The position numbers were made by a program, and so were the translations under genes. A DNA stretch of 64,000 nt from Hyphomicrobiales bacterium (GTDB lineage Bacteria > Pseudomonadota > Alphaproteobacteria > Rhizobiales > Rhizobiaceae): NCBI GenBank assembly GCA_900471515.1, contig UCFC01000051.1, forward strand, positions 1-64,000, read 5' to 3'. Below, in pieces: positions 1 through 64,000 of the stretch. Position 1 is the stretch's first letter. The number at the start of each line of letters is the position of its first letter. The notes under the pieces were generated by a model, which searched no databases, was not told where the DNA came from, and saw only the letters and a program-made list of their open reading frames with translations.

Positions 1-51
1 GGCAATGTCGCAGCCGCTCCTGCCGCCCATCACGGTCGCCGCGCCGCTTAA
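1..51 (+). CDS. possible 3' end of a gene entering the window
   Basis: Read in frame from base 1, the first 16 codons are open and end in TAA at 49-51. The residues are rich in Ala, His and Arg. This would be the tail of a plus-strand gene converging on the DUF523 gene. The stretch is too short to identify and could be chance. Confidence 0.25.
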   Translation, partial: GNVAAAPAAHHGRRAA

Positions 52-92
52 AGCGGGGCGACCAAAAGGCATTTCATCACCAAAGAAATTAG

Positions 93-117
93 CGGCTGCC
101 GGTCTTTCCGGCAGCCG
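93..117 (-). terminator. hairpin terminator downstream of the DUF523 gene
   Basis: A perfect 10-bp inverted repeat (CGGCTGCCGG / CCGGCAGCCG) with a 5-base loop lies just past the DUF523 stop codon. On the minus strand it is followed by CTAATTTCTTT, a moderate U-rich tail. It probably ends the glyS-DUF523 transcript and could also serve a gene converging from the left. Confidence 0.6.
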
Positions 118-122
118 TGCCG

Positions 123-617
123 TCAGTCGGTCCTGCCGATCTGCTCGACGAGCCGGTCGATGTCGCGATCCGAGAAGACTTCGACACCCGCCTGTCTCAG
201 GGCTGCCGCAGTGACGCCGCTGCCGGCGCGCCGGTTGCCGGAAAACGAGCCGTCGTAGATGAAGCCGGAACCGCAGGACGGGCTGCCGTCGATCAGCAGC
301 GCATAACGGCAGCCGTTGGCGACCGCAAGCCGCACGGCATCGTCAGCCGCCTGCAGGAATTCATCGGTCACGTCGCCGCCCGTCAGTTCCATGACACGCG
401 CCTTGCCTGCCAGCACATCCTCGCCGCCGGCCGCATCTGCGATCTCGGCAGGGGGGCGCGGTACGGGCATCCCGGCCGACATTTCCGGACAGATCGTTAC
501 CAGCCGGCCCTCCTGCATCCAGCGCCCGATTGCCGGATGCACAAGCGGCTTCGCGCGTCCGTCATAGCGGACGGCATGACCCATGAGGCAGGCGCTGACG
601 AGGATCTTCGACACCAT
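123..617 (-). CDS. DUF523 family protein
   Basis: A 164-residue protein of the DUF523 family, whose biochemical role is not established. The family's conserved cysteine motifs are present: SACLMG with Cys10, CPEMSAG with Cys43, and SPSCGSG near residue 113. These suggest metal or iron-sulfur binding. The ATG at 617 is clear and the length is normal for stand-alone members. It lies 73 bases downstream of glyS on the same strand, so it may be co-transcribed, and a strong hairpin follows its stop. No signal peptide or membrane segment is seen. The family assignment is firm; the function is unknown. Confidence 0.85.
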   Translation of the reverse strand: MVSKILVSACLMGHAVRYDGRAKPLVHPAIGRWMQEGRLVTICPEMSAGMPVPRPPAEIADAAGGEDVLAGKARVMELTGGDVTDEFLQAADDAVRLAVANGCRYALLIDGSPSCGSGFIYDGSFSGNRRAGSGVTAAALRQAGVEVFSDRDIDRLVEQIGRTD

Positions 618-690
618 GGATGAGGTCTAGCGCACATTCATGTCCGCGTCATCGTCCCGGGCCGGAAGGCCCTGTTTTTCATCGTCCGTC

Positions 691-2868
691 TTAGCCGGCG
701 ATCTTGGAGAAATCCGCCACCGTGCCGGTTGCCTCGCGGATCATCCGCAACAGCGCAAGACGGTTGGCGCGGATCGCCGCATCCTCGTCGTTGACGAGAA
801 CGTCGGTGAAGAAGCGGTCGACCGGGGCGCGCAGCTTCGACAGGGCTTCCATGGCCGAGCGGAAATCCTCATGCGCAACGGCACCGGCCGCTTCCGAGGA
901 GGCCTTGGTGATGGCGCCGAACAGTTCCTTCTCGGCATCGAGCCTCAGCAACGCCTCGGAAACGCCGTCGGCAACGACCGTGCCCTTCTTCTCTTCGGCG
1001 GCCAGAAGCTGTGTGGCGCGTTTGGTGCCGGCGAGCAGGTTGATGCCGTCTTCCGAGGTGATGAAGGCCGTCAGCGCCTCGACGCGGCGGGCGACCATCA
1101 GCAGATCGTCGGCTTCGGGCGTCAGCACCGCATCGATGAGGTCGTGGCGGGCGCCCTGGTCGCGCAGGTAGACCTTCAGCCGGTCGTGGAAGAAGGAGAG
1201 CAGGTCGATCTGCCGCGACAGGTCGTCGGTGGCAATGTTGGCGCCGATATCCGCGTCGATGCGCTGCATATGCGAGACGATGCGCGGCAGGAGTGTGACG
1301 CGCACACGCTTTTCGAGCAGGATGCGGATGATGCCGAGCGCCGCCCGGCGCAGCGCGAACGGGTCCTTGGAGCCGGTCGGCTTCTCGTCGATCGCCCAGA
1401 AGCCGATGAGCGTGTCGAGCTTGTCGGCAAGGGCGACGGTGATCGCAACCTTGTCCTCGGGCACGCGGTCGGACGGGCCTTGCGGCTTGTAATGGTCTTC
1501 GATCGCGGTCGAAACGGACATGTCCTCGCCCTGCAGCACCGCATATTTGCGGCCCATGACGCCCTGCAGTTCCGGGAATTCGCCGACGGCTTCGGTGCGC
1601 AGGTCCGCCTTGCAGAGAACGACGGCACGGTCCACCAGCTTATAGTCGGCGCTGGCCGGCATGGCGATCTTGGCGGCAAGCGCGCGAATGCGCTCGACGC
1701 GGTCGCCCTGCGTGCCGAGCTTGGCATGGAAGGTCACGTTCAGGGCGTCGAGCTTGGCCATGCGCTGGTCGAGCGGCTTTGCGAGGTCGAGGCCGAACTT
1801 CTTCGCGGATGCTTCCAGCGTTTCGAGATCCGGCAGGTTGCCCTGGTCGCGCTTCCAGAAATGCAGCGCGTCGGAGAGGCGCGCGCGCACGACCTTGCCG
1901 TTGCCGTGAATGATTTCCTTGCCGCCGTCGGTCGCCTGGATGTTGGAGACGAGGATGAACTTGTTGGAAAGCGTCTCCTCGCCCTGTTTGCGGGTGACGA
2001 AGCATTTCTGGTTGGTCTTGATGGTCAGCCGGATGATCTCGGAAGGGATCGAAAGGTAATCCTCCTCGAAGGAACCCATCAGCACCTGCGGCCATTCCAC
2101 GAGGCCGGAGACTTCCTCCAGCAGGCCCTCGTCTTCGACCAGTTCCAGCCCGCTCGCAAAGGCGATGTCGCGGGCGTCGTGCAGGATGATGTCCTTGCGC
2201 CGCTCCGCATCGAGGATGACCTTCGCCTTTTCGAGGCTCGCGACATAATCGTCGAAACGCTTGACGGTGATCGCGTCAGGCGCGTGGAAGCGATGGCCGT
2301 ACGTCACGTTGGAGGCGACGATGCCGTCGATCTCGAAGGGAATGACGACGGTTTCTTCGTGCTCGCTTCCGAAGGTGCAGACGATCGACTGCAGCGGGCG
2401 CACCCAGCGCAGCGATCCGGGCTGCGAGGAGGCCTTGCCCCAGCGCATCGATTTCGGCCAGGGAAAATCCCTGATGATGCCGGGCATCACTTCGGCGATG
2501 ATCTCCTCGGCAGCGCGGCCGGGCTTGGAGATGACGGCGACGTAGAAATCGCCCTTCTTCGGATCGCTGACGACCTGCGCTTCGGAAACGGAAGAAAGGC
2601 CCGCACCCCGCAGGAAGCCTTCGATCGCCTTTTCGTTGGCGTCGGTGCGCGGCCCCTTGCGCTCTTCGCGGATATCGGCCGAGCGGGCCGTCAGGCCGTG
2701 AATGTCGAGCGTCAGCCGGCGCGGCGTCCAATATTCGCGCGCACCCTCATAGGTCAGTCCCGCTTCAACCAGGGCATCGGTCAGGAGCTTCTTGAGATCG
2801 CCGGCGGCCTTGCGCTGCATGCGGGCGGGGATCTCTTCGGAGCGAAGTTCGAGAAGCAGGTTCGGCAT
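691..2868 (-). CDS. glyS: glycine--tRNA ligase beta subunit
   Basis: The beta subunit of the heterotetrameric (alpha2beta2) glycyl-tRNA synthetase, which charges tRNA-Gly in the cytoplasm and contributes tRNA recognition. The 725 residues open with [18 protein letters not shown], the standard N-terminus of this family, and a DALR-like C-terminal region follows. The length is slightly above the usual 690 or so. The ATG at 2868 is preceded by a purine-rich AGGAAAAG site. The catalytic alpha subunit gene glyQ, which is often next door, is not adjacent: the upstream neighbour is tex on the other strand. DUF523 lies downstream on the same strand. Confidence 0.97.
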
Positions 2869-3105
2869 GGTACTCTTTTCCTAGCGCCTGCGGGGCAGGG
2901 CAATCAAAAATGGTCGCCTCTGCTACCAAAGAATGCCGCATCTGCACAACCGCAAAAACGGGATGGGGAAGGCTCAATTGCGCCCCGCACGGGGGGCTTG
3001 AATCGGCGGCGGCTCTCGCTTCCGCTGTGGAAAGCCGCAGCAGGCATTGCCTTGCCGCTTTTCGTCGCTATGGTCCGCCAATCCCAACGAACCGCAGGAA
3101 ATCCC

Positions 3106-5415
3106 ATGGCCGCTGACCTTCGTTCGCTCGCAGCAAGCATCTCCGCCGAAATCAACGCAAGGCCCGATCAGGCCAAGGCGGCGATCGAGCTGCTGGACGA
3201 GGGCGCGACGGTCCCGTTCATCGCCCGCTACCGCAAGGAAGTGACCGGCGGGCTGGACGATACGCAGCTGCGCACGCTGGCCGAACGCCTCGTCTATCTG
3301 CGCGAACTCGAAGCCCGCCGCGATGCGATCGTCGAATCCGTCACCGGCCAGGGCAAGATGACCGAGGAACTGATGGCGAAGCTTGCCGGCGCCGCCACCA
3401 AGGCCGAGCTGGAAGACCTCTATCTGCCCTACAAGCCGAAGCGCCGCACCCGCGCCGAGATCGCCCGCGAACGCGGCCTCGGCCCGCTTGCCGCAGCGAT
3501 CCTGGCCGAGCGCGGCAGGGAGCCGGCGGTGCTCGCCGAAGCCTATGTCAATGCCGAGGTGCCCGACGTGAAGGCGGCGCTCGAAGGCGCGCGCGACATC
3601 GTTGCCGAAGGTTTTGCCGAAAATGCCGACCTGCTCGGCAAGCTGCGCGCCCATCTGCGCAATGCGGCCCTTCTCAAGGCCAGGGTCGTGGAGGGCAAGG
3701 AAGCGACCGGCGAAAAGTTCTCCGACTATTTCGACCATTCCGAACGCTGGGCGACCGCACCCGGCCACCGCGCGCTTGCCATGCTGCGCGGCTGGAACGA
3801 AGAGGTGCTGACGCTGTCGATCGAGGCCGATGCCGAGATCGCCTCGCCGAACAAGCCGGTCGAGCGCATGATCGCCACCGCCTACGAGATAGGCGCCTCG
3901 CGCCCCGGCGACCGCTGGCTGATGGATGTCGCAAGCTGGACCTGGCGAGTGAAACTCTCCATGTCGCTGTCGCTCGACCTGATGCGCGAACTGCGCGAAA
4001 GGGCGGAGGAAGAGGCGATCCACGTCTTTGCCCGCAATCTGAAGGACCTGCTTCTGGCGGCGCCCGCCGGCTCGCGCGCCACGATGGGCCTCGATCCAGG
4101 CATCCGCACCGGCGTCAAGGTCGCCATCGTCGATGGCACCGGCAAGCTTCTCGATACGACGACCGTCTATCCGTTCCCGCCGAAGAACGACGTGCGCGGC
4201 ACGCAGGCCGAACTCGCCTCGCTCATCCGCAAGCACAAGGTCGAGCTGATCGCCATCGGCAACGGCACCGGCAGCCGCGAGACGGAAAAGCTGGTGGCCG
4301 ACATGCTGGCGGCATTGCCGGCGCCCAAGCCCACCAAGGTCATCGTCTCGGAAGCGGGTGCTTCCGTCTATTCGGCCTCGGAAACCGCGGCCGCCGAATT
4401 CCCGCAGCTCGACGTGTCGCTGCGCGGCGCCGTCTCCATCGCGCGCCGCCTGCAGGATCCGCTCGCCGAACTCGTCAAGATCGAGCCGAAGTCGATCGGC
4501 GTCGGCCAGTACCAGCACGATGTCGATCAGGCCAAGCTCTCCCGCTCGCTGGATGCGGTGGTCGAAGATGCCGTCAATGCCGTCGGCGTCGATCTCAATA
4601 CCGCGTCTGCGCCGCTGCTTGCGCGCGTCTCCGGCCTCGGCCGGTCGATTGCCGATGCGATCGTCCTGCACCGCGACCAGAACGGCGCTTTCGAAAGCCG
4701 CAAGGATCTGCTGAAGGTCGCCCGCCTCGGCCAGCGCACCTTCGAACAGGCGGCCGGCTTCCTGCGTATCCCGAACGGCAAGGAGCCGCTCGACGCCTCC
4801 TCCGTGCATCCGGAAGCCTATGGCGTGGCCAAGAAGATCGTCGCCGCCTGCGGCCGCGACCTGCGCTCGCTGATGGGCGACAGCGCCACGCTGAAGGCGC
4901 TCGACCCGCGCAAGTTCATCGACGAGAAGTTCGGCCTGCCGACGGTCAAGGATATCATTGCCGAACTGGAAAAGCCCGGCCGCGACCCGCGACCGAGCTT
5001 CAAGACCGCGACCTTCGCGGAAGGCGTCAACGAGATCGGCGACCTGACGCCCGGCATGATGCTGGAAGGCGCCGTCACCAACGTCGCCGCCTTCGGCGCC
5101 TTCGTCGATATCGGCGTGCATCAGGACGGCCTCGTCCACGTGTCGCAGCTCGCCGACCGCTTCATCAAGGACCCTCACGAAATCGTGAAGGCTGGCGACG
5201 TGGTCAAGGTGCGCGTCGTCGAGGTCGATGTGAAGCGCAAGCGCATCGGCCTTTCCATGCGCAAGGATGACGGTGGTTCTGCGGGTTCTGCGCGCGGCGA
5301 GTCGCGCGCAAATGCAGGCTCTCGCCCGCAGCAAGAGCGCCGCCCCGCGCCGGCGAAGCCTCAGAGTCAGGGCGCCTTTGGCGCGGCACTCGCCGAAGCC
5401 ATGAAGCGAAAATAA
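3106..5415 (+). CDS. tex: Tex family RNA-binding transcription accessory protein
   Basis: A 769-residue Tex protein, a nucleic-acid-binding factor linked to transcription and RNA metabolism. The order is the canonical one: N-terminal helical Tex region (about 1-200), YqgF/RNase H-like domain starting at GLDPGIRTG near residue 327, helix-hairpin-helix repeats around 490-560, and an S1 domain (about 650-722, with FGAFVDIGV and GLVHVSQ). A charged low-complexity tail rich in Arg, Ala and Gln ends the protein. The reading frame is open far upstream, but the ATG at 3106 follows AGGAA at good spacing and gives the usual family length. It is divergent from glyS across 237 bases. Confidence 0.95.
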
Positions 5416-5516
5416 GGGCTTAGCCCCAATGTCGACAAAAATGTCACACTTTGGCAATTGAATTTGCCGAGTGCTAAATCCGGCGCTTGTAAGGCAGGCG
5501 AGAGCGACTAAGTTGA

Positions 5517-5534
5517 TGTGACCATCCTGTCACA
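5517..5534. promoter_or_regulatory. TGTGAC-N6-GTCACA dyad upstream of cfa
   Basis: A perfect 6-bp dyad sits 15 bases before the cfa start codon. TGTCACA also occurs in direct orientation at 5442-5448. The spacing differs from a CRP site (TGTGA-N6-TCACA), because here the TGTGA and TCACA cores are 8 apart. It may be an operator, or a small hairpin next to the ribosome binding site GAGG at 5540. A weak sigma-70-like promoter, TTGCCG-N17-TTGTAA, lies at 5464-5492. Confidence 0.3.
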
Positions 5535-5548
5535 TTTGCGAGGCGTCC

Positions 5549-6808
5549 ATGGCGTCGGCATTCTTATCGATTGTCCAAAAGATCATCCGCAAGGGTTCCC
5601 TGACCCTTACGCTCGCCAGCGGCGAGACCCACACGATTGGCGACGGCACCGGCGACCCGGTTGCCGTTCGCCTTGCCGACCAGGAAGCCGAGGATGCGAT
5701 CCGTCGCGATCCGACGCTGAAGCTCGGCGAAATGTATATGGAAGGCCGGTTCATTCTCGAACAGGGCAACATCTACGACTTCCTCGCCCTGGTGAAGCAG
5801 AACACCACCAACGAAATCTTCGATTTCAAGATGGCCGCCCTGCTGATCGGCCGCATTGCCATGCAGCAGCTCAAGAGCCGCATGCCGATCAATCACAACA
5901 AGCGTAATGTCGCCCACCACTACGACCTCTCCGAAAAGCTCTTCGAACTCTTCCTCGACGAGGACTGGCAATATTCCTGCGCCTATTTCGATCCGCCCGG
6001 CATCAGCCTGGAGGAGGCCCAGGTCGCCAAGAAGCGCCATATCGCCGCCAAGCTCATGCCGCAGCCCAACCAGCGCGTTCTCGAGATCGGCTCCGGCTGG
6101 GGCGGCATGGCCATGTATCTGGCGGAATCGACGCCCGGCCTCGACGTGACCGGCATCACGCTCAGCGAAGAGCAGCTGAAGATCTCGCGCGAGCGTGCGG
6201 AAAGGCGCGGCCTTGCCGATCGTGTCCGTTTCGAGCTGCAGGACTATCGCTACCTGACCGGCAAGAAGTTCGACCGTATCGTCTCGGTCGGCATGTTCGA
6301 ACATGTCGGCATCGGCAATTACGGCAACTTCTTCAAGAAGGTGCACGAGTTGCTGGACGACAACGGCGTCATGCTGCTGCATTCGATCGCGCGCCCGAAG
6401 CCGAGCTTCGCCACCAACGCCTTCATCGAGAAATATATCTTCCCGCAGGGCTATATTCCCTCGATCGCCGAAACGCTGGTGCCGCTCGAAAAGGCCGGCC
6501 TCCTGACCCGCGACGTCGAAGTGCTGCCGCTCCATTACGCCTATACGCTGCGCCACTGGCGCGAGCGTTTCGTGGCCCGCAAGGCAGAAGCCGTGGCGCT
6601 TTACGACGAGAAGTTCTTCCGCATGTGGGAATTCTATCTGGCAGGCTCCGAAATGGGCTTCCGCTGGGACGAACTCTTCATCGAGCAGATCCAGATCACC
6701 AAGAACCAGTTCGCAACGCCCGACAACCGCAATTACATTGCGCAGAACGAGGCGAAGCTGAAGGAATTCGAGGCGACGCGGCCGCCATTGGAAAAGTTCA
6801 CCTTCTGA
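5549..6808 (+). CDS. cfa: cyclopropane-fatty-acyl-phospholipid synthase
   Basis: This enzyme uses S-adenosylmethionine to add a methylene bridge to cis double bonds of membrane phospholipid acyl chains, which helps acid and stationary-phase survival in rhizobia. The 419 residues carry the family features: HYDLSEKLFELFLDEDWQYSC around residue 129, the SAM-binding loop VLEIGSGWGG at about 177, and the MFEHVG segment. An N-terminal lipid-binding region of about 110 residues is present, so the protein is full length. The ATG at 5549 follows GAGGCG. It is monocistronic: the next gene starts after a long inverted repeat and a terminator-like hairpin. Confidence 0.93.
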   Translation: MASAFLSIVQKIIRKGSLTLTLASGETHTIGDGTGDPVAVRLADQEAEDAIRRDPTLKLGEMYMEGRFILEQGNIYDFLALVKQNTTNEIFDFKMAALLIGRIAMQQLKSRMPINHNKRNVAHHYDLSEKLFELFLDEDWQYSCAYFDPPGISLEEAQVAKKRHIAAKLMPQPNQRVLEIGSGWGGMAMYLAESTPGLDVTGITLSEEQLKISRERAERRGLADRVRFELQDYRYLTGKKFDRIVSVGMFEHVGIGNYGNFFKKVHELLDDNGVMLLHSIARPKPSFATNAFIEKYIFPQGYIPSIAETLVPLEKAGLLTRDVEVLPLHYAYTLRHWRERFVARKAEAVALYDEKFFRMWEFYLAGSEMGFRWDELFIEQIQITKNQFATPDNRNYIAQNEAKLKEFEATRPPLEKFTF

Positions 6809-6828
6809 TATCGAAAGTGCGGCCCGCT

Positions 6829-6876
6829 GCATCGGCCCTTGCGAAGATCGGAATTGATTTTCGCAAGGGCCGATGC
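6829..6876. repeat. 17-bp perfect inverted repeat after cfa
   Basis: GCATCGGCCCTTGCGAA is followed after 14 bases by its exact reverse complement. The free energy of such a hairpin would be large, but no T-run follows, so it does not look like a simple intrinsic terminator. It may protect or process the 3' end of the cfa mRNA, or be a small mobile palindrome. Confidence 0.7.
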
Positions 6877-6895
6877 GTAGAACTCAAGGAATGGG

Positions 6896-6943
6896 AGCGC
6901 TGCGCGTCCGAACGGACGCAGGGCGCTCTGGCCGCGCTTTTTT
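6896..6943 (+). terminator. probable cfa terminator
   Basis: GCGTCCG-AA-CGGACGC forms a 7-bp stem flanked by AGCGC and GCGCT arms that extend it across an internal loop. Six T residues at 6938-6943 follow. The hairpin ends only a few bases before the ribosome binding site of the next gene, so it most likely separates cfa from the phosphatase gene. Confidence 0.55.
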
Positions 6944-6959
6944 CTTTGGAGAGACGGGC

Positions 6960-7538
6960 ATGAGCGCATTTCCCGAAATCACCCTCGTGCGCCACGGCGA
7001 AACGGCCTGGTCCCTGTCCGGCCAGCACACCGGCCGCAGCGACATTCCTCTCACGGCCAACGGCGAGGCGGCTGCCCGCGCTCTCGCTCCGCGGCTGGCA
7101 GGTCTTTCTGTCTCCGCCGTCTGGTCGAGCCCGTCGCAACGGGCGCACGATACCTGCAGGCTTGCCGGCTTCGGGGAAGGGGCCGCCATCAAGCCCGATC
7201 TCGCCGAATGGGATTACGGCGCCTACGAGGGCATCACCACCAAGGAAATCCTGGCCAGGCGCCCCGGCTGGCGGCTCTTCCGCGACGGCTGCCCCGACGG
7301 TGAGTCCGCGGCAGATATCGGCGCCCGTGCCGATCGCATCGTCGCCGAATTGCGCCAGGTCAACGCGCCGGTCCTGATCTTTTCCAGCTCGCATTTCCTG
7401 CGTGTGCTCGCCGCCCGCTGGCTCGGCCTGCCGCCGGAGGATGGCGCGCGTTTCATCCTGGATACGACGAGCATGAGCGTTCTCGGTTATGAGCACGACC
7501 TGACCGAGCCGGTCATCCGCCGCTGGAACCAGAAGTAA
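6960..7538 (+). CDS. histidine phosphatase family protein
   Basis: A 192-residue member of the histidine phosphatase (phosphoglycerate-mutase-like) superfamily. The catalytic LVRHGETAW motif is near residue 8, followed by GRSDIPLTANGE. A second histidine is in SSSHFLRVLAARW near 143. Members hydrolyse phosphate esters through a phosphohistidine; the substrate here cannot be told. The frame is open upstream, but the ATG at 6960 sits just after GGAGAG and gives a start directly before the catalytic motif, as in relatives. It probably has its own transcript because a terminator lies upstream. Confidence 0.85.
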   Translation: MSAFPEITLVRHGETAWSLSGQHTGRSDIPLTANGEAAARALAPRLAGLSVSAVWSSPSQRAHDTCRLAGFGEGAAIKPDLAEWDYGAYEGITTKEILARRPGWRLFRDGCPDGESAADIGARADRIVAELRQVNAPVLIFSSSHFLRVLAARWLGLPPEDGARFILDTTSMSVLGYEHDLTEPVIRRWNQK

Positions 7539-7656
7539 GTTCCCATCCCCTCGATCTCGCCGCCTTGGTTAAGATTGAGGTAACACCCTCACTATAAATG
7601 TATCGATCGCCGCCGTCCGCGGCCGTTCTTGTATTGCGTTTTCTGGAGTGCGGATT

Positions 7657-8466
7657 GTGTTTAATCGATCAGTCGTATCGATCTCTTTAGCTATTGCCCT
7701 TGCCTCTTTCGGTACAGCCTCCGCTCAGGAAGGCGGCCACTGGTGGTCCGGCGACTGGTATCTGAAGGTCGGCGTGTCAGGCTTTTCCGCGCCGAAGTTC
7801 GAAGGCGCTTCGACCAACGAATTCAAGTTCAGCCCGCTGATCTCGGTCGGCCGCCAGGGCACCGGCCCGCGCTTTTCCTCGCGCAACGACAATCCCTCCT
7901 TCGCCCTCGTCGACAATGGCGGCTTCCGTGCCGGTATCGTCGGGCGCTACGTGCCGGAGCGCGATCCGGATGACGACAGCGATCTGCACGGTCTGAAGAA
8001 GGTCAAGTGGGGTGCGGAAGTCGGCGGTTTTGCCGAAGTCTACCCGACCGACTGGCTGCGCGCCCGCGCCGAAGTGCGCCAGGGCATCCGCTCGCATGAC
8101 GGCCTCGTGGCCGATCTCGCCGTCGACGCCTTCACCGATATCGCGCCCGACCTGCAGCTGTCGGGCGGCCCGCGCGCCACCTTTGCGACCGGCGGCTATT
8201 TCGATTCCTATTACGGCGTCAACGACAAGCAGGCGGCGGCCAGCGGCCTGAAACCCTACGATCCCTCCGCCGGCATCCAGTCCTACGGCGTCGGCACCGC
8301 GCTCACCTGGAACGCGACCGAAAACCTGTCGACCAGCGCCTTTGCCGAATACAAGCGCCTTGCCGGCCCGGCGGCCGACAGCAGCTTCGTGCGCGAGAAG
8401 GGGTCGAAGAACCAGTTCGTGATCGGCGTATCGGCAAGCTACAAGTTCAATTTCACGCTGAACTGA
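7657..8466 (+). CDS. MipA/OmpV family outer-membrane protein
   Basis: A 269-residue precursor of the MipA/OmpV family: beta-barrel outer-membrane proteins, some of which act as scaffolds for murein enzymes. A signal peptide of about 23 residues ends at TASA-QEGG. The mature part shows alternating aromatic and polar segments (WYLKVGVSGFSAPKF, FVIGVSASYKFNFTLN), and the terminal asparagine follows an aromatic-rich last strand, as expected of a barrel. Two GTG codons compete. The one at 7648 overlaps the GGAG at 7645-7648, whereas the one at 7657 has that GGAG eight bases upstream, so 7657 is preferred. It stands alone between the phosphatase gene and ubiA. Confidence 0.85.
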   Translation: MFNRSVVSISLAIALASFGTASAQEGGHWWSGDWYLKVGVSGFSAPKFEGASTNEFKFSPLISVGRQGTGPRFSSRNDNPSFALVDNGGFRAGIVGRYVPERDPDDDSDLHGLKKVKWGAEVGGFAEVYPTDWLRARAEVRQGIRSHDGLVADLAVDAFTDIAPDLQLSGGPRATFATGGYFDSYYGVNDKQAAASGLKPYDPSAGIQSYGVGTALTWNATENLSTSAFAEYKRLAGPAADSSFVREKGSKNQFVIGVSASYKFNFTLN

Positions 8467-8534
8467 TCCAGCTCTGCGATCGCGCCCCGTAATCGCGTCT
8501 TGACCGCGAATGCCGGCCGTCGCTAGATGGCTCC

Positions 8535-9494
8535 ATGCAACAGATTGACGGTCTCAACGGGCGCGTTGCCGATGCGCCCTCGGATAATTGGGTTTATCGC
8601 ATCCTGCCGCCCTGGTTGTGGCCCTATGCGCAGCTGGCGCGCTGGGACAGGCCGGTCGGCTGGCAGCTGCTCATGTGGCCGTGCTTCTGGTCGGCCGCGC
8701 TTGCCGCCAATGCGGCGATCGAGCCGCGCGTCTTTTCCGGCGCCCTTCTGCTCTACCATCTGTTCCTGTATTTCATCGGCGCCGTGGCCATGCGCGGCGC
8801 CGGCTGCACCTATAACGACCTTGTCGACCACGAGATCGACATGCAGGTGGCGCGCACCCGCTCTCGCCCGCTGCCTTCCGCGCGTGTGACGCGCCGGCAG
8901 GCGAAGATATTCATTGGCCTGCAGGTGCTGGTCGGCCTGTTCGTACTCTTGCAGTTCAACTGGTTTGCCGTGATTCTCGGCGTGCTGTCGCTCGGCATCG
9001 TCGCCCTCTATCCCTTCGCCAAGCGGTTTACCGACTGGCCGCAATTCTTCCTCGGCCTTGCCTTCTCCTGGGGCGCATTGATGGGCTGGGCCGGCATATT
9101 CGGCAGCCTGTCCTTTTCCGCGGTCCTGCTCTATTTCGCGTCGGTCGTCTGGACGATCGGTTACGACACGATCTATGCCCATCAGGACAAGGAGGATGAC
9201 GAGCTGATCGGCGTCCGTTCCACCGCGCGCCTCTTCGGCGAGCGCACGCGCATGGCGCTTGTCGGCCTTTACGGGCTCACTCTCCTGTTGATGTTCCTGT
9301 CTTTCGCCTTTGCCGGCGTCGGGCTTCTCGCCTATGTCGGCCTGCTGATTGCGGCCGGCATGTTCGCCTGGCAGATCAGAACGCTCGATATCGACGACGG
9401 CGCCCAGTGCCTCGCGCTCTTCAAGTCGAACACCCGTGTCGGGCTGATCGTCTTTCTCGGCCTGTTCGTCTCGCTGCTTTTCGCCATTCCCTGA
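8535..9494 (+). CDS. ubiA: 4-hydroxybenzoate polyprenyltransferase
   Basis: An integral membrane prenyltransferase that joins a polyprenyl chain to 4-hydroxybenzoate in ubiquinone synthesis. The 319 residues contain both aspartate-rich substrate motifs of the UbiA family: NDLVDHEIDMQVARTRSRPL (about 96-115) and DKEDDELIGVRSTA (about 219-232). Seven to nine hydrophobic helices are visible. Length and motif spacing are typical. The ATG at 8535 lies 68 bases after the upstream stop. A strong bidirectional hairpin at 9506-9529 separates it from the convergent DUF6101 gene. Confidence 0.95.
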   Translation: MQQIDGLNGRVADAPSDNWVYRILPPWLWPYAQLARWDRPVGWQLLMWPCFWSAALAANAAIEPRVFSGALLLYHLFLYFIGAVAMRGAGCTYNDLVDHEIDMQVARTRSRPLPSARVTRRQAKIFIGLQVLVGLFVLLQFNWFAVILGVLSLGIVALYPFAKRFTDWPQFFLGLAFSWGALMGWAGIFGSLSFSAVLLYFASVVWTIGYDTIYAHQDKEDDELIGVRSTARLFGERTRMALVGLYGLTLLLMFLSFAFAGVGLLAYVGLLIAAGMFAWQIRTLDIDDGAQCLALFKSNTRVGLIVFLGLFVSLLFAIP

Positions 9495-9505
9495 GCGCAA
9501 ATGAA

Positions 9506-9529
9506 AAACCCGGCGCAAGGGCCGGGTTT
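9506..9529. terminator. bidirectional terminator between ubiA and the DUF6101 gene
   Basis: AAACCCGGC and GCCGGGTTT form a perfect 9-bp stem with a 6-base loop. It lies between two convergent genes and carries A/T runs on both sides, so it can end transcripts from either direction. Confidence 0.8.
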
Positions 9530-9553
9530 GCGGGTAGGATCTGAACCTGTCGT

Positions 9554-10120
9554 TCAGTTGCGGGCGATGATTTCCTTGCCCTCGATCTTCATGATGACGC
9601 CGAGCTTGCCGGTGGTGCGGCGCACGAGGAAGCGCGGGCGCCGGTTGGCGAAATAGGAGTGGCGCCGGCGCGGCTTCATGTCGCCGGTGCGCAGCCCGCC
9701 GATATGTTCTTCCAGCGGGCGGGCGATGCCGTCGGCTTCCACCATCAGCATGGGGATGCCGTAGGCCTCCGACCAGCTGCGCCAGTCGGCGGCGATATCG
9801 CCGAGATCGTGGGCCACCAGCAGCGGAATGCAGAGTTCCGGATCTTCGTGATGCAGTTCGAGCGTGACGGTGACTTCGCCGTTGCCGTGGTCGATGGCGC
9901 GGGCGGCAACGCCCTTGAAGACACGCCGCGGCAGGGCGATGGAGAGCGGCAGGCCGCTGGAGGGGAGAATCTTGCGCAGGACCGCGCCGCGTTCGTCGAT
10001 CGTTATGCTGACGTCACCGGCATGGTCGTGGATGGCATAGCTTACCTGCTGCGGAAAGCGAGACGGATCAAGACGCAATGTCGTGCCAGCCCAGACGGGC
10101 TTCAGAACGGTATTCTTCAT
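9554..10120 (-). CDS. DUF6101 family protein
   Basis: A 188-residue soluble protein that I recognise as DUF6101, a family of unknown function found mainly in rhizobia and relatives. It starts MKNTVLKPVWAG and has a basic C-terminal third (MKPRRRHSYFANRRPRFLVRR). No catalytic motif, signal peptide or membrane segment is evident. The basic tail could contact nucleic acid, but that is only a guess. The gene is divergent from the DUF1217 gene, with 301 bases between them, and convergent with ubiA. Codon use matches the neighbours. Confidence 0.75.
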   Translation of the reverse strand: MKNTVLKPVWAGTTLRLDPSRFPQQVSYAIHDHAGDVSITIDERGAVLRKILPSSGLPLSIALPRRVFKGVAARAIDHGNGEVTVTLELHHEDPELCIPLLVAHDLGDIAADWRSWSEAYGIPMLMVEADGIARPLEEHIGGLRTGDMKPRRRHSYFANRRPRFLVRRTTGKLGVIMKIEGKEIIARN

Positions 10121-10421
10121 TTCATTTCTACCCTTGTCTTACCTGAGAGCCGGTTTCCGGTCTTCTCCTTGGGACTTTTCGTCCTCTATGGCCCGACAAT
10201 AGGCGGCCCCCGTTCCGTACAGCTTAAAAATCGCGGTTAAGAAAATCCTGCCTCCGGGGATGGTTAGCAAAAACGAATATGGCAGGGTTTCCGGAATGTG
10301 AACGCGGCCCCGCATCAAGGCGGGACAGTTTCAGGCAAGTCTCGGGCAAGCTCTGCCTGGCAAAATGCACGCACCAATAGTCTGTCAATTCCTTAAAGAC
10401 TTTGCTGAAAAGGGCGCATCC
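10121..10421. other. divergent intergenic region, DUF6101 / DUF1217 genes
   Basis: This 301-base gap must hold both divergent promoters. It is less GC-rich near 10220-10290. I see no convincing dyad, riboswitch or small ORF. A TGGCA...GC pattern near 10358 resembles a sigma-54 element only weakly. The plus-strand gene has an AAGGG ribosome site directly before 10422. Confidence 0.4.
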
Positions 10422-13400
10422 ATGATTACGGCATCCCTGGCATACGTCATTCTGTCCCGCGATATGCCAAAGAGTCTCGACCGCGTCGCCAACCAGGCGC
10501 AGGTCAAAAAAGACGCCGAATACTACGCAGAGAACATCAACAAGGTGAAGGATCTCGACGACTTTCTCGGCGATTACAAGCTCTACAGCTACGCCATGAA
10601 AGCCTACGGCCTTGACGACATGATCTATGCCAAGGCCTTCATGAAGAAGGTTCTGGAGAGCGACCTCACGGATGCGAACAGCTTCGCCAACAAGCTTTCC
10701 GATACGCGCTACAGGGAATTCGCCGCCGCCTTCAATTTCAATGCGCCGCCCAAGGATGTTCAGACGGACGAGCAGGAAGACGATCTGATCGGCCTCTACA
10801 AGCAGTCCTTCGCCGATACGGAAAAGCAGACGGCCGCCGAAACGGACTATTACAGTGCCCAGATCGACGACGCGAAGACCGTGCAGGACCTGGTCGGCAA
10901 TCCCCGTCTTCTGAACTATGCGCTGAAGAGCGTCGGCATCGACCCGACCTATATGTCGAAGGACTACATTACCGAGGTCCTGACCACGGATATCAGCACG
11001 CTGGGCGGCACGGCGCCCGACCCGACCGATCCGTCCTTCGATCCGACCAAGACCTATGTCGGCAACAAGCTCTACGCGCTCGCGCAGCAGTTCAACTTCA
11101 AGCCGGACAATGGCGACGCCCAGTATTTCCGCGACAATATCGGTTCGGTACAGTCGGTCGACGATCTTCTTGCCGATCCGCGCCTGCGCACGGTGGTGCT
11201 GCAATCCGTCGGCATCGATCCGGCGACGGCCGACGACGCCTTCGTCAAGATGGTCCTGACCAGCGACCCAGCGACGCTCGGCGGCGATCCGCCGATCAGC
11301 AATCCCGATCCGTCGCTCAATTATGTCGGAAGCAAATACAAGGAACTGGCGTCCTATTTCGATTTCAACGCCGACGGATCGGTCAACAGTGCCGCCCAGA
11401 ACGCAGCCCAGACCGACGAGGTTGCCGAACTCTACCGGTTCCGCGCCCCGGCCGTCGGCGGTTCTGCTCAGACCGCGGCACAGAAAAACTACGTGATGGA
11501 GCAGTATAACATCAATACTGCGATCCAGATCGTCGATCGCCTCGGAACGGGCAGCGACGTCTACTACGTCAGCCAGGCGATGTCCGAATTCAACAGGACC
11601 TATTACCTGTCCAAGATCGGTTCGATCACCAATGTCGACCAGCTGGTCAACGACAAACGGCTTGCCGATTATGTTCGCGCCGCCTTCGGCATGGATCCGG
11701 GCTTCACGCAGCTGCGCAACGTCCTGACCGACCCCGGTTATGCCCGCTCGGTCGATATGGGCGCGGCTTGGGAGGCGTTCAATTTCAGGTCCGACGGCAC
11801 GGTTTCTCCGAACGAGCGCGCGCAGTCCTACGAACAGCTGGGCGGCATGACGAGCGCTGCGTCGAACGTATCGAGCTATTTCTCCAACATGATGATGCCG
11901 CCCGGCGGCACCAGCCCGATCGACAGCGTCGACGAACTGCTGTCCGACAAGATGCTGACGGCCTATATCAAGGACGCCTACGGCCTCGGTCAGGATTTCA
12001 GCAATGCCGAATTGAGGAACATCCTTACGGACCCCGACTATGCCACAAACGCTGGCCACCTGGATATCCACGATGCCTTCAATTTCAACGCCGACGGTTC
12101 GGTGACGTTCGAGACGCTGCCGACCGGTGTCGTCGTCGGCGCACAGAACGCGACGCAGCTTCAGGGCATCAACCTGCTCGTCACCAACAATGCCTCCTAT
12201 TATCACGTCAAGCTTGCCGATCTCACCAACGACGGCGCGACCCCGGCGGTCGATGTGCTTCTTGCCGACGACAGGGCGATGAGTTTCCTGCGCACCAGCC
12301 TGCAGATCGGCAACGAAATCAGCGACGCCACGCTTCGCGGCATCCTGACCGATCCCGCCGTCGCCGCTTCCGAGGGCTACAGCGACGTCTACCAGCTTTT
12401 CAATTTCCGTCAGGACGGCACGCTTGCTGCCAATACCGTTTCGCAGGACGCCGGGCAGACCGCCGCGATGAACGCGAAAGTGGAAGCGGCCGCCAACTAC
12501 TATGTCACGACGATCAACGGGCTCACCGACGTCGACCAGGTGTTGGGCGACCAGAAGCTCAACAGCTACATCCGTTATGCCTTCAGCATCCCTTCGAGCG
12601 TTTCGGATGCCGATCTGCGCAACATCCTTGTCGATCACAGCGGCACCGGCCCCTATGCCAAGGTGGCGGCGGCTTTCAACTTCCAGGCGGACGGCACGGT
12701 CGTCCCCGGCCTTACGGTGCACAGCCCCGCGCAGCTGGCTTCCGTGAATTCGGCCACCACCATCCGCGAGGAAGGCATTCTGGACCGGATGGGCGACATC
12801 AACGATGTCGATCAGCTGCTGGCCGATACGTCCCTGACGGATTACCTGAAGATGGCCTACGGCCTGGCTTACGACACGACCGATGCCGAGCTCCGGAATA
12901 TCCTTACCGACCCGGCCCATGCCGCTTCCGTCGGTCAGAGCGAGCTCAACGCCGCCTTCAATTTCGCCGCCGACGGATCGCTGCCGACGCTGACGACCGC
13001 CCAGACCGGTGAACAGACGATGACGACCGGCGACAATTACGGCGCCCGCGTCAACGACCAGGGCAATGATCTCATCGATCGCATCATCGCGAACTACAAG
13101 ACGCGAATGGATGACGACAATTCCGCTGGCGTGAAGAGCGTCAACGATTTCATGAAAACCAACGACAGGGCCGATACCGTCCTCGGTAACGACTCCTATC
13201 CGGATCTCTACCAGATGACGCTGCAGGCTTACGGCCTGACGACGGCCGACGTTCCGCGCTCCATGATGCGCAAGCTGCTCGCCAGCGATCCCTACGACCC
13301 GAACGGATATGTCGCCTCCTTCAAGGACGACCGCATCACCAAGATGGTGCGCGCCTTCAACTTCGGTCCCGATGGCAAGGCTGCCCAGCCCATGTCGGTC

Positions 13401-14177
13401 CTGTCCGCCGCCACCATGGCGAAATATGCGACCGATTACAGGGCGCAGGTGACGATGCTGATGAAGGACGGCCCCGCGAAGGACCGCGCCGCCAAGGCTG
13501 CCACCGAGGAGGTCGACTATTTCGGCAAGACCATTCCCGGTATCAACTCCCTCGACGATTTCCTGGCCGACAAGCGTCTGACGGATCTCATGCTGAAGGC
13601 AAACGGCTTCGATCCGAAGGAATACGACAAGGATACGCTGAAGAAAATCTTCACGTCCGATCCCGACGACAAGAAGAGCTACCTCAACACCAAGGCGGAC
13701 GAGCGCTTCAAGGAGATCGTCGGCTCCTTCAACTTCGACAAGGACGGCAACCTGACCCGCGCCAAGATGGGCACGATCCAGGACAAGCAGGCCGAAGCGA
13801 CGACGCAGCAGCAATATGTGCAGCTGACCCTGGAAACCCAGGAGGGCGAAACCAATGACGGCGTGCGTCTGGCGCTCTACTTCAAGCGCAAGGCGACGGA
13901 CATTACCTCGCTCTACCAGATCCTCGGCGACAAGGCGCTCTATCAGGTCATCCAGACGACCTACAGCCTGCCGCAGCAGATATCTGCGATGGACGTGGAA
14001 AAGCAGGTCGACCTGCTCGGCCGCTTCGTGAAGCTCGAAGACCTGCACGACCCCAAGAAGGTCGACAAGCTCATCAGGCGCTTCACGGCCATGTACGACA
14101 TCCAGAACAATACCCAGCAGTCGCCGGCGCTGCAGATCCTGACCGGCGGCACTGGCCAGGCGACATCGCTGCTTTGA
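10422..14177 (+). CDS. giant tandem-repeat DUF1217 protein
   Basis: A 1251-residue protein made almost entirely of about eleven diverged units of roughly 90-140 residues. Each unit reads: Tyr-rich helix (e.g. EYYAENINKVKDLDDFLGD), a leucine/alanine helix ending in YGL or VGI, a segment such as LRNILTDP, then FNFxxDG. The last motif recurs near residues 104, 224, 313, 453, 553, 660, 752, 846, 979 and 1103. The first unit (KSLDRVANQAQVKKDAEYY, AKAFMKKVLESD) matches DUF1217, a rhizobial family that usually appears as short proteins next to flagellar genes. No signal peptide or membrane helix is seen. The ATG at 10422 follows AAGGG; an earlier in-frame codon is less likely. No flagellar gene is nearby. 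Function unknown; an exported or structural role is my inference. Confidence 0.8.
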   Translation: MITASLAYVILSRDMPKSLDRVANQAQVKKDAEYYAENINKVKDLDDFLGDYKLYSYAMKAYGLDDMIYAKAFMKKVLESDLTDANSFANKLSDTRYREFAAAFNFNAPPKDVQTDEQEDDLIGLYKQSFADTEKQTAAETDYYSAQIDDAKTVQDLVGNPRLLNYALKSVGIDPTYMSKDYITEVLTTDISTLGGTAPDPTDPSFDPTKTYVGNKLYALAQQFNFKPDNGDAQYFRDNIGSVQSVDDLLADPRLRTVVLQSVGIDPATADDAFVKMVLTSDPATLGGDPPISNPDPSLNYVGSKYKELASYFDFNADGSVNSAAQNAAQTDEVAELYRFRAPAVGGSAQTAAQKNYVMEQYNINTAIQIVDRLGTGSDVYYVSQAMSEFNRTYYLSKIGSITNVDQLVNDKRLADYVRAAFGMDPGFTQLRNVLTDPGYARSVDMGAAWEAFNFRSDGTVSPNERAQSYEQLGGMTSAASNVSSYFSNMMMPPGGTSPIDSVDELLSDKMLTAYIKDAYGLGQDFSNAELRNILTDPDYATNAGHLDIHDAFNFNADGSVTFETLPTGVVVGAQNATQLQGINLLVTNNASYYHVKLADLTNDGATPAVDVLLADDRAMSFLRTSLQIGNEISDATLRGILTDPAVAASEGYSDVYQLFNFRQDGTLAANTVSQDAGQTAAMNAKVEAAANYYVTTINGLTDVDQVLGDQKLNSYIRYAFSIPSSVSDADLRNILVDHSGTGPYAKVAAAFNFQADGTVVPGLTVHSPAQLASVNSATTIREEGILDRMGDINDVDQLLADTSLTDYLKMAYGLAYDTTDAELRNILTDPAHAASVGQSELNAAFNFAADGSLPTLTTAQTGEQTMTTGDNYGARVNDQGNDLIDRIIANYKTRMDDDNSAGVKSVNDFMKTNDRADTVLGNDSYPDLYQMTLQAYGLTTADVPRSMMRKLLASDPYDPNGYVASFKDDRITKMVRAFNFGPDGKAAQPMSVLSAATMAKYATDYRAQVTMLMKDGPAKDRAAKAATEEVDYFGKTIPGINSLDDFLADKRLTDLMLKANGFDPKEYDKDTLKKIFTSDPDDKKSYLNTKADERFKEIVGSFNFDKDGNLTRAKMGTIQDKQAEATTQQQYVQLTLETQEGETNDGVRLALYFKRKATDITSLYQILGDKALYQVIQTTYSLPQQISAMDVEKQVDLLGRFVKLEDLHDPKKVDKLIRRFTAMYDIQNNTQQSPALQILTGGTGQATSLL

Positions 14178-14255
14178 GCGACGGGGTGAACTTCCGGGGC
14201 CTTTCCGAAACGCGGACATGCTCCGGACGCAGGACCGCGTCTTGATGGAGACGCC

Positions 14256-15686
14256 TTAGAGGCTCACCACCTTGTCCGGGTTCATGATGCCGGCAGGGTC
14301 GAAGGCCCGCTTGATGCGGCGCATCAGTTCCATTTCGATCGCCGGCCGGATCGACGCCAGCTCGTCGCGCTTCAGCTGGCCGATGCCGTGCTCGGCGGAG
14401 ATCGAGCCGCCATGGGCCAGCACCAGCCCGTGCACGATATGGTTCATCTCGTGCCAGCGGGCGATGAAGGCTTCCTTGTCGGCGCCGACGGGCTGCGAGA
14501 TGTTGTAGTGGATGTTGCCGTCGCCCATATGGCCGAAGGCGCAGATGCGCGCGCCGGGCATTGCCGCCATGACGGCCTCTTCGGCTTCCCTCATGAAATG
14601 CGGGATCTTCGAAACCGGCACGGAAACGTCGTGCTTGATCGAGCCGCCCTCCGGCTTCTGCGCGTCGGACATGCTCTCGCGCATGTGCCAGAGCGCCTTC
14701 TGCTGGGCGACAGAGGAGGCGATGGCCGCATCCTGCACGAGGCCCGCTTCGAAACCCTGCTCCAGCACGGCATTCATCATCCGCTCGGCCGTTTCGGCGG
14801 AATCGGAGGTGGAAATGTCGATCAGCACATACCAGTCGTGCGGCGTCTCCAGGGGATCGCGCACGCCGTCTATATGGCGCGCGGTGATCTCGACGCCGAA
14901 ACGCGGCATCAGTTCGAAGCCGGTCAGCGACGTGCCGCAGAGGCTGGAGGCGAGGTTGAAGAAGGAAAGCGCATCCTCGACGGTGGAAAGCCCGGCAAAG
15001 GCCACCTGATGGCCGAGCGGCTGCGGAAAGAGCTTCAGCACCGCGCCGGTGATGATGCCGAGCGTGCCTTCGGCGCCGATGAAGAGATCGCGCAGGTCGT
15101 ATCCCGTATTGTCCTTCTTCAGCCGGCGCAGCCCGTCCCAGATCTCGCCGGTCGGCAGCACGACTTCGAGGCCGAGGCAGAGCTGGCGCATGTTGCCATA
15201 GGCCAGAACCGCCGTGCCGCCGGCATTGGTGGAGAGGTTTCCGCCGATGCGGCAGGAGCCTTCCGAGCCGAGCGACAGCGGAAACAGCCGCCCGTGCGCC
15301 TCGGCCGCCTTCTGCACGTCGGCAAGGATCGCCCCGCCGTCGGCGACCAGCACGTTGGCGACCGGATCGACGTCGCGGATCCGGTTCATGCGTTCGAGCG
15401 AAAGAATGATGTCCGCCTTGCCCTCGCGCGGCGTCTGCCCGCCGACAAGGCCGGTATTGCCGGTCTGCGGCACGATGGCCGTGCCGGTTTCGGTCGCGAG
15501 CTTCATGATCGCGGAGACGTCCTCGACCGTTCCGGGCTTGAGGAGGAGAGGGGAGGAACCGTGGTAGAGGCCGCGGTTTTCGATGAGGTGCGGCGCCAGA
15601 TCCGCCTCGCTGCGGAGCGCGTATTTCTCGCCGACGATGGCGGTGAAACGCTCGATGATCTCAGGCGAAATGCTTGTGCTGCTCAT
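14256..15686 (-). CDS. FAD-linked 2-hydroxyacid dehydrogenase (GlcD/D-LDH family)
   Basis: A 476-residue flavoprotein of the glycolate oxidase GlcD / D-lactate dehydrogenase family. It has an N-terminal PCMH FAD-binding domain (PQTGNTGLVGGQTP near 75; GGNLSTNAGGTAVLAYGN near 147) and the C-terminal FAD-oxidase domain with FGHMGDGNIHYN and HGGSISAEHGIGQLK. These last motifs coordinate substrate and metal in D-2-hydroxyglutarate and D-lactate dehydrogenases. The substrate cannot be fixed; D-2-hydroxyglutarate or D-lactate is most likely. AGAGGA precedes the ATG at 15686. The gene starts 18 bases after the TsaC-like gene ends and is probably co-transcribed with it. Confidence 0.88.
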   Translation of the reverse strand: MSSTSISPEIIERFTAIVGEKYALRSEADLAPHLIENRGLYHGSSPLLLKPGTVEDVSAIMKLATETGTAIVPQTGNTGLVGGQTPREGKADIILSLERMNRIRDVDPVANVLVADGGAILADVQKAAEAHGRLFPLSLGSEGSCRIGGNLSTNAGGTAVLAYGNMRQLCLGLEVVLPTGEIWDGLRRLKKDNTGYDLRDLFIGAEGTLGIITGAVLKLFPQPLGHQVAFAGLSTVEDALSFFNLASSLCGTSLTGFELMPRFGVEITARHIDGVRDPLETPHDWYVLIDISTSDSAETAERMMNAVLEQGFEAGLVQDAAIASSVAQQKALWHMRESMSDAQKPEGGSIKHDVSVPVSKIPHFMREAEEAVMAAMPGARICAFGHMGDGNIHYNISQPVGADKEAFIARWHEMNHIVHGLVLAHGGSISAEHGIGQLKRDELASIRPAIEMELMRRIKRAFDPAGIMNPDKVVSL

Positions 15687-15704
15687 GGAGCCTGTTCCTC
15701 TTCC

Positions 15705-16709
15705 TCACTCGCGCGGTGCCGCTGCGCGCCGCAGCCGGTCGTTGATCGCCTCTCCAAGCCCTTCGTCGGGGATTGGCGCAAAGGCGATCACGGCGGCGCC
15801 GCTGGCATCGGCCCTCTTCATGTAGTCGAAAAGATTGGCGGCCGCTTCGGAAAGGTCGCCGCGCGGGCTGAGGTTCAGCGTGATCGCCGCCCGCTCCGCA
15901 CCTGCCACCCTGTCCGGGCCGAAGGCAATCAGCGCCTCGCCGGGTTCCAGTGCCGTGGCGTCGAGCCGCACGGCCGCGCCCGGTGCGTAATGCGAGGCGA
16001 GCATGCCCGGCGCTTCGATCGCGGCAGCCGCTTTTTTCGAACGCAACAGCCGGCTTCCGGCGACCCGCTCGATCTCCCTGGCCGGCAATCCGCCTGGTCT
16101 GAGCAGCCGCAATTCGCCGTCTTCGAGCTTGACGATCGTCGATTCCACGCCGACCGTGCTTGCGCCCGCGTCGAGGATGAGCGGTATCTTCGCGCCGAGA
16201 TCGGCCTCGACATGGGCCGCGCTGGTGGCGCTCACCTTGCCCGACGTATTGGCGCTTGGAGCCGCCAGCGGCCGCCCGAAGGCACGGATGAGATCGCCGG
16301 TAAAACCCTTCGGTATGCGGATGCCGACGCTGTCGAGGCCGGCCGTTGCCAGCGCGTGGATCGATGTTCCGGCCTTCAGCGGCAGGACCAGCGTCAGCGG
16401 GCCGGGCCAGAAGGCTTCGGCAAGCGCGCGCGAGACCGGATCGAATTCGGCATAGGTTTCGGCCATGGCGAGATCGGCCATGTGGCAGATCAGCGGATTG
16501 AAGCGCGGACGGCCCTTGGTTTCGTAGATGCGGGTGATCGCCGCCGGATTGGTGGCGTCGGCGGCAAGTCCGTAGACGGTTTCGGTGGGGATGGCGATCG
16601 CAAAGCCTTCGGCAAGTGCCGCGCAGCCGGCCGCAAGCGCTGCCTGCCTGTCCGCCCTGATGTCGATGATGCGTGCCATGTGCTGCCCGGTTATTGCTGC
16701 GGCAGTCAT
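15705..16709 (-). CDS. L-threonylcarbamoyladenylate synthase (Sua5 type)
   Basis: Makes threonylcarbamoyl-AMP from threonine, bicarbonate and ATP, the first step of the universal t6A modification of ANN-decoding tRNAs. The YrdC-like fold is seen in IPTETVYGLAADATN (near 50) and KGRPRFNPLICHM. At 334 residues it is the long Sua5 form with a C-terminal Sua5 domain, rather than the short TsaC form. ATG at 16709 follows AAGG; a second in-frame ATG at 16679 (MARIID) would give a more compact N-terminus and is possible. It lies upstream of the FAD-linked dehydrogenase in the same transcript and 47 bases after the uncharacterised gene. Confidence 0.92.
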   Translation of the reverse strand: MTAAAITGQHMARIIDIRADRQAALAAGCAALAEGFAIAIPTETVYGLAADATNPAAITRIYETKGRPRFNPLICHMADLAMAETYAEFDPVSRALAEAFWPGPLTLVLPLKAGTSIHALATAGLDSVGIRIPKGFTGDLIRAFGRPLAAPSANTSGKVSATSAAHVEADLGAKIPLILDAGASTVGVESTIVKLEDGELRLLRPGGLPAREIERVAGSRLLRSKKAAAAIEAPGMLASHYAPGAAVRLDATALEPGEALIAFGPDRVAGAERAAITLNLSPRGDLSEAAANLFDYMKRADASGAAVIAFAPIPDEGLGEAINDRLRRAAAPRE

Positions 16710-16756
16710 TAGGCCTTCCTTGCGGCGCGATCAATCCCGCCTGAAGCGCTTGCGGC

Positions 16757-17365
16757 CTACAGTTGGCGGATGATCTGGCGCAGCTGCTCGTTGCGGGCGC
16801 CGAGCAGCAGGATGTTGCGGATGGCGATCTGCGGATCGTTGGTGCGGAAGAGCAGGCCGTTGCCGCGCACCGAGCGGTCGACCACCATCTTCTCCGGCGT
16901 GCTCTCGCCGGGCTTGATCGCCACGGCGAAATACATACGGGAATTCTGCACCGCGATATTATCGAAGAAATTGTCGTTGTCGCCGATATCGGAATAGAAG
17001 TTGGCGATGTAGAAGGCCCAGGCCACCTCGTCGTAGCGGGCGAATTTGGTGCGCGAGGCCGTGACGTGGCAGTAGCCGAGATGCGGGCTGTCGGCCAGCG
17101 TCCGGTGGAAGATCATTTTCGGAAACTGGATCGCGCGGTGGAAGCCGTTGATGTTCTGGTGGGTCTTTTCGCCGGCGGCCTGCAGCTTGCGTGCGGTCTT
17201 TGCGGCCACTTCCTCATGGGTGAGGTAGCGGCGCTCTTCCGGAAGCCAGTCTTCGCGCCGCCGGCTGATGCGGCCGGTGCGCAGGAATTCCGAGTGTTTG
17301 GTGAGAAGCCGCGGTTCGGCAGGCTTTATCTCTTCCCGCGCGTCGAAATATCGAAGTTTGGCCAT
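16757..17365 (-). CDS. uncharacterised conserved-looking protein
   Basis: A 202-residue soluble protein that I do not recognise. It begins MAKLRYFDAREEIKPAEPRL and has a mixed, charged composition. Distinct stretches are IQFPKMIFHRTLADSPHLGYCHVT (described here only by its ends, about 92-115), a run of aspartates and phenylalanines near 138-147, and a hydrophobic C-terminal segment AIRNILLLGARNEQLRQIIRQL. The frame is open 48 codons further upstream, but the ATG at 17365 has GCGGAA before it and starts the well-composed part. No signal peptide is seen. It heads a possible three-gene minus-strand operon with the Sua5-type gene. Function unknown. Confidence 0.7.
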   Translation of the reverse strand: MAKLRYFDAREEIKPAEPRLLTKHSEFLRTGRISRRREDWLPEERRYLTHEEVAAKTARKLQAAGEKTHQNINGFHRAIQFPKMIFHRTLADSPHLGYCHVTASRTKFARYDEVAWAFYIANFYSDIGDNDNFFDNIAVQNSRMYFAVAIKPGESTPEKMVVDRSVRGNGLLFRTNDPQIAIRNILLLGARNEQLRQIIRQL

Positions 17366-17475
17366 GGCGTTCCGCAGTCTTTGCTGTGTGGGTCGCCGGC
17401 AAGGATAGGATTTCATGCTTAACGCCCTGTTAAAACGGCAGGAAGAAGCAGCCGGAGCCGGGTTCGCAGCCTGCA

Positions 17476-17491
17476 TGTCGCAAATGCGACA
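17476..17491. promoter_or_regulatory. TGTCGCA-AA-TGCGACA operator-like palindrome
   Basis: The 394-base gap 17366-17759 holds this perfect 7-bp palindrome plus two further TGTCGC half-sites at 17541 and 17621. TGTCGC is the half-site of several AraC/GATase-type regulators of arginine and betaine catabolism in pseudomonads (ArgR, GbdR relatives). It is therefore a plausible control region for the Rieske oxygenase downstream. The rest of the gap shows no credible gene; a 46-codon ORF at 17521-17661 has poor codon bias. Confidence 0.45.
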
Positions 17492-17759
17492 GGGCTTTGC
17501 CCGCGGCATTGGATTCGTTTATGTCTGAAGCGCCGCGAAATGTCGCAATTGACGATCATCAAGGCCATGTGGCTGTTTCCGCAAACCGGCCGGGCTCCCT
17601 GTCGTCATTTTCGAAGCGGATGTCGCTTTACAACCAAGCGGGCGGCATGCTCGGTGCTTAAATAACGCCATGACCAGCTCTCCGGACGGAGAAGGAAGCG
17701 GCCGCGCTTCCGCTGCCGGGCTCCAGCGGGGCGGCAGCCATAGGCACGAGGATAGGCAG

Positions 17760-19004
17760 ATGGATATTCGCAGCAACGTTTTGCGCCAGCTCAAGAGCCG
17801 CCGCGAGGGTTTCAGTCTCGAACAGCCCTTCTATATCGACGAGGATTATTTCCGTCTGGACATGGAGATGATCTATTACCGCGACTGGCTGTTCATCGGC
17901 CATGATTGCGAATTGCCGAAGCCGGGCGCCTATTTCACCGTCCAGATCGGCGATTATCCCGTCGTCATCGTGCGCGGCCGCGACAATGTCATCCGTGCTT
18001 TCCACAACAGCTGTCGCCATCGCGGCTCGCGCGTCTGCACCAAGGAGCACGGCTCTTCCGTGCGCCTCGTCTGCCCCTATCACCAGTGGACCTACGATCT
18101 CGACGGCAAGCTCGCCTTCGCCCGCCACATGGGCGACGATTTCGACAAGAGCGGCTTCGGGCTGAAGCCGGTCCATTGCGAAACGGTGGCCGGCTACGTC
18201 TTCATCTGCCTCGCCAACGTCGCGCCGGATTTCCAGACGGTGCGCGACAAGATCGAGCCCTATATGGCGCCGCACCATATCGGCGAGGCCAAGATCGCCT
18301 TCCAGAGCACCATCATCGAGAAGGGCAACTGGAAGCTCGTCTGGGAAAACAACCGCGAGTGCTACCACTGCGCCGCAAACCATCCTGAACTCTGCCGCAC
18401 CTATCCGGAAGCCCCGAGCGTCACCGGCACGGACGGCGGCGCCGACGATCCGGAGATCGCCGGCCATTGGGCGCGCTGCGAGGCGGCCGGCCTGCCGAGC
18501 AAGTTCCAGATCTCGCCGGACGGGCAGTTCCGCACGGCCCGCATGCCGCTGATCGAGGATGCCGAAAGCTATACCATGTCCGGCAAGCGCGCCGTCAAGC
18601 GCCCGCTTTCCGACGACGTCACGATCAGCCATATCGGCACCATGCTGCTCTTCCATTATCCGACGACGTGGAACCATCTGCTCGGCGACCACGCCATCTC
18701 CTTCCGCGTGCTGCCGCTCAGCGCCAACGAAACGGCGGTGACGACCAAATGGATCGTCCACAAGGATGCGGTCGAGGGCGTCGATTACAACCTCGACGAA
18801 CTGACGCATGTCTGGACCGAAACCAACGATCAGGATCGCCGCATTGTCGAGGAAAACGCGTTCGGCATCCGTTCGCCGGCCTATGAGCCCGGCCCCTATT
18901 CCGCGGCGCACGAAGGCGGCGTCATGCAGTTTCTCGAATGGTATTCGAATTTCATGATCAACCGTCTGCAGGGCGATCAGGCCAAGCTCTCGGTCGTTGC
19001 CTGA
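17760..19004 (+). CDS. Rieske non-heme iron oxygenase alpha subunit (GbcA/Stc2-like)
   Basis: A 414-residue oxygenase component with an N-terminal Rieske [2Fe-2S] domain and a C-terminal mononuclear iron domain. The Rieske ligands are Cys85-x-His87 and Cys105-x2-His108; the iron-site motif [14 protein letters not shown] contains His203 and His208. The overall pattern is closest to the glycine-betaine and stachydrine demethylases and related oxygenases, which remove N-methyl groups. The substrate is an inference. The ATG at 17760 (MDIRSNV) has GAGG 8 bases upstream and is preferred over one 30 codons earlier. No ferredoxin reductase gene is adjacent, so electrons must come from a distant partner. 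Confidence 0.85.
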
Positions 19005-19085
19005 GGGGCGATCGCCGTCGGTTAATGTCCGGTTCATTTCGCCTCCGGTAGAAGTGGAGCGTGAATGCCGTCTTCGGGTCTTTCG

Positions 19086-19110
19086 GGAACGTTTTCCCGT
19101 CTTGTCCGTT
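19086..19110 (+). promoter_or_regulatory. EcfG/RpoE2 general stress promoter
   Basis: GGAAC at 19086-19090 is followed by exactly 16 bases and CGTT at 19107-19110. This fits the alphaproteobacterial EcfG/RpoE2 consensus GGAAC-N16/17-CGTT perfectly. It lies 40 bases upstream of the BA14K start codon. Such promoters are active in stationary phase, heat and osmotic stress and depend on PhyR. Confidence 0.75.
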
Positions 19111-19149
19111 ATCCGGCAGGCTTTTTTCGCTCTTGATCGGAGATACGCA

Positions 19150-19635
19150 ATGTTTGGGCTGAGTAAGAAGGTCGCGACTGCGGTTATGGCCGCCGCCGTC
19201 GTTGTGACGAGCTTCGTGCCGTCGCAGGCAATCCAGATGCCGGCCGCCCCGCAGGTGGAAAAATCGTCGCCTGTCGAAAACGTCCAATATCGCCGCTACT
19301 ATCGCCCGGGTTATCGCCCAGGCTACTATCCCGGATACCGTCCGGCCTATCGCCCCGGCTGGTACGGCGGCTATCGCGGCTATTCCTACTACCGGCCGGG
19401 CTACCGCCACTATAACGGCTACTGGTATCCGCTGGCGGCCTTCGGTGCCGGTGCCGTCATCGGCGGCGCCATTGCCGCCCAGCCGCGTTATTACGCGCCC
19501 GCACCGGCCCCCTCGGGCATCAATCCGAGCCATGTCGCCTGGTGCGAAAACCGCTATCGGTCCTACCGGGCTTACGACAATACGTTCCAGCCCTATAACG
19601 GCCCGCGCCAGCAGTGCTATTCGCCCTATTACTGA
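19150..19635 (+). CDS. BA14K family protein
   Basis: A 161-residue exported protein with a signal peptide of about 28 residues ([21 protein letters not shown]). A Tyr/Arg/Pro/Gly-rich middle follows with [13 protein letters not shown]-type repeats, then a hydrophobic glycine-rich segment ([13 protein letters not shown]). The C-terminal BA14K motif spans [16 protein letters not shown] to [10 protein letters not shown]14K was first described as a Brucella immunoreactive, lectin-like protein; rhizobia carry many paralogues. The ATG at 19150 follows GGAG. The upstream EcfG-type promoter suggests stress induction, and a clear terminator follows. Confidence 0.9.
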
Positions 19636-19660
19636 GGGGCAGGCACCGGTTCGCAAACAA

Positions 19661-19687
19661 CGCCCGGCCGTCGCGCCGGGCGTTTTC
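19661..19687 (+). terminator. terminator of the BA14K gene
   Basis: CGCCCGG and CCGGGCG form a 7-bp stem with an 8-base loop, immediately followed by TTTTCGTTT. It also faces the convergent zntB gene. Confidence 0.8.
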
Positions 19688-19710
19688 GTTTGTGCGGAAA
19701 AGGAAATACC

Positions 19711-20703
19711 CTAGAGAATGTCCACCCGCCGCAACAGCCACCAGGCAAAGAGGATGGAGGCGACGATAAGCCCGACGGCATATTCCGTGCCGTAGTCGCC
19801 GACCGCGAAGGGCAGGTTGGCGGTGTTCATGCCGAAGAAACCGGTCACGAGTGTCGGCGGCAGCAGGAAGGCCGTCATGATCGACAGAAGGTAGAGGTGG
19901 CGGTTCGTCTCCGAGGAGAGCTTGGAATCGATTTCTTCGTGCAGCAGCCGCGCGCGGTCCTGCAGCGCATAGATATCGTGATCGACCGTTTCCAGCCGGC
20001 TCGTCAGCCGCCCGGCAACGTCGTCGAAGCCGAAGGGCATTTCGTCCTCGTCGGAGGCGGCCGCCCGCCGCATCAGCGCCAGCACGGTGCGCAGATGGCG
20101 GTGCAGCCGCACGATCGTGCGGCGGACCGGAGCAAGCCTGCGGCGTTCGTCCCGCGGCGCGTTGTCGTAGACGAAGTCCTCGATCAGGTTGAGCTCTTCG
20201 GTGAGCTCGATGACGACGGAAATCAGCGTGCGCTGGAATTCGGTCACGAGCAGTTCGAAGAGATCGACGGGCCGGGCGAATTTGCCGGGATTCTTCGCGA
20301 TCGTCGCGCGTGCCCGCTCCACGCTTCTCAGCGGCTGCAGCCGGGTGGTGATGATGTAGCGGTCGGAGATCGCAAAGTGCAGCCAGCCGAGATTGGCCGT
20401 GTCCTGGTCGAACTCGCGCTGGCAATCGACCAGCGTGCCGAAAAGCATCTGTTCGTCGACGGTCAGCGCCGCGTGCGTGTCGCGCGTCGTCAGGGCCGCC
20501 TTGGCGTCGTCCATCACGCCGAGCGTGTCGAGCAGGGCGGGCACGCGGGCATCGGCGAGGTTGAGATGCAGCCAGTAGAAACCGTCGTCGGCGGCCAGCT
20601 CGGCGGCGGTCGCGCTGTTTTGAAGCCGCACGGCCACCTTGCTTTCCGGCGAGAAGCGATAGGCCCATACAAGGCCGGGTATGTTGACGGGCAAGGTATC
20701 CAT
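19711..20703 (-). CDS. zntB: zinc transporter ZntB (CorA family)
   Basis: A 330-residue CorA-superfamily inner-membrane channel; the ZntB branch moves zinc. The large N-terminal cytoplasmic domain is followed by two C-terminal membrane helices. The pore signature GMN lies at about 291-293 in FFGMNTANLPF, and the tail is short and positively charged. The open frame extends 58 codons upstream through an intergenic palindromic element. The ATG at 20703 with GAGAGG nearby gives the normal ZntB N-terminus and is chosen. No Zur-box is obvious. ZntB rather than CorA is chosen by overall resemblance; ion specificity cannot be proven from sequence. Confidence 0.88.
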   Translation of the reverse strand: MDTLPVNIPGLVWAYRFSPESKVAVRLQNSATAAELAADDGFYWLHLNLADARVPALLDTLGVMDDAKAALTTRDTHAALTVDEQMLFGTLVDCQREFDQDTANLGWLHFAISDRYIITTRLQPLRSVERARATIAKNPGKFARPVDLFELLVTEFQRTLISVVIELTEELNLIEDFVYDNAPRDERRRLAPVRRTIVRLHRHLRTVLALMRRAAASDEDEMPFGFDDVAGRLTSRLETVDHDIYALQDRARLLHEEIDSKLSSETNRHLYLLSIMTAFLLPPTLVTGFFGMNTANLPFAVGDYGTEYAVGLIVASILFAWWLLRRVDIL

Positions 20704-20739
20704 TTTGCCGATCCTCTCGCGAAAGCGATCAATCCTACT

Positions 20740-20845
20740 GAAACATGCCGCGCAAAACCGTGCAGCGGTTTTGCGATAACGCCTCGCGTCAAACAATACC
20801 TGCAGCATGGCGCCGGCCCTGAAAGAGCGCGACACGCTTAGAGAT
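20740..20845. repeat. rhizobial-type intergenic palindromic element
   Basis: CGCAAAACCG (20751-20760) and CGGTTTTGCG (20766-20775) form a perfect 10-bp hairpin, followed by a second imperfect inverted segment up to about 20842. Composition and layout resemble the repeated palindromes scattered between rhizobial genes. It shares GGTTTTGCG and a later AAACAAT with the element at 53356-53460. It lies in the 308-base gap 20704-21011 between the zntB and acyl-CoA dehydrogenase genes. Confidence 0.5.
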
Positions 20846-20919
20846 TCTCCATGACGTTTGTTTGCGCAAGAGCACAAGGCAAAAGGCGCGCTCGTCCAAG
20901 CTTGTCGACGGAAAGCAAA

Positions 20920-20935
20920 TTGACGTTTACGTAAA
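20920..20935. promoter_or_regulatory. LiuR-like operator upstream of the acyl-CoA dehydrogenase operon
   Basis: TTGACGTTTACGTAAA is an imperfect palindrome with the ACGT-NN-ACGT core recalled for LiuR, a MerR-type regulator of branched-chain amino acid and fatty acid degradation genes. It lies 76 bases upstream of the dehydrogenase start. The assignment rests on motif resemblance only. Confidence 0.4.
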
Positions 20936-21011
20936 AATCAATTAGCTCTTCGAACGGAGGCGCTGGGGCATCGGCTTTGCCGGCTGCCAGCCGAATGCGG
21001 AGGAAAATCGG

Positions 21012-22790
21012 ATGTATAAGGCGCCTGTCGAGGAAATCGCGTTCACGCTGAAGCACGTCGCCGGAATGGCGCAGTCAATTGACGGCGGCATCCTGGGCGA
21101 TCTCGGCGAGGATCTCGTCGATGCCATCCTGGCCGAGGCGGGACGATTTGCCACGGAGGAAATCGCGCCTTTGGCCGAGATCGGCGACCGTCAGGGCGCC
21201 CGCCTCTCCAATGGCGAGGTGAGGACGCCGGACGGCTGGCGCGATCTCTACCGCAACTGGGCGGCCGGCGGCTGGAACGGCCTGACGGCGCCGGAACAGT
21301 TCGGCGGCCAGGCCCTGCCGCATATGCTGAATGTCGCCGCCCTCGAAATGTGGAATTCCGGTTCCATGGCCTTCGCGCTCTGCCCGACGCTGACCATGGG
21401 CGCCGTCGAGGCCGTGAATGTGCATGGCAGCGCCTCGCTGAAGGAAAAATACCTGGCGCGCATGGTCTCGGGCGAATGGACCGGCACCATGAACCTCACC
21501 GAACCGCATGCCGGCTCCGATCTCGGCGTCCTGAAGGCGCGCGCCGAGCGTCGCGACGACGGCAGCTACCGCATCTTCGGCCAGAAGATCTTCATCACCT
21601 GGGGCGAGCATGATGCGGCCGACAATATCATCCATCTCGTTCTCGCCCGCCTGCCGGATGCCCCTGCCGGCACGCGCGGCATCTCGCTCTTCCTCGTGCC
21701 GAAATTCCTCGTCAACGACGACGGTTCGCTCGGCTCCCGCAACGATCTCCACTGCCATTCGCTGGAGCACAAGCTCGGCATCCACGGCTCGCCCACCTGC
21801 ACCATGATCTACGGCGACGGCAGGTTCGGCGCCGAGAAAGGAGCCGTCGGCTGGCTGATCGGCGAGGAGAACAAGGGGCTCGCCTGCATGTTCACGATGA
21901 TGAACAATGCCCGCCTTGCCGTCGGCATGCAGGGTGTCGCGATCTGCGAGGCCGCGACGCAGAAGGCGATCGCCTATGCCAGGGAGCGCACGCAGGGCAG
22001 GGCGCCCGGCTGGAGCGGTGCCGGCATGAGCCCGATCATCGACCATCCCGACGTTGCCCGCATGCTGCTCACCATGAAGGCGCTGACGCAGGGCGCGCGC
22101 GCCATCGCCTATGCCTGCGCCCACGCGATCGACATGGCCCACCGCGCCGCCGATCGCCGCGCGCACTGGCAGGAACGCGCCGCCCTGCTGACGCCGATCG
22201 CCAAATCCTTCGCCACCGATGCCGGCGTCGAGGTCGCCTCCCTCGGCATCCAGGTCCATGGCGGCATGGGTTTCATCGAGGAAACGGGTGCCGCCCGCTA
22301 CCTGCGCGATGCCCGCATTGCCCCGATCTACGAGGGCACGAACGGCATTCAGGCGATCGATCTCGTCACCCGCAAGCTGCCTCTGTCGGACGGCGGAGAG
22401 GTCAGGGCGTTCATTGCCGAACTGAAGGCGATCGCCGGTTCCGTCCGCGGTTCGAACATCGACGGCTTCGGCATGACGGCAGACCGGCTCGAAGCGTCGC
22501 TTGCCGACCTGCAGGAGGCGACGGACTGGCTGCTGGCTAGCCTTGCCGAGGGTAGACTGGCGCAGGCCCTGTCCGGCGCCACAGCCTACCAGCGCCTTTT
22601 CGGCCTCGCGCTGACCGGCTGCTATCTCGCCAAGGGCGGCCTTGCCCGCACCGCGGACGGGGCGGCAGAGGGCCGCGTCGCGCTTTGCCGCTTTGCCGCC
22701 GAAAACCTTCTGTCGGAAACGGCCGCGCTGAAAGACTGCATCGTCAACGGCGCCGAAAGCCTTGCCGCGGCCCGCACAATTCTCGCCTGA
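21012..22790 (+). CDS. acyl-CoA dehydrogenase (long form)
   Basis: A 592-residue FAD-dependent acyl-CoA dehydrogenase that introduces the alpha-beta double bond in acyl-CoA during beta-oxidation. It starts MYKAPVEEIAFTLKHV, typical of the long alphaproteobacterial type. The FAD/substrate motif MNLTEPHAGSDLG is near residue 165, the MMNNARLAVGMQG segment is near 300, and the presumed catalytic glutamate lies in APIYEGTNGIQA at about 441. An additional C-terminal domain of about 120 residues explains the length. GAGGA precedes the ATG at 21012. The next gene, an enoyl-CoA hydratase/isomerase, starts 12 bases after the stop, so the pair form an operon. Confidence 0.95.
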   Translation: MYKAPVEEIAFTLKHVAGMAQSIDGGILGDLGEDLVDAILAEAGRFATEEIAPLAEIGDRQGARLSNGEVRTPDGWRDLYRNWAAGGWNGLTAPEQFGGQALPHMLNVAALEMWNSGSMAFALCPTLTMGAVEAVNVHGSASLKEKYLARMVSGEWTGTMNLTEPHAGSDLGVLKARAERRDDGSYRIFGQKIFITWGEHDAADNIIHLVLARLPDAPAGTRGISLFLVPKFLVNDDGSLGSRNDLHCHSLEHKLGIHGSPTCTMIYGDGRFGAEKGAVGWLIGEENKGLACMFTMMNNARLAVGMQGVAICEAATQKAIAYARERTQGRAPGWSGAGMSPIIDHPDVARMLLTMKALTQGARAIAYACAHAIDMAHRAADRRAHWQERAALLTPIAKSFATDAGVEVASLGIQVHGGMGFIEETGAARYLRDARIAPIYEGTNGIQAIDLVTRKLPLSDGGEVRAFIAELKAIAGSVRGSNIDGFGMTADRLEASLADLQEATDWLLASLAEGRLAQALSGATAYQRLFGLALTGCYLAKGGLARTADGAAEGRVALCRFAAENLLSETAALKDCIVNGAESLAAARTILA

Positions 22791-22801
22791 AGGAGCTGAA
22801 C

Positions 22802-23554
22802 ATGAGCGACCCCGTCATCATCGAACGGTCCGCCGATCATCCGGCCGTGCAACTCATCCGCTTCAACCGGCCGGAAAAGAAGAACGCCTTCACCCGCGCC
22901 ATGTACCGCAGCATGGTCGAGGCGCTCGATGCCGCCAATGCCGATGCCGATATCAGGGCCACGGTCTTTCTCGGCACCGACGGCTGCTTCTCGGCCGGCA
23001 ACGATATCGGCGACTTCCTCGCCGCAGCCATGGGCGGCGGCATGGGGCAGGAACTGATCGATTTCCTCTATGCTCTCGTCAATGCCGAAAAGCCGCTCGT
23101 GTCCGGCGTCGACGGTCTGGCGATCGGCATCGGCACGACGCTCAACCTGCATTGCGACCTGACGATTGCCTCCGGCCGCAGCCAGTTCCGCACCCCCTTC
23201 GTCGATCTGGCGCTGGTGCCGGAAGCCGCCTCCAGCCTGATCGCCCCGCGCATCATGGGCCATCAGCGCGCCTTTGCCATGCTCGCCGCCGGCGAGGCAT
23301 TTTCCGCCGAGGACGCGAGACAGGCCGGCCTGATCTGGAAAGTGGCGGCACCGGCGGAGGTGGAAAGCCAGGCGCTGGCCGCGGCCGCAAAGCTTGCCGC
23401 CAAACCGCCGGAAGCCCTGAAAATCGCCCGCGATCTCATTCGCGGCCCCCGCGAGGAGATCATCGCCCGCATCGACGAGGAAGCCCGCCATTTCGCGGCG
23501 CGCCTCAAGAGCGGCGAAGCGCGCGCCGCTTTCGAGGCCTTCATGCGCCGCTGA
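22802..23554 (+). CDS. enoyl-CoA hydratase/isomerase family protein, probably isomerase type
   Basis: A 250-residue crotonase-fold protein. The oxyanion-hole segment FSAGNDIGDF is near residue 63. The region TPFVDLALVPEAASS (about 134-148) resembles delta3,delta2-enoyl-CoA isomerases, which keep a single catalytic glutamate in a PEGCSS-like position. The first glutamate typical of hydratases is absent: the usual GGGCEL position reads GIGTTLNL. Isomerisation of unsaturated acyl-CoAs is therefore more likely than hydration. The ATG at 22802 follows AAGGAG; the longer open frame runs into the preceding gene. It acts with the acyl-CoA dehydrogenase just upstream. Confidence 0.87.
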   Translation: MSDPVIIERSADHPAVQLIRFNRPEKKNAFTRAMYRSMVEALDAANADADIRATVFLGTDGCFSAGNDIGDFLAAAMGGGMGQELIDFLYALVNAEKPLVSGVDGLAIGIGTTLNLHCDLTIASGRSQFRTPFVDLALVPEAASSLIAPRIMGHQRAFAMLAAGEAFSAEDARQAGLIWKVAAPAEVESQALAAAAKLAAKPPEALKIARDLIRGPREEIIARIDEEARHFAARLKSGEARAAFEAFMRR

Positions 23555-23590
23555 GCCTTTCCAGGGCATCAGCCGCGCGGTTGTGGCCGT

Positions 23591-24841
23591 CTACTTCTCC
23601 AGCGTCGCCACGACCTCGACATGCGAGGTCCACAGGAACTGGTCGATCGGCGTGACCGAGGTGATGCGGTAGCCGCCCTCGACGAGCAGGGCAAGGTCGC
23701 GGGCAAGCGTCAGCGGATTGCAGCTGACGGCGACGATCTTCTTCACCGCCGAGCGCGCCAGTTCCTTGCACTGGAATTCGGCGCCCGCACGTGGCGGGTC
23801 GAAGACCACGGCGTCATAGACCTTGAGTTCGGATGTCATCAGCGGGCGGCGGAAGAGATCGCGCTTTTCGACGGTGACGGGCTTCAGCCCCTGCGTGTTG
23901 CGCGCCGCATGGTCGAGGGCCGCAACCGCCTTGCCGTCGCCTTCGACGGCGTGCACGCGGCCGATACGGGCAAGCTGCAGCGAAAACGTGCCGGCACCGG
24001 CGAAGAGATCGGCGATGCGCTTGGCCTTGCCGACATGGGCGAGCACCAGTTCGGCCATCGCCTCTTCGGCAGGCTTCGTCGCCTGTGTGAAGCCGCCGGC
24101 AGGCGGTGAGACCTTGACGCCGCCGAATTCGACGAGGGGCTTCGCCGGCTCGATGAGGATTTCGCCGTCGAGCGAGACACGCGCGATGCCGCGAAGGCCA
24201 AGAACCACCTCGATCGCCTTGCGCCGCTGCTGGTCGGAAAGCTTGCTTGCGCCCTCGACGGCAAGATCGAGGCCGGAGAGTGTTTCGAGAACCGCGATGC
24301 GGAAGGCATTGGCGTTGCTCGCGACGGCCGCGCCGACGGCCTTGATCGCCGGCAGCCGGGACATGATCCCCGCCGAGGAGATGGGACATTCCTCGATGGC
24401 GACGATATGGTGGCTTTCGGCCTGGTTGAAGCCGATGAGCATGTCCTTCTCGGTCTTGCGCGCGGCAAAGACCACGCGCCGCCGCTCGCCGGGATGGGCC
24501 GGGACGATCTCCCTCACCTCTGCCGTCAGCCCCTTGGATTTCAGCGCGTCCATGACGAGCTGCCGCTTGAAGGCGCGGTAGGGGATGTCGGCCATATGCT
24601 GCAGCGTGCAGCCGCCGCAGGTGCCGTTGACGCCGTCAGGCCCGAAATGCCGGCAGACCGGCTCCTGGCGGTCGGCGGAGGCAGATGCGATCGACATGAC
24701 CGTGCCGTGGTTCTTGACGCGGGCGATCGCGACCGTCTCGCCGGGCAGGGTGAAGGGCACGTAGACCGGCCCGTCCTTGCCGCTGGCAATGCCGTCGCCC
24801 TGTGCGCCGAGCCTGTCGATGGTAATGGTTTCCGTGCTCAC
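23591..24841 (-). CDS. class I SAM-dependent 23S rRNA m5U methyltransferase (RumA/TrmA family)
   Basis: A 416-residue RNA C5-uridine methyltransferase. An N-terminal TRAM domain (about 1-60) is followed by an iron-sulfur cysteine set: PVCRHFG, GTCGGCTLQHM and EECPI. The Rossmann SAM domain contains DLFAGAGTFSLQLA, FDPPRAGA and the catalytic cysteine in VSCNPLTLARDL. Relatives methylate 23S rRNA (U1939 or U747). The start is a GTG at 24841 that overlaps the tlyA stop as GTGA, a clear sign of coupling to tlyA. It ends 36 bases from the convergent isomerase gene. The exact target uridine is not known. Confidence 0.93.
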   Translation of the reverse strand: MSTETITIDRLGAQGDGIASGKDGPVYVPFTLPGETVAIARVKNHGTVMSIASASADRQEPVCRHFGPDGVNGTCGGCTLQHMADIPYRAFKRQLVMDALKSKGLTAEVREIVPAHPGERRRVVFAARKTEKDMLIGFNQAESHHIVAIEECPISSAGIMSRLPAIKAVGAAVASNANAFRIAVLETLSGLDLAVEGASKLSDQQRRKAIEVVLGLRGIARVSLDGEILIEPAKPLVEFGGVKVSPPAGGFTQATKPAEEAMAELVLAHVGKAKRIADLFAGAGTFSLQLARIGRVHAVEGDGKAVAALDHAARNTQGLKPVTVEKRDLFRRPLMTSELKVYDAVVFDPPRAGAEFQCKELARSAVKKIVAVSCNPLTLARDLALLVEGGYRITSVTPIDQFLWTSHVEVVATLEK

Positions 24842-25584
24842 GCTTTCGTCCCTGCCAGTAGATATTCCTGATTGCCGTCGCCGCCCGAAATCGGCGAGGG
24901 GATGAGGCCGAAACTCTTCCAGCCCATATCCGCCGTGAACCAGCGTTCCAGCTCAGCCGCCACGTCAGGCCCGCAGGCCGGGTCCTTGAGCAGCCCGCCC
25001 TTGCCGATCGCCTCGCGTCCCGCCTCGAATTGCGGCTTGACGAGAATGGCGGCGACGGAACCGGGCTGCGCTAGATCGAGAGCCGGGGCCAGCGCCAGTT
25101 TCAGCGAGATGAAGGAGACGTCCGAGACGACGAAATCGACAGGCGCACCGATATCCCCGGCCGTCAGGTTGCGGGCGTTCAGCCCCTCGATATTGGTGAC
25201 GCGGGGATCGGCCGAAATCCGCGGATGCATCTGCCCGTGGCCGACATCGACAGCCGTCACATGCGCGGCACCCCGCTCCAGCAGCACTTCCGTGAAGCCG
25301 CCGGTCGAGGCACCGACGTCGAGACAGTGCCGTCCCGCCGGGTCGAGCCCGAAATGGTCGAGGGCTGCGACAAGCTTCAGGGCCGCGCGCGAAACATAGT
25401 CCTGCGCCGGGTCGTCGATCTCGATTGCCGCATCCGGGCCGAAGAGGGCGCCGGCCTTCGTCACGACCCTGCCGGCGACCTTCACCGTGCCGCGCGAGAC
25501 GGCATCGCGCGCCCGCGAACGGCTCGCAAAGAGGCCGAGGGTGACGAGAAGCTGGTCGAGGCGCTGGCTGTTGTGATCGGACAT
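24838..25584 (-). CDS. tlyA: TlyA family rRNA 2'-O-methyltransferase / putative hemolysin
   Basis: A 248-residue TlyA protein with an N-terminal S4 RNA-binding domain (RLDQLLVTLGLFASRSRARDAVSRG) and a FtsJ-like SAM domain (CLDVGASTGGFTEVLLERGA near 90). Characterised homologues 2'-O-methylate cytidines in 16S and 23S rRNA. The frame is open 41 codons upstream through AT-rich DNA, but ATG at 25584 gives the standard N-terminus. It shares a 4-base overlap with the downstream methyltransferase gene, so two rRNA-modifying enzymes form one transcript. In other rhizobia, as I recall, tlyA follows dxs; here the two are separated by accessory genes. Confidence 0.93.
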   Translation of the reverse strand: MSDHNSQRLDQLLVTLGLFASRSRARDAVSRGTVKVAGRVVTKAGALFGPDAAIEIDDPAQDYVSRAALKLVAALDHFGLDPAGRHCLDVGASTGGFTEVLLERGAAHVTAVDVGHGQMHPRISADPRVTNIEGLNARNLTAGDIGAPVDFVVSDVSFISLKLALAPALDLAQPGSVAAILVKPQFEAGREAIGKGGLLKDPACGPDVAAELERWFTADMGWKSFGLIPSPISGGDGNQEYLLAGTKA

Positions 25585-25676
25585 CGGCTGTGAATGACGG
25601 GCAAAGCCGTCGGTTGCAAGCATTTTATTGGCATTCCGGATGCGCGGGCACGACCCGGCATTGCCGGGAGCGCAAT

Positions 25677-25725
25677 AATTTAAACTGATCTCTATTGCGG
25701 CGCACAAATTTAAACAAATTTAAAT
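25677..25725. promoter_or_regulatory. three helically phased AATTTAAA sites upstream of the chemoreceptor gene
   Basis: In the 313-base gap 25585-25897, AATTTAAA starts at 25677, 25707 and 25717, i.e. spaced 30 and 10 bases, matching whole helical turns. The surrounding DNA is unusually AT-rich for this genome. The site could bind a regulator of tlyA or of the chemoreceptor gene, or bend DNA. No small ORF or hairpin terminator is seen in the rest of the gap. Confidence 0.4.
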
Positions 25726-25897
25726 CCCTGCCCGCATAGGTTCACCTCGATTGCAGCGGTTCGCTTTTGAATCGCTTCGTGCCATGAAGGCTCCCGCGTC
25801 CTCCCCGCCGATCATGTTCCTCATCAAGAAGTCTTGTGGCCGCGCCTGTGCGTGGTCGCCCCTTGTCGCGCCTGATGTCGCCAGGAGAAATTGACCG

Positions 25898-27844
25898 ATG
25901 TTCGCCCGAAACATATCCTTGAATGGCAAGCTTGCGGCCACGTTCGCAGCACTCATCCTCATCTTCGTATCCGTTTCCGCTTTCGTCTATTCCAAGGCAA
26001 ACACGTCGGCGAGCGCTTCGGCCGAGCAGGAAAAATCCGAGCTTCTTGTCAACCAGATCGACGACGCGCTGCAGGCCATGCTCGAGCAGGCCGTCAACCT
26101 GCGCGGCTTCATCCTGTTCCGCAGCGACAGCACCTATGGCGACATTTTCGCCAACCGCGAACGCATGCTGAAGGCGATCGCCGCCGCCAAGCAGACCGCC
26201 GCCGCCGAGCCTCAGCTGGTCGCGATGATCGACGACATGCAGAAGGCCGCCGACCTCTACTTCCACGAACTCGCCGAGCCGCAGGCCAAGGCCCGCAAGG
26301 AAACCGAAACGCCGATCGCAGACGTCGTCAAGATCGGCGTCAACGCCACCAAGGGCCAGCTCGACGGCTTCCGCGCCGCCTCCGCCAAGATCAAGTCGCT
26401 GGCGCGCGAGAAGTCCACGGCCCTTGCCGCCGCTCAGGCCGATGCCAACAGCGATCTCAAGACCACGCTTCTGGCCGGCGGCATTGCCGCAGCACTCGCC
26501 GCAGCCGCGCTCGCCTGGGCTCTGTCGCGCACCATCGTCCGCCCGATCGTCGGCATGACGGCCGCCATGGACCGTCTGGCCGGCGGCGACCACAATATCG
26601 AGGTGCCGGCGACCGGCCGCCAGGACGAAGTCGGCCGCATGGCGCAGTCGGTGCTGGTCTTCAAGGAAGCCGCCATCGAAAAGCAGCAGCTGGCCGGCGA
26701 AACCGACCGCATGCGCGGCGAAGCCGAGCGTCAGCGCCAGTTGAGCGACGAGCAGAAGGCCCGTGAAGAGGGCGAGATCCGCTTTGCCGTCGAAGCGCTG
26801 GCCGGCGGCCTTGCCGGCCTTGCCAACGGCGATGTCGCCGCCCGCATCAACACGGCCTTCGCGCCGCAATATGACAGCCTGCGCAACGACTTCAACCATG
26901 CCGTCGAAAAGCTGCAGGCCGCCCTGCAGTCTGTCGGCCGCAACGCCTCGGCCATCAATGCCGGCGCCGGCGAAATCCGCTCCGCGGCCGACGATCTCGC
27001 CCGCCGCACCGAGCAGCAGGCCGCCGCCGTCGAAGAAACGGCAGCCGCTTTGGAGGAAGTCACGACCACGGTTCGCGACTCCGCCAAGCGCGCCGAAGAT
27101 GTCGGCAACCTCGTCGAGCGCACCCGCCTCGGCGCTGAAAAGTCGGGTGAAGTCGTCCGCCGCGCGGTTTCGGCCATGCAGCAGATCGAAAAGTCTTCGG
27201 GCGAGATCTCCAACATCATCGGCGTCATCGACGATATCGCCTTCCAGACCAACCTTCTGGCGCTGAACGCCGGTGTCGAAGCCGCGCGTGCCGGTGAAGC
27301 CGGCAAGGGCTTTGCGGTCGTCGCCCAGGAAGTGCGCGAACTGGCCCAGCGCTCGGCCAACGCCGCCAAGGAAATCAAGGCGCTGATCACCACGTCGAGC
27401 GAACAGGTCAATGCCGGCGTCGGCCTCGTCGGCGAAACCGGCAAGGCGCTGGAAGCGATCGTCGCCGAGGTTCAGGAAATCAACCGCCATGTCGGCGCGA
27501 TCGTCACGGCCACCCGCGAACAATCGATCGGCCTGCAGGAGATCAACACGGCCGTCAACAACATGGACCAGGGCACCCAGCAGAACGCCGCCATGGTCGA
27601 AGAACAGACGGCCGCCAGCCACGCGCTCGCCCAGGAGGCGGCCGCCCTCGACGACCTGCTGCGCCAGTTCAAGCTCGGCGCCCAGGCCGCCGCTCCGGCC
27701 CCGCGGACCGTTGCCGCAACGCCGGCGTCCCGCCCGGTCGCCTCTCCGGCCCGTGCGCTCGCCAGCAAGGTCAGCAAGGCTTTCGGCGGCAAGCAGGCCA
27801 CCGCTGCCGCAGCCGTGGTCCAGGAAGACTGGACCGAATTCTGA
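25898..27844 (+). CDS. methyl-accepting chemotaxis protein
   Basis: A 648-residue transmembrane chemoreceptor that signals through CheA/CheW to the flagellar motor. Membrane helices lie at about 13-34 and 188-210 and flank a periplasmic domain of some 150 residues that looks helical (four-helix-bundle or CHASE3 type). A HAMP domain ([21 protein letters not shown]) and a second HAMP-like segment near 300-345 precede the signalling coiled coil. Its hairpin tip is [20 protein letters not shown], near 450. The last residues, DWTEF, fit the CheR/CheB-tethering pentapeptide. AGGAG precedes the ATG at 25898. A terminator follows. The ligand is unknown. Confidence 0.95.
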
Positions 27845-27874
27845 GAGCGATCTCCCGACAGATGAACGGGGAGG

Positions 27875-27904
27875 GGGCGGCATTCGATGTCGCCCTTTCT
27901 TTTT
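27875..27904 (+). terminator. terminator of the chemoreceptor gene
   Basis: GGGCGGCAT and ATGTCGCCC pair across a 3-base loop with one G-T wobble, followed by TTTCTTTTT. It lies 30 bases after the stop codon and faces the convergent AraC-family gene. Confidence 0.75.
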
Positions 27905-27909
27905 GCAAA

Positions 27910-28785
27910 CTAGCCGGCCGCCGCGCGCAGGCGCTCGATATCCCGCCGTGGCGGCACATGATGCACCCGGACATAATCGCGGCTGAACTGCGAGGGGCTG
28001 TCGTAGCCGACGCGGAAACCCGCCTCGGCGGCACTCAGGCCCTCCGTCACCATCAGCCGCCGCGCCTCCTGCAGGCGCAGCTGGGTGCGAAACTGCAAGG
28101 GGCTCATCGCCATCACGGTCCTGAAATGTTCGTAGAAGGATGAGGCGCTCATGCCGGCCACCGAGGCCAGGTGTTCGATGGCGAAGGGCTCGCTGAAATT
28201 CTTCCGCACGAAATCGATGGCCCGGCCGATCTGGTTGAGCCTGCTCTCGCCATTGGCGATCTGCCGCAGAAGCGCGCTCTGCGGCCCGCGAACGAGCCGG
28301 TAGAGAATTTCCCGCTCGATCAAGGGCGCCAGGATCTCCGCATCCTCGGGCGCATCGAGCAGCCGCAGCAGGCGCACGGCGGCATCGAGGAGTTCCGGCG
28401 TCGTGGCGCTGACGCCGGCTGCTGCGCTTTCCGGCGGACGACCCTGCGCCGCCGGCAGCATTTCGGCCAGCAGGCCGCGCTCGAGCTGCAGCCTGAGACA
28501 CAGATAGGGCCGGTCGGCGCTCGCCTCCACGACGGCGCCGATGACGGGCAGGTCGACGCCGACGACGAGATAGTGCGCGGCATCGTAGACATGCGCGATC
28601 TCGCCGATGACGGCGCGTTTGCGCCCCTGCGCGACGATGCAGAGCGACGGTTCGTAAAGCGTGTGGATCGGCTCGGTGCGGGCGGAGGATCGTATGATGC
28701 CGACACGCGGCAAGGACGTCTCGAAACTGCCGTCCATGCGCGTGTGGCGATCGATCAGGTCTGCGAGTTCGGCAAGCTTTTCCAT
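27910..28785 (-). CDS. AraC family transcriptional regulator
   Basis: A 291-residue regulator with an N-terminal AraC_N-type sensor domain (about 20-170, including SLPRVGIIRSS and PSLCIVAQGRKRAVIG) and two C-terminal helix-turn-helix motifs. The second carries the family signature DSPSQFSRDYVRVHHVPPRRD. The N-terminal type occurs next to oxidoreductase genes that it controls, as in E. coli YqhC. The gene is divergent from the SDR gene with 174 bases between the start codons, so the SDR-Atu4866 pair is the likely target. The effector is unknown; aldehydes or other electrophiles are possible by analogy only. Confidence 0.9.
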   Translation of the reverse strand: MEKLAELADLIDRHTRMDGSFETSLPRVGIIRSSARTEPIHTLYEPSLCIVAQGRKRAVIGEIAHVYDAAHYLVVGVDLPVIGAVVEASADRPYLCLRLQLERGLLAEMLPAAQGRPPESAAAGVSATTPELLDAAVRLLRLLDAPEDAEILAPLIEREILYRLVRGPQSALLRQIANGESRLNQIGRAIDFVRKNFSEPFAIEHLASVAGMSASSFYEHFRTVMAMSPLQFRTQLRLQEARRLMVTEGLSAAEAGFRVGYDSPSQFSRDYVRVHHVPPRRDIERLRAAAG

Positions 28786-28959
28786 ATGGTCAGCATGACC
28801 GACGCTGCGGCAAATGCCAAGCGCTGTGATCCGGTTTCGGACGATCGTGCAAGAAATCCGGAGAAGCTTGCTATCGGCTTGCGCCGCTCAGGCCCAATTT
28901 CATGGGCATGGACCGGCGGCATCCGGCTGCGGTCCGGATGCAAGCATGAGGACAGGAAC

Positions 28960-29697
28960 ATGAGTGGTATCAAGGACAAGGCGGTTCTGATTACGGGTGC
29001 CAGCAGCGGCATCGGCGCCGGCGCCGCGCGCGAACTGGCCGCCGCGGGCGCCAGGCTGATGATCGGCGCGCGCCGCACCGACCGGCTGGAAGCGCTGGCA
29101 AGGGAGATCCGCGAAGGCGGCGGCACGGTCGAGTTCCGCGCGCTCGACGTCACCGACCGGGCCGATGCGGAGGCCTTCGCCAGGGCGGCGGTGGACGCTT
29201 TCGGCCGCATCGACGTGCTCGTCAACAATGCCGGCATCATGCCGCTGTCGCTGATGGCCTCGCTCAAGGTCGAGGAATGGGACCGCATGATCGACGTCAA
29301 CATCAAGGGCGTGCTCTACGGCATCGCCGCCGTATTGCCGATCATGAACGCGCAGGAGCGCGGCCAGATCATCAACATCTCCTCGATCGGCGGCCTGTCC
29401 GTCGTGCCGACGGCGGCCGTCTATTGTGCTACGAAATATGCGGTGCGCGCGATCTCCGACGGCCTTCGGCAGGAAAACAGGAAACTGCGCGTGACCTGCA
29501 TCTATCCCGGCGTCGTCGAATCCGAACTGGCCGAGACGATCACCGAGCCCTTCGCGGCCGAGGCGATGGTGGCTTTTCGTGAGATCGCCCTGAAGCCGGA
29601 CGCCATCGCCAGAGCGATCCGTTTCGCCATCGAGCAGCCCGAGGATGTCGACGTCAACGACATTACCGTGCGCCCGACCTTGAGCGTGGGGATGTGA
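28960..29697 (+). CDS. SDR family oxidoreductase
   Basis: A 245-residue short-chain dehydrogenase/reductase. The cofactor motif TGASSGIG is at about 11-18, NNAG near 88, the catalytic serine in ISSIGG near 143, and Tyr155-x3-Lys159 in YCATK. Arg residues after the second strand (GARRTDR) suggest NADPH preference. The very long open frame upstream is antisense to the AraC gene; the ATG at 28960 is the real start. It is translationally coupled to the Atu4866-domain gene and divergent from the AraC regulator. The substrate is unknown. Confidence 0.92.
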   Translation: MSGIKDKAVLITGASSGIGAGAARELAAAGARLMIGARRTDRLEALAREIREGGGTVEFRALDVTDRADAEAFARAAVDAFGRIDVLVNNAGIMPLSLMASLKVEEWDRMIDVNIKGVLYGIAAVLPIMNAQERGQIINISSIGGLSVVPTAAVYCATKYAVRAISDGLRQENRKLRVTCIYPGVVESELAETITEPFAAEAMVAFREIALKPDAIARAIRFAIEQPEDVDVNDITVRPTLSVGM

Positions 29698-30029
29698 CCG
29701 TGGCGATCCGCACAGCCCTTGCAGGAGCGGTCCTTTCGCTGGCCGCCTCCACGCCGGCTTTGCCAGAGGAGCAAAAAATGCAAAACCACCCCTATCTCGG
29801 CATGTGGATCACCGGCGACGGACATGTCCGCCAGGAATTGCTGCCGAACGGCCGTTACGACGAGGCGCGCGGCACGCGAAAGAGCGCCTATCAGGGGCGC
29901 TACGAAGTGACCGGCGACCATATCGAATATTGGGACGATACCGGCTTTTCCGCCGACGGCGATTTCGTCGGCGACGTGCTGCATCACGGCGGCATGGTCT
30001 TCTACCGCGACGGCAGGAAGCCGGAATAA
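29694..30029 (+). CDS. Atu4866-domain protein
   Basis: A 111-residue small protein with a hydrophobic N-terminus (LAGAVLSLAASTPALPEE) that looks like a signal peptide. The rest matches the Atu4866 domain: HPYLGMWITGDGHVRQELLPNGRYDEARG, described here by its ends, then YWDDTGFSADGDF. The family is a small beta-barrel of unknown function, often beside SDR genes and AraC regulators. The start is GTG in a GTGA overlap with the SDR stop, so the two are translated together. An internal ATG at residue 29 would remove the leader and give a cytosolic form, which cannot be excluded. Confidence 0.85.
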   Translation: MTVAIRTALAGAVLSLAASTPALPEEQKMQNHPYLGMWITGDGHVRQELLPNGRYDEARGTRKSAYQGRYEVTGDHIEYWDDTGFSADGDFVGDVLHHGGMVFYRDGRKPE

Positions 30030-30051
30030 CAAAACCGGTCGGCCTGTTGCC

Positions 30052-31968
30052 TTAGCCGGCCACGCCGACCGCCACACCACGGCCGAGCGCGTTGAAGACG
30101 GTCGAGACGATGCCGGCGCGGTCGAGCCCGGCATGGGCGATCATCGCCTCCGGTTTTGCCTGCTCCATCCAGATGTCGGGCATGACCAGCGAGCGCACCT
30201 TCAGCCCGCGGTCGAGCAGCCCGTCCATCGCCATGAACTGCATCACCTGGCTGCCGAAGCCACCGACCGAGCCTTCTTCCACCGTGATGAGAATCTCGTG
30301 GTGGCGGGCAAGCTGGCGGATGAGGGCATGGTCGAGCGGCTTTGCGAAACGCGCATCGGCAACCGTCGTCGAAAGGCCGGCCGCATCGAGGTCCTCGGCT
30401 GCAAGAAGACAGTCGGCAAGCCGCGTGCCGAAGGAGAGAAGCGCGACCTTCGTGCCTTCCTTGACGATGCGCCCCTTGCCGATCTCGAGGATCTGGCCCC
30501 GCTCCGGCATGTCGACGCCCACACCTTCGCCGCGCGGATAGCGGAACGAGATCGGGCCGGCATCATAGGCAACGGCGGTGCGCACCATATGCTTCAGCTC
30601 CGCCTCGTCGGCTGCCGCCATGACGACGAAGCCGGGCAGGGTGGAAAGGAAAGCCGTATCGAAGGAACCGGCATGGGTCGGGCCGTCGGCGCCGACGAAA
30701 CCGGCGCGGTCGATCGGGAAACGCACCGGCAGGCCCTGGATCGCCACGTCATGCACCACCTGGTCGTAGGCGCGCTGCAGGAAGGTGGAATAGAGTGCGG
30801 CGAACGGCTTGAAACCTTCGGCGGCAAGGCCGGCGGCGAAGGTCACGGCATGCTGTTCGGCAATGCCGACGTCGAAGGTGCGGGACGGGAAGATCCCGGC
30901 GAACTTGTCGAGGCCGGTGCCGCTCGGCATGGCCGCCGTGATGCCGACGATGCGGTCGTCGAGAGTGGCTTCCTGGATCAGCGACTCGGCAAAGACATTG
31001 GTGTAGCTCGGCGCGTTCGGCTTCACCTTCGCCTGCGCGCCGGTGATGACGTCGAACTTGTTGACGCCGTGATACTTGTCGGCCGCGGCTTCGGCCGGCG
31101 GATAGCCCTTGCCCTTCTGCGTCACGACATGGATCAGCACCGGGCCGTTGGCATTGTCGCGCACGTTGCGCAGCACCGGCAGAAGGTGGTCGAAGGAATG
31201 ACCGTCGATCGGCCCGATATGGTAGAAGCCCATTTCCTCGAACATCGTGCCGCCGGTCACGTAGCCGCGCGCATGTTCGACGGCGCGGGTAATGGCGCGG
31301 TCGACATTCTTGCCGAGATAGGCCGTCAGTTTTTTGCCGAAATCGCGGAAGCCCATATAGGTGCGCCCGGAGGCGAGGCGGGCGAGATAGGCGCTCATCG
31401 CCCCCGTCGGCGGGGCGATCGACATGTCGTTATCGTTAAGGATGACGATGAGGCGGGCATCGAGCGCGCCGGCATTGTTGAGCGCCTCGTAAGCCATGCC
31501 GGCCGAGAGCGCGCCGTCGCCGATGACGGCGATCACGCGGCGATCCGTCCTGTCGATATCGGCGGCGACCGCCATGCCGAGGCCGGCGGAAATCGAGGTC
31601 GAGGAATGCGCCGCACCGAAGGGGTCGTATTCGCTCTCGGCCCGGCGCGTGAAGCCGGAGAGGCCGTTTTCCTGGCGCAGCGTGCGAATGCGGTCGCGCC
31701 GCCCGGTCAGGATCTTGTGCGGATAACATTGATGGCCGACATCGAAGATCAGCCGGTCGTCAGGCGTGTTGAAGACGCTGTGAATGGCGATCGTCAGTTC
31801 CACCACGCCGAGCCCGGCGCCGAGATGCCCGCCGGTGCGGGAAACGGCATCGATCATTTCGTCCCTGACCTCGCGTGCAAGCTGCGGCAGTTCGCGATCC
31901 TCGAGCTTGCGCAGGTCGGCCGGATAGTTGACCTGATCGAGCAGCGGGGTCTTCGGGGATTGTGTCAC
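30052..31968 (-). CDS. dxs: 1-deoxy-D-xylulose-5-phosphate synthase
   Basis: Catalyses thiamine-diphosphate-dependent condensation of pyruvate with glyceraldehyde 3-phosphate, the entry step of the MEP isoprenoid pathway; it also feeds thiamine and pyridoxal synthesis. The 638 residues show the ThDP motif [18 protein letters not shown], the catalytic glutamate in [10 protein letters not shown], and [15 protein letters not shown]. The GTG at 31968 (reading [16 protein letters not shown]) matches the common rhizobial start; an ATG 19 codons earlier is possible but adds atypical residues. ispH, the last gene of this pathway, lies at the right end of the window. The gene converges on the Atu4866 gene. 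Confidence 0.97.
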
Positions 31969-32070
31969 GGGCGGGCGCTCTTCTTTGACTGATCGGCTTT
32001 GCTTTATTCGATTGAATTGCGGCAAAACAACTACTTTTGCATAACCGCAAGATTTTCACCTTAGTGCACT

Positions 32071-32994
32071 TCAGCCCTCCGGCAAAGGCACGAATTCCTC
32101 TTCGTCGCCGGGAACGATATCGAAGCGGCCGGTGCGCCATTCCTCCTTGGCCTTCTCGATGCGCTCCTTTGAGGAGGAAACGAAATTCCACCATATGTAG
32201 CGCCTGGAATTGAGCGCAGCACCCCCGAACAGCATCAGGTGACAGCCTTGCGCGCCAGCTTCCAGCGTGATCGCGTCCCCCGGCCGGAAGACGAGAAGCT
32301 GGTCTGCCGCAAACCGGTCGCCGGCAATGACGACCTCGCCCGAGAGCACATAGATCGCGCGCTCTTCGTGGGCGGCACCGAAGGGAAATTTCGAGCCCGG
32401 CTGCAGGGCGATATCGGCATAGAGCGTATCGGTGAAGACCTTGACCGGCGAGCTCAGCCCCTCGAACGAGCCGATGACGACGCGGCCGGCAACGCCGCCC
32501 TCGTCGATGACCGGCATGTCGCTCTTTTCGGTATGGGCGAAGGACGGGTCGATCTCCTCCTTGTCGTCGGGCAGCGCCAGCCATGTCTGCAGCCCGGACA
32601 TGGACAGCGGATGGCCGCGCAGGTTGTCCGGCGTGCGCTCCGAATGCACGATGCCGCGGCCGGCCGTCATCAGGTTGATGTCGCCGGGGCGGATGACCTT
32701 TTCGGTGCCGAGACTGTCACGATGGCGGATTTCGCCGTCGAAGAGATAGGTGACGGTCGAAAGCCCGATATGCGGATGCGGCTTCACGTCCAGCGCCTCG
32801 TCCGGCTTCAGGATCGCCGGCCCCATGCGATCGAAGAAGATGAACGGCCCGACAAGCCGGCGCTGGCGCGTCGGCAGGGCGCGACGCACCTGGAAACCGC
32901 CGATATCGCTGCTGCGCGGAATGATCAGGTTCTCGATCGCATCGCAGGCAAAGGCGTCGCCGGGCAGGGGATCTTTACCGGGGAAGAAGGACAT
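32071..32994 (-). CDS. pirin family protein
   Basis: A 307-residue bicupin of the pirin family. The N-terminal cupin carries the metal-ligand pattern HPHIGLSTVTYLFDGEIRHRDSLG, quoted by its ends, and HSERTP; the C-terminal pirin domain follows. Bacterial pirins have been linked to quercetin dioxygenase activity and to redox regulation, so the role here is unsettled. It lies upstream of dxs on the same strand with about 100 bases between, and may or may not share a transcript. The ATG at 32994 is well placed, with AGAAGG before it. Confidence 0.9.
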   Translation of the reverse strand: MSFFPGKDPLPGDAFACDAIENLIIPRSSDIGGFQVRRALPTRQRRLVGPFIFFDRMGPAILKPDEALDVKPHPHIGLSTVTYLFDGEIRHRDSLGTEKVIRPGDINLMTAGRGIVHSERTPDNLRGHPLSMSGLQTWLALPDDKEEIDPSFAHTEKSDMPVIDEGGVAGRVVIGSFEGLSSPVKVFTDTLYADIALQPGSKFPFGAAHEERAIYVLSGEVVIAGDRFAADQLLVFRPGDAITLEAGAQGCHLMLFGGAALNSRRYIWWNFVSSSKERIEKAKEEWRTGRFDIVPGDEEEFVPLPEG

Positions 32995-33189
32995 GACGGG
33001 TCTCCGTTCGGACGGCGCACCTTAGCCGGAACAGCGACGGAGGCAAGCTCCACCACAAGACCCGATATGCGGACCGCTCAATCTGTTCTTTCCCATAAAT
33101 GACTCCTTCACCAAAGTACACTTTTACGATGTATGAAAGCGAAAATCCTTGCTTGTGGTTGAGGTAACTGCAACCAAAAGAGGCATTTG

Positions 33190-33237
33190 ATGGCCATGAA
33201 TATGCACGACATATTGGATACTACGGATTTAAAATGA
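33190..33237 (+). CDS. 15-codon leader ORF overlapping the lipoprotein start
   Basis: A short ORF encoding MAMNMHDILDTTDLK. It has a good ribosome site (AAGAGG, six bases upstream) and ends in TGA within ATGA, so its stop overlaps the start codon of the lipoprotein gene. The lipoprotein start itself lacks a proper Shine-Dalgarno. This arrangement suggests translational coupling. That it is translated is an inference. Confidence 0.45.
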   Translation: MAMNMHDILDTTDLK

Positions 33238-34004
33238 GAAATAAGCGACTGCTGGCTGCCGGCCTGATTGCGGCCCTGACCGTTCTTTCATCCTGCGCGG
33301 CAAATCCCAATTCGCTGAAAATGAGCGAGAGCGCCAAGGCCGCCGGCAAGCGGGCGCAATCCATGGTTCAGGAGAAAGGCGCGGCAGCCGTGGTGCGTGT
33401 CTCTTGGGACGGCGTATATTGCGCGCGCGGACGCGTTCGCCTCCAGAAGGTCGTCGATGGCAGGATCGATCCGGGACCCTTCGTCGAGATAGGGCAGCCT
33501 ACCGGCGTCTATGGCAATGCGGCATTGAAGGACTTCGCCAAGCTTTCGCTTCAGATGATGACGTTCAACCTGCCTGCGGTTGCCAAGGCCGCTGCCGTTG
33601 AGGACATCCGCACGTCGTTCCGGGCAATCGAACCCGGTCGCTATATCATCACCATGGTCTATTGCGACAACGGCAACAACAACGCGGCGATGGGGTCCGC
33701 CAATCTCGGATGGATGGGCGAGAAGGGGGACAAGCCCCAGATCCCATTGCTCGGAGACAACTCCATCGTGATCGGCCAGGGTGAAATCGTCGATGCTGGC
33801 ATCGTCGATATCGTGTCCACGGGTTCGACAGGGTTCCTTTTCGGCCACGATACGGCCCGCCTTGCCGGATCCGAAGCACCGCAGCCCATGCGGGAGGCGA
33901 TGAAGCTCAATCTGCCGGAAGTCTATGCCCGCACGACCTACACCAGGTTTTCGGCCTACAGTAGCCTCCTCCTTCCGGAAAGTCCGCAACCCAAGGAAAA
34001 ATAG
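33234..34004 (+). CDS. uncharacterised lipoprotein
   Basis: A 256-residue predicted lipoprotein. The N-terminus has two lysine/arginine residues, a hydrophobic stretch and the lipobox LSSC with the acylated Cys at about 22. The mature part contains AVVRVSWDGVYCARGRVRLQKV (given by its ends), and later IITMVYCDNGNNNAAMGSANLGW and GFLFGHDTARLAGSEAPQ. I do not recognise a domain. Upstream DNA (about 33060-33233) is markedly more AT-rich than the surroundings. The gene lies on the plus strand among minus-strand genes, so it looks like an accessory insertion. It appears to be coupled to a leader ORF. Function unknown. Confidence 0.8.
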   Translation: MRNKRLLAAGLIAALTVLSSCAANPNSLKMSESAKAAGKRAQSMVQEKGAAAVVRVSWDGVYCARGRVRLQKVVDGRIDPGPFVEIGQPTGVYGNAALKDFAKLSLQMMTFNLPAVAKAAAVEDIRTSFRAIEPGRYIITMVYCDNGNNNAAMGSANLGWMGEKGDKPQIPLLGDNSIVIGQGEIVDAGIVDIVSTGSTGFLFGHDTARLAGSEAPQPMREAMKLNLPEVYARTTYTRFSAYSSLLLPESPQPKEK

Positions 34005-34139
34005 GATCATGCCATCGGCAGGGGCTCCGCTCCCGGCATGACCGGAAGGGCGGCCCGCGCCGTCGTCGGCCTGAAATAGTCTTGGCGCTGCTTCCGGTGG
34101 CTGGAATCAGCGTCTCGCGAGATGTCGCAAGAGGGCTCG

Positions 34140-34907
34140 TCAGATCGCGGTAAAGCCGTTGTCGACGAACAGATGCGCACCGTTGACGAAGCTCGATTCG
34201 TCGCTGGCAAGATAGAGTGCGGCACGGGCGACATCCTCCGGCTCGCCGATCCGCCCCTGCTGGGCGGCAATTGCCGCATCGGAAACATCGACGCCATGCG
34301 CCTGCAGCTCTTTCACTTCCCGCAGGCCGTGCGGCGTGCGGATGAAGCCGGGGCAGACGGCATTGCAGCGGATGTTGCGGTCGCGGAATTCCACCGCGAT
34401 GGCGCGCGCGAACATATGCACCGCGCCCTTGGTCGTATCGTAGAGCACCTCCATCGGCGTGGCGGCGACCGCCGAGATCGAGGAGGTGCAGACAATTGAT
34501 CCGCCGCCGGCCTCGATCATCCTCGGCAGCACGGCCTTGGTCATCAGGAACATGGAGCGCACGTTGACGGCGTGCAGCCAGTCCCATTCCTGCAGCGTGG
34601 TTTCCAGAAACGGCTTGATGACGATCGTACCGGCATGGTTGAACAGGACGGTGACCGGGCCGAAACGCTGTTCGACGTCGGTGACGGCGGCATTGACGGC
34701 CGCCTCTTGCGAAACGTCGGCCGTCCAGAAATCGGCCTCGCCGCCGGCGTCGCGGATCTGCCTGACGGTTTCGGCGGCCGCCTCGCCGTTGCGGTCGATG
34801 ATCGCAACCCGCGCGCCTTCGGCCGCAAAGAGCCTGGAGGCGGCCCCTCCCATGCCGGTCGCGCCGCCCGAGATAATGGCGACCTTGTCCTTCAATCTGT
34901 CCGTCAT
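34140..34907 (-). CDS. SDR family oxidoreductase
   Basis: A 255-residue classical short-chain dehydrogenase/reductase. GGATGMGG (about 14-21) binds the cofactor; an aspartate in AIIDRN suggests NAD preference. NNAG is replaced by NHAG, a tolerated change. The catalytic SSISA and Tyr-x3-Lys in YDTTKGA are intact. The C-terminal SSFVNGAHLFVDNGFTAI is typical of the family. The substrate is unknown. It lies between the lipoprotein gene and xseB on the minus strand; the 85-base gap to xseB makes an operon with xseB possible but not certain. Confidence 0.9.
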   Translation of the reverse strand: MTDRLKDKVAIISGGATGMGGAASRLFAAEGARVAIIDRNGEAAAETVRQIRDAGGEADFWTADVSQEAAVNAAVTDVEQRFGPVTVLFNHAGTIVIKPFLETTLQEWDWLHAVNVRSMFLMTKAVLPRMIEAGGGSIVCTSSISAVAATPMEVLYDTTKGAVHMFARAIAVEFRDRNIRCNAVCPGFIRTPHGLREVKELQAHGVDVSDAAIAAQQGRIGEPEDVARAALYLASDESSFVNGAHLFVDNGFTAI

Positions 34908-34992
34908 CGCTCAGTCCCCCTTTTCTTGAAAGGGGATCATAGATCGGTCGGAAGCGGGTCGCCAAGCGGCTTGGGGGGAGTTTCGCCGTTCG

Positions 34993-35244
34993 TCAGGCGC
35001 CGTCGAGCGGTTCCACGCCCTGCGGCTTGCCGGCGCGGTCGAGACGGATCTTCTCGATGCGGTTCTCGGCGGCCGAAAGCAGCGTCTCGCAATGCTTCTT
35101 CAGCGCTTCGCCGCGCTCGTAGATCTCGATGGATTCGTCCAGCGCCACGTCGCCGCGTTCGAGGCGCGCAACGATGCTTTCGAGTTCGGCAACTGCCTTT
35201 TCGAAGGAGAGGCCGGAAACCTCCGGCTTGGCGCTGTCAGTCAT
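34993..35244 (-). CDS. xseB: exodeoxyribonuclease VII small subunit
   Basis: The 83-residue small subunit of exonuclease VII, which degrades single-stranded DNA together with XseA. The typical heptad-like helix [40 protein letters not shown] (quoted here only by type) runs from about 10 to 55. A TTG two codons upstream is in frame, but the ATG at 35244 follows AAGGG at six bases and is preferred. That leaves two bases to the stop of the histone-deacetylase-family gene, so the two are certainly in one operon. xseA is not in the window. Confidence 0.94.
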
Positions 35245-35246
35245 TC

Positions 35247-36182
<936 letters not shown>

Positions 36183-36370
36183 GCCGGCACTCTATCGATC
36201 GTATATGTCATGATCCACACGAGATGGGGCGCTGTGCGTTGATTTCAACAAGCCGCGTCGTCGCGGTTAACGGCCCGCCACCCGCCGTTTACGCTATTTT
36301 AATTGTTTCGTTTACTTCGCCGGACCCCCTCGCTAGGCTTACCGGGAAAACCTGCAAGGCAGACCAGTAA

Positions 36371-36772
36371 ATGAGTAAGACGAACCGCCCGGATGTGGTG
36401 GACATACGAGTACCGTTTCGTGATGTGGACATGAACGGCCAGATGTTTCTGGCCTCCTATATTTCCTATGCCGAATCCGCACTCGCGGGCTTCTGGTCGT
36501 TGAGACCGGACGTGGAGGACGAGCCTGCCTATACTGCCGCCAAGGTTTCCTGCATCCTTCACCGGCCGCTGCACTACCATGAGGCCGTGACGTTCACCGC
36601 CGCCGTCGACAAGATCGGCGTGCGCTCCATCGGCTTCCTCATCGCCGCCGAGATCGACGATGAACGGGCCGCCGAGGTCGAAATCACCTGGCAGGCACGC
36701 AGCCGCGACGACGGCTCGCCGGCCGCGCTCCCCGAAGAGACGCGCGACTGGCTCTACGGTTTTCTGGATTAG
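36371..36772 (+). CDS. acyl-CoA thioesterase (4HBT hotdog family)
   Basis: A 133-residue single hotdog-fold protein. The motif VPFRDVDMNGQMFLASYISYAESAL (about 14-38, ends quoted) carries the aspartate and the asparagine/glutamine typical of 4-hydroxybenzoyl-CoA thioesterase relatives. These enzymes hydrolyse acyl-CoA thioesters; YbgC-type members are linked to the Tol-Pal system, though no tol genes are nearby. The gene is monocistronic and divergent from the deacetylase gene across 188 bases, which include an AT-rich stretch near 36296. AAGG lies 12 bases upstream of the ATG, a weak ribosome site. Confidence 0.87.
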   Translation: MSKTNRPDVVDIRVPFRDVDMNGQMFLASYISYAESALAGFWSLRPDVEDEPAYTAAKVSCILHRPLHYHEAVTFTAAVDKIGVRSIGFLIAAEIDDERAAEVEITWQARSRDDGSPAALPEETRDWLYGFLD

Positions 36773-36796
36773 CGCCTTCCCGATCAGCGGGAAGGA

Positions 36797-37360
36797 TCAG
36801 GCGCGGATCGGCAGCAGCGGATATCCGGCCATGACGGCGCGGCCCACGAGCGCTGCGACAAAAGCCTTGACGACGTCGCCGGGAATGAAGGCCATGCTGC
36901 CGACGAATGCCTGCTTCAGGGTCGTATCGGTGGCGAAGGCGAGATAGGCGATGCCGAAAGCGTAGAGCACGACGATACCGCCGATCATTGCGGCCAGGAA
37001 GAAGCTGACCGTCTGCACGAGGCCGGACTGTTCTGCACGGACAAGCCGTTCGCTGAGAAAGCCCGTGACGAAAGCGGCAAAGGCCCAGCCGTACAGGAAG
37101 CCTGATGTCGGAGCCACGAAAGCGGCAAAGCCGCCGCGACCGCCCGAAAGCACCGGCAGGCCGACTGCGACAAGCACCAGCACGATCAGCACGGCAACCA
37201 CGCTGCGCCTTGCGCCGAGCACGACGCCTGCCATCATCACGCCGAGCGATTGGGCCGTGATCGGCACTGGGATAAAGCCGAGATAGATCGGCGGCAGCAG
37301 GCCGAGAGCCACGACAATAGCGGCGAAAAGGGCGGCAAGAACGAGGTCGCGCGTGCTCAT
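36797..37360 (-). CDS. bioY: biotin transporter BioY
   Basis: The substrate-binding S component of the biotin ECF transporter, 187 residues, with about six membrane helices. Recognisable stretches are PVPITAQSLGVMMAGVVLGARRS and GGRGGFAAFVAPTSGFLYGW, both given by type. An ATG two codons upstream overlaps the GGAG; the ATG at 37360 has GGAG six bases upstream and is chosen. It is the last gene of bioM-bioN-bioY, 23 bases after bioN. BioY binds biotin with high affinity and works with BioMN for uptake. Confidence 0.95.
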   Translation of the reverse strand: MSTRDLVLAALFAAIVVALGLLPPIYLGFIPVPITAQSLGVMMAGVVLGARRSVVAVLIVLVLVAVGLPVLSGGRGGFAAFVAPTSGFLYGWAFAAFVTGFLSERLVRAEQSGLVQTVSFFLAAMIGGIVVLYAFGIAYLAFATDTTLKQAFVGSMAFIPGDVVKAFVAALVGRAVMAGYPLLPIRA

Positions 37361-37383
37361 CGTCATCTCCAGTTCATGAATCG

Positions 37384-37992
37384 TTAACTGACATGCCGCC
37401 GAATGCCGCGCGCGTCAATCGCAGCCGCGATGTTATCCGCATCCCTGAGCGTCAGAATGATGAGCGGGATAAGGATCGTCGTCGCCCGCACCTTCAGCCC
37501 GCGTGCCGCATGCGCCTCGCCGATCGCGTGGTAGCGGGCCACGATGTCAGGCACGAACCGCAGGACGAGGCCGACGGCGAGCCCTATGTCGTCGGCTCTC
37601 ACCCAGCCCGTCCGCTCCAGCGGGCGGGCAAGGGCTGCTATCTCGTCCATGAACTGGGTGATCGTCGTCGTGGCCGTGACCGCGGCGGCAAGCAGCATCA
37701 GGGCCGTCAGCCGCAGAAGCGTCGCCAGCGCCTCGTGCCATGGGTTGACGATGAGGGTGAAGAGAGCCACGACCGCAATCGTCAGGAAGATGGGCCGCAA
37801 CCGGGCGGCCGATTGCCTCAACGACAGGCCGACGCTGCCGTAGATCAGCGCCGTCAGCAGCGTGACGGCGGCAAGCAGGAAGAGATTGCCGCCGATGAAA
37901 AGCAGGAAGCCGAGCAGGAACAGCGAGACGATCTTGATCCGCGGCGAAAGCCGGTGCAGCGCGCTGTTGCCCTCGACATAGAACGATTGCAT
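37384..37992 (-). CDS. bioN: energy-coupling factor transporter transmembrane protein BioN
   Basis: The T component of the biotin importer: 202 residues, about five membrane helices, with a cytoplasmic coupling region GEAHAARGLKVRA that fits the A-R-G signature by which T proteins touch the ATPase. It transmits ATP-driven motion from BioM to BioY. The ATG at 37992 overlaps the bioM stop by one base (TGATG), so translation is coupled. bioY follows after a short gap. Confidence 0.94.
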   Translation of the reverse strand: MQSFYVEGNSALHRLSPRIKIVSLFLLGFLLFIGGNLFLLAAVTLLTALIYGSVGLSLRQSAARLRPIFLTIAVVALFTLIVNPWHEALATLLRLTALMLLAAAVTATTTITQFMDEIAALARPLERTGWVRADDIGLAVGLVLRFVPDIVARYHAIGEAHAARGLKVRATTILIPLIILTLRDADNIAAAIDARGIRRHVS

Positions 37993-38666
37993 CAGGCAGC
38001 AAGCTCCCTGTAGCGTGCGATCGCTTCGGCCGCCGGCGCATCGGCTGCCAGCTTGCCGTCGTGGAACAGCAGCACCCGCTCGAAGCCGGAAATCAGCTCG
38101 AGATCGTGGGTGATGACGACGACGTTTTCTTCCAGCCCCTCGATCGTCTTCTGCACCAGCACGCGGTTTCTAAGATCGAGCTGGTTGGTCGGCTCGTCGA
38201 GGATCAGTATATCGGGGCCGGTCGCCAGCACCGAGCAGAGGGCGGCGATCTGCAGCTCGCCGCCGGAAAGCTCGTGCGCGCGGCGATCGGCCAGTGCCTC
38301 GGCATTGAAGCGGGAAAGCACGCGCTCGACTTGGCGCTCGATCTCCGCCTTGCTGAGGCCTCGGCCTTTCAGCCCGAAAGCGATATCGTCCCTGACGATC
38401 GGCAGGATGATCTGGTTCTGCGGCGACTGGAAGATGAAGCCGACATCGGCAAGCGCCGCCTTCGCCTCGCGCGTATCCTTTCCGTTGACGAGGACCTTGC
38501 CGGTCGTGGGTTTCATCAGCCCGTTGATCATCCGCGCGAAGGTCGTCTTGCCCGAACCGTTGAGGCCGATGATGCCGAGGCGGTGTTCGGTGAGAGACAA
38601 TGTCAGCGGCTCGACCGCGACCCTTGCTCCGAAACTGGCGCCTGCGCTCTCGAAACGAATATCCAA
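37992..38666 (-). CDS. bioM: energy-coupling factor ABC transporter ATPase BioM
   Basis: The 224-residue ATPase of the biotin importer. Walker A GLNGSGKTT is at about 34-42, the Q-loop IFQSPQNQ near 76, the signature ELSGGELQIAA near 133, and Walker B LILDEPTNQLD near 155. The start appears to be TTG at 38666 with GGGGAG five bases upstream; no in-frame ATG lies close by. Upstream, TTATAGAAGC (minus strand, 38691-38700) shares seven consecutive bases with the BioR operator TTATAGATAA. The gene is divergent from the AlkZ-like gene. Confidence 0.94.
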   Translation of the reverse strand: MDIRFESAGASFGARVAVEPLTLSLTEHRLGIIGLNGSGKTTFARMINGLMKPTTGKVLVNGKDTREAKAALADVGFIFQSPQNQIILPIVRDDIAFGLKGRGLSKAEIERQVERVLSRFNAEALADRRAHELSGGELQIAALCSVLATGPDILILDEPTNQLDLRNRVLVQKTIEGLEENVVVITHDLELISGFERVLLFHDGKLAADAPAAEAIARYRELAA

Positions 38667-38790
38667 TGATGCTCCCCTTGTTGGCGCCCTGCTTCTATAA
38701 GGCCGTGACGATGCGATAAAGGATCAAAATCGGCGCGTCGCAAATATGCTATCGGGTGGCTAGGAAGATTTTCCGCGCTATGATGGCGCC

Positions 38791-39981
38791 ATGACGAATC
38801 TTCTTTCCAATTCCGATGCCCGCCGCGTCTTTCTTGCCAAGCAGGGGCTGAGCGCCCCGCCGAACCGCGCATTGACCAAGGCCGGCCTGCTGGACCTCAT
38901 CCACGATCTCGGCTTCGTACAGGTGGACAGTATCCAGACCGTCGAGCGCGCCCACCATCAGATCCTCTTTTCCCGCAACCAGACCTACCGGCGCGAACAC
39001 CTGACCGCGCTTCTGGAAAAGGACGGCGCGCTCTTCGAACACTGGACGCATGATGCCTCCATCCTGCCGAGCGCCTTCTTCAAATACTGGAAGCACAAGT
39101 TCCGCGCCGAGGAACTGGCGATCGTCGAGCGCTGGCGCAAATGGCGCGGCGAGGGTTTCGAAGCCTCCTTCGAGGAGACCTACGACCGGGTGGTGAAGGA
39201 TGGCGCGATCCTTGCCCGCGACATGAAGGCGGACGGCCATGTCTCCGGCGGCTGGTGGAACTGGCACCCGAACAAGACGGCGCTCGAATATTTCTGGCGT
39301 ATCGGCAAATTCGCCATTGCCGGCCGCTCCAATTTCCAGAAGATCTACGATCTTGCCGAGCGCGTCATTCCCGCCGAATTCCACGAGCCGGAGGTCAGCC
39401 GCGAGGAATTCGTCGACTGGGCCTGTCGCAGCGCGCTGTCCCGCCTCGGCTTTGCCACCCACGGCGAAATCGCCGCCTTCTGGGATCTGCTGTCGCCGGA
39501 CGAGGCCAAGGCCTGGGTGGCCGGGCACCGCGACGAACTGGTCGAAGTGCTGATCGAGCCGGCGCTCGGCGGCAAGCCGCGCGCCTCATGGGCCTTTGCC
39601 GATTTCCTTGGCACGCTCGATGCCTATCCGGAAGCCCCGGTCCGAATCCGGGTGCTCAGCCCGTTTGACCCGATGATCCGCGACCGAAACCGGACAGAAA
39701 GACTGTTCGGCTTTTTCTATCGCATCGAGATCTTCGTGCCGGAACCGAAGCGCGAATATGGCTATTACGTTTTCCCGCTCCTGGAAGGCGACAGGCTGAT
39801 CGGCCGCATCGACATGAAGGCCGACCGCAGGAAGGGCACGCTGGACGTGAAGCGCCTGTGGCTGGAGCCGCGCGTCAGGCCATCGGCCGGACGGCTGGAA
39901 AAGCTGGAAGCCGAGCTGGAGCGTCTGGCCCGTTTCGCCGGCGTGGAAAAGGTCGTCTATCTCGACGGTTGGAAGGGATAG
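38791..39981 (+). CDS. AlkZ/YcaQ-like winged-helix DNA glycosylase
   Basis: A 396-residue protein of the HTH_42 family (formerly DUF1006), which includes Streptomyces AlkZ and E. coli YcaQ, glycosylases that unhook DNA interstrand cross-links. The catalytic-loop motif here is Gln44-Val-Asp46 (FVQVDSIQTV), the QxD form found in the YcaQ branch. Further family blocks are VERAHHQILFSRN, FEHWTHDASILP and RVLSPFDPMIRDRNRTERLFGFFYRIE, which I give by type. It acts alone in the cytoplasm. The gene is divergent from bioM; a palindromic element follows it. Confidence 0.88.
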   Translation: MTNLLSNSDARRVFLAKQGLSAPPNRALTKAGLLDLIHDLGFVQVDSIQTVERAHHQILFSRNQTYRREHLTALLEKDGALFEHWTHDASILPSAFFKYWKHKFRAEELAIVERWRKWRGEGFEASFEETYDRVVKDGAILARDMKADGHVSGGWWNWHPNKTALEYFWRIGKFAIAGRSNFQKIYDLAERVIPAEFHEPEVSREEFVDWACRSALSRLGFATHGEIAAFWDLLSPDEAKAWVAGHRDELVEVLIEPALGGKPRASWAFADFLGTLDAYPEAPVRIRVLSPFDPMIRDRNRTERLFGFFYRIEIFVPEPKREYGYYVFPLLEGDRLIGRIDMKADRRKGTLDVKRLWLEPRVRPSAGRLEKLEAELERLARFAGVEKVVYLDGWKG

Positions 39982-40067
39982 GCCTTCGCCCCGCCAGCGA
40001 GAAGCTGCGGCAGCCGGATAAGGGGGGCAGCAAACGCCAAGGGCGAATTATGGCGAGGGCAGCACGA

Positions 40068-40119
40068 GAGACCCCCTCATCCGACCCTTCGGGCCGCCTT
40101 CTCCCCGCGCGGGAGAAGG
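40068..40119. repeat. rhizobial-type intergenic palindromic element
   Basis: The stretch CCCCTCATCC...CTTCGGG... ends in a perfect 9-bp hairpin, CCTTCTCCC / GGGAGAAGG, at 40097-40119. This CCCTCATCCG...CTTCTCCCC...GGGAGAAGG layout is a common intergenic repeat in rhizobial genomes as I recall it. It lies between the convergent AlkZ-like and ribBA genes and may end both transcripts. Confidence 0.6.
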
Positions 40120-40125
40120 TGCCGA

Positions 40126-41229
40126 TCAGCAGATCTCGGTCTTGGAAATCTTGATGCCGAAGCCTTCCAGGCCGACATAATGGCGCTCGCGGCTGGTCAG
40201 AAGCTTGATCGAGCCGACGCCGAGGTCCTTCAGGATCTGCGCGCCGAGGCCGATTTCCAGCCATTCGCTGTCGCGTGTCTGCGCTTCGGCATGGGCTTCG
40301 CGGCCCTGGTTGCGCGCCTTGCGGCCATTGTCGTAATGGCCGACGCCGACGGAACCTTCGCGCAGGTAGACAATGATGCCGCGACCCGCTTCGGCGATCT
40401 TCTGCATGTAGAAATCGACCGGCTTGCGCTTGCCGAAGAGATCGTCGGCCACGTTTTCCGGATGCAGGCGCACCGGGATATCGACGCCGTCGCGGATATC
40501 GCCGAAAACGACGGCCAGATGCTGCATCGGATCCCAGGGCAGGGAATAGGTATGCGCCTTGGCCTTGCCGAACGGCGTTTCGATATCGAAGCTCGAGCCG
40601 AGCTCGATCAGCGTTTCCTTGCGCTGGCGATAGGCGATGAGATCGGCGACCGAGACGAGCTTCAGCCCGTGCTGTTCGGCAAAATCCACGACCTGCTGGC
40701 CACGCGTCACCGTGCCGTCGTCATTGACGAGTTCGCAGATGACGCCGATCGGCGGCAAGCCGGCCAGCTTGCAGAGATCGACCGCCGCTTCCGTATGGCC
40801 CGAGCGCATCAGCACGCCGCCTTCGCGCGAAACGAGCGGGAAGATATGGCCGGGGCGGACGAAATCCGCTGCGCCGACATTCGGATTGGCAAGGTTGCGC
40901 ACCGTCAGCGTGCGGTCGTCGGCGGAAATGCCCGTTGTCGTGCCGTGCTTGAAATCGACCGAAACGGTAAAGGCGGTGGTATGCGCGGAATCGTTTTCCG
41001 CCACCATGGCGTTGAGGTTCAGGCGCTTGGCCTCCTCCTTCGGCATCGGCGCGCAGACGATGCCGGACGTGTGGCGCACGATGAAGGCCATCTTTTCCGG
41101 CGTCGCATGCACGGCGGCAACGATCAGGTCGCCCTCGTTTTCACGGTCGTTGTCGTCCATGACGACGACGATCTCGCCGGCTTCGAAAGCCCTGATAGCA
41201 TCGACAACGCGCTTCTGGTCGTAAGGCAT
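40126..41229 (-). CDS. ribBA: 3,4-dihydroxy-2-butanone-4-phosphate synthase with degenerate GTP cyclohydrolase II domain
   Basis: A 367-residue RibBA-architecture protein for riboflavin synthesis. The N-terminal RibB domain (about 1-205) is intact: MDDNDRENEGDLI binds metal and SGHTEAAVDL closes the site. The C-terminal RibA-like domain lacks the three zinc cysteines: the region that should read CLTGDxFxSxRCDC is replaced by RLHPENVADDLFGKR, and the REGRNIG motif is REGSVGVG. Therefore only the ribulose-5-phosphate step is likely active, and another RibA must exist elsewhere. It starts 10 bases after the aroC stop and is co-transcribed with aroC. Confidence 0.93.
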   Translation of the reverse strand: MPYDQKRVVDAIRAFEAGEIVVVMDDNDRENEGDLIVAAVHATPEKMAFIVRHTSGIVCAPMPKEEAKRLNLNAMVAENDSAHTTAFTVSVDFKHGTTTGISADDRTLTVRNLANPNVGAADFVRPGHIFPLVSREGGVLMRSGHTEAAVDLCKLAGLPPIGVICELVNDDGTVTRGQQVVDFAEQHGLKLVSVADLIAYRQRKETLIELGSSFDIETPFGKAKAHTYSLPWDPMQHLAVVFGDIRDGVDIPVRLHPENVADDLFGKRKPVDFYMQKIAEAGRGIIVYLREGSVGVGHYDNGRKARNQGREAHAEAQTRDSEWLEIGLGAQILKDLGVGSIKLLTSRERHYVGLEGFGIKISKTEIC

Positions 41230-41239
41230 GGGACTGGTC

Positions 41240-42337
41240 CTATTTCAGCCGGCCGGTCTGGCCGCGGTCGCGAAGATAATGGTCGGCAATGGCGCAGGCG
41301 ACCATCGCCTCGCCGATCGGCACCGCGCGGATGCCGACGCAGGGGTCGTGACGGCCCTTGGTGCGGATATCGACATTCTTGCCGTCCGCGTCGATCGACT
41401 GCCGTTCGGTGAGAATGGAGGAGGTCGGCTTGACGGCGAAGCGGGCGACGACCGGCTGGCCGGTCGAGATGCCGCCGAGGATGCCGCCGGCATTGTTGGA
41501 CAGGAAGATCGGCTTGCCGTCATTGCCCATGCGCATCTCGTCGGCATTGTCCTCGCCGCTCGTCTCGGCCGCCGCAAAGCCGTTGCCGATCTCGACACCC
41601 TTGACGGCGTTGATCGACATCAGGAGCGAGGCGATATCCTGGTCGAGCTTGCCGTAGATCGGCGCGCCGAGGCCGGCCGGTACACCTTCGGCGATCACTT
41701 CGATGACGGCGCCGATGGAGGAGCCGGCCTTGCGGATGCCGTCGAGATAGTCTTCCCAGACCGGCACGATCTCGGCATCGGGCGCGAAGAACGGATTCTG
41801 CCCGACCTGATCCCAGTCCCAGTTGGCGCGGTTGATCTTGTGTTTGCCGATCTGCACCAGCGCGCCGCGGATGGTAACGCCGGGCACGACGAGCCGGGCG
41901 ATGCCGCCGGCCGCGACCCTTGCCGCCGTCTCGCGGGCGGACGAACGGCCGCCGCCGCGATAGTCGCGAATGCCGTATTTCGTGTCGTAGGTATAGTCGG
42001 CATGGCCGGGGCGGTATTGCCGGGCGATCTCGCCATAGTCCTTGGAGCGCTGGTCGGTATTCTCGATCAGCATGGAAATCGGCGTGCCGGTCGAAATCAT
42101 CGTCTCGCCGTCGGCATCCATCATCACGCCGGAGAGAACCTTGACCAGATCGTCCTCGCGCCGCTGGGTGACGAAACGGCTCTGGCCGGGCTTGCGCTTG
42201 TCAAGCCAGGCCTGCAGGTCCTCGAGCTTGAAGCGCAGCCCCGGAGGGCAGCCGTCGACGACGGCGCCGAGCGCCGGCCCGTGGCTTTCGCCCCAGGTGG
42301 TTACACGGAAGAGATGACCGAATGTATTGTGCGACAT
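41240..42337 (-). CDS. aroC: chorismate synthase
   Basis: Converts EPSP to chorismate with reduced FMN, the last step of the shikimate pathway. The 365 residues include the signatures [47 protein letters not shown] (ends of the block quoted) and [17 protein letters not shown]. The length is standard. ATG at 42337 follows GAACAC, a weak ribosome site. It is first in an aroC-ribBA operon. The pairing is sensible because AroC needs reduced flavin. Confidence 0.97.
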
Positions 42338-42512
42338 GTGTTCCCGCCGGATGCGCTAAACCGGTCGTCACCGGCCGCGCCACTACGTAAAAAGGCGCGA
42401 CACTCATAGGCCAAAAAGCCGTTCAGGCAAAAGCCTTTCTTTGCGCCTGAAGGCGCGATCGGGGAAATGGTATTTCCGGCCTCTGCCGGGGATGGCCCCG
42501 CACGTTCCGGCG

Positions 42513-45500
42513 TCAGGACGCCAGCAGCCAGGCCGTGCCGCGCGCCTCGATGGAAAAATCGTCGAAGGAGAGGGGGCGTGCGAAGGCGTAGCCCTGCAGC
42601 AGATCGCAGCCGAGATCGCGCAGCAGTTCGGCATGGTCAAGCGTCTCGACGCCCTCGGCCACGGTTTCGACGCCGAGCGAACGGGCAATGTCGATGATGG
42701 AACTGACGAGCGCGCGCTCCTGCGAGGAGGCGACGATCGGTTGCACGAGCTGCCGGTCGATCTTCAGGCGCTTCGGCTTGAGCTTCAGCAGCGAGACGAT
42801 CGACGTATGGCCCGTGCCGAAATCGTCGATCTCGATATCGATGCCGAGCGCCTTGATCCGTTCGAGGTTTTGCGAAACGACGTCCTCGCTCTCGTCGAGG
42901 AAGATGGATTCCACCAGCTCGAAGGAGATTTCGCCGGGGCCGATCTGCAGGTCGCCAAGCGATTCCAGCAGGCTGCCGTCATGCAGGCGCCGGGCCGAAA
43001 CGTTGACGGAGATCTTCGGCACGTGGATGCCCTGCGCGGCCCAGCGCATCTTGTCGCGCAGCGCCGTCTCCAGCACGATGCGGTCGAGCGTCTGCACGAC
43101 GTTGATCTCGTCGGCGATGCGCAGGAATTTGTCGGGCGTCAGCAGGCCCCTGGAGGGATGGCGCCAGCGCACCAGCGCCTCGACGCCGGTCAGCTTCATC
43201 GAGCGGGCGCAGAACTGCGGCTGGTACCAGGCCGTGAACTCGCCATTGTCGATGCCGGCGAGGATCTCGTCGGCCGTGCGCTTGTTGTTGATGATATCGG
43301 CCTGCAGATTGTGATTGAAGAATTCGAAGCGGTTGCGGCCGAGGCTCTTGGCGCGGTAGAGCGCGATATCGGCATTGATCAGCACCTTGCGGGCGTCGAC
43401 ATGGATGCCGTTTGCCAGCGCAATGCCGATCGACACGCCGCAGCGGCAGGCAAAGCCCTGGAAATCGATCGGCTGGCGCATTTCCTCGATGATGCGGCCG
43501 GCAAGCTCCGCCATGTCCCCATCGCCCGCGTCGAAGGAGAGGATGACGAATTCGTCGCCGCCGATGCGGGCGACGACGTCGCTGTCGCGCAGGTTCCTGG
43601 AAAGCACGCGCGACGCATGCACCAGCATCGCGTCGCCGGCGGCATGTCCCAGCGTGTCGTTGATTTCCTTGAAGCGGTCGAGATCGATATGCAGGATCGC
43701 GAATTTCTGCCGCTCGCTGCGGCCGGCGTCTGTGAGGTTTTCCAGCGCGATATCGAGCTTGCGGCGGTTGGCGAGCGAAGTCAGCGGGTCGTGCAGCGAA
43801 TTGTGCTCGATCCTGTTCTTGGCGAGTTCAAGTTCGATATTTTTCGCGATCGCCTCGTCCTTGGCGGCCTTGAGGCGCAGGGTCATCAGGGCGTCCTCGG
43901 TGGAATCGAAGGCGATGCCGATGATCTTCATCTCGCCGGTCGGCGTACGGTGCACCTTGCCGACGGAACGCACATAGCGCACGCCGCCGTTTTCGTCGGG
44001 CACGCGGCAGACCAGCGTATGCGTATCCCCGACCTGCTTGAAATGCCGTGCGCTTTCGAGCGCCAGCCCGCGGTCGTCGGGGTGGATGCGGGAGAGCCAG
44101 GTCTCTTCGGTGACGAAGGCATTGCTCTGCTTCAATCCGTAGAGTTCGTGCATGCGCTCGTCCCAGATCGAGCCGGCCTTGCCGAGAACGGCCTCCCAGA
44201 TGCCGCATTGATAGGAATCGAGCGCCAGGTCGAGCTTGCCGGAAAGCTCGGAAAGCTCCGCCTCGCGGCTTGAAAGTTCCTCCAGCGCCAGTTCCAGCTC
44301 GGCATTCTTGAGTTCGCTCGTTTCCTTGGCGAGGCGAAGCGTGTTGGTGACTTCCGCATCCGCCGTCACGTCCCAGACGATGCCGATCGTCTTTCCGGTG
44401 CCGCCGGCATCGGTATAGAAGGCGCCGATGGAGCGCAGGTGGCGGATACGGCCGTCCTCGCGCGTTACCCGGTACTGCGCCGTGCAGGCCTCTCCGGCGA
44501 TGCTGCAGCCCAGGAAATGAACCTCGGCGATTTCCCGGTCCTCGGGCACGATCGTCGAAAGCCACACTTCCAGCGGCCGGCTGCCTTCGACGGCCTTGAG
44601 GCCGTGAAGGGTGGAGGCGCGGGCGTCCCAGGCAAGGCTGGTGGCGTTTTCCTGCAGTTCCCATATGCCGATTCGCGAGGATTCCAGCGCCAGGTTGAGG
44701 CGCTGCGACAGTTCCAGAAGCTTGGCCTCGCGGGCCTCGAGCTCGGCGATATTGCGGTTGCGCTCGCCAAGCAGCAGGGTGGCGAAGAAAATCGGGATGA
44801 TGATCACGCAGCCCGCGGCCACGATGATCAGCCGCAGTTCGGTCTGGTTTTCGGGCACGGCATGCCAGCCGCCGTTCGGCACCGCCGCCAGTTCCCACCG
44901 CCCGCCCGCGAAGCTGATTTTGCGCCGCAGCGGTTCCATGCCGTAAATATCGGCGGGACCGAAGAAGGGCGCGGCCGTCTCGTCGGGCACGCCGATGTCG
45001 CGCACGGCGATCGACAGATGGTCGAGATGCGGGTAGCGCTCCTGGTTTTCGCTGTTGCGCGCCGGCTTCAGGCCCGTCGCCTCGTAGAACATGTCCTGGT
45101 CTATGACCACTTCGACCGCGCCCCAGATGCGGCGCTGGCCGTTCTGCTTGACGAAGACAGGAAAGAAGATCGCAAAGGCGTCTTCCCCGTCCGTCGTCCT
45201 GAAGGGACCGTAGAAGCGGGCCGACTGGTCGCCCGAATTGCGGCTGATCGACATGCGTTCCATCAGCCGCTCGCGCACGTCCTTGCCGATCCTGTCCTTG
45301 CCCGATTGCGCCGGAAAGACCGACCGGACGATGAAATCCGGCGCGAGCGCGATATGGATGAAATGCGGGTTCTGGATCAGCAGCCAGTTGATCTGCCGCT
45401 CCATCTCGACCTCGTTCGCCTGCGTGCTCAGCGAGATCAGGTTGGAAAGGTCGCGGACGGCGGTAATGTCCATGTTGATCTGCGCCGTCATGCGGGCGCG

Positions 45501-45695
45501 GATCAGGTTCGTCTCGTTTTCCGTGCGGATTTGCAGCTCGCGCAGGTAGGCGGCAGTATTGGCTCTGTCGAGGGCGAAGCCGACGGCAATAACGACGACC
45601 GCCACCAGGGCGGAAACCAGCAGGGAAACGCGCGTATTCTTGAGAATACGCCGCAGCTGGTTGCCGTTGCTCAGCCGAGATTGCAAATCACCCAC
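42513..45695 (-). CDS. membrane-bound GGDEF-EAL cyclic-di-GMP enzyme with CHASE and PAS domains
   Basis: A 1060-residue sensor for cyclic-di-GMP turnover. Order: membrane helix about 21-43, periplasmic CHASE-like domain to about 285, second helix about 290-312, short coiled coil, two PAS/PAC units (about 325-450 and 480-605), GGDEF (IGGDEFVIL near 712) and EAL (GVEALVRWRHP near 838). Both active-site motifs are intact, as are DDFGTG and AEGVET, so synthesis and hydrolysis are both possible. The start is GTG at 45695, tucked against a 7-bp hairpin, and is not certain; a TTG three codons in is an alternative. It is divergent from the DUF1344 gene and controls motility or biofilm state by inference. 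Confidence 0.93.
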   Translation of the reverse strand: MGDLQSRLSNGNQLRRILKNTRVSLLVSALVAVVVIAVGFALDRANTAAYLRELQIRTENETNLIRARMTAQINMDITAVRDLSNLISLSTQANEVEMERQINWLLIQNPHFIHIALAPDFIVRSVFPAQSGKDRIGKDVRERLMERMSISRNSGDQSARFYGPFRTTDGEDAFAIFFPVFVKQNGQRRIWGAVEVVIDQDMFYEATGLKPARNSENQERYPHLDHLSIAVRDIGVPDETAAPFFGPADIYGMEPLRRKISFAGGRWELAAVPNGGWHAVPENQTELRLIIVAAGCVIIIPIFFATLLLGERNRNIAELEAREAKLLELSQRLNLALESSRIGIWELQENATSLAWDARASTLHGLKAVEGSRPLEVWLSTIVPEDREIAEVHFLGCSIAGEACTAQYRVTREDGRIRHLRSIGAFYTDAGGTGKTIGIVWDVTADAEVTNTLRLAKETSELKNAELELALEELSSREAELSELSGKLDLALDSYQCGIWEAVLGKAGSIWDERMHELYGLKQSNAFVTEETWLSRIHPDDRGLALESARHFKQVGDTHTLVCRVPDENGGVRYVRSVGKVHRTPTGEMKIIGIAFDSTEDALMTLRLKAAKDEAIAKNIELELAKNRIEHNSLHDPLTSLANRRKLDIALENLTDAGRSERQKFAILHIDLDRFKEINDTLGHAAGDAMLVHASRVLSRNLRDSDVVARIGGDEFVILSFDAGDGDMAELAGRIIEEMRQPIDFQGFACRCGVSIGIALANGIHVDARKVLINADIALYRAKSLGRNRFEFFNHNLQADIINNKRTADEILAGIDNGEFTAWYQPQFCARSMKLTGVEALVRWRHPSRGLLTPDKFLRIADEINVVQTLDRIVLETALRDKMRWAAQGIHVPKISVNVSARRLHDGSLLESLGDLQIGPGEISFELVESIFLDESEDVVSQNLERIKALGIDIEIDDFGTGHTSIVSLLKLKPKRLKIDRQLVQPIVASSQERALVSSIIDIARSLGVETVAEGVETLDHAELLRDLGCDLLQGYAFARPLSFDDFSIEARGTAWLLAS

Positions 45696-45720
45696 CCCTA
45701 CATTCGGGCTGACTGTAGGG
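45696..45720 (-). promoter_or_regulatory. CCCTACA / TGTAGGG hairpin at the GGDEF-EAL start
   Basis: A perfect 7-bp inverted repeat with an 11-base spacer directly abuts the presumed GTG start codon and includes the only AGGG ribosome-site candidate. In RNA it would hide the initiation region, so it could gate translation; as DNA it could be an operator. Confidence 0.4.
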
Positions 45721-45739
45721 TGCAGGAGTTAATTTACGA

Positions 45740-45771
45740 TTGCGCGAATTCGGGCCTGCTAAATCGCGCAA
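45740..45771. promoter_or_regulatory. TTGCGCGA-N16-TCGCGCAA dyad
   Basis: A perfect 8-bp inverted repeat in the divergent promoter region of the GGDEF-EAL and DUF1344 genes. Arms are 24 bases apart centre to centre, compatible with two regulator subunits on separate turns. No known operator matches it in my memory. Confidence 0.45.
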
Positions 45772-45887
45772 ACAGAGAGAAAAAGACGGTGAACAGAGCC
45801 TCTTGATTATCCGTAAAATCCTATTCATCAATTGGGCGCGCAAAGCCATTCTTCCGGGCAATTTTCGCCATATTCAGGAGTTTATCT

Positions 45888-46193
45888 GTGGCCATTCGAT
45901 ATCTACGGCAGCGTTTCAAAGGGATTGCCGACATGCGTTTCGTTATTGCTACGCTTCTGGCCACGGCAAACTTTCTGTCGCCCATGAACAGTTTTGCCGA
46001 GAGCGCCGATGTCGAGGCGACGATCAAGAAGGTCGACACGACCAATCTCGTGCTGACGCTCGATGACGGCAAGACCTATCAGGCGCCTGCCGAATTCGAT
46101 TTCGAGGGGCTGAAGGCCGGCGTCAAGGTGGTGATTTTCTACACGGAAGTCGACGGCAAGCGCGTCATCAACGATCTCGACATCGTCAAGTAA
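45888..46193 (+). CDS. DUF1344 family exported protein
   Basis: A 101-residue protein with an N-terminal signal peptide ending around MNSFAES and a small DUF1344 domain (VEATIKKVDTTNLVLTLDDGKTY, given by type). The family is common in rhizobia, is probably periplasmic and has no known function. Two starts are plausible: GTG at 45888 with AGGAG seven bases upstream, and ATG at 45933 with AAAGGGA eight bases upstream. The second gives a more usual short leader of about 24 residues, so the 86-residue form is at least as likely. It is divergent from the GGDEF-EAL gene and convergent with the phosphatase. Confidence 0.8.
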   Translation: MAIRYLRQRFKGIADMRFVIATLLATANFLSPMNSFAESADVEATIKKVDTTNLVLTLDDGKTYQAPAEFDFEGLKAGVKVVIFYTEVDGKRVINDLDIVK

Positions 46194-46207
46194 GCGGCCG
46201 CACGGGC

Positions 46208-46798
46208 TCAGATCCAGCCGATCTGGCCCTGCGACGTCTCGATCTTCAAGATCCGGTCCTGCGGGATTTCACCCTCCGAGGCGATGTCCTTCGGCAGGTT
46301 GGAAATCATTTTGAACAGGCTTCTGATGACGCCGCCATGGGTGACGCACACGGTCGGCCTGTCGACCGAATTCAGCCAGGCGCCGGTGCGCCACGACATG
46401 ATCTCGTAGCTTTCCGCATCCTCGCCCGGCGGAATGAAATCCCACTTGTTGATGTTGCGTTCGCTCACGCGCTCGGCCTGCGAGGCCCTGAGCTGCTTGA
46501 GCGTATAGCCTTCCCAGTCGCCGAAGGAGACTTCGACCAGCCGTTCGTCTGTGCGGTAGTCCTTGGGCGGCAGCCCCATGGCCGATCGCATGATCTCCAT
46601 GGTTTCGCGCGTGCGCCCGAGCGGGCTGGCGACGAAATCGAATTCGCCGTCCTTGCCCTTCAGGATCGCCGCAAGGGCGATCCCGTTCTGTCTTGCCTGT
46701 TCGCGGCCGATCGCGTTGATCGGAATATCCTTCTGCCCCTGCAGGCGGCGTTCCGCATTCCAGTCGGTCTGGCCGTGTCTGATCACATAGATAAGCAC
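46208..46798 (-). CDS. histidine phosphatase family protein (phosphoglycerate mutase-like)
   Basis: A 196-residue phosphatase with the motif YVIRHGQTDWNAERRLQGQKD (described by its ends) and a second histidine in CVTHGGVIRSL near 157. These place it in the cofactor-dependent phosphoglycerate mutase superfamily, broad-specificity phosphatase branch. The start is GTG at 46798 with GGAG nine bases upstream. It lies 29 bases after fabI and is probably in the same transcript. The substrate is unknown. Confidence 0.88.
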   Translation of the reverse strand: MLIYVIRHGQTDWNAERRLQGQKDIPINAIGREQARQNGIALAAILKGKDGEFDFVASPLGRTRETMEIMRSAMGLPPKDYRTDERLVEVSFGDWEGYTLKQLRASQAERVSERNINKWDFIPPGEDAESYEIMSWRTGAWLNSVDRPTVCVTHGGVIRSLFKMISNLPKDIASEGEIPQDRILKIETSQGQIGWI

Positions 46799-46827
46799 GG
46801 GGATCGGCTCCGCTTGGGGAAGGACGA

Positions 46828-47646
46828 TCAGTCCTTGATGACAGAAATATCCGGCGCGTCCACAGCCTTCATGCCGATGACATGATAGCCGCTGTCGGCG
46901 TGATGCACTTCACCCGTCACCGAACGCGACAGGTCCGAGAGAAGATAGAGGCCGACATCGCCCACTTCCTCGATCGTCACGGTACGGCGCAGCGGCGCAT
47001 TGTATTCGTTCCACTTGAGGATGTAGCGGAAATCGCCGATGCCGGAGGCGGCAAGCGTCTTGATCGGGCCGGCCGAAACGGCGTTGACGCGGATGTTCTT
47101 CGGTCCGAGATCGACGGCGAGATATTTGACGCTCGCTTCGAGGGCAGCCTTGGCGACACCCATGACGTTGTAGTTCGGCATCACCTTTTCCGCACCGTAA
47201 TAGGTGAGGGTGAGCATCGAGCCGCCTTCCGTCATCAGCTTCTCGGCGCGGCGAGCGACCGAGGTGAAGGAATAGACGGAGATCTGCATCGTCTTGGCGA
47301 AGTTGTCGGGCGTCGTATCGACGTAACGGCCGGTCAGTTCGTCCTTGTCGGAGAAGCCGATGGCATGCACGATGAAATCGATCTTGCCCCACAGTTTCTC
47401 GACATTCTCGAACACCGCATCGATCGTGGTTTCGTCGCTCACGTCGCAATGGCCGACCATGACGGCGCCGATTTCAGCGGCCAGCGGCTCCACGCGCTTC
47501 TTCAGGGCATCGCCCTGATAGGTGAATGCAACTTCTCCGCCCTGCGCATGAATGGCCTTGGCAATACCCCACGCAATCGAACGATTGTTGGCGACACCCA
47601 TGATGACGCCGCGTTTGCCTGCCATGAGGCCGGATGCTTGAGCCAT
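46828..47646 (-). CDS. fabI: NADH-dependent enoyl-[acyl-carrier-protein] reductase
   Basis: FabI reduces trans-2-enoyl-ACP in the last step of each fatty-acid elongation round. The 272 residues have the GVANNRSIAWGIAKA nucleotide loop at about 16-30 and the catalytic Tyr-x6-Lys pair in YNVMGVAKAALE near 158-165. The C-terminal region is complete. It is the target family of triclosan. It starts with ATG at 47646. The J-protein gene lies upstream on the same strand (122 bases away) and the phosphatase gene downstream. Confidence 0.96.
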   Translation of the reverse strand: MAQASGLMAGKRGVIMGVANNRSIAWGIAKAIHAQGGEVAFTYQGDALKKRVEPLAAEIGAVMVGHCDVSDETTIDAVFENVEKLWGKIDFIVHAIGFSDKDELTGRYVDTTPDNFAKTMQISVYSFTSVARRAEKLMTEGGSMLTLTYYGAEKVMPNYNVMGVAKAALEASVKYLAVDLGPKNIRVNAVSAGPIKTLAASGIGDFRYILKWNEYNAPLRRTVTIEEVGDVGLYLLSDLSRSVTGEVHHADSGYHVIGMKAVDAPDISVIKD

Positions 47647-47768
47647 ATTTCGCTTCCCTAGGAATTCTGATGATCCTGCCTATGGCATAGGCCGTTAATC
47701 GGTTCAAGCAGGCCAAAGATCATCAACTGTTAGGGATCGTAACAAAGGGTGCGATTGTCACTGAAATT

Positions 47769-48983
47769 TCATAAAAACAGCCCTTCACGCATGCTGCGCA
47801 TGAGGTCCGTGACTTTTGCGTCGGGCTTTTCCCACAACATAATACGCAACTCGACGACGAGATCGCCTTTTCCGCCGCTGTCGTTGGGCAGGCCCTGACC
47901 GGGGATGCGGATCGTCTTGTCGGAACCGGACCAGGCCGGCACCGTCACGTTGACCGGCCCAAGCGGGCCGTCCACGCGCGCCTCGGTGCCGAGCACCGCG
48001 TTTTCGATGTTGAGCGGCAGCACGGCATGCACGTCGAAACCGTCGACGGAAAAACGCGCATCGGGCGCGATGTGGATATTGACGACGGCATCGCCGCGCT
48101 GCATGCCCGGCAGCTTGAAGCCCTGGCCCTTGAGCCGGATCTGATGGCCCTCGGTCGTGCCGGCGGGCAGGGCGAAGCCCACTTCGCGTCCCTCGGGAAG
48201 GGAAACCGTCGTCCAGCTTCCGTTCATGATGTCTTCGATCGTCACCGTCGCGGTCGCCACCTCGTCGGGAGCCTTCTCCAGGCCCGGCTGGCCGGCGCCG
48301 GTGAAGCGGCGCACGAGCGAGGTGAGCAGGCTGAGCGGCAGCGACATGTTGGCGCCGGCGGCAACGGCGGCGTCCATGTGCTCCTCTTCCGCCCTGGCGG
48401 CTTCGGAGTCCGTCGTTTCGTGTTCAGGCGGCCTTGCCGCGTCGGCCGCATGCGGCTTGGCCTGCGTTTGCTGAGGATGGGCCTGCTGAGCGTGCGCCTG
48501 CTGGGAATGGGTCTGCGACTGGCCCTGTGCGCCGGCGGCGCGGGCGGCCTGCGCGCCAAAAATGCGTTCGACCATTTCTTCCGCGGCTTCGGATGCGCCG
48601 GCCTGCTGCTGTCTTGCGCCGGCGGCGGCGGCCTTCTGCGCGCTGGCGTTGGCGCGTGCGAGCTCTTCCATCACGCGCTCGGCATTGGCCTGCGCCGCCT
48701 TGGCGCGGGCGGCGGCCTCGCGGGCAGCCTGGCGCTGCTGCATGATCGTCTGTTCCTGCTTCTTGGCTTCCGCCATGCGCAGGGCATTGTCGAAAAGATT
48801 GCGCTTGCGCGGGTCCTTCAGCGTTTCGTAGGCGCGGCCGATCTCGGCGAAACGTGCGCTCGCCGTCGGGTCGCCCTGATTGTGATCGGGGTGCACGGCC
48901 TTGGCCATGTTGCGCCAGGCCGCCTTGATTTCGTCCGCACCCGCGTCGCGCTTGACGCCCAGCACCTTGTATGGATCACGCAT
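47769..48983 (-). CDS. class B J-domain protein (DnaJ/CbpA-like, no zinc finger)
   Basis: A 404-residue co-chaperone for DnaK. The J domain spans about 1-65 with the HPD tripeptide at 31-33. It is followed by an Ala/Gln-rich linker of about 160 residues that contains QQAH repeats near 155-170. The C-terminal substrate-binding domain (about 215-400) has ESP-type beta repeats but no CxxCxGxG zinc finger. This is a CbpA/DjlA-like layout with an unusual linker in place of the Gly/Phe region. The open frame begins at a GTG three codons earlier; the ATG at 48983 is chosen. fabI follows on the same strand. Confidence 0.88.
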   Translation of the reverse strand: MRDPYKVLGVKRDAGADEIKAAWRNMAKAVHPDHNQGDPTASARFAEIGRAYETLKDPRKRNLFDNALRMAEAKKQEQTIMQQRQAAREAAARAKAAQANAERVMEELARANASAQKAAAAGARQQQAGASEAAEEMVERIFGAQAARAAGAQGQSQTHSQQAHAQQAHPQQTQAKPHAADAARPPEHETTDSEAARAEEEHMDAAVAAGANMSLPLSLLTSLVRRFTGAGQPGLEKAPDEVATATVTIEDIMNGSWTTVSLPEGREVGFALPAGTTEGHQIRLKGQGFKLPGMQRGDAVVNIHIAPDARFSVDGFDVHAVLPLNIENAVLGTEARVDGPLGPVNVTVPAWSGSDKTIRIPGQGLPNDSGGKGDLVVELRIMLWEKPDAKVTDLMRSMREGLFL

Positions 48984-49277
48984 TGTTCGCACCGCCGCTG
49001 TCGCAATCCGGGAGGCATGTACCTCGTGGCCGTTCCCGGAAACCGAAACTCAACTCATGGCATGCCCTCCCGTCCGCTCTGGCGACAGGAAAGCCCGCTC
49101 GAAAGGCGATCGTGCGGGAGAGTTGCTAATCACTTCTTATTTCCGGAGCCGGATATGGGGTGTTTTGCCGCGAATGGTTAGTCTTTCACTAAACATTGAA
49201 GCGAATCGGCACGGTGCATTAACCCTGAGGCGCCAGGGCTCGCATCGCTGCGAAACAGGCTAAAGGGGCGGGCGGGA

Positions 49278-49736
49278 TCAGCTTTCCGGCTGGAAACTCA
49301 GGAGCTGCCAGTTGCCGCCGCCGACAAGGCAGGTCTTGCCGTAGAATTTGGCGATGCCGACATAGGAGTGACGCGTCGTGCGGAACTGGCGGCAGACCTG
49401 GCCGGAATCGGTATTTTCCACGATCGTGTCGATCACGCCGGCGCTGCCGGTGGAGGCGTTCGCCCAGGGAAGCGGCTGCCCTTCGAGCTTCTGGATATCG
49501 GCCGAGGTCACGGCATTGCGCACCGTCATCTCGTCGGAAAGCGTATCGGTGCTGGGGGCGGGCTGCGGCACCGTGCCGGTTGCGACCGAGCGATCCACCT
49601 TTGCCGAGCTCAGGAAATCGAACCCTCCGGCCACGCAGCCGGAAAGTGACAGGATCGCGATACCGACGATGGAGAGTTTGGCGCTGCGGCGCAGCGAACC
49701 CTTTGTATGGCGATGTGTCTTTGCTATGACTTCCAC
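49278..49736 (-). CDS. RT0821/Lpp0805-type surface lipoprotein
   Basis: A 152-residue lipoprotein. After a basic N-terminus (HRHTKGSLRRSAK) comes a hydrophobic helix and the lipobox LSGC with Cys at about 34. The mature domain has the conserved C-terminal CRQFRTTRHSYVGIAKFYGKTCLVGGGNW block of the 17-kDa-antigen (RT0821/Lpp0805) family, given here by type. It is probably anchored in the outer membrane; the function is unknown. The start is GTG at 49736, which lacks a well-spaced ribosome site, so the true start may differ. It is divergent from pdxH across 63 bases. Confidence 0.82.
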   Translation of the reverse strand: MEVIAKTHRHTKGSLRRSAKLSIVGIAILSLSGCVAGGFDFLSSAKVDRSVATGTVPQPAPSTDTLSDEMTVRNAVTSADIQKLEGQPLPWANASTGSAGVIDTIVENTDSGQVCRQFRTTRHSYVGIAKFYGKTCLVGGGNWQLLSFQPES

Positions 49737-49799
49737 CCTGTATCCTTCCCCAGTCCGAGCGGCTGGGTCAGTTTAAAAAACCTCGGGATTTGAATTAAT

Positions 49800-50420
49800 A
49801 TGTCGGCAAACGGGTTAACAGGTGGTGACTTTACTGAAAGTGAGGAGCCCTTCAAGCTCTTTGGAGAATGGCTGAAGGAGGCGGAGGCTTCCGAACTCAA
49901 CGACCCCAACGCTGTGGCGCTGGCAACGGTCGATGAAGAGGGGCTGCCCAATGTCCGCATGGTTCTCCTGAAGGGTTTCGATAGCAACGGATTCGTCTTC
50001 TACACGAATTTCGAGAGCCAGAAAGGTCGCGAAATTTTGGGACAGAAGAAAGCCGCCCTGTGTTTCCACTGGAAAACGCTGCGCCGGCAGGTGCGCGTGC
50101 GCGGCCCTGTGGAAATCGTCAGCGAGGCCGAGGCCGACGCCTATTTTGCCACCCGCGCCCGCGGCAGCCGCATCGGCGCCTGGGCTTCCAGGCAGTCGCG
50201 CCCGCTGGAAAGCCGTTTTGCCCTGGAAAAGGCCGTCGCCGAATATACGGCACGCTACGCCATCGGCGACATTCCGCGCCCGTCCTATTGGTCCGGCTTT
50301 CGCATCCGCCCGACTTCGATCGAGTTCTGGAAAGACCAGAAGTTCCGCCTGCACGACCGGATCGAGTTTCGCCGGCCGACGCCCGAAGGCGCCTGGGACA
50401 AGGTGCGGATGTACCCGTAG
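49800..50420 (+). CDS. pdxH: pyridoxamine 5'-phosphate oxidase
   Basis: An FMN enzyme that oxidises pyridoxine or pyridoxamine 5'-phosphate to pyridoxal 5'-phosphate. The 206 residues hold the standard blocks: [23 protein letters not shown] (type), [13 protein letters not shown], and the C-terminal [24 protein letters not shown] signature (type). Length and sequence are typical. ATG at 49800 lies after an AT-rich leader with only a weak GGGA ribosome site. The polysaccharide deacetylase gene converges on it with five bases between stops. Confidence 0.96.
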
Positions 50421-50425
50421 GGACC

Positions 50426-51460
50426 TTATTTTCCGAGCAGTTTCAATGGAATGCCTGATGCGAGCGCAGAAACGTATCGCGGCTTCTGGTAAAAGCCGTT
50501 GAGCGAGATGCGCGGCATGTAGGTGGGCTGGCCCGCCGCCGGAAAACCCGGCTGCGTCGTCACCGCCACCGTGAAACCGAGCTTTGCCGCAAGGCCGGCG
50601 TCGCGGCCCGTTGCCGCCTCCGGCGTGCCGTAGGGAAAGGCGATCGCCCGAGGGCGGATGCCGGTGATCTCCTCGACGTAGTCCGCCGAGATTTCCATCT
50701 CGATGCGCGCTTCCGCATCCGGCAGGCGGGCGAGCGCCCTGTGGCTGATCGTGTGCGCGCCGAGACTGGCAAGCGGGCTTGCCGAAAGCTTCCGCAGGTC
50801 CCGCGGCCCCATCACCAGTTCGCGCGTCACGTCGACCGGCTCGATTCCATGTCGCCGCGCCAGCGCATCGACGTCGGAGACGGCGCGGCTTTCGTCCTGC
50901 CTGTGGATAAACTCGGCGAACCGGTCGAAGGCGTCCCATTTCCGGACGGGCGTATCCAGCGCCAGCCTCTCCCTGCCGCGGCCGAAATTGAACTCGATGC
51001 TGTTTTCCCTGCCGAGCAGCAGCGCCAGCGTTTCCCACCAGATGCTGTGCGAGCCCTCGGCAAAACCCTGCGTTATGAAAACGGTGAAGGGTGCGCCATG
51101 CCGCTCGAAGACCGGCAGCGCATGGGCGAGATTGTTGCGATATCCGTCGTCCAGCGTGAAAGCGGCGAACAGGCGGTCGTCCTGCGGGGCCGACAGGAGG
51201 GAGGGCAACGCATCGAGCCGGACGAAACGATAGCCGGCCCGCTTCAGCCGCCGCAGCGCCGAATCCAGGAATTCAGGAGTGATTTCAAGATGTTGATTCG
51301 GCTCGAACGGCCGCGCCACATGCGGGCGGACATGATGGAGCGTGAAGATGACGCCGCGTCCGCGGGCCTCTTTCATGAGCCCGGCAGCACTTGCCAGCCA
51401 CGCCGCTTCCAGCCCGCCGCCGATCGCGATGCGTTTCAGGCGCCGCTTCCACTGCCCCAT
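50426..51460 (-). CDS. polysaccharide deacetylase family protein
   Basis: A 344-residue carbohydrate esterase family 4 protein with a NodB homology domain: FTLHHVRPH near the N-terminus, the metal-binding aspartates in AAFTLDDGYRNN near 96, and FPYGTPEA toward the C-terminus. It removes N- or O-acetyl groups from a polysaccharide, with substrate unknown. The frame opens at a TTG at 51505, but the ATG at 51460 (MGQWKRRLKR) is preferred. No cleavable signal peptide is clear; a basic N-terminus and a hydrophobic patch could anchor it to the membrane. Confidence 0.87.
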   Translation of the reverse strand: MGQWKRRLKRIAIGGGLEAAWLASAAGLMKEARGRGVIFTLHHVRPHVARPFEPNQHLEITPEFLDSALRRLKRAGYRFVRLDALPSLLSAPQDDRLFAAFTLDDGYRNNLAHALPVFERHGAPFTVFITQGFAEGSHSIWWETLALLLGRENSIEFNFGRGRERLALDTPVRKWDAFDRFAEFIHRQDESRAVSDVDALARRHGIEPVDVTRELVMGPRDLRKLSASPLASLGAHTISHRALARLPDAEARIEMEISADYVEEITGIRPRAIAFPYGTPEAATGRDAGLAAKLGFTVAVTTQPGFPAAGQPTYMPRISLNGFYQKPRYVSALASGIPLKLLGK

Positions 51461-51612
51461 TTTTTCCGTGACCCCGCTTTGTATTCGTGTCACACAGGCT
51501 AGCAATGGCGCCGTTAAACCTTGCTGAATCCGGCTGGAAAAACGGTTTCTTTATCGGCCATTAACCAAGCGGAACAAAAGCTTGGAAAAATCTTGGCCGT
51601 TGCCTCAAAGTC

Positions 51613-51637
51613 GCGACAGATTGTGGGCATCTGTCGC
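51613..51637. promoter_or_regulatory. GCGACAGAT-N7-ATCTGTCGC dyad upstream of the carboxypeptidase gene
   Basis: A perfect 9-bp inverted repeat with a 7-base spacer, centred 68 bases upstream of the ATG. Its 16-base repeat periodicity fits a dimeric repressor; as RNA it would be a stable 5'-leader hairpin. The surrounding 232-base gap (51461-51692) is AT-richer than average. Confidence 0.5.
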
Positions 51638-51692
51638 AATACGGGACATATTCCGGTTGCATCGGTTCGCCGGAAATAATGAGGGGAAGTGC

Positions 51693-52979
51693 ATGAGAAG
51701 GCTTTGGGCTGCCATTCTGACCGCGACGCTGGCACTTTCTGCACCCGTTGCGGCCTTCGCCGGCAGCGCCTCTCTCGTGCTCGATGCCCGCACCGGCAAG
51801 GTCCTCGCCTCCGAAAACGGCGATGTGCTGAACTATCCGGCTTCGCTGACGAAGATGATGACGCTCTATCTCACCTTCGAGGCGTTGAACCGCGGCAAGA
51901 TCACCTGGGACACGCCGATCACCATGTCGAAATATGCGGCCTCCCGTCCGCCGACGAAGCTCGGTGTCAGGGCAGGCGGTACGATCACCGTGCGCGAGGC
52001 GGTCTACGGCATGATTGTCAAATCCGCCAATGACGCGGCCGCTGCGATGGGCGAGAAGCTCGGCGGTTCGGAAAGCAATTTTGCCCGGTTGATGACCCAG
52101 AGGGCTCGCCAGCTCGGCATGAGCCGCACCAGTTTCTTCAACGCCTCCGGCCTGCCGGACAAGCGTCAGGTCACGACGGCACGCGACATGTCCACGCTCG
52201 CCGTGGCGCTGATGAGGAACTATCCGAACGAATATCGCCTCTTCTCCATCGCCAGCTTCAATTTCCGCGGCAAGACCATCCGCGGCCACAACAATCTCAT
52301 GTACCGCTATCAGGGCATGGACGGCATCAAGACCGGCTATACCAATGCCTCCGGCTTCAACATCGTCAGCGCCGTCAGGGACGGCAACCGCCGCCTCGTC
52401 GGCGTGGTGCTCGGCGGGCGCACCGCCCGCGCCCGCGACGCCAAGATGGCCGGATTGCTGGACCGCTACATGGGACGCGCTTCCTCCGGCAGCGCCGGGC
52501 TGACCGCCAGCGTCAACGCCAAGCAGCAGGTCGAGGTCGCTTCCGCCGCTGACGATGCCGATGTTCCGGTCCCGGCCAACGCGCCGCGCCTTGCGGACGA
52601 TGCGGCAGCACCGGCGCCGAAGGCGCTCGGTTTTGCCGATGGCGGCGTTGTCCCGCTGGAGCGCCCGGCGGCAATGGACGAGATCATGAATGCCGGCAAG
52701 ACGGCAAAGGCGCCGGCCGGCAAGGCCGGCGGCTGGCAGATCCAGATTTCCGCCGCCCCGAGTGCCGATGCCGCCCGCGCGCTTCTTGCCCAGGCGCAGT
52801 CCGAGGCCGGCGCGCCGCTCCTGTCGGCTTCGCCCTATACGGAAGCTGTCGGCAAGGGTGCGAATGCGGTCTACCGCGCCCGTTTCGTCGGCTTCCAGAG
52901 CAAGGAAGACGCGACCTCTGCCTGCGATGCGCTGAGGAAGCGCTCGTACGATTGCATGCTCCTGCCGAACCAGGGCTGA
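51693..52979 (+). CDS. D-alanyl-D-alanine carboxypeptidase with SPOR domain
   Basis: A 428-residue low-molecular-weight penicillin-binding protein (peptidase S11, PBP5/DacF type) that trims the terminal D-Ala from peptidoglycan stem peptides. A signal peptide ends at AFA near residue 23. The active-site Ser51-x-x-Lys54 is in PASLTK, SAN near 110, and KTG in IKTGYTNASG near 212. A Pro/Ala-rich linker leads to a C-terminal SPOR domain (about 350-428, GWQIQISAAPSADAARALL), which binds denuded glycan at the septum. GAGGGG precedes the ATG at 51693. It is preceded by a 9-bp dyad. Confidence 0.94.
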   Translation: MRRLWAAILTATLALSAPVAAFAGSASLVLDARTGKVLASENGDVLNYPASLTKMMTLYLTFEALNRGKITWDTPITMSKYAASRPPTKLGVRAGGTITVREAVYGMIVKSANDAAAAMGEKLGGSESNFARLMTQRARQLGMSRTSFFNASGLPDKRQVTTARDMSTLAVALMRNYPNEYRLFSIASFNFRGKTIRGHNNLMYRYQGMDGIKTGYTNASGFNIVSAVRDGNRRLVGVVLGGRTARARDAKMAGLLDRYMGRASSGSAGLTASVNAKQQVEVASAADDADVPVPANAPRLADDAAAPAPKALGFADGGVVPLERPAAMDEIMNAGKTAKAPAGKAGGWQIQISAAPSADAARALLAQAQSEAGAPLLSASPYTEAVGKGANAVYRARFVGFQSKEDATSACDALRKRSYDCMLLPNQG

Positions 52980-53041
52980 TCTGCCGGCTCTGGACAATAT
53001 CGGGGAATCGGCGCTCTCCTCATAAACAAAAGGAGAACGCC

Positions 53042-53347
53042 ATGCTGCAACGCCTCGCCGACCAGTTCGAGATCTCGTCGTCCGCCTACGCCGCCGCCAA
53101 CGACATCGAGCGCGATGCCGACTGGTTCCTGCTGAAGCTGCAGGAGGAAATGGGCGAACTGACCCAGGCCTGGAACCGCCTGACCGGCCGCGGCCGTACC
53201 AGGGGCCGCTCGCCCGAGGACATGGAGCGCGACCTCGCCGACGAGACCGCCGATATCTTGGGCCACGTGCTGCTCTTTGCCCGGCGCCATGAGGTAGACC
53301 TCGCCGCCGCGATCGAGCGGAAATGGAAGTTCAGGCCTGACGCCTGA
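53042..53347 (+). CDS. MazG-like nucleotide pyrophosphohydrolase
   Basis: A 101-residue all-alpha NTP pyrophosphohydrolase of the MazG superfamily. The metal-binding pattern is present: LLKLQEEMGELTQAW (E-E-x-x-E, about 37-45) and DLADETADILGHVLLFA (E-x-x-D, about 73-85). Small MazG-like enzymes hydrolyse NTPs or related nucleotides to monophosphate and pyrophosphate. AAAAGGAG sits before the ATG at 53042. It lies 62 bases after the carboxypeptidase gene and could share its transcript. A repeat element follows. Confidence 0.85.
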   Translation: MLQRLADQFEISSSAYAAANDIERDADWFLLKLQEEMGELTQAWNRLTGRGRTRGRSPEDMERDLADETADILGHVLLFARRHEVDLAAAIERKWKFRPDA

Positions 53348-53355
53348 TCCGCCGC

Positions 53356-53460
53356 TAAAGCAATTCCAGCAAAGGTGGGAACCGGTTTTGCGTCCGGAAT
53401 TTCGGGAAAACAATGAGTTAGAGCATTGAAGGCGACTCCGTTTTCGCCGGAAATGCTCTA
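53356..53460. repeat. rhizobial-type intergenic palindromic element
   Basis: The stretch from TAAAGCAATTCCAG to TTAGAGCATT and AATGCTCTA matches the widespread rhizobial intergenic repeat as I recall it. Its right half is a hairpin: TAGAGCATT (53419-53427) pairs with AATGCTCTA (53452-53460), with GGCGA/TCGCC inside. The last three bases are the stop codon of the GNAT gene on the minus strand. Confidence 0.65.
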
Positions 53461-53955
53461 GTTTGCGACCACCTTGCGCCGATAGAACTTGCTGTCGACG
53501 GCCATCAGCGGAAACGACCGGGGCAGGTCTCTCTCGGAAACCTCTGTAAAGCCGTTCTTTTCGTAAAACCGGTGCGCGGCGATAAACTTGTCCGTCGTGC
53601 CGAGGAAGATATCGGTCACGCCGACCTTGCCGGCATGGGCAAAGAGGGCTTCCAGCAGCCGGGCGGCGACGCCGTGCTCGCGCCCGCGCACCTCGGACGC
53701 TACGAACATCTTGCGAAGGGCGGTCTGATTGTTGCCGATATCCTTGAGGCCGAGCGTGCCGACGATGGCGCCGTCTTTCACCGCAACCCAGAACTGGCCC
53801 TTGCCGGACTGATAGAAGTCGGGAATGACGCGCAGGTCCGGCTGCGCGTCGGCGGTGATGTCGATGCCGAACTCTTCGCGCTGGATCGGCAGGATGACGG
53901 AGATCACGCCGTCGGCATCATCAGGCGCAAAGGTTCTGATTTCGATTTCGACCAT
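53458..53955 (-). CDS. GNAT family N-acetyltransferase
   Basis: A 165-residue acetyltransferase. The acetyl-CoA loop is around VRGREHGVAARLLEALFAHA (about 94-113), and the C-terminal FYEKNGFTEVSERDLP is typical of GNAT proteins. The substrate is unknown. ATG at 53955 follows GAGGTG; the longer frame overlaps tldD and is rejected. It starts 11 bases after the tldD stop and is probably co-transcribed. Its TAG stop lies inside a repeat element, so the original C-terminus may have been altered by the insertion. Confidence 0.87.
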   Translation of the reverse strand: MVEIEIRTFAPDDADGVISVILPIQREEFGIDITADAQPDLRVIPDFYQSGKGQFWVAVKDGAIVGTLGLKDIGNNQTALRKMFVASEVRGREHGVAARLLEALFAHAGKVGVTDIFLGTTDKFIAAHRFYEKNGFTEVSERDLPRSFPLMAVDSKFYRRKVVAN

Positions 53956-53966
53956 GGCAGCACCTC

Positions 53967-55382
53967 TCAGGCCTGTGTGCCGCCGACTGTCACCTGATCC
54001 ATGCGCAGATGCGGCTGGCCGACGCCGACCGGAACCCACTGGCCGGCCTTGCCGCAATTGCCGATGCCGGTATCGAGCTTCATGTCGTTGCCGATCATCG
54101 ATACGCGCTTCATCGCATCCGGGCCGTTGCCGATCAGCATGGCGCCCTTGATCGGCGCGCCGATCTTGCCGTTTTCGATGAGATAGGCCTCGGTGCAGCC
54201 GAAGACGAACTTGCCCGACGTGATATCCACCTGGCCGCCGCCGAAGGAGACGGCGTAAATGCCCTTCTTGACCGAGGCGATGATCTCTTCCGGCGTCTTG
54301 GTGCCGCCGAGCATATAGGTGTTGGTCATGCGCGGCATCGGCACATGCGCGTAGCCCTGGCGGCGGCCGTTGCCGGTCGGCGCCATGCCCATAAGCCGGG
54401 CGTTCTGCCGGTCCTGCATGTAGCCGACGAGCCTGCCGTTTTCGATCAGCACGTTGTAGGCGGACGGCGTGCCTTCGTCGTCGATGGTGATCGAGCCGCG
54501 GCGGCTGTCGATCGTGCCGTCGTCGACGACGGTGACGCCGGGGGCGGCCACCATCTGGCCGAGCAGGCCTGCAAAGGCGGACGTCTTCTTGCGGTTGAAG
54601 TCGCCTTCAAGCCCGTGGCCCACGGCCTCGTGCAGCATGACGCCCGGCCAGCCGGAGCCGAGCACCACATCCATCGTGCCGGCCGGCGCATCGATTGCTT
54701 CGAGATTGACGAGCGCCTGGCGCAGCGCCTCGTCCGCACCGTGCTGCCAGCTGCCGGTCGCGATGAAATCGCCGAAACCGATGCGGCCGCCCTGGCCGTA
54801 GGAGCCGCTTTCCTGGCGGTCGCCTTCGCCGACCACGACCGAGATGTTGATGCGCGTCATCGGCCGGATATCCTGCACGCGATGGCCGTCGGCGCGCAGG
54901 ATGTCGACCACCTGCCAGCTTGCGGCAACCGATGCCGTGACCTGCCGCACCTTGTCGTTCTTGCCGCGCAGATAGGCGTCGATATCCGTCAGCACCTTCA
55001 CCTTCTCCTCGAAGGTCGGCGAGCCGATCGGGTTCTCGTCGGTATAGAGCTTGCGGTTCGTGCCCTGGGGGGCGGCGGCGTAGGAGCCGGAATAGCCGCG
55101 CGTGACGGCGCCGACCGCATCGGCCGCCCGCTTCAGCGCCGAAACGGAGAGATCCCCTGCATGCGCATAGCCGACGGCCTCGCCGGCCACCGCGCGCAGG
55201 CCAAAACCCTGCTCGGTATTGAAGCTGCCGCCCTTGAGGCGGCCGTTGTCGAAGCTCAGCGATTCCGCCTGCGCGTGCTCGATGAAAAGCTCGCCGTCGT
55301 CGGCGCCGGAGAGCGCCTCGGCGACATGCTTGCGCATCGTCGCTTCATCGGCATCGAAAAGCGTCAGGAGATCGGTGGTCAT
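53967..55382 (-). CDS. tldD: metalloprotease TldD
   Basis: A 471-residue TldD, which with TldE (PmbA) forms a zinc protease that processes modified peptides such as microcin B17 and degrades unfolded peptides. The metal motif HEAVGH is in GVMLHEAVGHGLEGDF near 246. The N-terminal domain begins MTTDLLTLFDADEATM. The C-terminal GNCGKAGQWVPVGVGQPHLRMDQVTVGG (type) contains the conserved cysteine. The frame is open far upstream, but GCGGAG before the ATG at 55382 fixes the start. TldE is not in the window. GNAT follows; ialB precedes. Confidence 0.96.
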   Translation of the reverse strand: MTTDLLTLFDADEATMRKHVAEALSGADDGELFIEHAQAESLSFDNGRLKGGSFNTEQGFGLRAVAGEAVGYAHAGDLSVSALKRAADAVGAVTRGYSGSYAAAPQGTNRKLYTDENPIGSPTFEEKVKVLTDIDAYLRGKNDKVRQVTASVAASWQVVDILRADGHRVQDIRPMTRINISVVVGEGDRQESGSYGQGGRIGFGDFIATGSWQHGADEALRQALVNLEAIDAPAGTMDVVLGSGWPGVMLHEAVGHGLEGDFNRKKTSAFAGLLGQMVAAPGVTVVDDGTIDSRRGSITIDDEGTPSAYNVLIENGRLVGYMQDRQNARLMGMAPTGNGRRQGYAHVPMPRMTNTYMLGGTKTPEEIIASVKKGIYAVSFGGGQVDITSGKFVFGCTEAYLIENGKIGAPIKGAMLIGNGPDAMKRVSMIGNDMKLDTGIGNCGKAGQWVPVGVGQPHLRMDQVTVGGTQA

Positions 55383-55452
55383 GCTTGTTTGCTCCGCAGG
55401 AAGAGCGGGAATGCTCAATAGCCGATGTAGGTCCGTTGTGCTGCGCGAGCAA

Positions 55453-55474
55453 GCCCTGCCGGTCAGGGCAGGGC
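55453..55474 (-). terminator. hairpin spanning the ialB stop codon
   Basis: GCCCTGCC and GGCAGGGC form a perfect 8-bp stem with a 6-base loop; the ialB stop codon (TGA) lies in the loop. No T-run follows on the minus strand, so attenuation or mRNA stabilisation between ialB and tldD is more likely than clean termination. Confidence 0.4.
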
Positions 55475-56104
55475 GTCGTAGCCTTCCGCGAAGCCTTTGA
55501 GGTCGACGGGGATGCCGATGCCTTCCTCCGGCGTCTGGAAGACGATGAAGGTTGCCTGCGCGCCGCTGCGGAAGGTCTTCAGCAGTTCGTCCTCGAGCAC
55601 GACTTCGGCATAGCAGCCGTCCGCAAAGCAGCGCACGAAATAGGCGCGGCCGATATCCTTGCCGTCGACATTGAGGCCGAGGCCGTTGGGCAGCAGCACG
55701 CCGAGCGGCGCCAGCACGCGCAGGATCTTCGACTTGCGGTCGGCCGTCTTCAGGATGACGACGGAGAGGCCCACTTCCGGACGGTCTTCGGCAATGACGT
55801 TCTGCATCAGCGCGCACTGCTCGGTCGAGGCGCCGGCCGGCTTGTCGCAGACGACGGACCATGCGCCGTGGTTGGAACGGACCGTGCCGGGAGCCTGCGG
55901 CTGCGTCTGGCTGGGCGTCACCTGCTCGACATTCGGGGTCGCGGGCGGGGCGGCCTGCGGCGCCGGAGCGGCGGGCTTCGCAGCCGGCGTGGCGGGGCGC
56001 GACTGTGCCGGCGTCGGCGTCTGCTGCGCGAAAACGGGGCTCGTCGCGGCGGCCGCGATGCCTGCGGTCAGAAGAAGCGACCGCGAGAGGGAACGGAAAC
56101 CCAT
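55463..56104 (-). CDS. invasion-associated locus B (IalB) family protein
   Basis: A 213-residue exported protein. The signal peptide (RSLLLTAGIAAAATSPVFA) is followed by a Pro/Ala/Gln-rich linker (about 28-75) and the IalB domain: GAWSVVCDK, EQCALMQNV, LGVLLPNGLGL, and the paired cysteines in RCFADGCYAEV. The family was named from Bartonella invasion of erythrocytes but is widespread and probably periplasmic. AGAGG precedes the ATG at 56104; the upstream open frame lacks a leader and is rejected. It is divergent from the cytochrome oxidase operon. Confidence 0.9.
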   Translation of the reverse strand: MGFRSLSRSLLLTAGIAAAATSPVFAQQTPTPAQSRPATPAAKPAAPAPQAAPPATPNVEQVTPSQTQPQAPGTVRSNHGAWSVVCDKPAGASTEQCALMQNVIAEDRPEVGLSVVILKTADRKSKILRVLAPLGVLLPNGLGLNVDGKDIGRAYFVRCFADGCYAEVVLEDELLKTFRSGAQATFIVFQTPEEGIGIPVDLKGFAEGYDALP

Positions 56105-56407
56105 GAAAACCTCTGGATATCGAATCATTGCCGCTATTTGTGAAGCTGCCCACAGAAAATGAAAAGCCCCACCCCGTGAAAACCGGGGGACTGCGGCAGA
56201 AATAGGACCTCGCCAAAAGAATGTGCAGCGGGCGGATTGGCCCTCGGGCGCGTTTTTCGTATGCTGATGAAAAGCTTGCAATGTTTTGTCGCGGGCGGGG
56301 AGGCGGCCTTTGAGCAAAAATGCCGCATAGACAATTGCTTCTGCCTGTTGCGGCGGATGCCAAACTGTGGTTTGAAGCGCAGAAGATGGCAAGATTCTGC
56401 GTCCTAT

Positions 56408-56421
56408 TTGATGTAGATCAG
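56408..56421 (+). promoter_or_regulatory. Fnr/FixK-type box upstream of coxB
   Basis: TTGAT-GTAG-ATCAG matches nine of ten conserved bases of the Fnr box TTGAT-N4-ATCAA. It is centred 27 bases upstream of the coxB start codon, a position likely to overlap the promoter or transcription start and thus to repress. The surrounding 337-base gap (56105-56441) also holds a small CCCCG/CGGGG hairpin at 56172-56188 and must contain the ialB promoter. Confidence 0.55.
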
Positions 56422-56441
56422 CGCTCGAGGGAGATTTTAAG

Positions 56442-59055
<2,614 letters not shown>

Positions 59056-59066
59056 GATGCCGGGTC

Positions 59067-59094
59067 CAGACGCCGCAGGCTCCTGCGGCGTCTG
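59067..59094 (+). promoter_or_regulatory. 13-bp perfect hairpin between coxA and ctaB
   Basis: CAGACGCCGCAGG and CCTGCGGCGTCTG pair perfectly around a 2-base centre. No T-run follows. It probably stabilises the upstream coxBA message or partly attenuates transcription, giving more subunits I and II than assembly factors. Confidence 0.55.
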
Positions 59095-59116
59095 ACGATT
59101 GATAAATCAGGACGGA

Positions 59117-60076
59117 ATGATGACGGTTTTCGACAATCACGAGGCTCTTGCTGAAGACGGCGACTTCCGCCTGTCGGAAGCCGGCGCGCGCGATTATTTC
59201 GAGCTTCTGAAGCCGCGGGTCATGTCGCTCGTCGTCTTCACGGCTTTTGCCGGCCTCGTACTGGCACCGGGCCACATCAACCCGATCCTCGGCCTGATCG
59301 CCATTCTCTGCATTGCCGTCGGCGCCGGCGCCTCGGGCGCGCTGAATATGTGGTACGACGCCGATATCGACGCCGTCATGAGCCGCACTGCCAAGCGCCC
59401 GATCCCGGCCGGCCGCATCATGCCCAAGGAAGCGCTGGCCTTCGGCCTCGTGCTCTCCTGCTTTTCGGTGACGATCCTGGGTCTGGCGGTCAACTGGCTG
59501 TCGGCCTTCATCCTCGCCTTCACGATTTTCTTCTATGTCGTCATCTACACGATGTGGCTGAAACGCTCGACGCCGCAGAACATCGTCATCGGCGGCGCCG
59601 CCGGCGCTTTCCCGCCGATGATCGGCTGGGCCTGCGTGACCAATTCCGTCACGATCGAAAGCACGGTTCTTTTCCTCATCATCTTCCTGTGGACGCCGGC
59701 GCATTTCTGGGCGCTCGCGCTGTTCAAGATGCGCGACTATGAGGCCGTCGGCGTGCCGATGCTGCCGAACGTCTCGGGTGAACGCACCACCAAGCACCAG
59801 ATCGTCGCCTATGCCGTGCTGACGGCCGTCTGCGCCGTGCTGCCGACGGTCCTCGGCTTTGCCAGCGCCGGCTACGGGGTGGTCGCTGCGGCGCTCGGTG
59901 CGGTCTTCATATACTGTTCCATCGCCGTCTGGCGCATGCCCGACGGCGACCTGAAGATGATCCCGGCGAAGAAGCTCTTCGGCTTCTCGATCTTCTATCT
60001 CTTCGCCGTGTTCTCCGCGCTGATGCTCGACCGGCTGGTCGCCGTGCTGGTCTCGTATGCAGGAGGCTCGTTCTGA
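59117..60076 (+). CDS. ctaB: protoheme IX farnesyltransferase (heme O synthase)
   Basis: Adds a farnesyl group to heme B to make heme O, the precursor of heme A for the oxidase. The 319 residues have about nine membrane helices and the aspartate motif [23 protein letters not shown] (type) near residue 79. Two ATG codons are adjacent at 59117 and 59120; AGGA at 59109 favours the second slightly, and the difference is one residue. It follows coxA after the hairpin, and its stop overlaps the ctaF start as TGATG. Confidence 0.96.
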
Positions 60077-60213
60077 TGGAGCTGGTCAAGCTGACGGAAG
60101 CGCAGCGCAAGTCGCGCCGCAACCGCAACATCGCACTCGGCGTCGTGCTCGCCGGCCTGGTGATCCTTTTCTACGCCATCACCATCATCAAGTTCCTGGC
60201 GCATGGAGGCTGA
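60076..60213 (+). CDS. ctaF: small cytochrome oxidase accessory protein CtaF
   Basis: A 45-residue single-pass membrane protein. It begins [18 protein letters not shown], then one hydrophobic helix ([20 protein letters not shown]). Basic residues before the helix put the N-terminus inside. It sits at the place where rhizobial and other alphaproteobacterial cta operons carry a small CoxF/CtaF gene, and its ATG overlaps the ctaB stop. GGAGG before ctaG lies within its last codons. The identification is by size, topology and position. Confidence 0.85.
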
Positions 60214-60217
60214 TGGG

Positions 60218-60823
60218 ATGAGCGACGCCGTCAACGCACCGAAGAAGCCGCGCAACAATGCCGCCGTCGTCTTCATGTGCCTGAGCTTCGTCGTCGGCAT
60301 GGGCGCCGCAAGCTATGCCGCCGTGCCGCTCTACCGGCTCTTCTGCCAGGTGACGGGCTATAACGGCACGACGCAGCGCGTCGATCAGGCCTCGAGCGTC
60401 ATTCTCGACCGCACCATGCGTGTCACCTTCGACGCCAATGTCGCTCCCGGCCTGCAATGGGAGTTCAAGCCGGTCGAGCGCGAGGTCAATCCGAGGATCG
60501 GCGAAACGATCCAGGTCAATTTCATCGCCGAGAACCGTTCCAACGAGACCCAGCGCGGCCAGGCGATCTTCAACGTGACGCCGGGCGAGGCGGGCGCCTA
60601 TTTCAACAAGGTGCAATGTTTCTGCTTTAATGAAACGGACCTGAAGCCGGGCGAAAAGCTTGAAATGCCGGTCGTGTTCTACATCGATCCGGAAATTACC
60701 AAGGCCGCTGAATCGAAAAGCATTCGCACGGTCACGCTGTCCTACACGTTCTATCCCAAAGAGGGTCCGAAGCCGGTGGCTTCGAATGAGGGTAGTGCGG
60801 GACAGGCTGAAAAGAAACTTTGA
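60218..60823 (+). CDS. ctaG: cytochrome c oxidase assembly protein CtaG (Cox11)
   Basis: A copper chaperone that delivers copper to CuB of subunit I. The 201 residues have one N-terminal membrane helix ([23 protein letters not shown], type) and a periplasmic domain with the copper motif CFCF in [15 protein letters not shown] near 131. GGAGG at 60205 precedes the ATG at 60218. It lies between ctaF and ctaE in the operon. Function is firmly inferred from family and context. Confidence 0.96.
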
Positions 60824-60880
60824 TTGAGGAGTGTTTCCGGCAGCGCCGGAAGCGGAGAAGGAAGACACCGGGGATCTGAC

Positions 60881-61759
60881 ATGGCCGATGCTCATCAGAA
60901 AAATCACGACTATCACATCATAGCTCCGAGCCCGTGGCCGATACTGGCCTCGCTCGGCGCATTCCTGATGGCCTTCGGCGGCGTCGGCTACATGCGCTAC
61001 CTGAACGGCGGCTCGCTGCATGTTCTCGGCATCGAATGGGCTCATCCGTGGGTCTTCTTCATCGGCCTGGCCGTCGTTTTCTACGTCATGTACGGCTGGT
61101 GGTCCGACACCGTGAAGGAAGCCCACGAGGGCGCCCATACGCGCGTCGTGTCGCTGCACCTGCGCTACGGCATGATCATGTTCATCGCTTCGGAAGTGAT
61201 GTTCTTCGTCGCCTGGTTCTGGGCCTATTTCGACGCCAGCCTTTATCCGCACGAAGCTATCCAGGCCTCGCGCCTTGCCTATACCGGCGGCGTCTGGCCG
61301 CCGAAGGGCATCGAGGTTCTCGATCCCTGGCACCTGCCGATCTACAACACCGTCATCCTGCTGCTGTCGGGCACGACGGTGACCTGGGCGCACCATGCCC
61401 TGCTGCACAACGATCGCAAGGGTCTCGTTCAGGGACTGACGCTGACCGTCCTGCTCGGCATACTCTTCTCCTCCGTGCAGGCCTATGAATATGCCCACGC
61501 TCCCTTCGAGTTCCGCAACTCGATCTATGGCGCGACCTTCTTCATGGCCACTGGCTTCCACGGCTTCCACGTCCTGGTCGGCACCATCTTCCTGCTGGTC
61601 TGCCTCATCCGTGCGCTGCGCGGCGATTTCACCCCGAAGCAGCATTTCGGCTTCGAGGCGGCTGCCTGGTACTGGCACTTCGTCGACGTCGTCTGGCTGT
61701 TCCTGTTCTTCTGCATCTACGTCTGGGGCGGCTGGGGCGCTCCGGTCGCCGCGGGCTGA
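60881..61759 (+). CDS. ctaE: cytochrome c oxidase subunit III
   Basis: Subunit III, 292 residues with seven membrane helices, which stabilises the oxidase and supports proton uptake. Typical stretches are HDYHIIAPSPWPILASLGAF, MFFVAWFWAYFDASLYP and FHGFHVLVGTIFLLVCLIRA. The frame is open further upstream; the ATG at 60881 is chosen because it gives the normal MADAHQKNHDYH start, though the ribosome site is weak. It is the last gene of the operon, which ends at the terminator 61781-61812. Confidence 0.96.
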   Translation: MADAHQKNHDYHIIAPSPWPILASLGAFLMAFGGVGYMRYLNGGSLHVLGIEWAHPWVFFIGLAVVFYVMYGWWSDTVKEAHEGAHTRVVSLHLRYGMIMFIASEVMFFVAWFWAYFDASLYPHEAIQASRLAYTGGVWPPKGIEVLDPWHLPIYNTVILLLSGTTVTWAHHALLHNDRKGLVQGLTLTVLLGILFSSVQAYEYAHAPFEFRNSIYGATFFMATGFHGFHVLVGTIFLLVCLIRALRGDFTPKQHFGFEAAAWYWHFVDVVWLFLFFCIYVWGGWGAPVAAG

Positions 61760-61780
61760 TCGAGGCCGGACAAGAAATCG

Positions 61781-61812
61781 AAAAAGGCGGGTGCCGTCGG
61801 CCCCGCCTTTTT
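61781..61812. terminator. terminator of the cytochrome oxidase operon
   Basis: AAAAAGGCGGG and CCCGCCTTTTT form an 11-bp stem with a 10-base loop. A/T runs flank both sides, so it works in both directions, for ctaE and for the convergent CPT-like gene. Confidence 0.88.
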
Positions 61813-61837
61813 CTTTGCCCTGAAAGGATCCTCCGGC

Positions 61838-62479
61838 CTATCGCTGGCCGGCCAGCGTCTCGAAGGCCGAGGGCTCGGGAATGCCGAGGTCCAGCTGGTG
61901 GCGGATCGCCTCGGCGCATTCGAGCGCCGTCAGCACGGACGTATCGACCTCCATGTCGTAGAGGCCGGGGCGATGCACCTCGTCCTGCCAGCGCTGCACC
62001 GGTTCCGGTACGGGCATCTCCTCGCTGGCGCGCAGATAGAGGCCCTCTCGTCCCTCCTGAACGATCTCCCGCCGCTGCATGATCGTCTCCAGCGGACATC
62101 TGACACCGACGAACAGCACCGAGAAGCCCTCCAGGCGCCGGGCGCAATCGCCGAGAATGCCGAGCGGCTGCGAATAGCTGTCGTGATGGCCAAGGTCGGC
62201 GACGACATTGAGGCCCAATCCCGCATGGATGGCGATCGATTCGTAGAGCGCCGCATAGAGGAACGGCACCAGTTCCTCGAGGTCCGGCCGCTCGCCGCCG
62301 GGCCTTAAGCCTATGCCGGGCAGGTAGCGCTCCGGCGTCATGGCATTGTAGGTATCGACGCCGAGGTTGATCCACGGCCCCTCGAATTCGTTCTGGATTG
62401 CGCGCGCAATGCTGGATTTGCCGCTTCGCGGCGCGCCGTTCAGGATTATGATCTGTCCGGCATGGCTATCGTTGCTCAT
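61838..62479 (-). CDS. chloramphenicol phosphotransferase-like kinase
   Basis: A 213-residue P-loop protein of the CPT family (chloramphenicol 3-O-phosphotransferase relatives, close to shikimate-kinase folds). Walker A is GAPRSGKSS near residue 15. The segment NLGVDTYNAM near 37-46 carries the aspartate at the position of the catalytic base of chloramphenicol phosphotransferase. Whether it phosphorylates a drug or a metabolite is unknown. It runs against the cytochrome operon and sits between ctaE and the DUF983-surf1 pair, which are usually contiguous. ATG at 62479 is clear. Confidence 0.82.
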   Translation of the reverse strand: MSNDSHAGQIIILNGAPRSGKSSIARAIQNEFEGPWINLGVDTYNAMTPERYLPGIGLRPGGERPDLEELVPFLYAALYESIAIHAGLGLNVVADLGHHDSYSQPLGILGDCARRLEGFSVLFVGVRCPLETIMQRREIVQEGREGLYLRASEEMPVPEPVQRWQDEVHRPGLYDMEVDTSVLTALECAEAIRHQLDLGIPEPSAFETLAGQR

Positions 62480-62605
62480 CAGTCTTCTTCTTCTGTTTGG
62501 CGCGAATCACCGAGGCGAAATCGCGCAGGTATTTCCTTTCGGGATGCGAATACTTTATGGGAGAGTTAAGGCAGAAGCCGAAAAGCCGTCCAAAAGGAGG
62601 TGGGC

Positions 62606-62986
62606 ATGAACGAAGAGAGCGCGCAATTTCCGCCGGTCGATCCGGTCAAGACCGGCATCAAGGGATGCTGCCCGCGCTGCGGTCATGGCCAGCTCTTCGA
62701 TGGCGTGCTGGGCCTCAAGCCGCGCTGTGCCGCCTGCGGGCTCGACTATTCCTTTGCCGATGCCGGCGATGGTCCCGCCGTCTTCGTCATCCTGATCGTC
62801 GGTTTCATCGTCATCGGCTCGGTGCTCTGGTTGCAGGTCAATTACGCGCCGCCGATCTGGGTTCATATCCTGCTCTTCGGCCCGCTGACGATCGTTCTCT
62901 CGCTGCTGGCGCTGCGCTGGTGCAAGGGCATTCTCATCGCCATGCAATACCGCCACAATGCCCGCGAGGGACGCCTGAGTGACTGA
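62606..62986 (+). CDS. DUF983 family membrane protein
   Basis: A 126-residue protein with two zinc-ribbon-like cysteine pairs in CCPRCGHGQLF and PRCAACGLDY (about 20-47) and two membrane helices (about 58-80 and 85-105). DUF983 proteins are often encoded with cytochrome oxidase genes in alphaproteobacteria and may take part in oxidase assembly; this is not proven. AGGAGG is close upstream of the ATG at 62606. Its end overlaps the surf1 start by eight bases. Confidence 0.92.
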   Translation: MNEESAQFPPVDPVKTGIKGCCPRCGHGQLFDGVLGLKPRCAACGLDYSFADAGDGPAVFVILIVGFIVIGSVLWLQVNYAPPIWVHILLFGPLTIVLSLLALRWCKGILIAMQYRHNAREGRLSD

Positions 62987-63731
62987 CATCGAAAGTCCGG
63001 CTCCGCGCCGCAGGCTGCCGGTCTTCACCGGCATCGCCGTTCTCGCCGCGCTTGCCATCCTGATTTCGCTCGGCACCTGGCAGGTGGAGCGCCTTCACTG
63101 GAAGGAGGGGCTGCTTGCCGATATCGCCGCGCGCCGCGCCGCCGCACCGGTTCCGCTCGCCGATATCGAAGCGCTGGCGGCCAAGGGCGGGGATATCGAA
63201 TATCGCACGGTCACGGCCACCGGCCGTTACGTCAACAACAAGGAGCGCCACTTCTTCGCCACCTGGCGCGGCCAGACCGGCTATTACATCTACACGCCGC
63301 TGCAGCTTGCCGACGGGCGCTATCTCTTCGTCAACAGAGGCTTCGTTCCCTTTGAGAACAAGGAGCCGGAAATGCGCATGCAGGGCCAGTTGACCGACCA
63401 GCAGACAGTGACCGGCCTTGCGCGCGCCAGACTTCCGGCCAAACCCTCCTGGCTGGTGCCCGACAATGACGTGGCGAAAAACATCTTCTACTGGAAGGAT
63501 CTCGACGTGATGGCTTCCAGCGTCGATCTCGACAAGGCCAGCGTCGTGCCCTTCTTCGTCGATGCCGATTCCACGCCCAACCCGGCGGGCCTCCCGATCG
63601 GCGGCGTCACGCAGGTCGATCTGCCGAACGACCATCTTCAATATGCCTTCACCTGGTATGGGTTGGCGGCGGTGCTGGTCGTGGTGGTCGCCATTTCCTG
63701 GTTCCGCCCCCGCAAGGGTGCGGCGCAATAG
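62979..63731 (+). CDS. surf1: SURF1 family cytochrome oxidase assembly protein
   Basis: A 250-residue assembly factor involved in placing heme a in oxidase subunit I. It has two membrane helices (about 16-36 and 218-238) around a periplasmic domain. The family's LGTWQVERLHWKEGL near the first helix and the FVNRGFVPFENKEP segment are present. The start is GTG at 62979, inside the DUF983 gene, with GAGGG eight bases upstream. It works with the ctaB and ctaG products encoded upstream. Confidence 0.95.
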   Translation: MTDIESPAPRRRLPVFTGIAVLAALAILISLGTWQVERLHWKEGLLADIAARRAAAPVPLADIEALAAKGGDIEYRTVTATGRYVNNKERHFFATWRGQTGYYIYTPLQLADGRYLFVNRGFVPFENKEPEMRMQGQLTDQQTVTGLARARLPAKPSWLVPDNDVAKNIFYWKDLDVMASSVDLDKASVVPFFVDADSTPNPAGLPIGGVTQVDLPNDHLQYAFTWYGLAAVLVVVVAISWFRPRKGAAQ

Positions 63732-63792
63732 TATCGCTTCAATTCCACCCCATATTGGGTTAGAGGTCCCTGAAGCTTAACCTGGATATGTC

Positions 63793-64000
63793 ATGAACAT
63801 TGCGGCAAAACCTCCTTTGACGATCAGGCTCTGCGGTCCGCGCGGTTTCTGCGCCGGCGTCGACCGTGCGATCCAGATCGTCGTGCTGGCGCTGAAGGCC
63901 TATGGCGCGCCCGTCTATGTCCGCCACGAGATCGTCCATAACCGCTATGTCGTGGAAGGCCTGGAGGCCAAGGGCGCCGTCTTCGTCGAGGAGCTTGACG
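63793..64000 (+). CDS. ispH: 4-hydroxy-3-methylbut-2-enyl diphosphate reductase, N-terminal part
   Basis: The first 69 codons of IspH (LytB), the iron-sulfur enzyme that makes IPP and DMAPP in the last step of the MEP pathway; dxs at 30-32 kb makes the first intermediate. The start [20 protein letters not shown] (20 residues) includes Cys20, the first cluster ligand. [10 protein letters not shown] with its conserved histidine follows. The gene is cut by the window edge. TGGA lies upstream of the ATG at 63793. Position after surf1 is typical of rhizobia. Confidence 0.95.

Follow-up and report, generated by a model that had tools for sequence, protein, structure and literature searches.

A giant eleven-unit DUF1217 protein in a Rhizobiaceae genome and its proposed role in flagellar filament assembly

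Beside a UbiA-like gene, in a window of 64,000 nucleotides (the whole stretch of DNA analysed here, contig UCFC01000051.1 of assembly GCA_900471515.1), a bacterium of the Rhizobiaceae carries an open reading frame for a protein of 1251 residues, and the question raised by this locus is what a repetitive protein of such size does for its host. The initial annotation, made from the sequence alone, described about eleven DUF1217-like units and suggested an exported or structural filament, adhesin or scaffold. We propose that the giant is a large member of a flagellar DUF1217 family of alphaproteobacteria that probably acts in the assembly of the filament.

The gene, its units and the predicted fold

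The frame occupies positions 10422-14177 of the plus strand, stop codon included. The start at ATG 10422 was chosen to match the relatives and has the sequence AAAAGGG 7 bases upstream; an alternative in-frame ATG lies at 10365. An open frame of 1331 codons runs antisense across the entire gene, and GC content by codon position favours the plus strand over it. In a Pfam scan the protein matched DUF1217 (PF06748) at 8.9e-93 in six stretches (308.7 bits, cut-off 22.9), the best stretch covering parts of units 10 and 11, while NCBIfam matches and weak Pfam matches (PtuB, Int_EF-hand, RE_NgoFVII) were all below cut-off. Ten complete units and a degenerate eleventh start at residues 34, 142, 234, 393, 485, 592, 692, 785, 890, 1032 and 1152, and a motif of the type F[ND]F..DG occurs nine times. 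Each of the 11 units was recognised by a profile built from the other ten (22.5-72.1 bits), and in none of the 11 did any of 1000 shuffles reach the real score. The reading of the protein as about eleven DUF1217-like units is thus confirmed by the HMM search and by profile comparison. The features are as follows.

8535..9494, plus strand: UbiA-like 4-hydroxybenzoate octaprenyltransferase; a conserved neighbour with no part in the function
9554..10120, minus strand: DUF6101 family protein, conserved neighbour
10422..14177, plus strand: giant DUF1217 gene, 11 units, no cysteine (profile, repeat and composition analyses)
10509..10844, plus strand: unit 1, conserved, N-terminal; falls in one clade with the first unit of the two-unit flagellar DUF1217 proteins
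10836..11123, plus strand: unit 2; groups with unit 3, near the second unit of a relative
11112..11510, plus strand: unit 3; groups with unit 2, near the second unit of a relative
11589..11876, plus strand: unit 4; belongs to an expansion that is related to the third unit of some relatives
11865..12167, plus strand: unit 5; expansion of the unit 4 type
12186..12497, plus strand: unit 6; expansion of the unit 4 type
12486..12776, plus strand: unit 7; expansion of the unit 4 type
12780..13079, plus strand: unit 8; expansion of the unit 4 type
13086..13475, plus strand: unit 9; clusters with the fourth unit of six-unit proteins
13506..13859, plus strand: unit 10; clusters with penultimate units from other multi-unit members
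13866..14165, plus strand: unit 11, degenerate, C-terminal; in the clade of the last unit of other members
14256..15686, minus strand: FAD-binding oxidoreductase, conserved neighbour

In the unit tree, conservation of the end units extends to the two-unit form, and the middle is variable; judging from this tree, the giant grew by multiplication of its middle units. The C-terminal tail of most other DUF1217 members is absent from it. A survey of relatives gave 8, 10, 10 and 11 units in members of the genus and 2-11 across the family, and because of this spread the idea of one unit per protofilament (the flagellar filament has 11) was set aside. Some multi-unit counts depend on a single weak unit (13 bits in L024), and five of the 79 loci (L028, L060, L064, L066, L072) were omitted from the protein counts because the frame extracted for them was the wrong one, with their neighbour genes included.

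An AlphaFold model of residues 34-1233 (mean pLDDT 75.6, pTM 0.56) predicts helical units of similar build that repeat along the chain; the predicted DUF1217 fold is all-helical. The giant shares sequence and fold with the solved DUF1217 (PF06748) member 2O8S (AGR_C_984 of Agrobacterium, from structural genomics), which was found by phmmer at 1e-55 and by Foldseek at 1.4e-6, the sole match below 0.001. It differs from 2O8S in having eleven units instead of two, in lacking the C-terminal tail and in lying outside the slot between motA and flgF. A two-unit model of L071 superimposed on 2o8s_A with Z 29.3 and rmsd 1.6 over 220 residues; this search yielded no other fold relatives (all other rows Z ≤ 3.5). 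The match lists of both models contained no cap or hook-associated protein, absence from a list not being proof.

The giant has no cysteine, where about 9.8 would be expected in 1251 residues, and 74 of 80 DUF1217 members are likewise cysteine-free; this property is not specific to axial proteins, because FliF, FliN and MotB of Sinorhizobium meliloti also lack cysteine. In composition the window protein, C57 and the large S. meliloti protein lie slightly closer to the axial mean, though they are not clearly set apart from flagellar proteins of the cytosol; the short protein of S. meliloti falls marginally nearer the cytosolic mean. Export of the family is likely, and the exported and structural nature suggested at the outset is plausible.

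Linkage of the family to the flagellum

Among 151 genomes of the window's family, DUF1217 and FliF occurred together in 122 and were both missing in 26, with FliF only in two and DUF1217 only in one; FliF was also present in 78 of the 79 DUF1217-positive genomes of the order and in all 21 of the class sample. Split genes may account for some of the two-FliF genomes (the matches in G224 and G262 are weak or look partial). DUF1217 thus follows FliF, whereas an adhesin would be expected to occur independently of flagellar genes. In relatives, versions of 2, 3, 5 or 6 units lie between motA and flgF. In the window's own genome motA adjoins flgF and the slot is empty, and a six-unit paralogue adjoins a second flgE-flgK-flgL set and a flagellin; accessory sets of flgE-flgK-flgL with DUF1217 were found. 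Elsewhere, several multi-unit genes lack a flagellar neighbour within the stretch read, and at least 26 genomes among the matches listed, counted by eye, have only large DUF1217 frames. A non-flagellar filament, adhesin or scaffold had been deduced from the distance between the giant and any flagellar gene; that deduction is contradicted by the co-occurrence with FliF, the multi-unit forms in the flagellar slot and the paralogue at a flagellar set, and a non-flagellar adhesin or scaffold was accordingly rejected. A flagellar role is near certain.

A six-unit S. meliloti protein of 769 aa sits in the same ubiA-DUF6101-[X]-FADox-TsaC neighbourhood and is presumably SMc00986, judging by its description and by the gene numbering. 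That species retains an additional two-unit copy between motA and flgF, the slot which is empty in the giant's genome; we take this copy, again by the gene numbering, to be SMc03023, which is among the flagellar-region genes of no known function that rise on surfaces. In print, SMc00986 is noted for six such domains (given as "DUF2117"), and the protein depends strongly on Hfq and is reported to be under RirA and CbrA control and to accumulate without TolC (PMC3484140), so the word "undescribed" in the initial annotation was too strong.

In Methylobacterium-like relatives, a direct profile search showed the middle of the DUF1217 protein to be a domain that this search otherwise found only in flagellins. 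Compared with Flagellin_IN, the middle repeats of L087/G218 gave a weak match only (24.1 and 20.6 bits, cut-off 22.7; best single repeat E 0.0028), and hhalign gave probability 50 and p 1.6e-4 (0.72 for an unrelated alignment); the direct search is the stronger result. These repeats matched no PDB chain below E 0.1, and the middle-domain profile, run against 3488 frames of the loci, matched only the two proteins from which it was built.

CP1, FliD and the place of action

Four Rhodobacterales plasmids carry a DUF1217 gene after flaF-flbT, and three of the four have upstream flagellin genes. In C. sphaeroides 2.4.1 the order flagellin-flaF-flbT-DUF1217 lies on a plasmid of 124,316 bp and encodes a short protein of 262 residues, the window protein being far larger. 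Because this cluster matches the "fliC-flaF-flbT-CP1" cluster stated for a 124-kb plasmid (PMC12363192), we equate CP1 with the DUF1217 homologue; CP1 of Phaeobacter inhibens (PGA1_c23640) is so identified by the synteny stated in that paper, not by its sequence. The P. inhibens CP1 mutant releases most wild-type flagellar proteins, including FliC, with flagella undetected, and CP1 was not found in the exoproteome (PMC12363192). CP1-4 were stated not to occur outside Rhodobacterales (PMC12363192), whereas the DUF1217 family here reaches rhizobia, Bradyrhizobium, Methylobacterium and Azospirillum; provided that the identification by synteny is right, that statement is corrected for CP1 of the fla1 flagellum.

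Published work reports FliD to be absent from P. inhibens (PMC12363192) and from Rhizobiaceae and Brucella. The order sample includes 13 genomes of the window's family, none with a FliD_C match. The best FliD_N match in the own genome (0.73) was below cut-off, and a scan of the window protein against Pfam, carried to E = 10, listed neither domain. In all four two-system genomes that were read, DUF1217 lies with the cluster of rhizobial type and FliD with the other set of hook/junction genes. Exclusion between FliD and DUF1217, with kinship ignored, was modest in the order, at p 0.027, and stood out better in the class sample, at p 0.0007; genomes were scored FliD-positive at E ≤ 0.001, and 28 of 31 (order) and 43 of 45 (class) also passed Pfam's own cut-off. 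FliD absence does not demand DUF1217, because 122 of the 194 genomes of the order with a single FliF lack DUF1217 as well as any FliD_C match. The same is true of 50 of 110 FliF-positive genomes of the class sample, and a simple replacement of FliD everywhere is unsupported.

Taken as a whole, the data make it moderately probable that DUF1217 is an exported filament-assembly protein, most likely standing in for the FliD cap and with an unrelated all-helical fold. The stricter reading, which we put forward tentatively and rate just short of even, is that FliD-less alphaproteobacterial flagella have DUF1217 as their missing filament cap. It would be a second and structurally unrelated capping solution with a swappable or multipliable outer part, and the giant would be an eleven-domain cap subunit. 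With FliD (HAP2) the family would share its position, and an unassembled-flagellin phenotype is known for CP1, the homologue by synteny; some members also have a flagellin-type domain in the variable middle (the weak Flagellin_IN match). The giant differs from FliD in the missing FliD_N and FliD_C matches, the predicted helical fold and the fold matches, which include no cap protein.

The best-surviving alternative, still an unlikely one, is a cytoplasmic export chaperone or assembly factor for FlgL/FlgK or flagellin, comparable to FlgN or FlaF, whose loss would leave a junction protein undelivered and the exported flagellin unpolymerised. The gene order flaF-flbT-(hypothetical)-DUF1217, the all-helical model and the absence of CP1 from the exoproteome agree with it, and in PMC12363192 the authors consider chaperone roles too. 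Some DUF1217 members, however, carry a flagellin outer domain in mid-protein, and the family has grown to 11 units while its ends stayed conserved; both features are unlike a chaperone.

Loss of a junction protein also yields exported, unassembled flagellin, as in HAP mutants, and the phenotype therefore fits an exported axial protein other than the cap, at the junction or filament surface between FlgL and flagellin, as do the accessory flgE-flgK-flgL sets with DUF1217. We consider this doubtful, for FlgK and FlgL genes lie beside DUF1217 or in the same cluster; the junction is therefore already supplied, and the tip is the position for which no protein is known.

That the ubiA-locus giant has left the flagellum for a surface scaffold, adhesin or envelope-stress role, only the short and six-unit copies being flagellar, is very improbable: its remote locus, its lost tail and the regulation of its S. 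meliloti relative (PMC3484140) would fit, but in two FliF-positive genomes of the genus the ubiA-locus giant holds all five DUF1217 matches (G281) or is the only complete DUF1217 gene seen (G023), and multi-unit forms fill the motA-flgF slot in relatives.

Proposed function and meaning

In the proposed capping mechanism, the DUF1217 protein most likely passes through the flagellar export channel and would act outside the cell at the site of flagellin addition, the place held elsewhere by FliD (HAP2). The two conserved end units would perform the common job. The variable middle would form the outer part, made of multiplied DUF1217 units in rhizobia (2 to 11 in total) and of the flagellin outer domain in Methylobacterium-like bacteria. 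In the window's own genome, where the flagellar-cluster copy is missing, the giant, presumably keeping the cap role, and the six-unit paralogue by the second hook/junction set may supply the function, the giant from its distant locus.

How the filament is capped in Rhizobiaceae, Brucella and Phaeobacter is a question raised by the papers that remark on the absence of FliD, and the DUF1217 family may provide an answer. The rhizobial giants would also fall into one family with CP1, a motility gene that is essential but unexplained, and with an orphan domain whose structure (2O8S) is solved.

Repeat architecture and growth of the giant protein

The initial annotation had described the frame at 10422-14177 (forward strand of the window), which encodes a 1251-residue product, as a chain of about eleven DUF1217-like units, and this repeat is real: when each unit was compared with a leave-one-out profile of the other ten, all eleven were recognised (22.5-72.1 bits, equalled by none of 1000 shuffles for any unit), the C-terminal unit 11 being degenerate. 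Pfam gave a PF06748 (DUF1217) match of 8.9e-93 in six stretches, and in the AlphaFold model computed from the window sequence and 21 relatives (mean pLDDT 75.6, with lower values for units 2-3) a small helical unit recurs between long helices over residues 34-1233. The model of the two-unit relative L071 (pLDDT 83.4) matched 2O8S, a solved Agrobacterium structure, with Z 29.3 over 220 residues, and the next row of this fold search had just Z 3.5; 2O8S is a structural-genomics entry, and neither its title nor a paper search gave a function for it. The flagellar locus L071 is of Bradyrhizobium type, yet its record bears the name Frankia sp. RB7, which probably reflects misnaming or contamination. 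The giant has no Cys where about 9.8 are expected (P 5.6e-5, expectation from 19 chosen other genes of the window), and Cys is absent in 74 of 80 DUF1217 members. By amino-acid composition the giant, its C57 paralogue and the large S. meliloti protein lie slightly closer to the mean of axial flagellar proteins, and the short S. meliloti protein slightly closer to that of cytosolic ones. An antisense open frame of 1331 codons (window 10224-14219, reverse strand) spans the entire giant gene; it is probably a by-product, because codon-position GC favours the forward strand.

The 80 proteins (74 usable from 79 named loci fetched, plus six more) fall into classes of 2, 3, 5, 6, 7 and 11 units, and each further unit corresponds to 109 more residues of protein length (r 0.95); other members from the window genus have 8 (G187) or 10 units (G023 and G281). 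A midpoint-rooted tree was built from 100 units of 18 chosen proteins, ranging from two-unit to 11-unit forms; in it all 18 first units fall into a single clade and all 18 last units into a second. Among the middle units of the giant, 2-3 group with each other next to a second unit from L052, 4-8 cluster beside unit 3 of three relatives (units 3-4 in L020), unit 9 falls with the fourth units of several six-unit proteins, and unit 10 with the penultimate units of those proteins. On this pattern the giant most likely arose through multiplication of middle units. Most other DUF1217 members have a short C-terminal segment (..SADTL..) that, judged by eye, is missing from the other ten 11-unit members and from the three genus relatives; the giant clade (L010-L019, L111-L113) has lost it. 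Outside the order of the window, G455 (C1:63644-67004) carries two tandem DUF1217 frames, 973 and 981 codons long, and large forms therefore exist there too. The giant is the extreme case, among the members seen, of a family with a variable middle.

Association with flagella and genomic neighbourhood

Family f1 was taken as Rhizobiaceae and the order as Hyphomicrobiales from named relatives of the window. Among the 151 genomes of the family, 122 have both DUF1217 and FliF_C and 26 neither, the mismatches being two with FliF only (G349, G375) and one with DUF1217 only (G360; Fisher 9e-26, without correction for relatedness). Frames of at least 700 codons are the only DUF1217 genes, by eye and among the matches listed, in 26 of the 123 DUF1217-positive family genomes, all 26 with FliF; the weakest matches lie outside the list, and a few of these genomes could therefore hide a weak short copy. 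FliF was also found in 78 of 79 DUF1217-positive genomes of the order (the exception is an 82% complete genome) and in 21 of 21 of the class sample. Outside the family the converse fails, as 139 genomes of the order match FliF but not DUF1217. The flagellar nature of the giant is near certain.

All ten 11-unit loci among the 79 named loci lie, as in the window, between ubiA-DUF6101 and a FAD-binding oxidoreductase gene, the position also of the six-unit gene of S. meliloti. The 3.7-Mb record CP090106.1 of S. meliloti Ak57 (L100, L102), titled pSymB, contains ubiA and purD together with the complete flagellar region and looks like the chromosome instead. Two- or three-unit loci adjoin flgF in the flagellar cluster in 22 of 25 counted cases; the remaining three are Microvirga L059 and L063, beside flagellins, and L087, without a marker. 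The motA-flgF slot of the flagellar cluster holds three-unit genes (G069, G136, G209) or five-unit genes (G105, G229, G248, G265) in genus g2, and a six-unit gene in G090, from another family of the order. In Microvirga the DUF1217 gene is beside flagellin genes in four of six loci (L045 with six units, L059 and L063 with two each, and L060), in the motA-flgF slot in L064, and without a marker in L051. Neither the ubiA-locus nor the flagellar neighbourhood was seen in the stretches read of multi-unit L034, L051 and L052 or of G112, G177, G236 (first copy) and G292, and a rem-like match was the sole marker in those of multi-unit L030, L039 and L050.

The flagellar cluster of the window's own genome (L103) has no DUF1217 match between motA (end 13519) and flgF (start 13769). 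A second DUF1217 gene of that genome (six units, 729 residues) adjoins an extra set of hook and junction genes:

L009 3735-12142 (own genome G000, contig C57): extra flgE-flgK-flgL, flagellin and DUF1217 gene with six units, located away from the main flagellar cluster

An R. johnstonii plasmid has flgE-flgK-flgL near a DUF1217 gene like this paralogue, and R. etli p42f has a similar set, with an unannotated flgK matching in two pieces; neither stretch has an annotated flagellin. In three genus relatives with one FliF match each, the DUF1217 matches lie in the ubiA-locus giant: five of five in G281, five of six in G023 (the sixth is a fragment) and all those listed (four of five) in G187.

Probable export, the filament and the reported absence of FliD

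Between unit 1 and the last unit, the 967-residue protein of the Methylobacterium-like L087 carries four tandem domains, each about 165 residues long, and that of the likewise Methylobacterium-like G218 (L121, 1131-residue frame) carries five. A profile of eight of these middle domains (A3), run on 119 genomes of the Methylobacterium-like family, matched five proteins in three genomes at 1e-4: two DUF1217 proteins, of G218 (by construction) and G196 (1.6e-40), and three with Pfam flagellin domains. The latter are a flagellin encoded about 3 kb away from the DUF1217 gene of G196 (4.5e-14), a second G196 flagellin (1.6e-8) and one of G117 (2.3e-9; N-terminal flagellin domain only, stretch incomplete). 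The Pfam Flagellin_IN match of the L087/G218 middle repeats is weak. Exchange of an outer domain with flagellin argues that DUF1217 would act outside the cell, at the filament. Methylobacterium-like clusters have the order DUF1217-flgF-fliI-flgE-flgK-flgL-flaF-flbT, with DUF1217 first. The unit profile gave 138 hits in 9224 frames of the loci; the weakest 25 are all at known DUF1217 genes, so that hook, junction and flagellin proteins show no sign of the unit.

Four essential proteins, CP1-4, have been described in Phaeobacter inhibens (PMC12363192), where the C. sphaeroides CP1 is placed in fliC-flaF-flbT-CP1 on a 124-kb plasmid. NZ_CP030273.1 (124,316 bp) has the order flagellin-flaF-flbT-DUF1217, the last with a PF06748 match of 1.5e-38; as the gene order agrees and the domain is matched, CP1 belongs to the DUF1217 family if the orthology of PMC12363192 holds, a paper whose main text has no word starting with "DUF". 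The CP1 mutant is reported to release most of the flagellar proteins detected for the wild type and a motB mutant, FliC included, while flagella were not detected (PMC12363192), as would be expected if a cap or junction protein were missing. According to the same source, CP1-4 are absent outside Rhodobacterales, and none was detected outside the cell, which counts against export; FlgL is missing too from the wild-type extracellular proteins it names.

FliD is reported as absent in Rhizobiaceae (PMC6913195), P. inhibens (PMC12363192) and Brucella (PMC7410920), although a review names one Brucella gene as FliD (PMC8781033). Of the 297 genomes searched in the order, 31 have FliD_C; 15 of these also have DUF1217, and 14 of the 15 show two FliF matches. 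In the four two-system genomes read (G175, G253, G223, G239), FliD is beside flgE/flgK weakly matching the rhizobial ones (its identity upheld by Pfam in three), and DUF1217 is within the rhizobial-type cluster. In Azospirillum, for which a FlgK-FlgL-FliD-FliS-FliC2 cluster is described (PMC12826043), a DUF1217 gene follows flagellin-flaF-flbT-hypothetical. The 194 one-FliF genomes of the order comprise one with both proteins, 55 with DUF1217 only, 16 with FliD only and 122 with neither; these 122 imply that there are other capping solutions or that the FliD profile misses some.

In print, DUF1217 appears as an unknown Brucella flagellar-locus protein and, in Liberibacter, as a protein "similar to FlgF". 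SMc00986 is reported to have six "DUF2117" domains and to be strongly reduced without Hfq (PMC3484140). No proposal of a cap role for DUF1217 was found in a search covering few subscription papers or bioRxiv preprints. Export of the giant is likely, and a candidate filament-cap role, the best single mechanism for DUF1217, stands at about an even chance.
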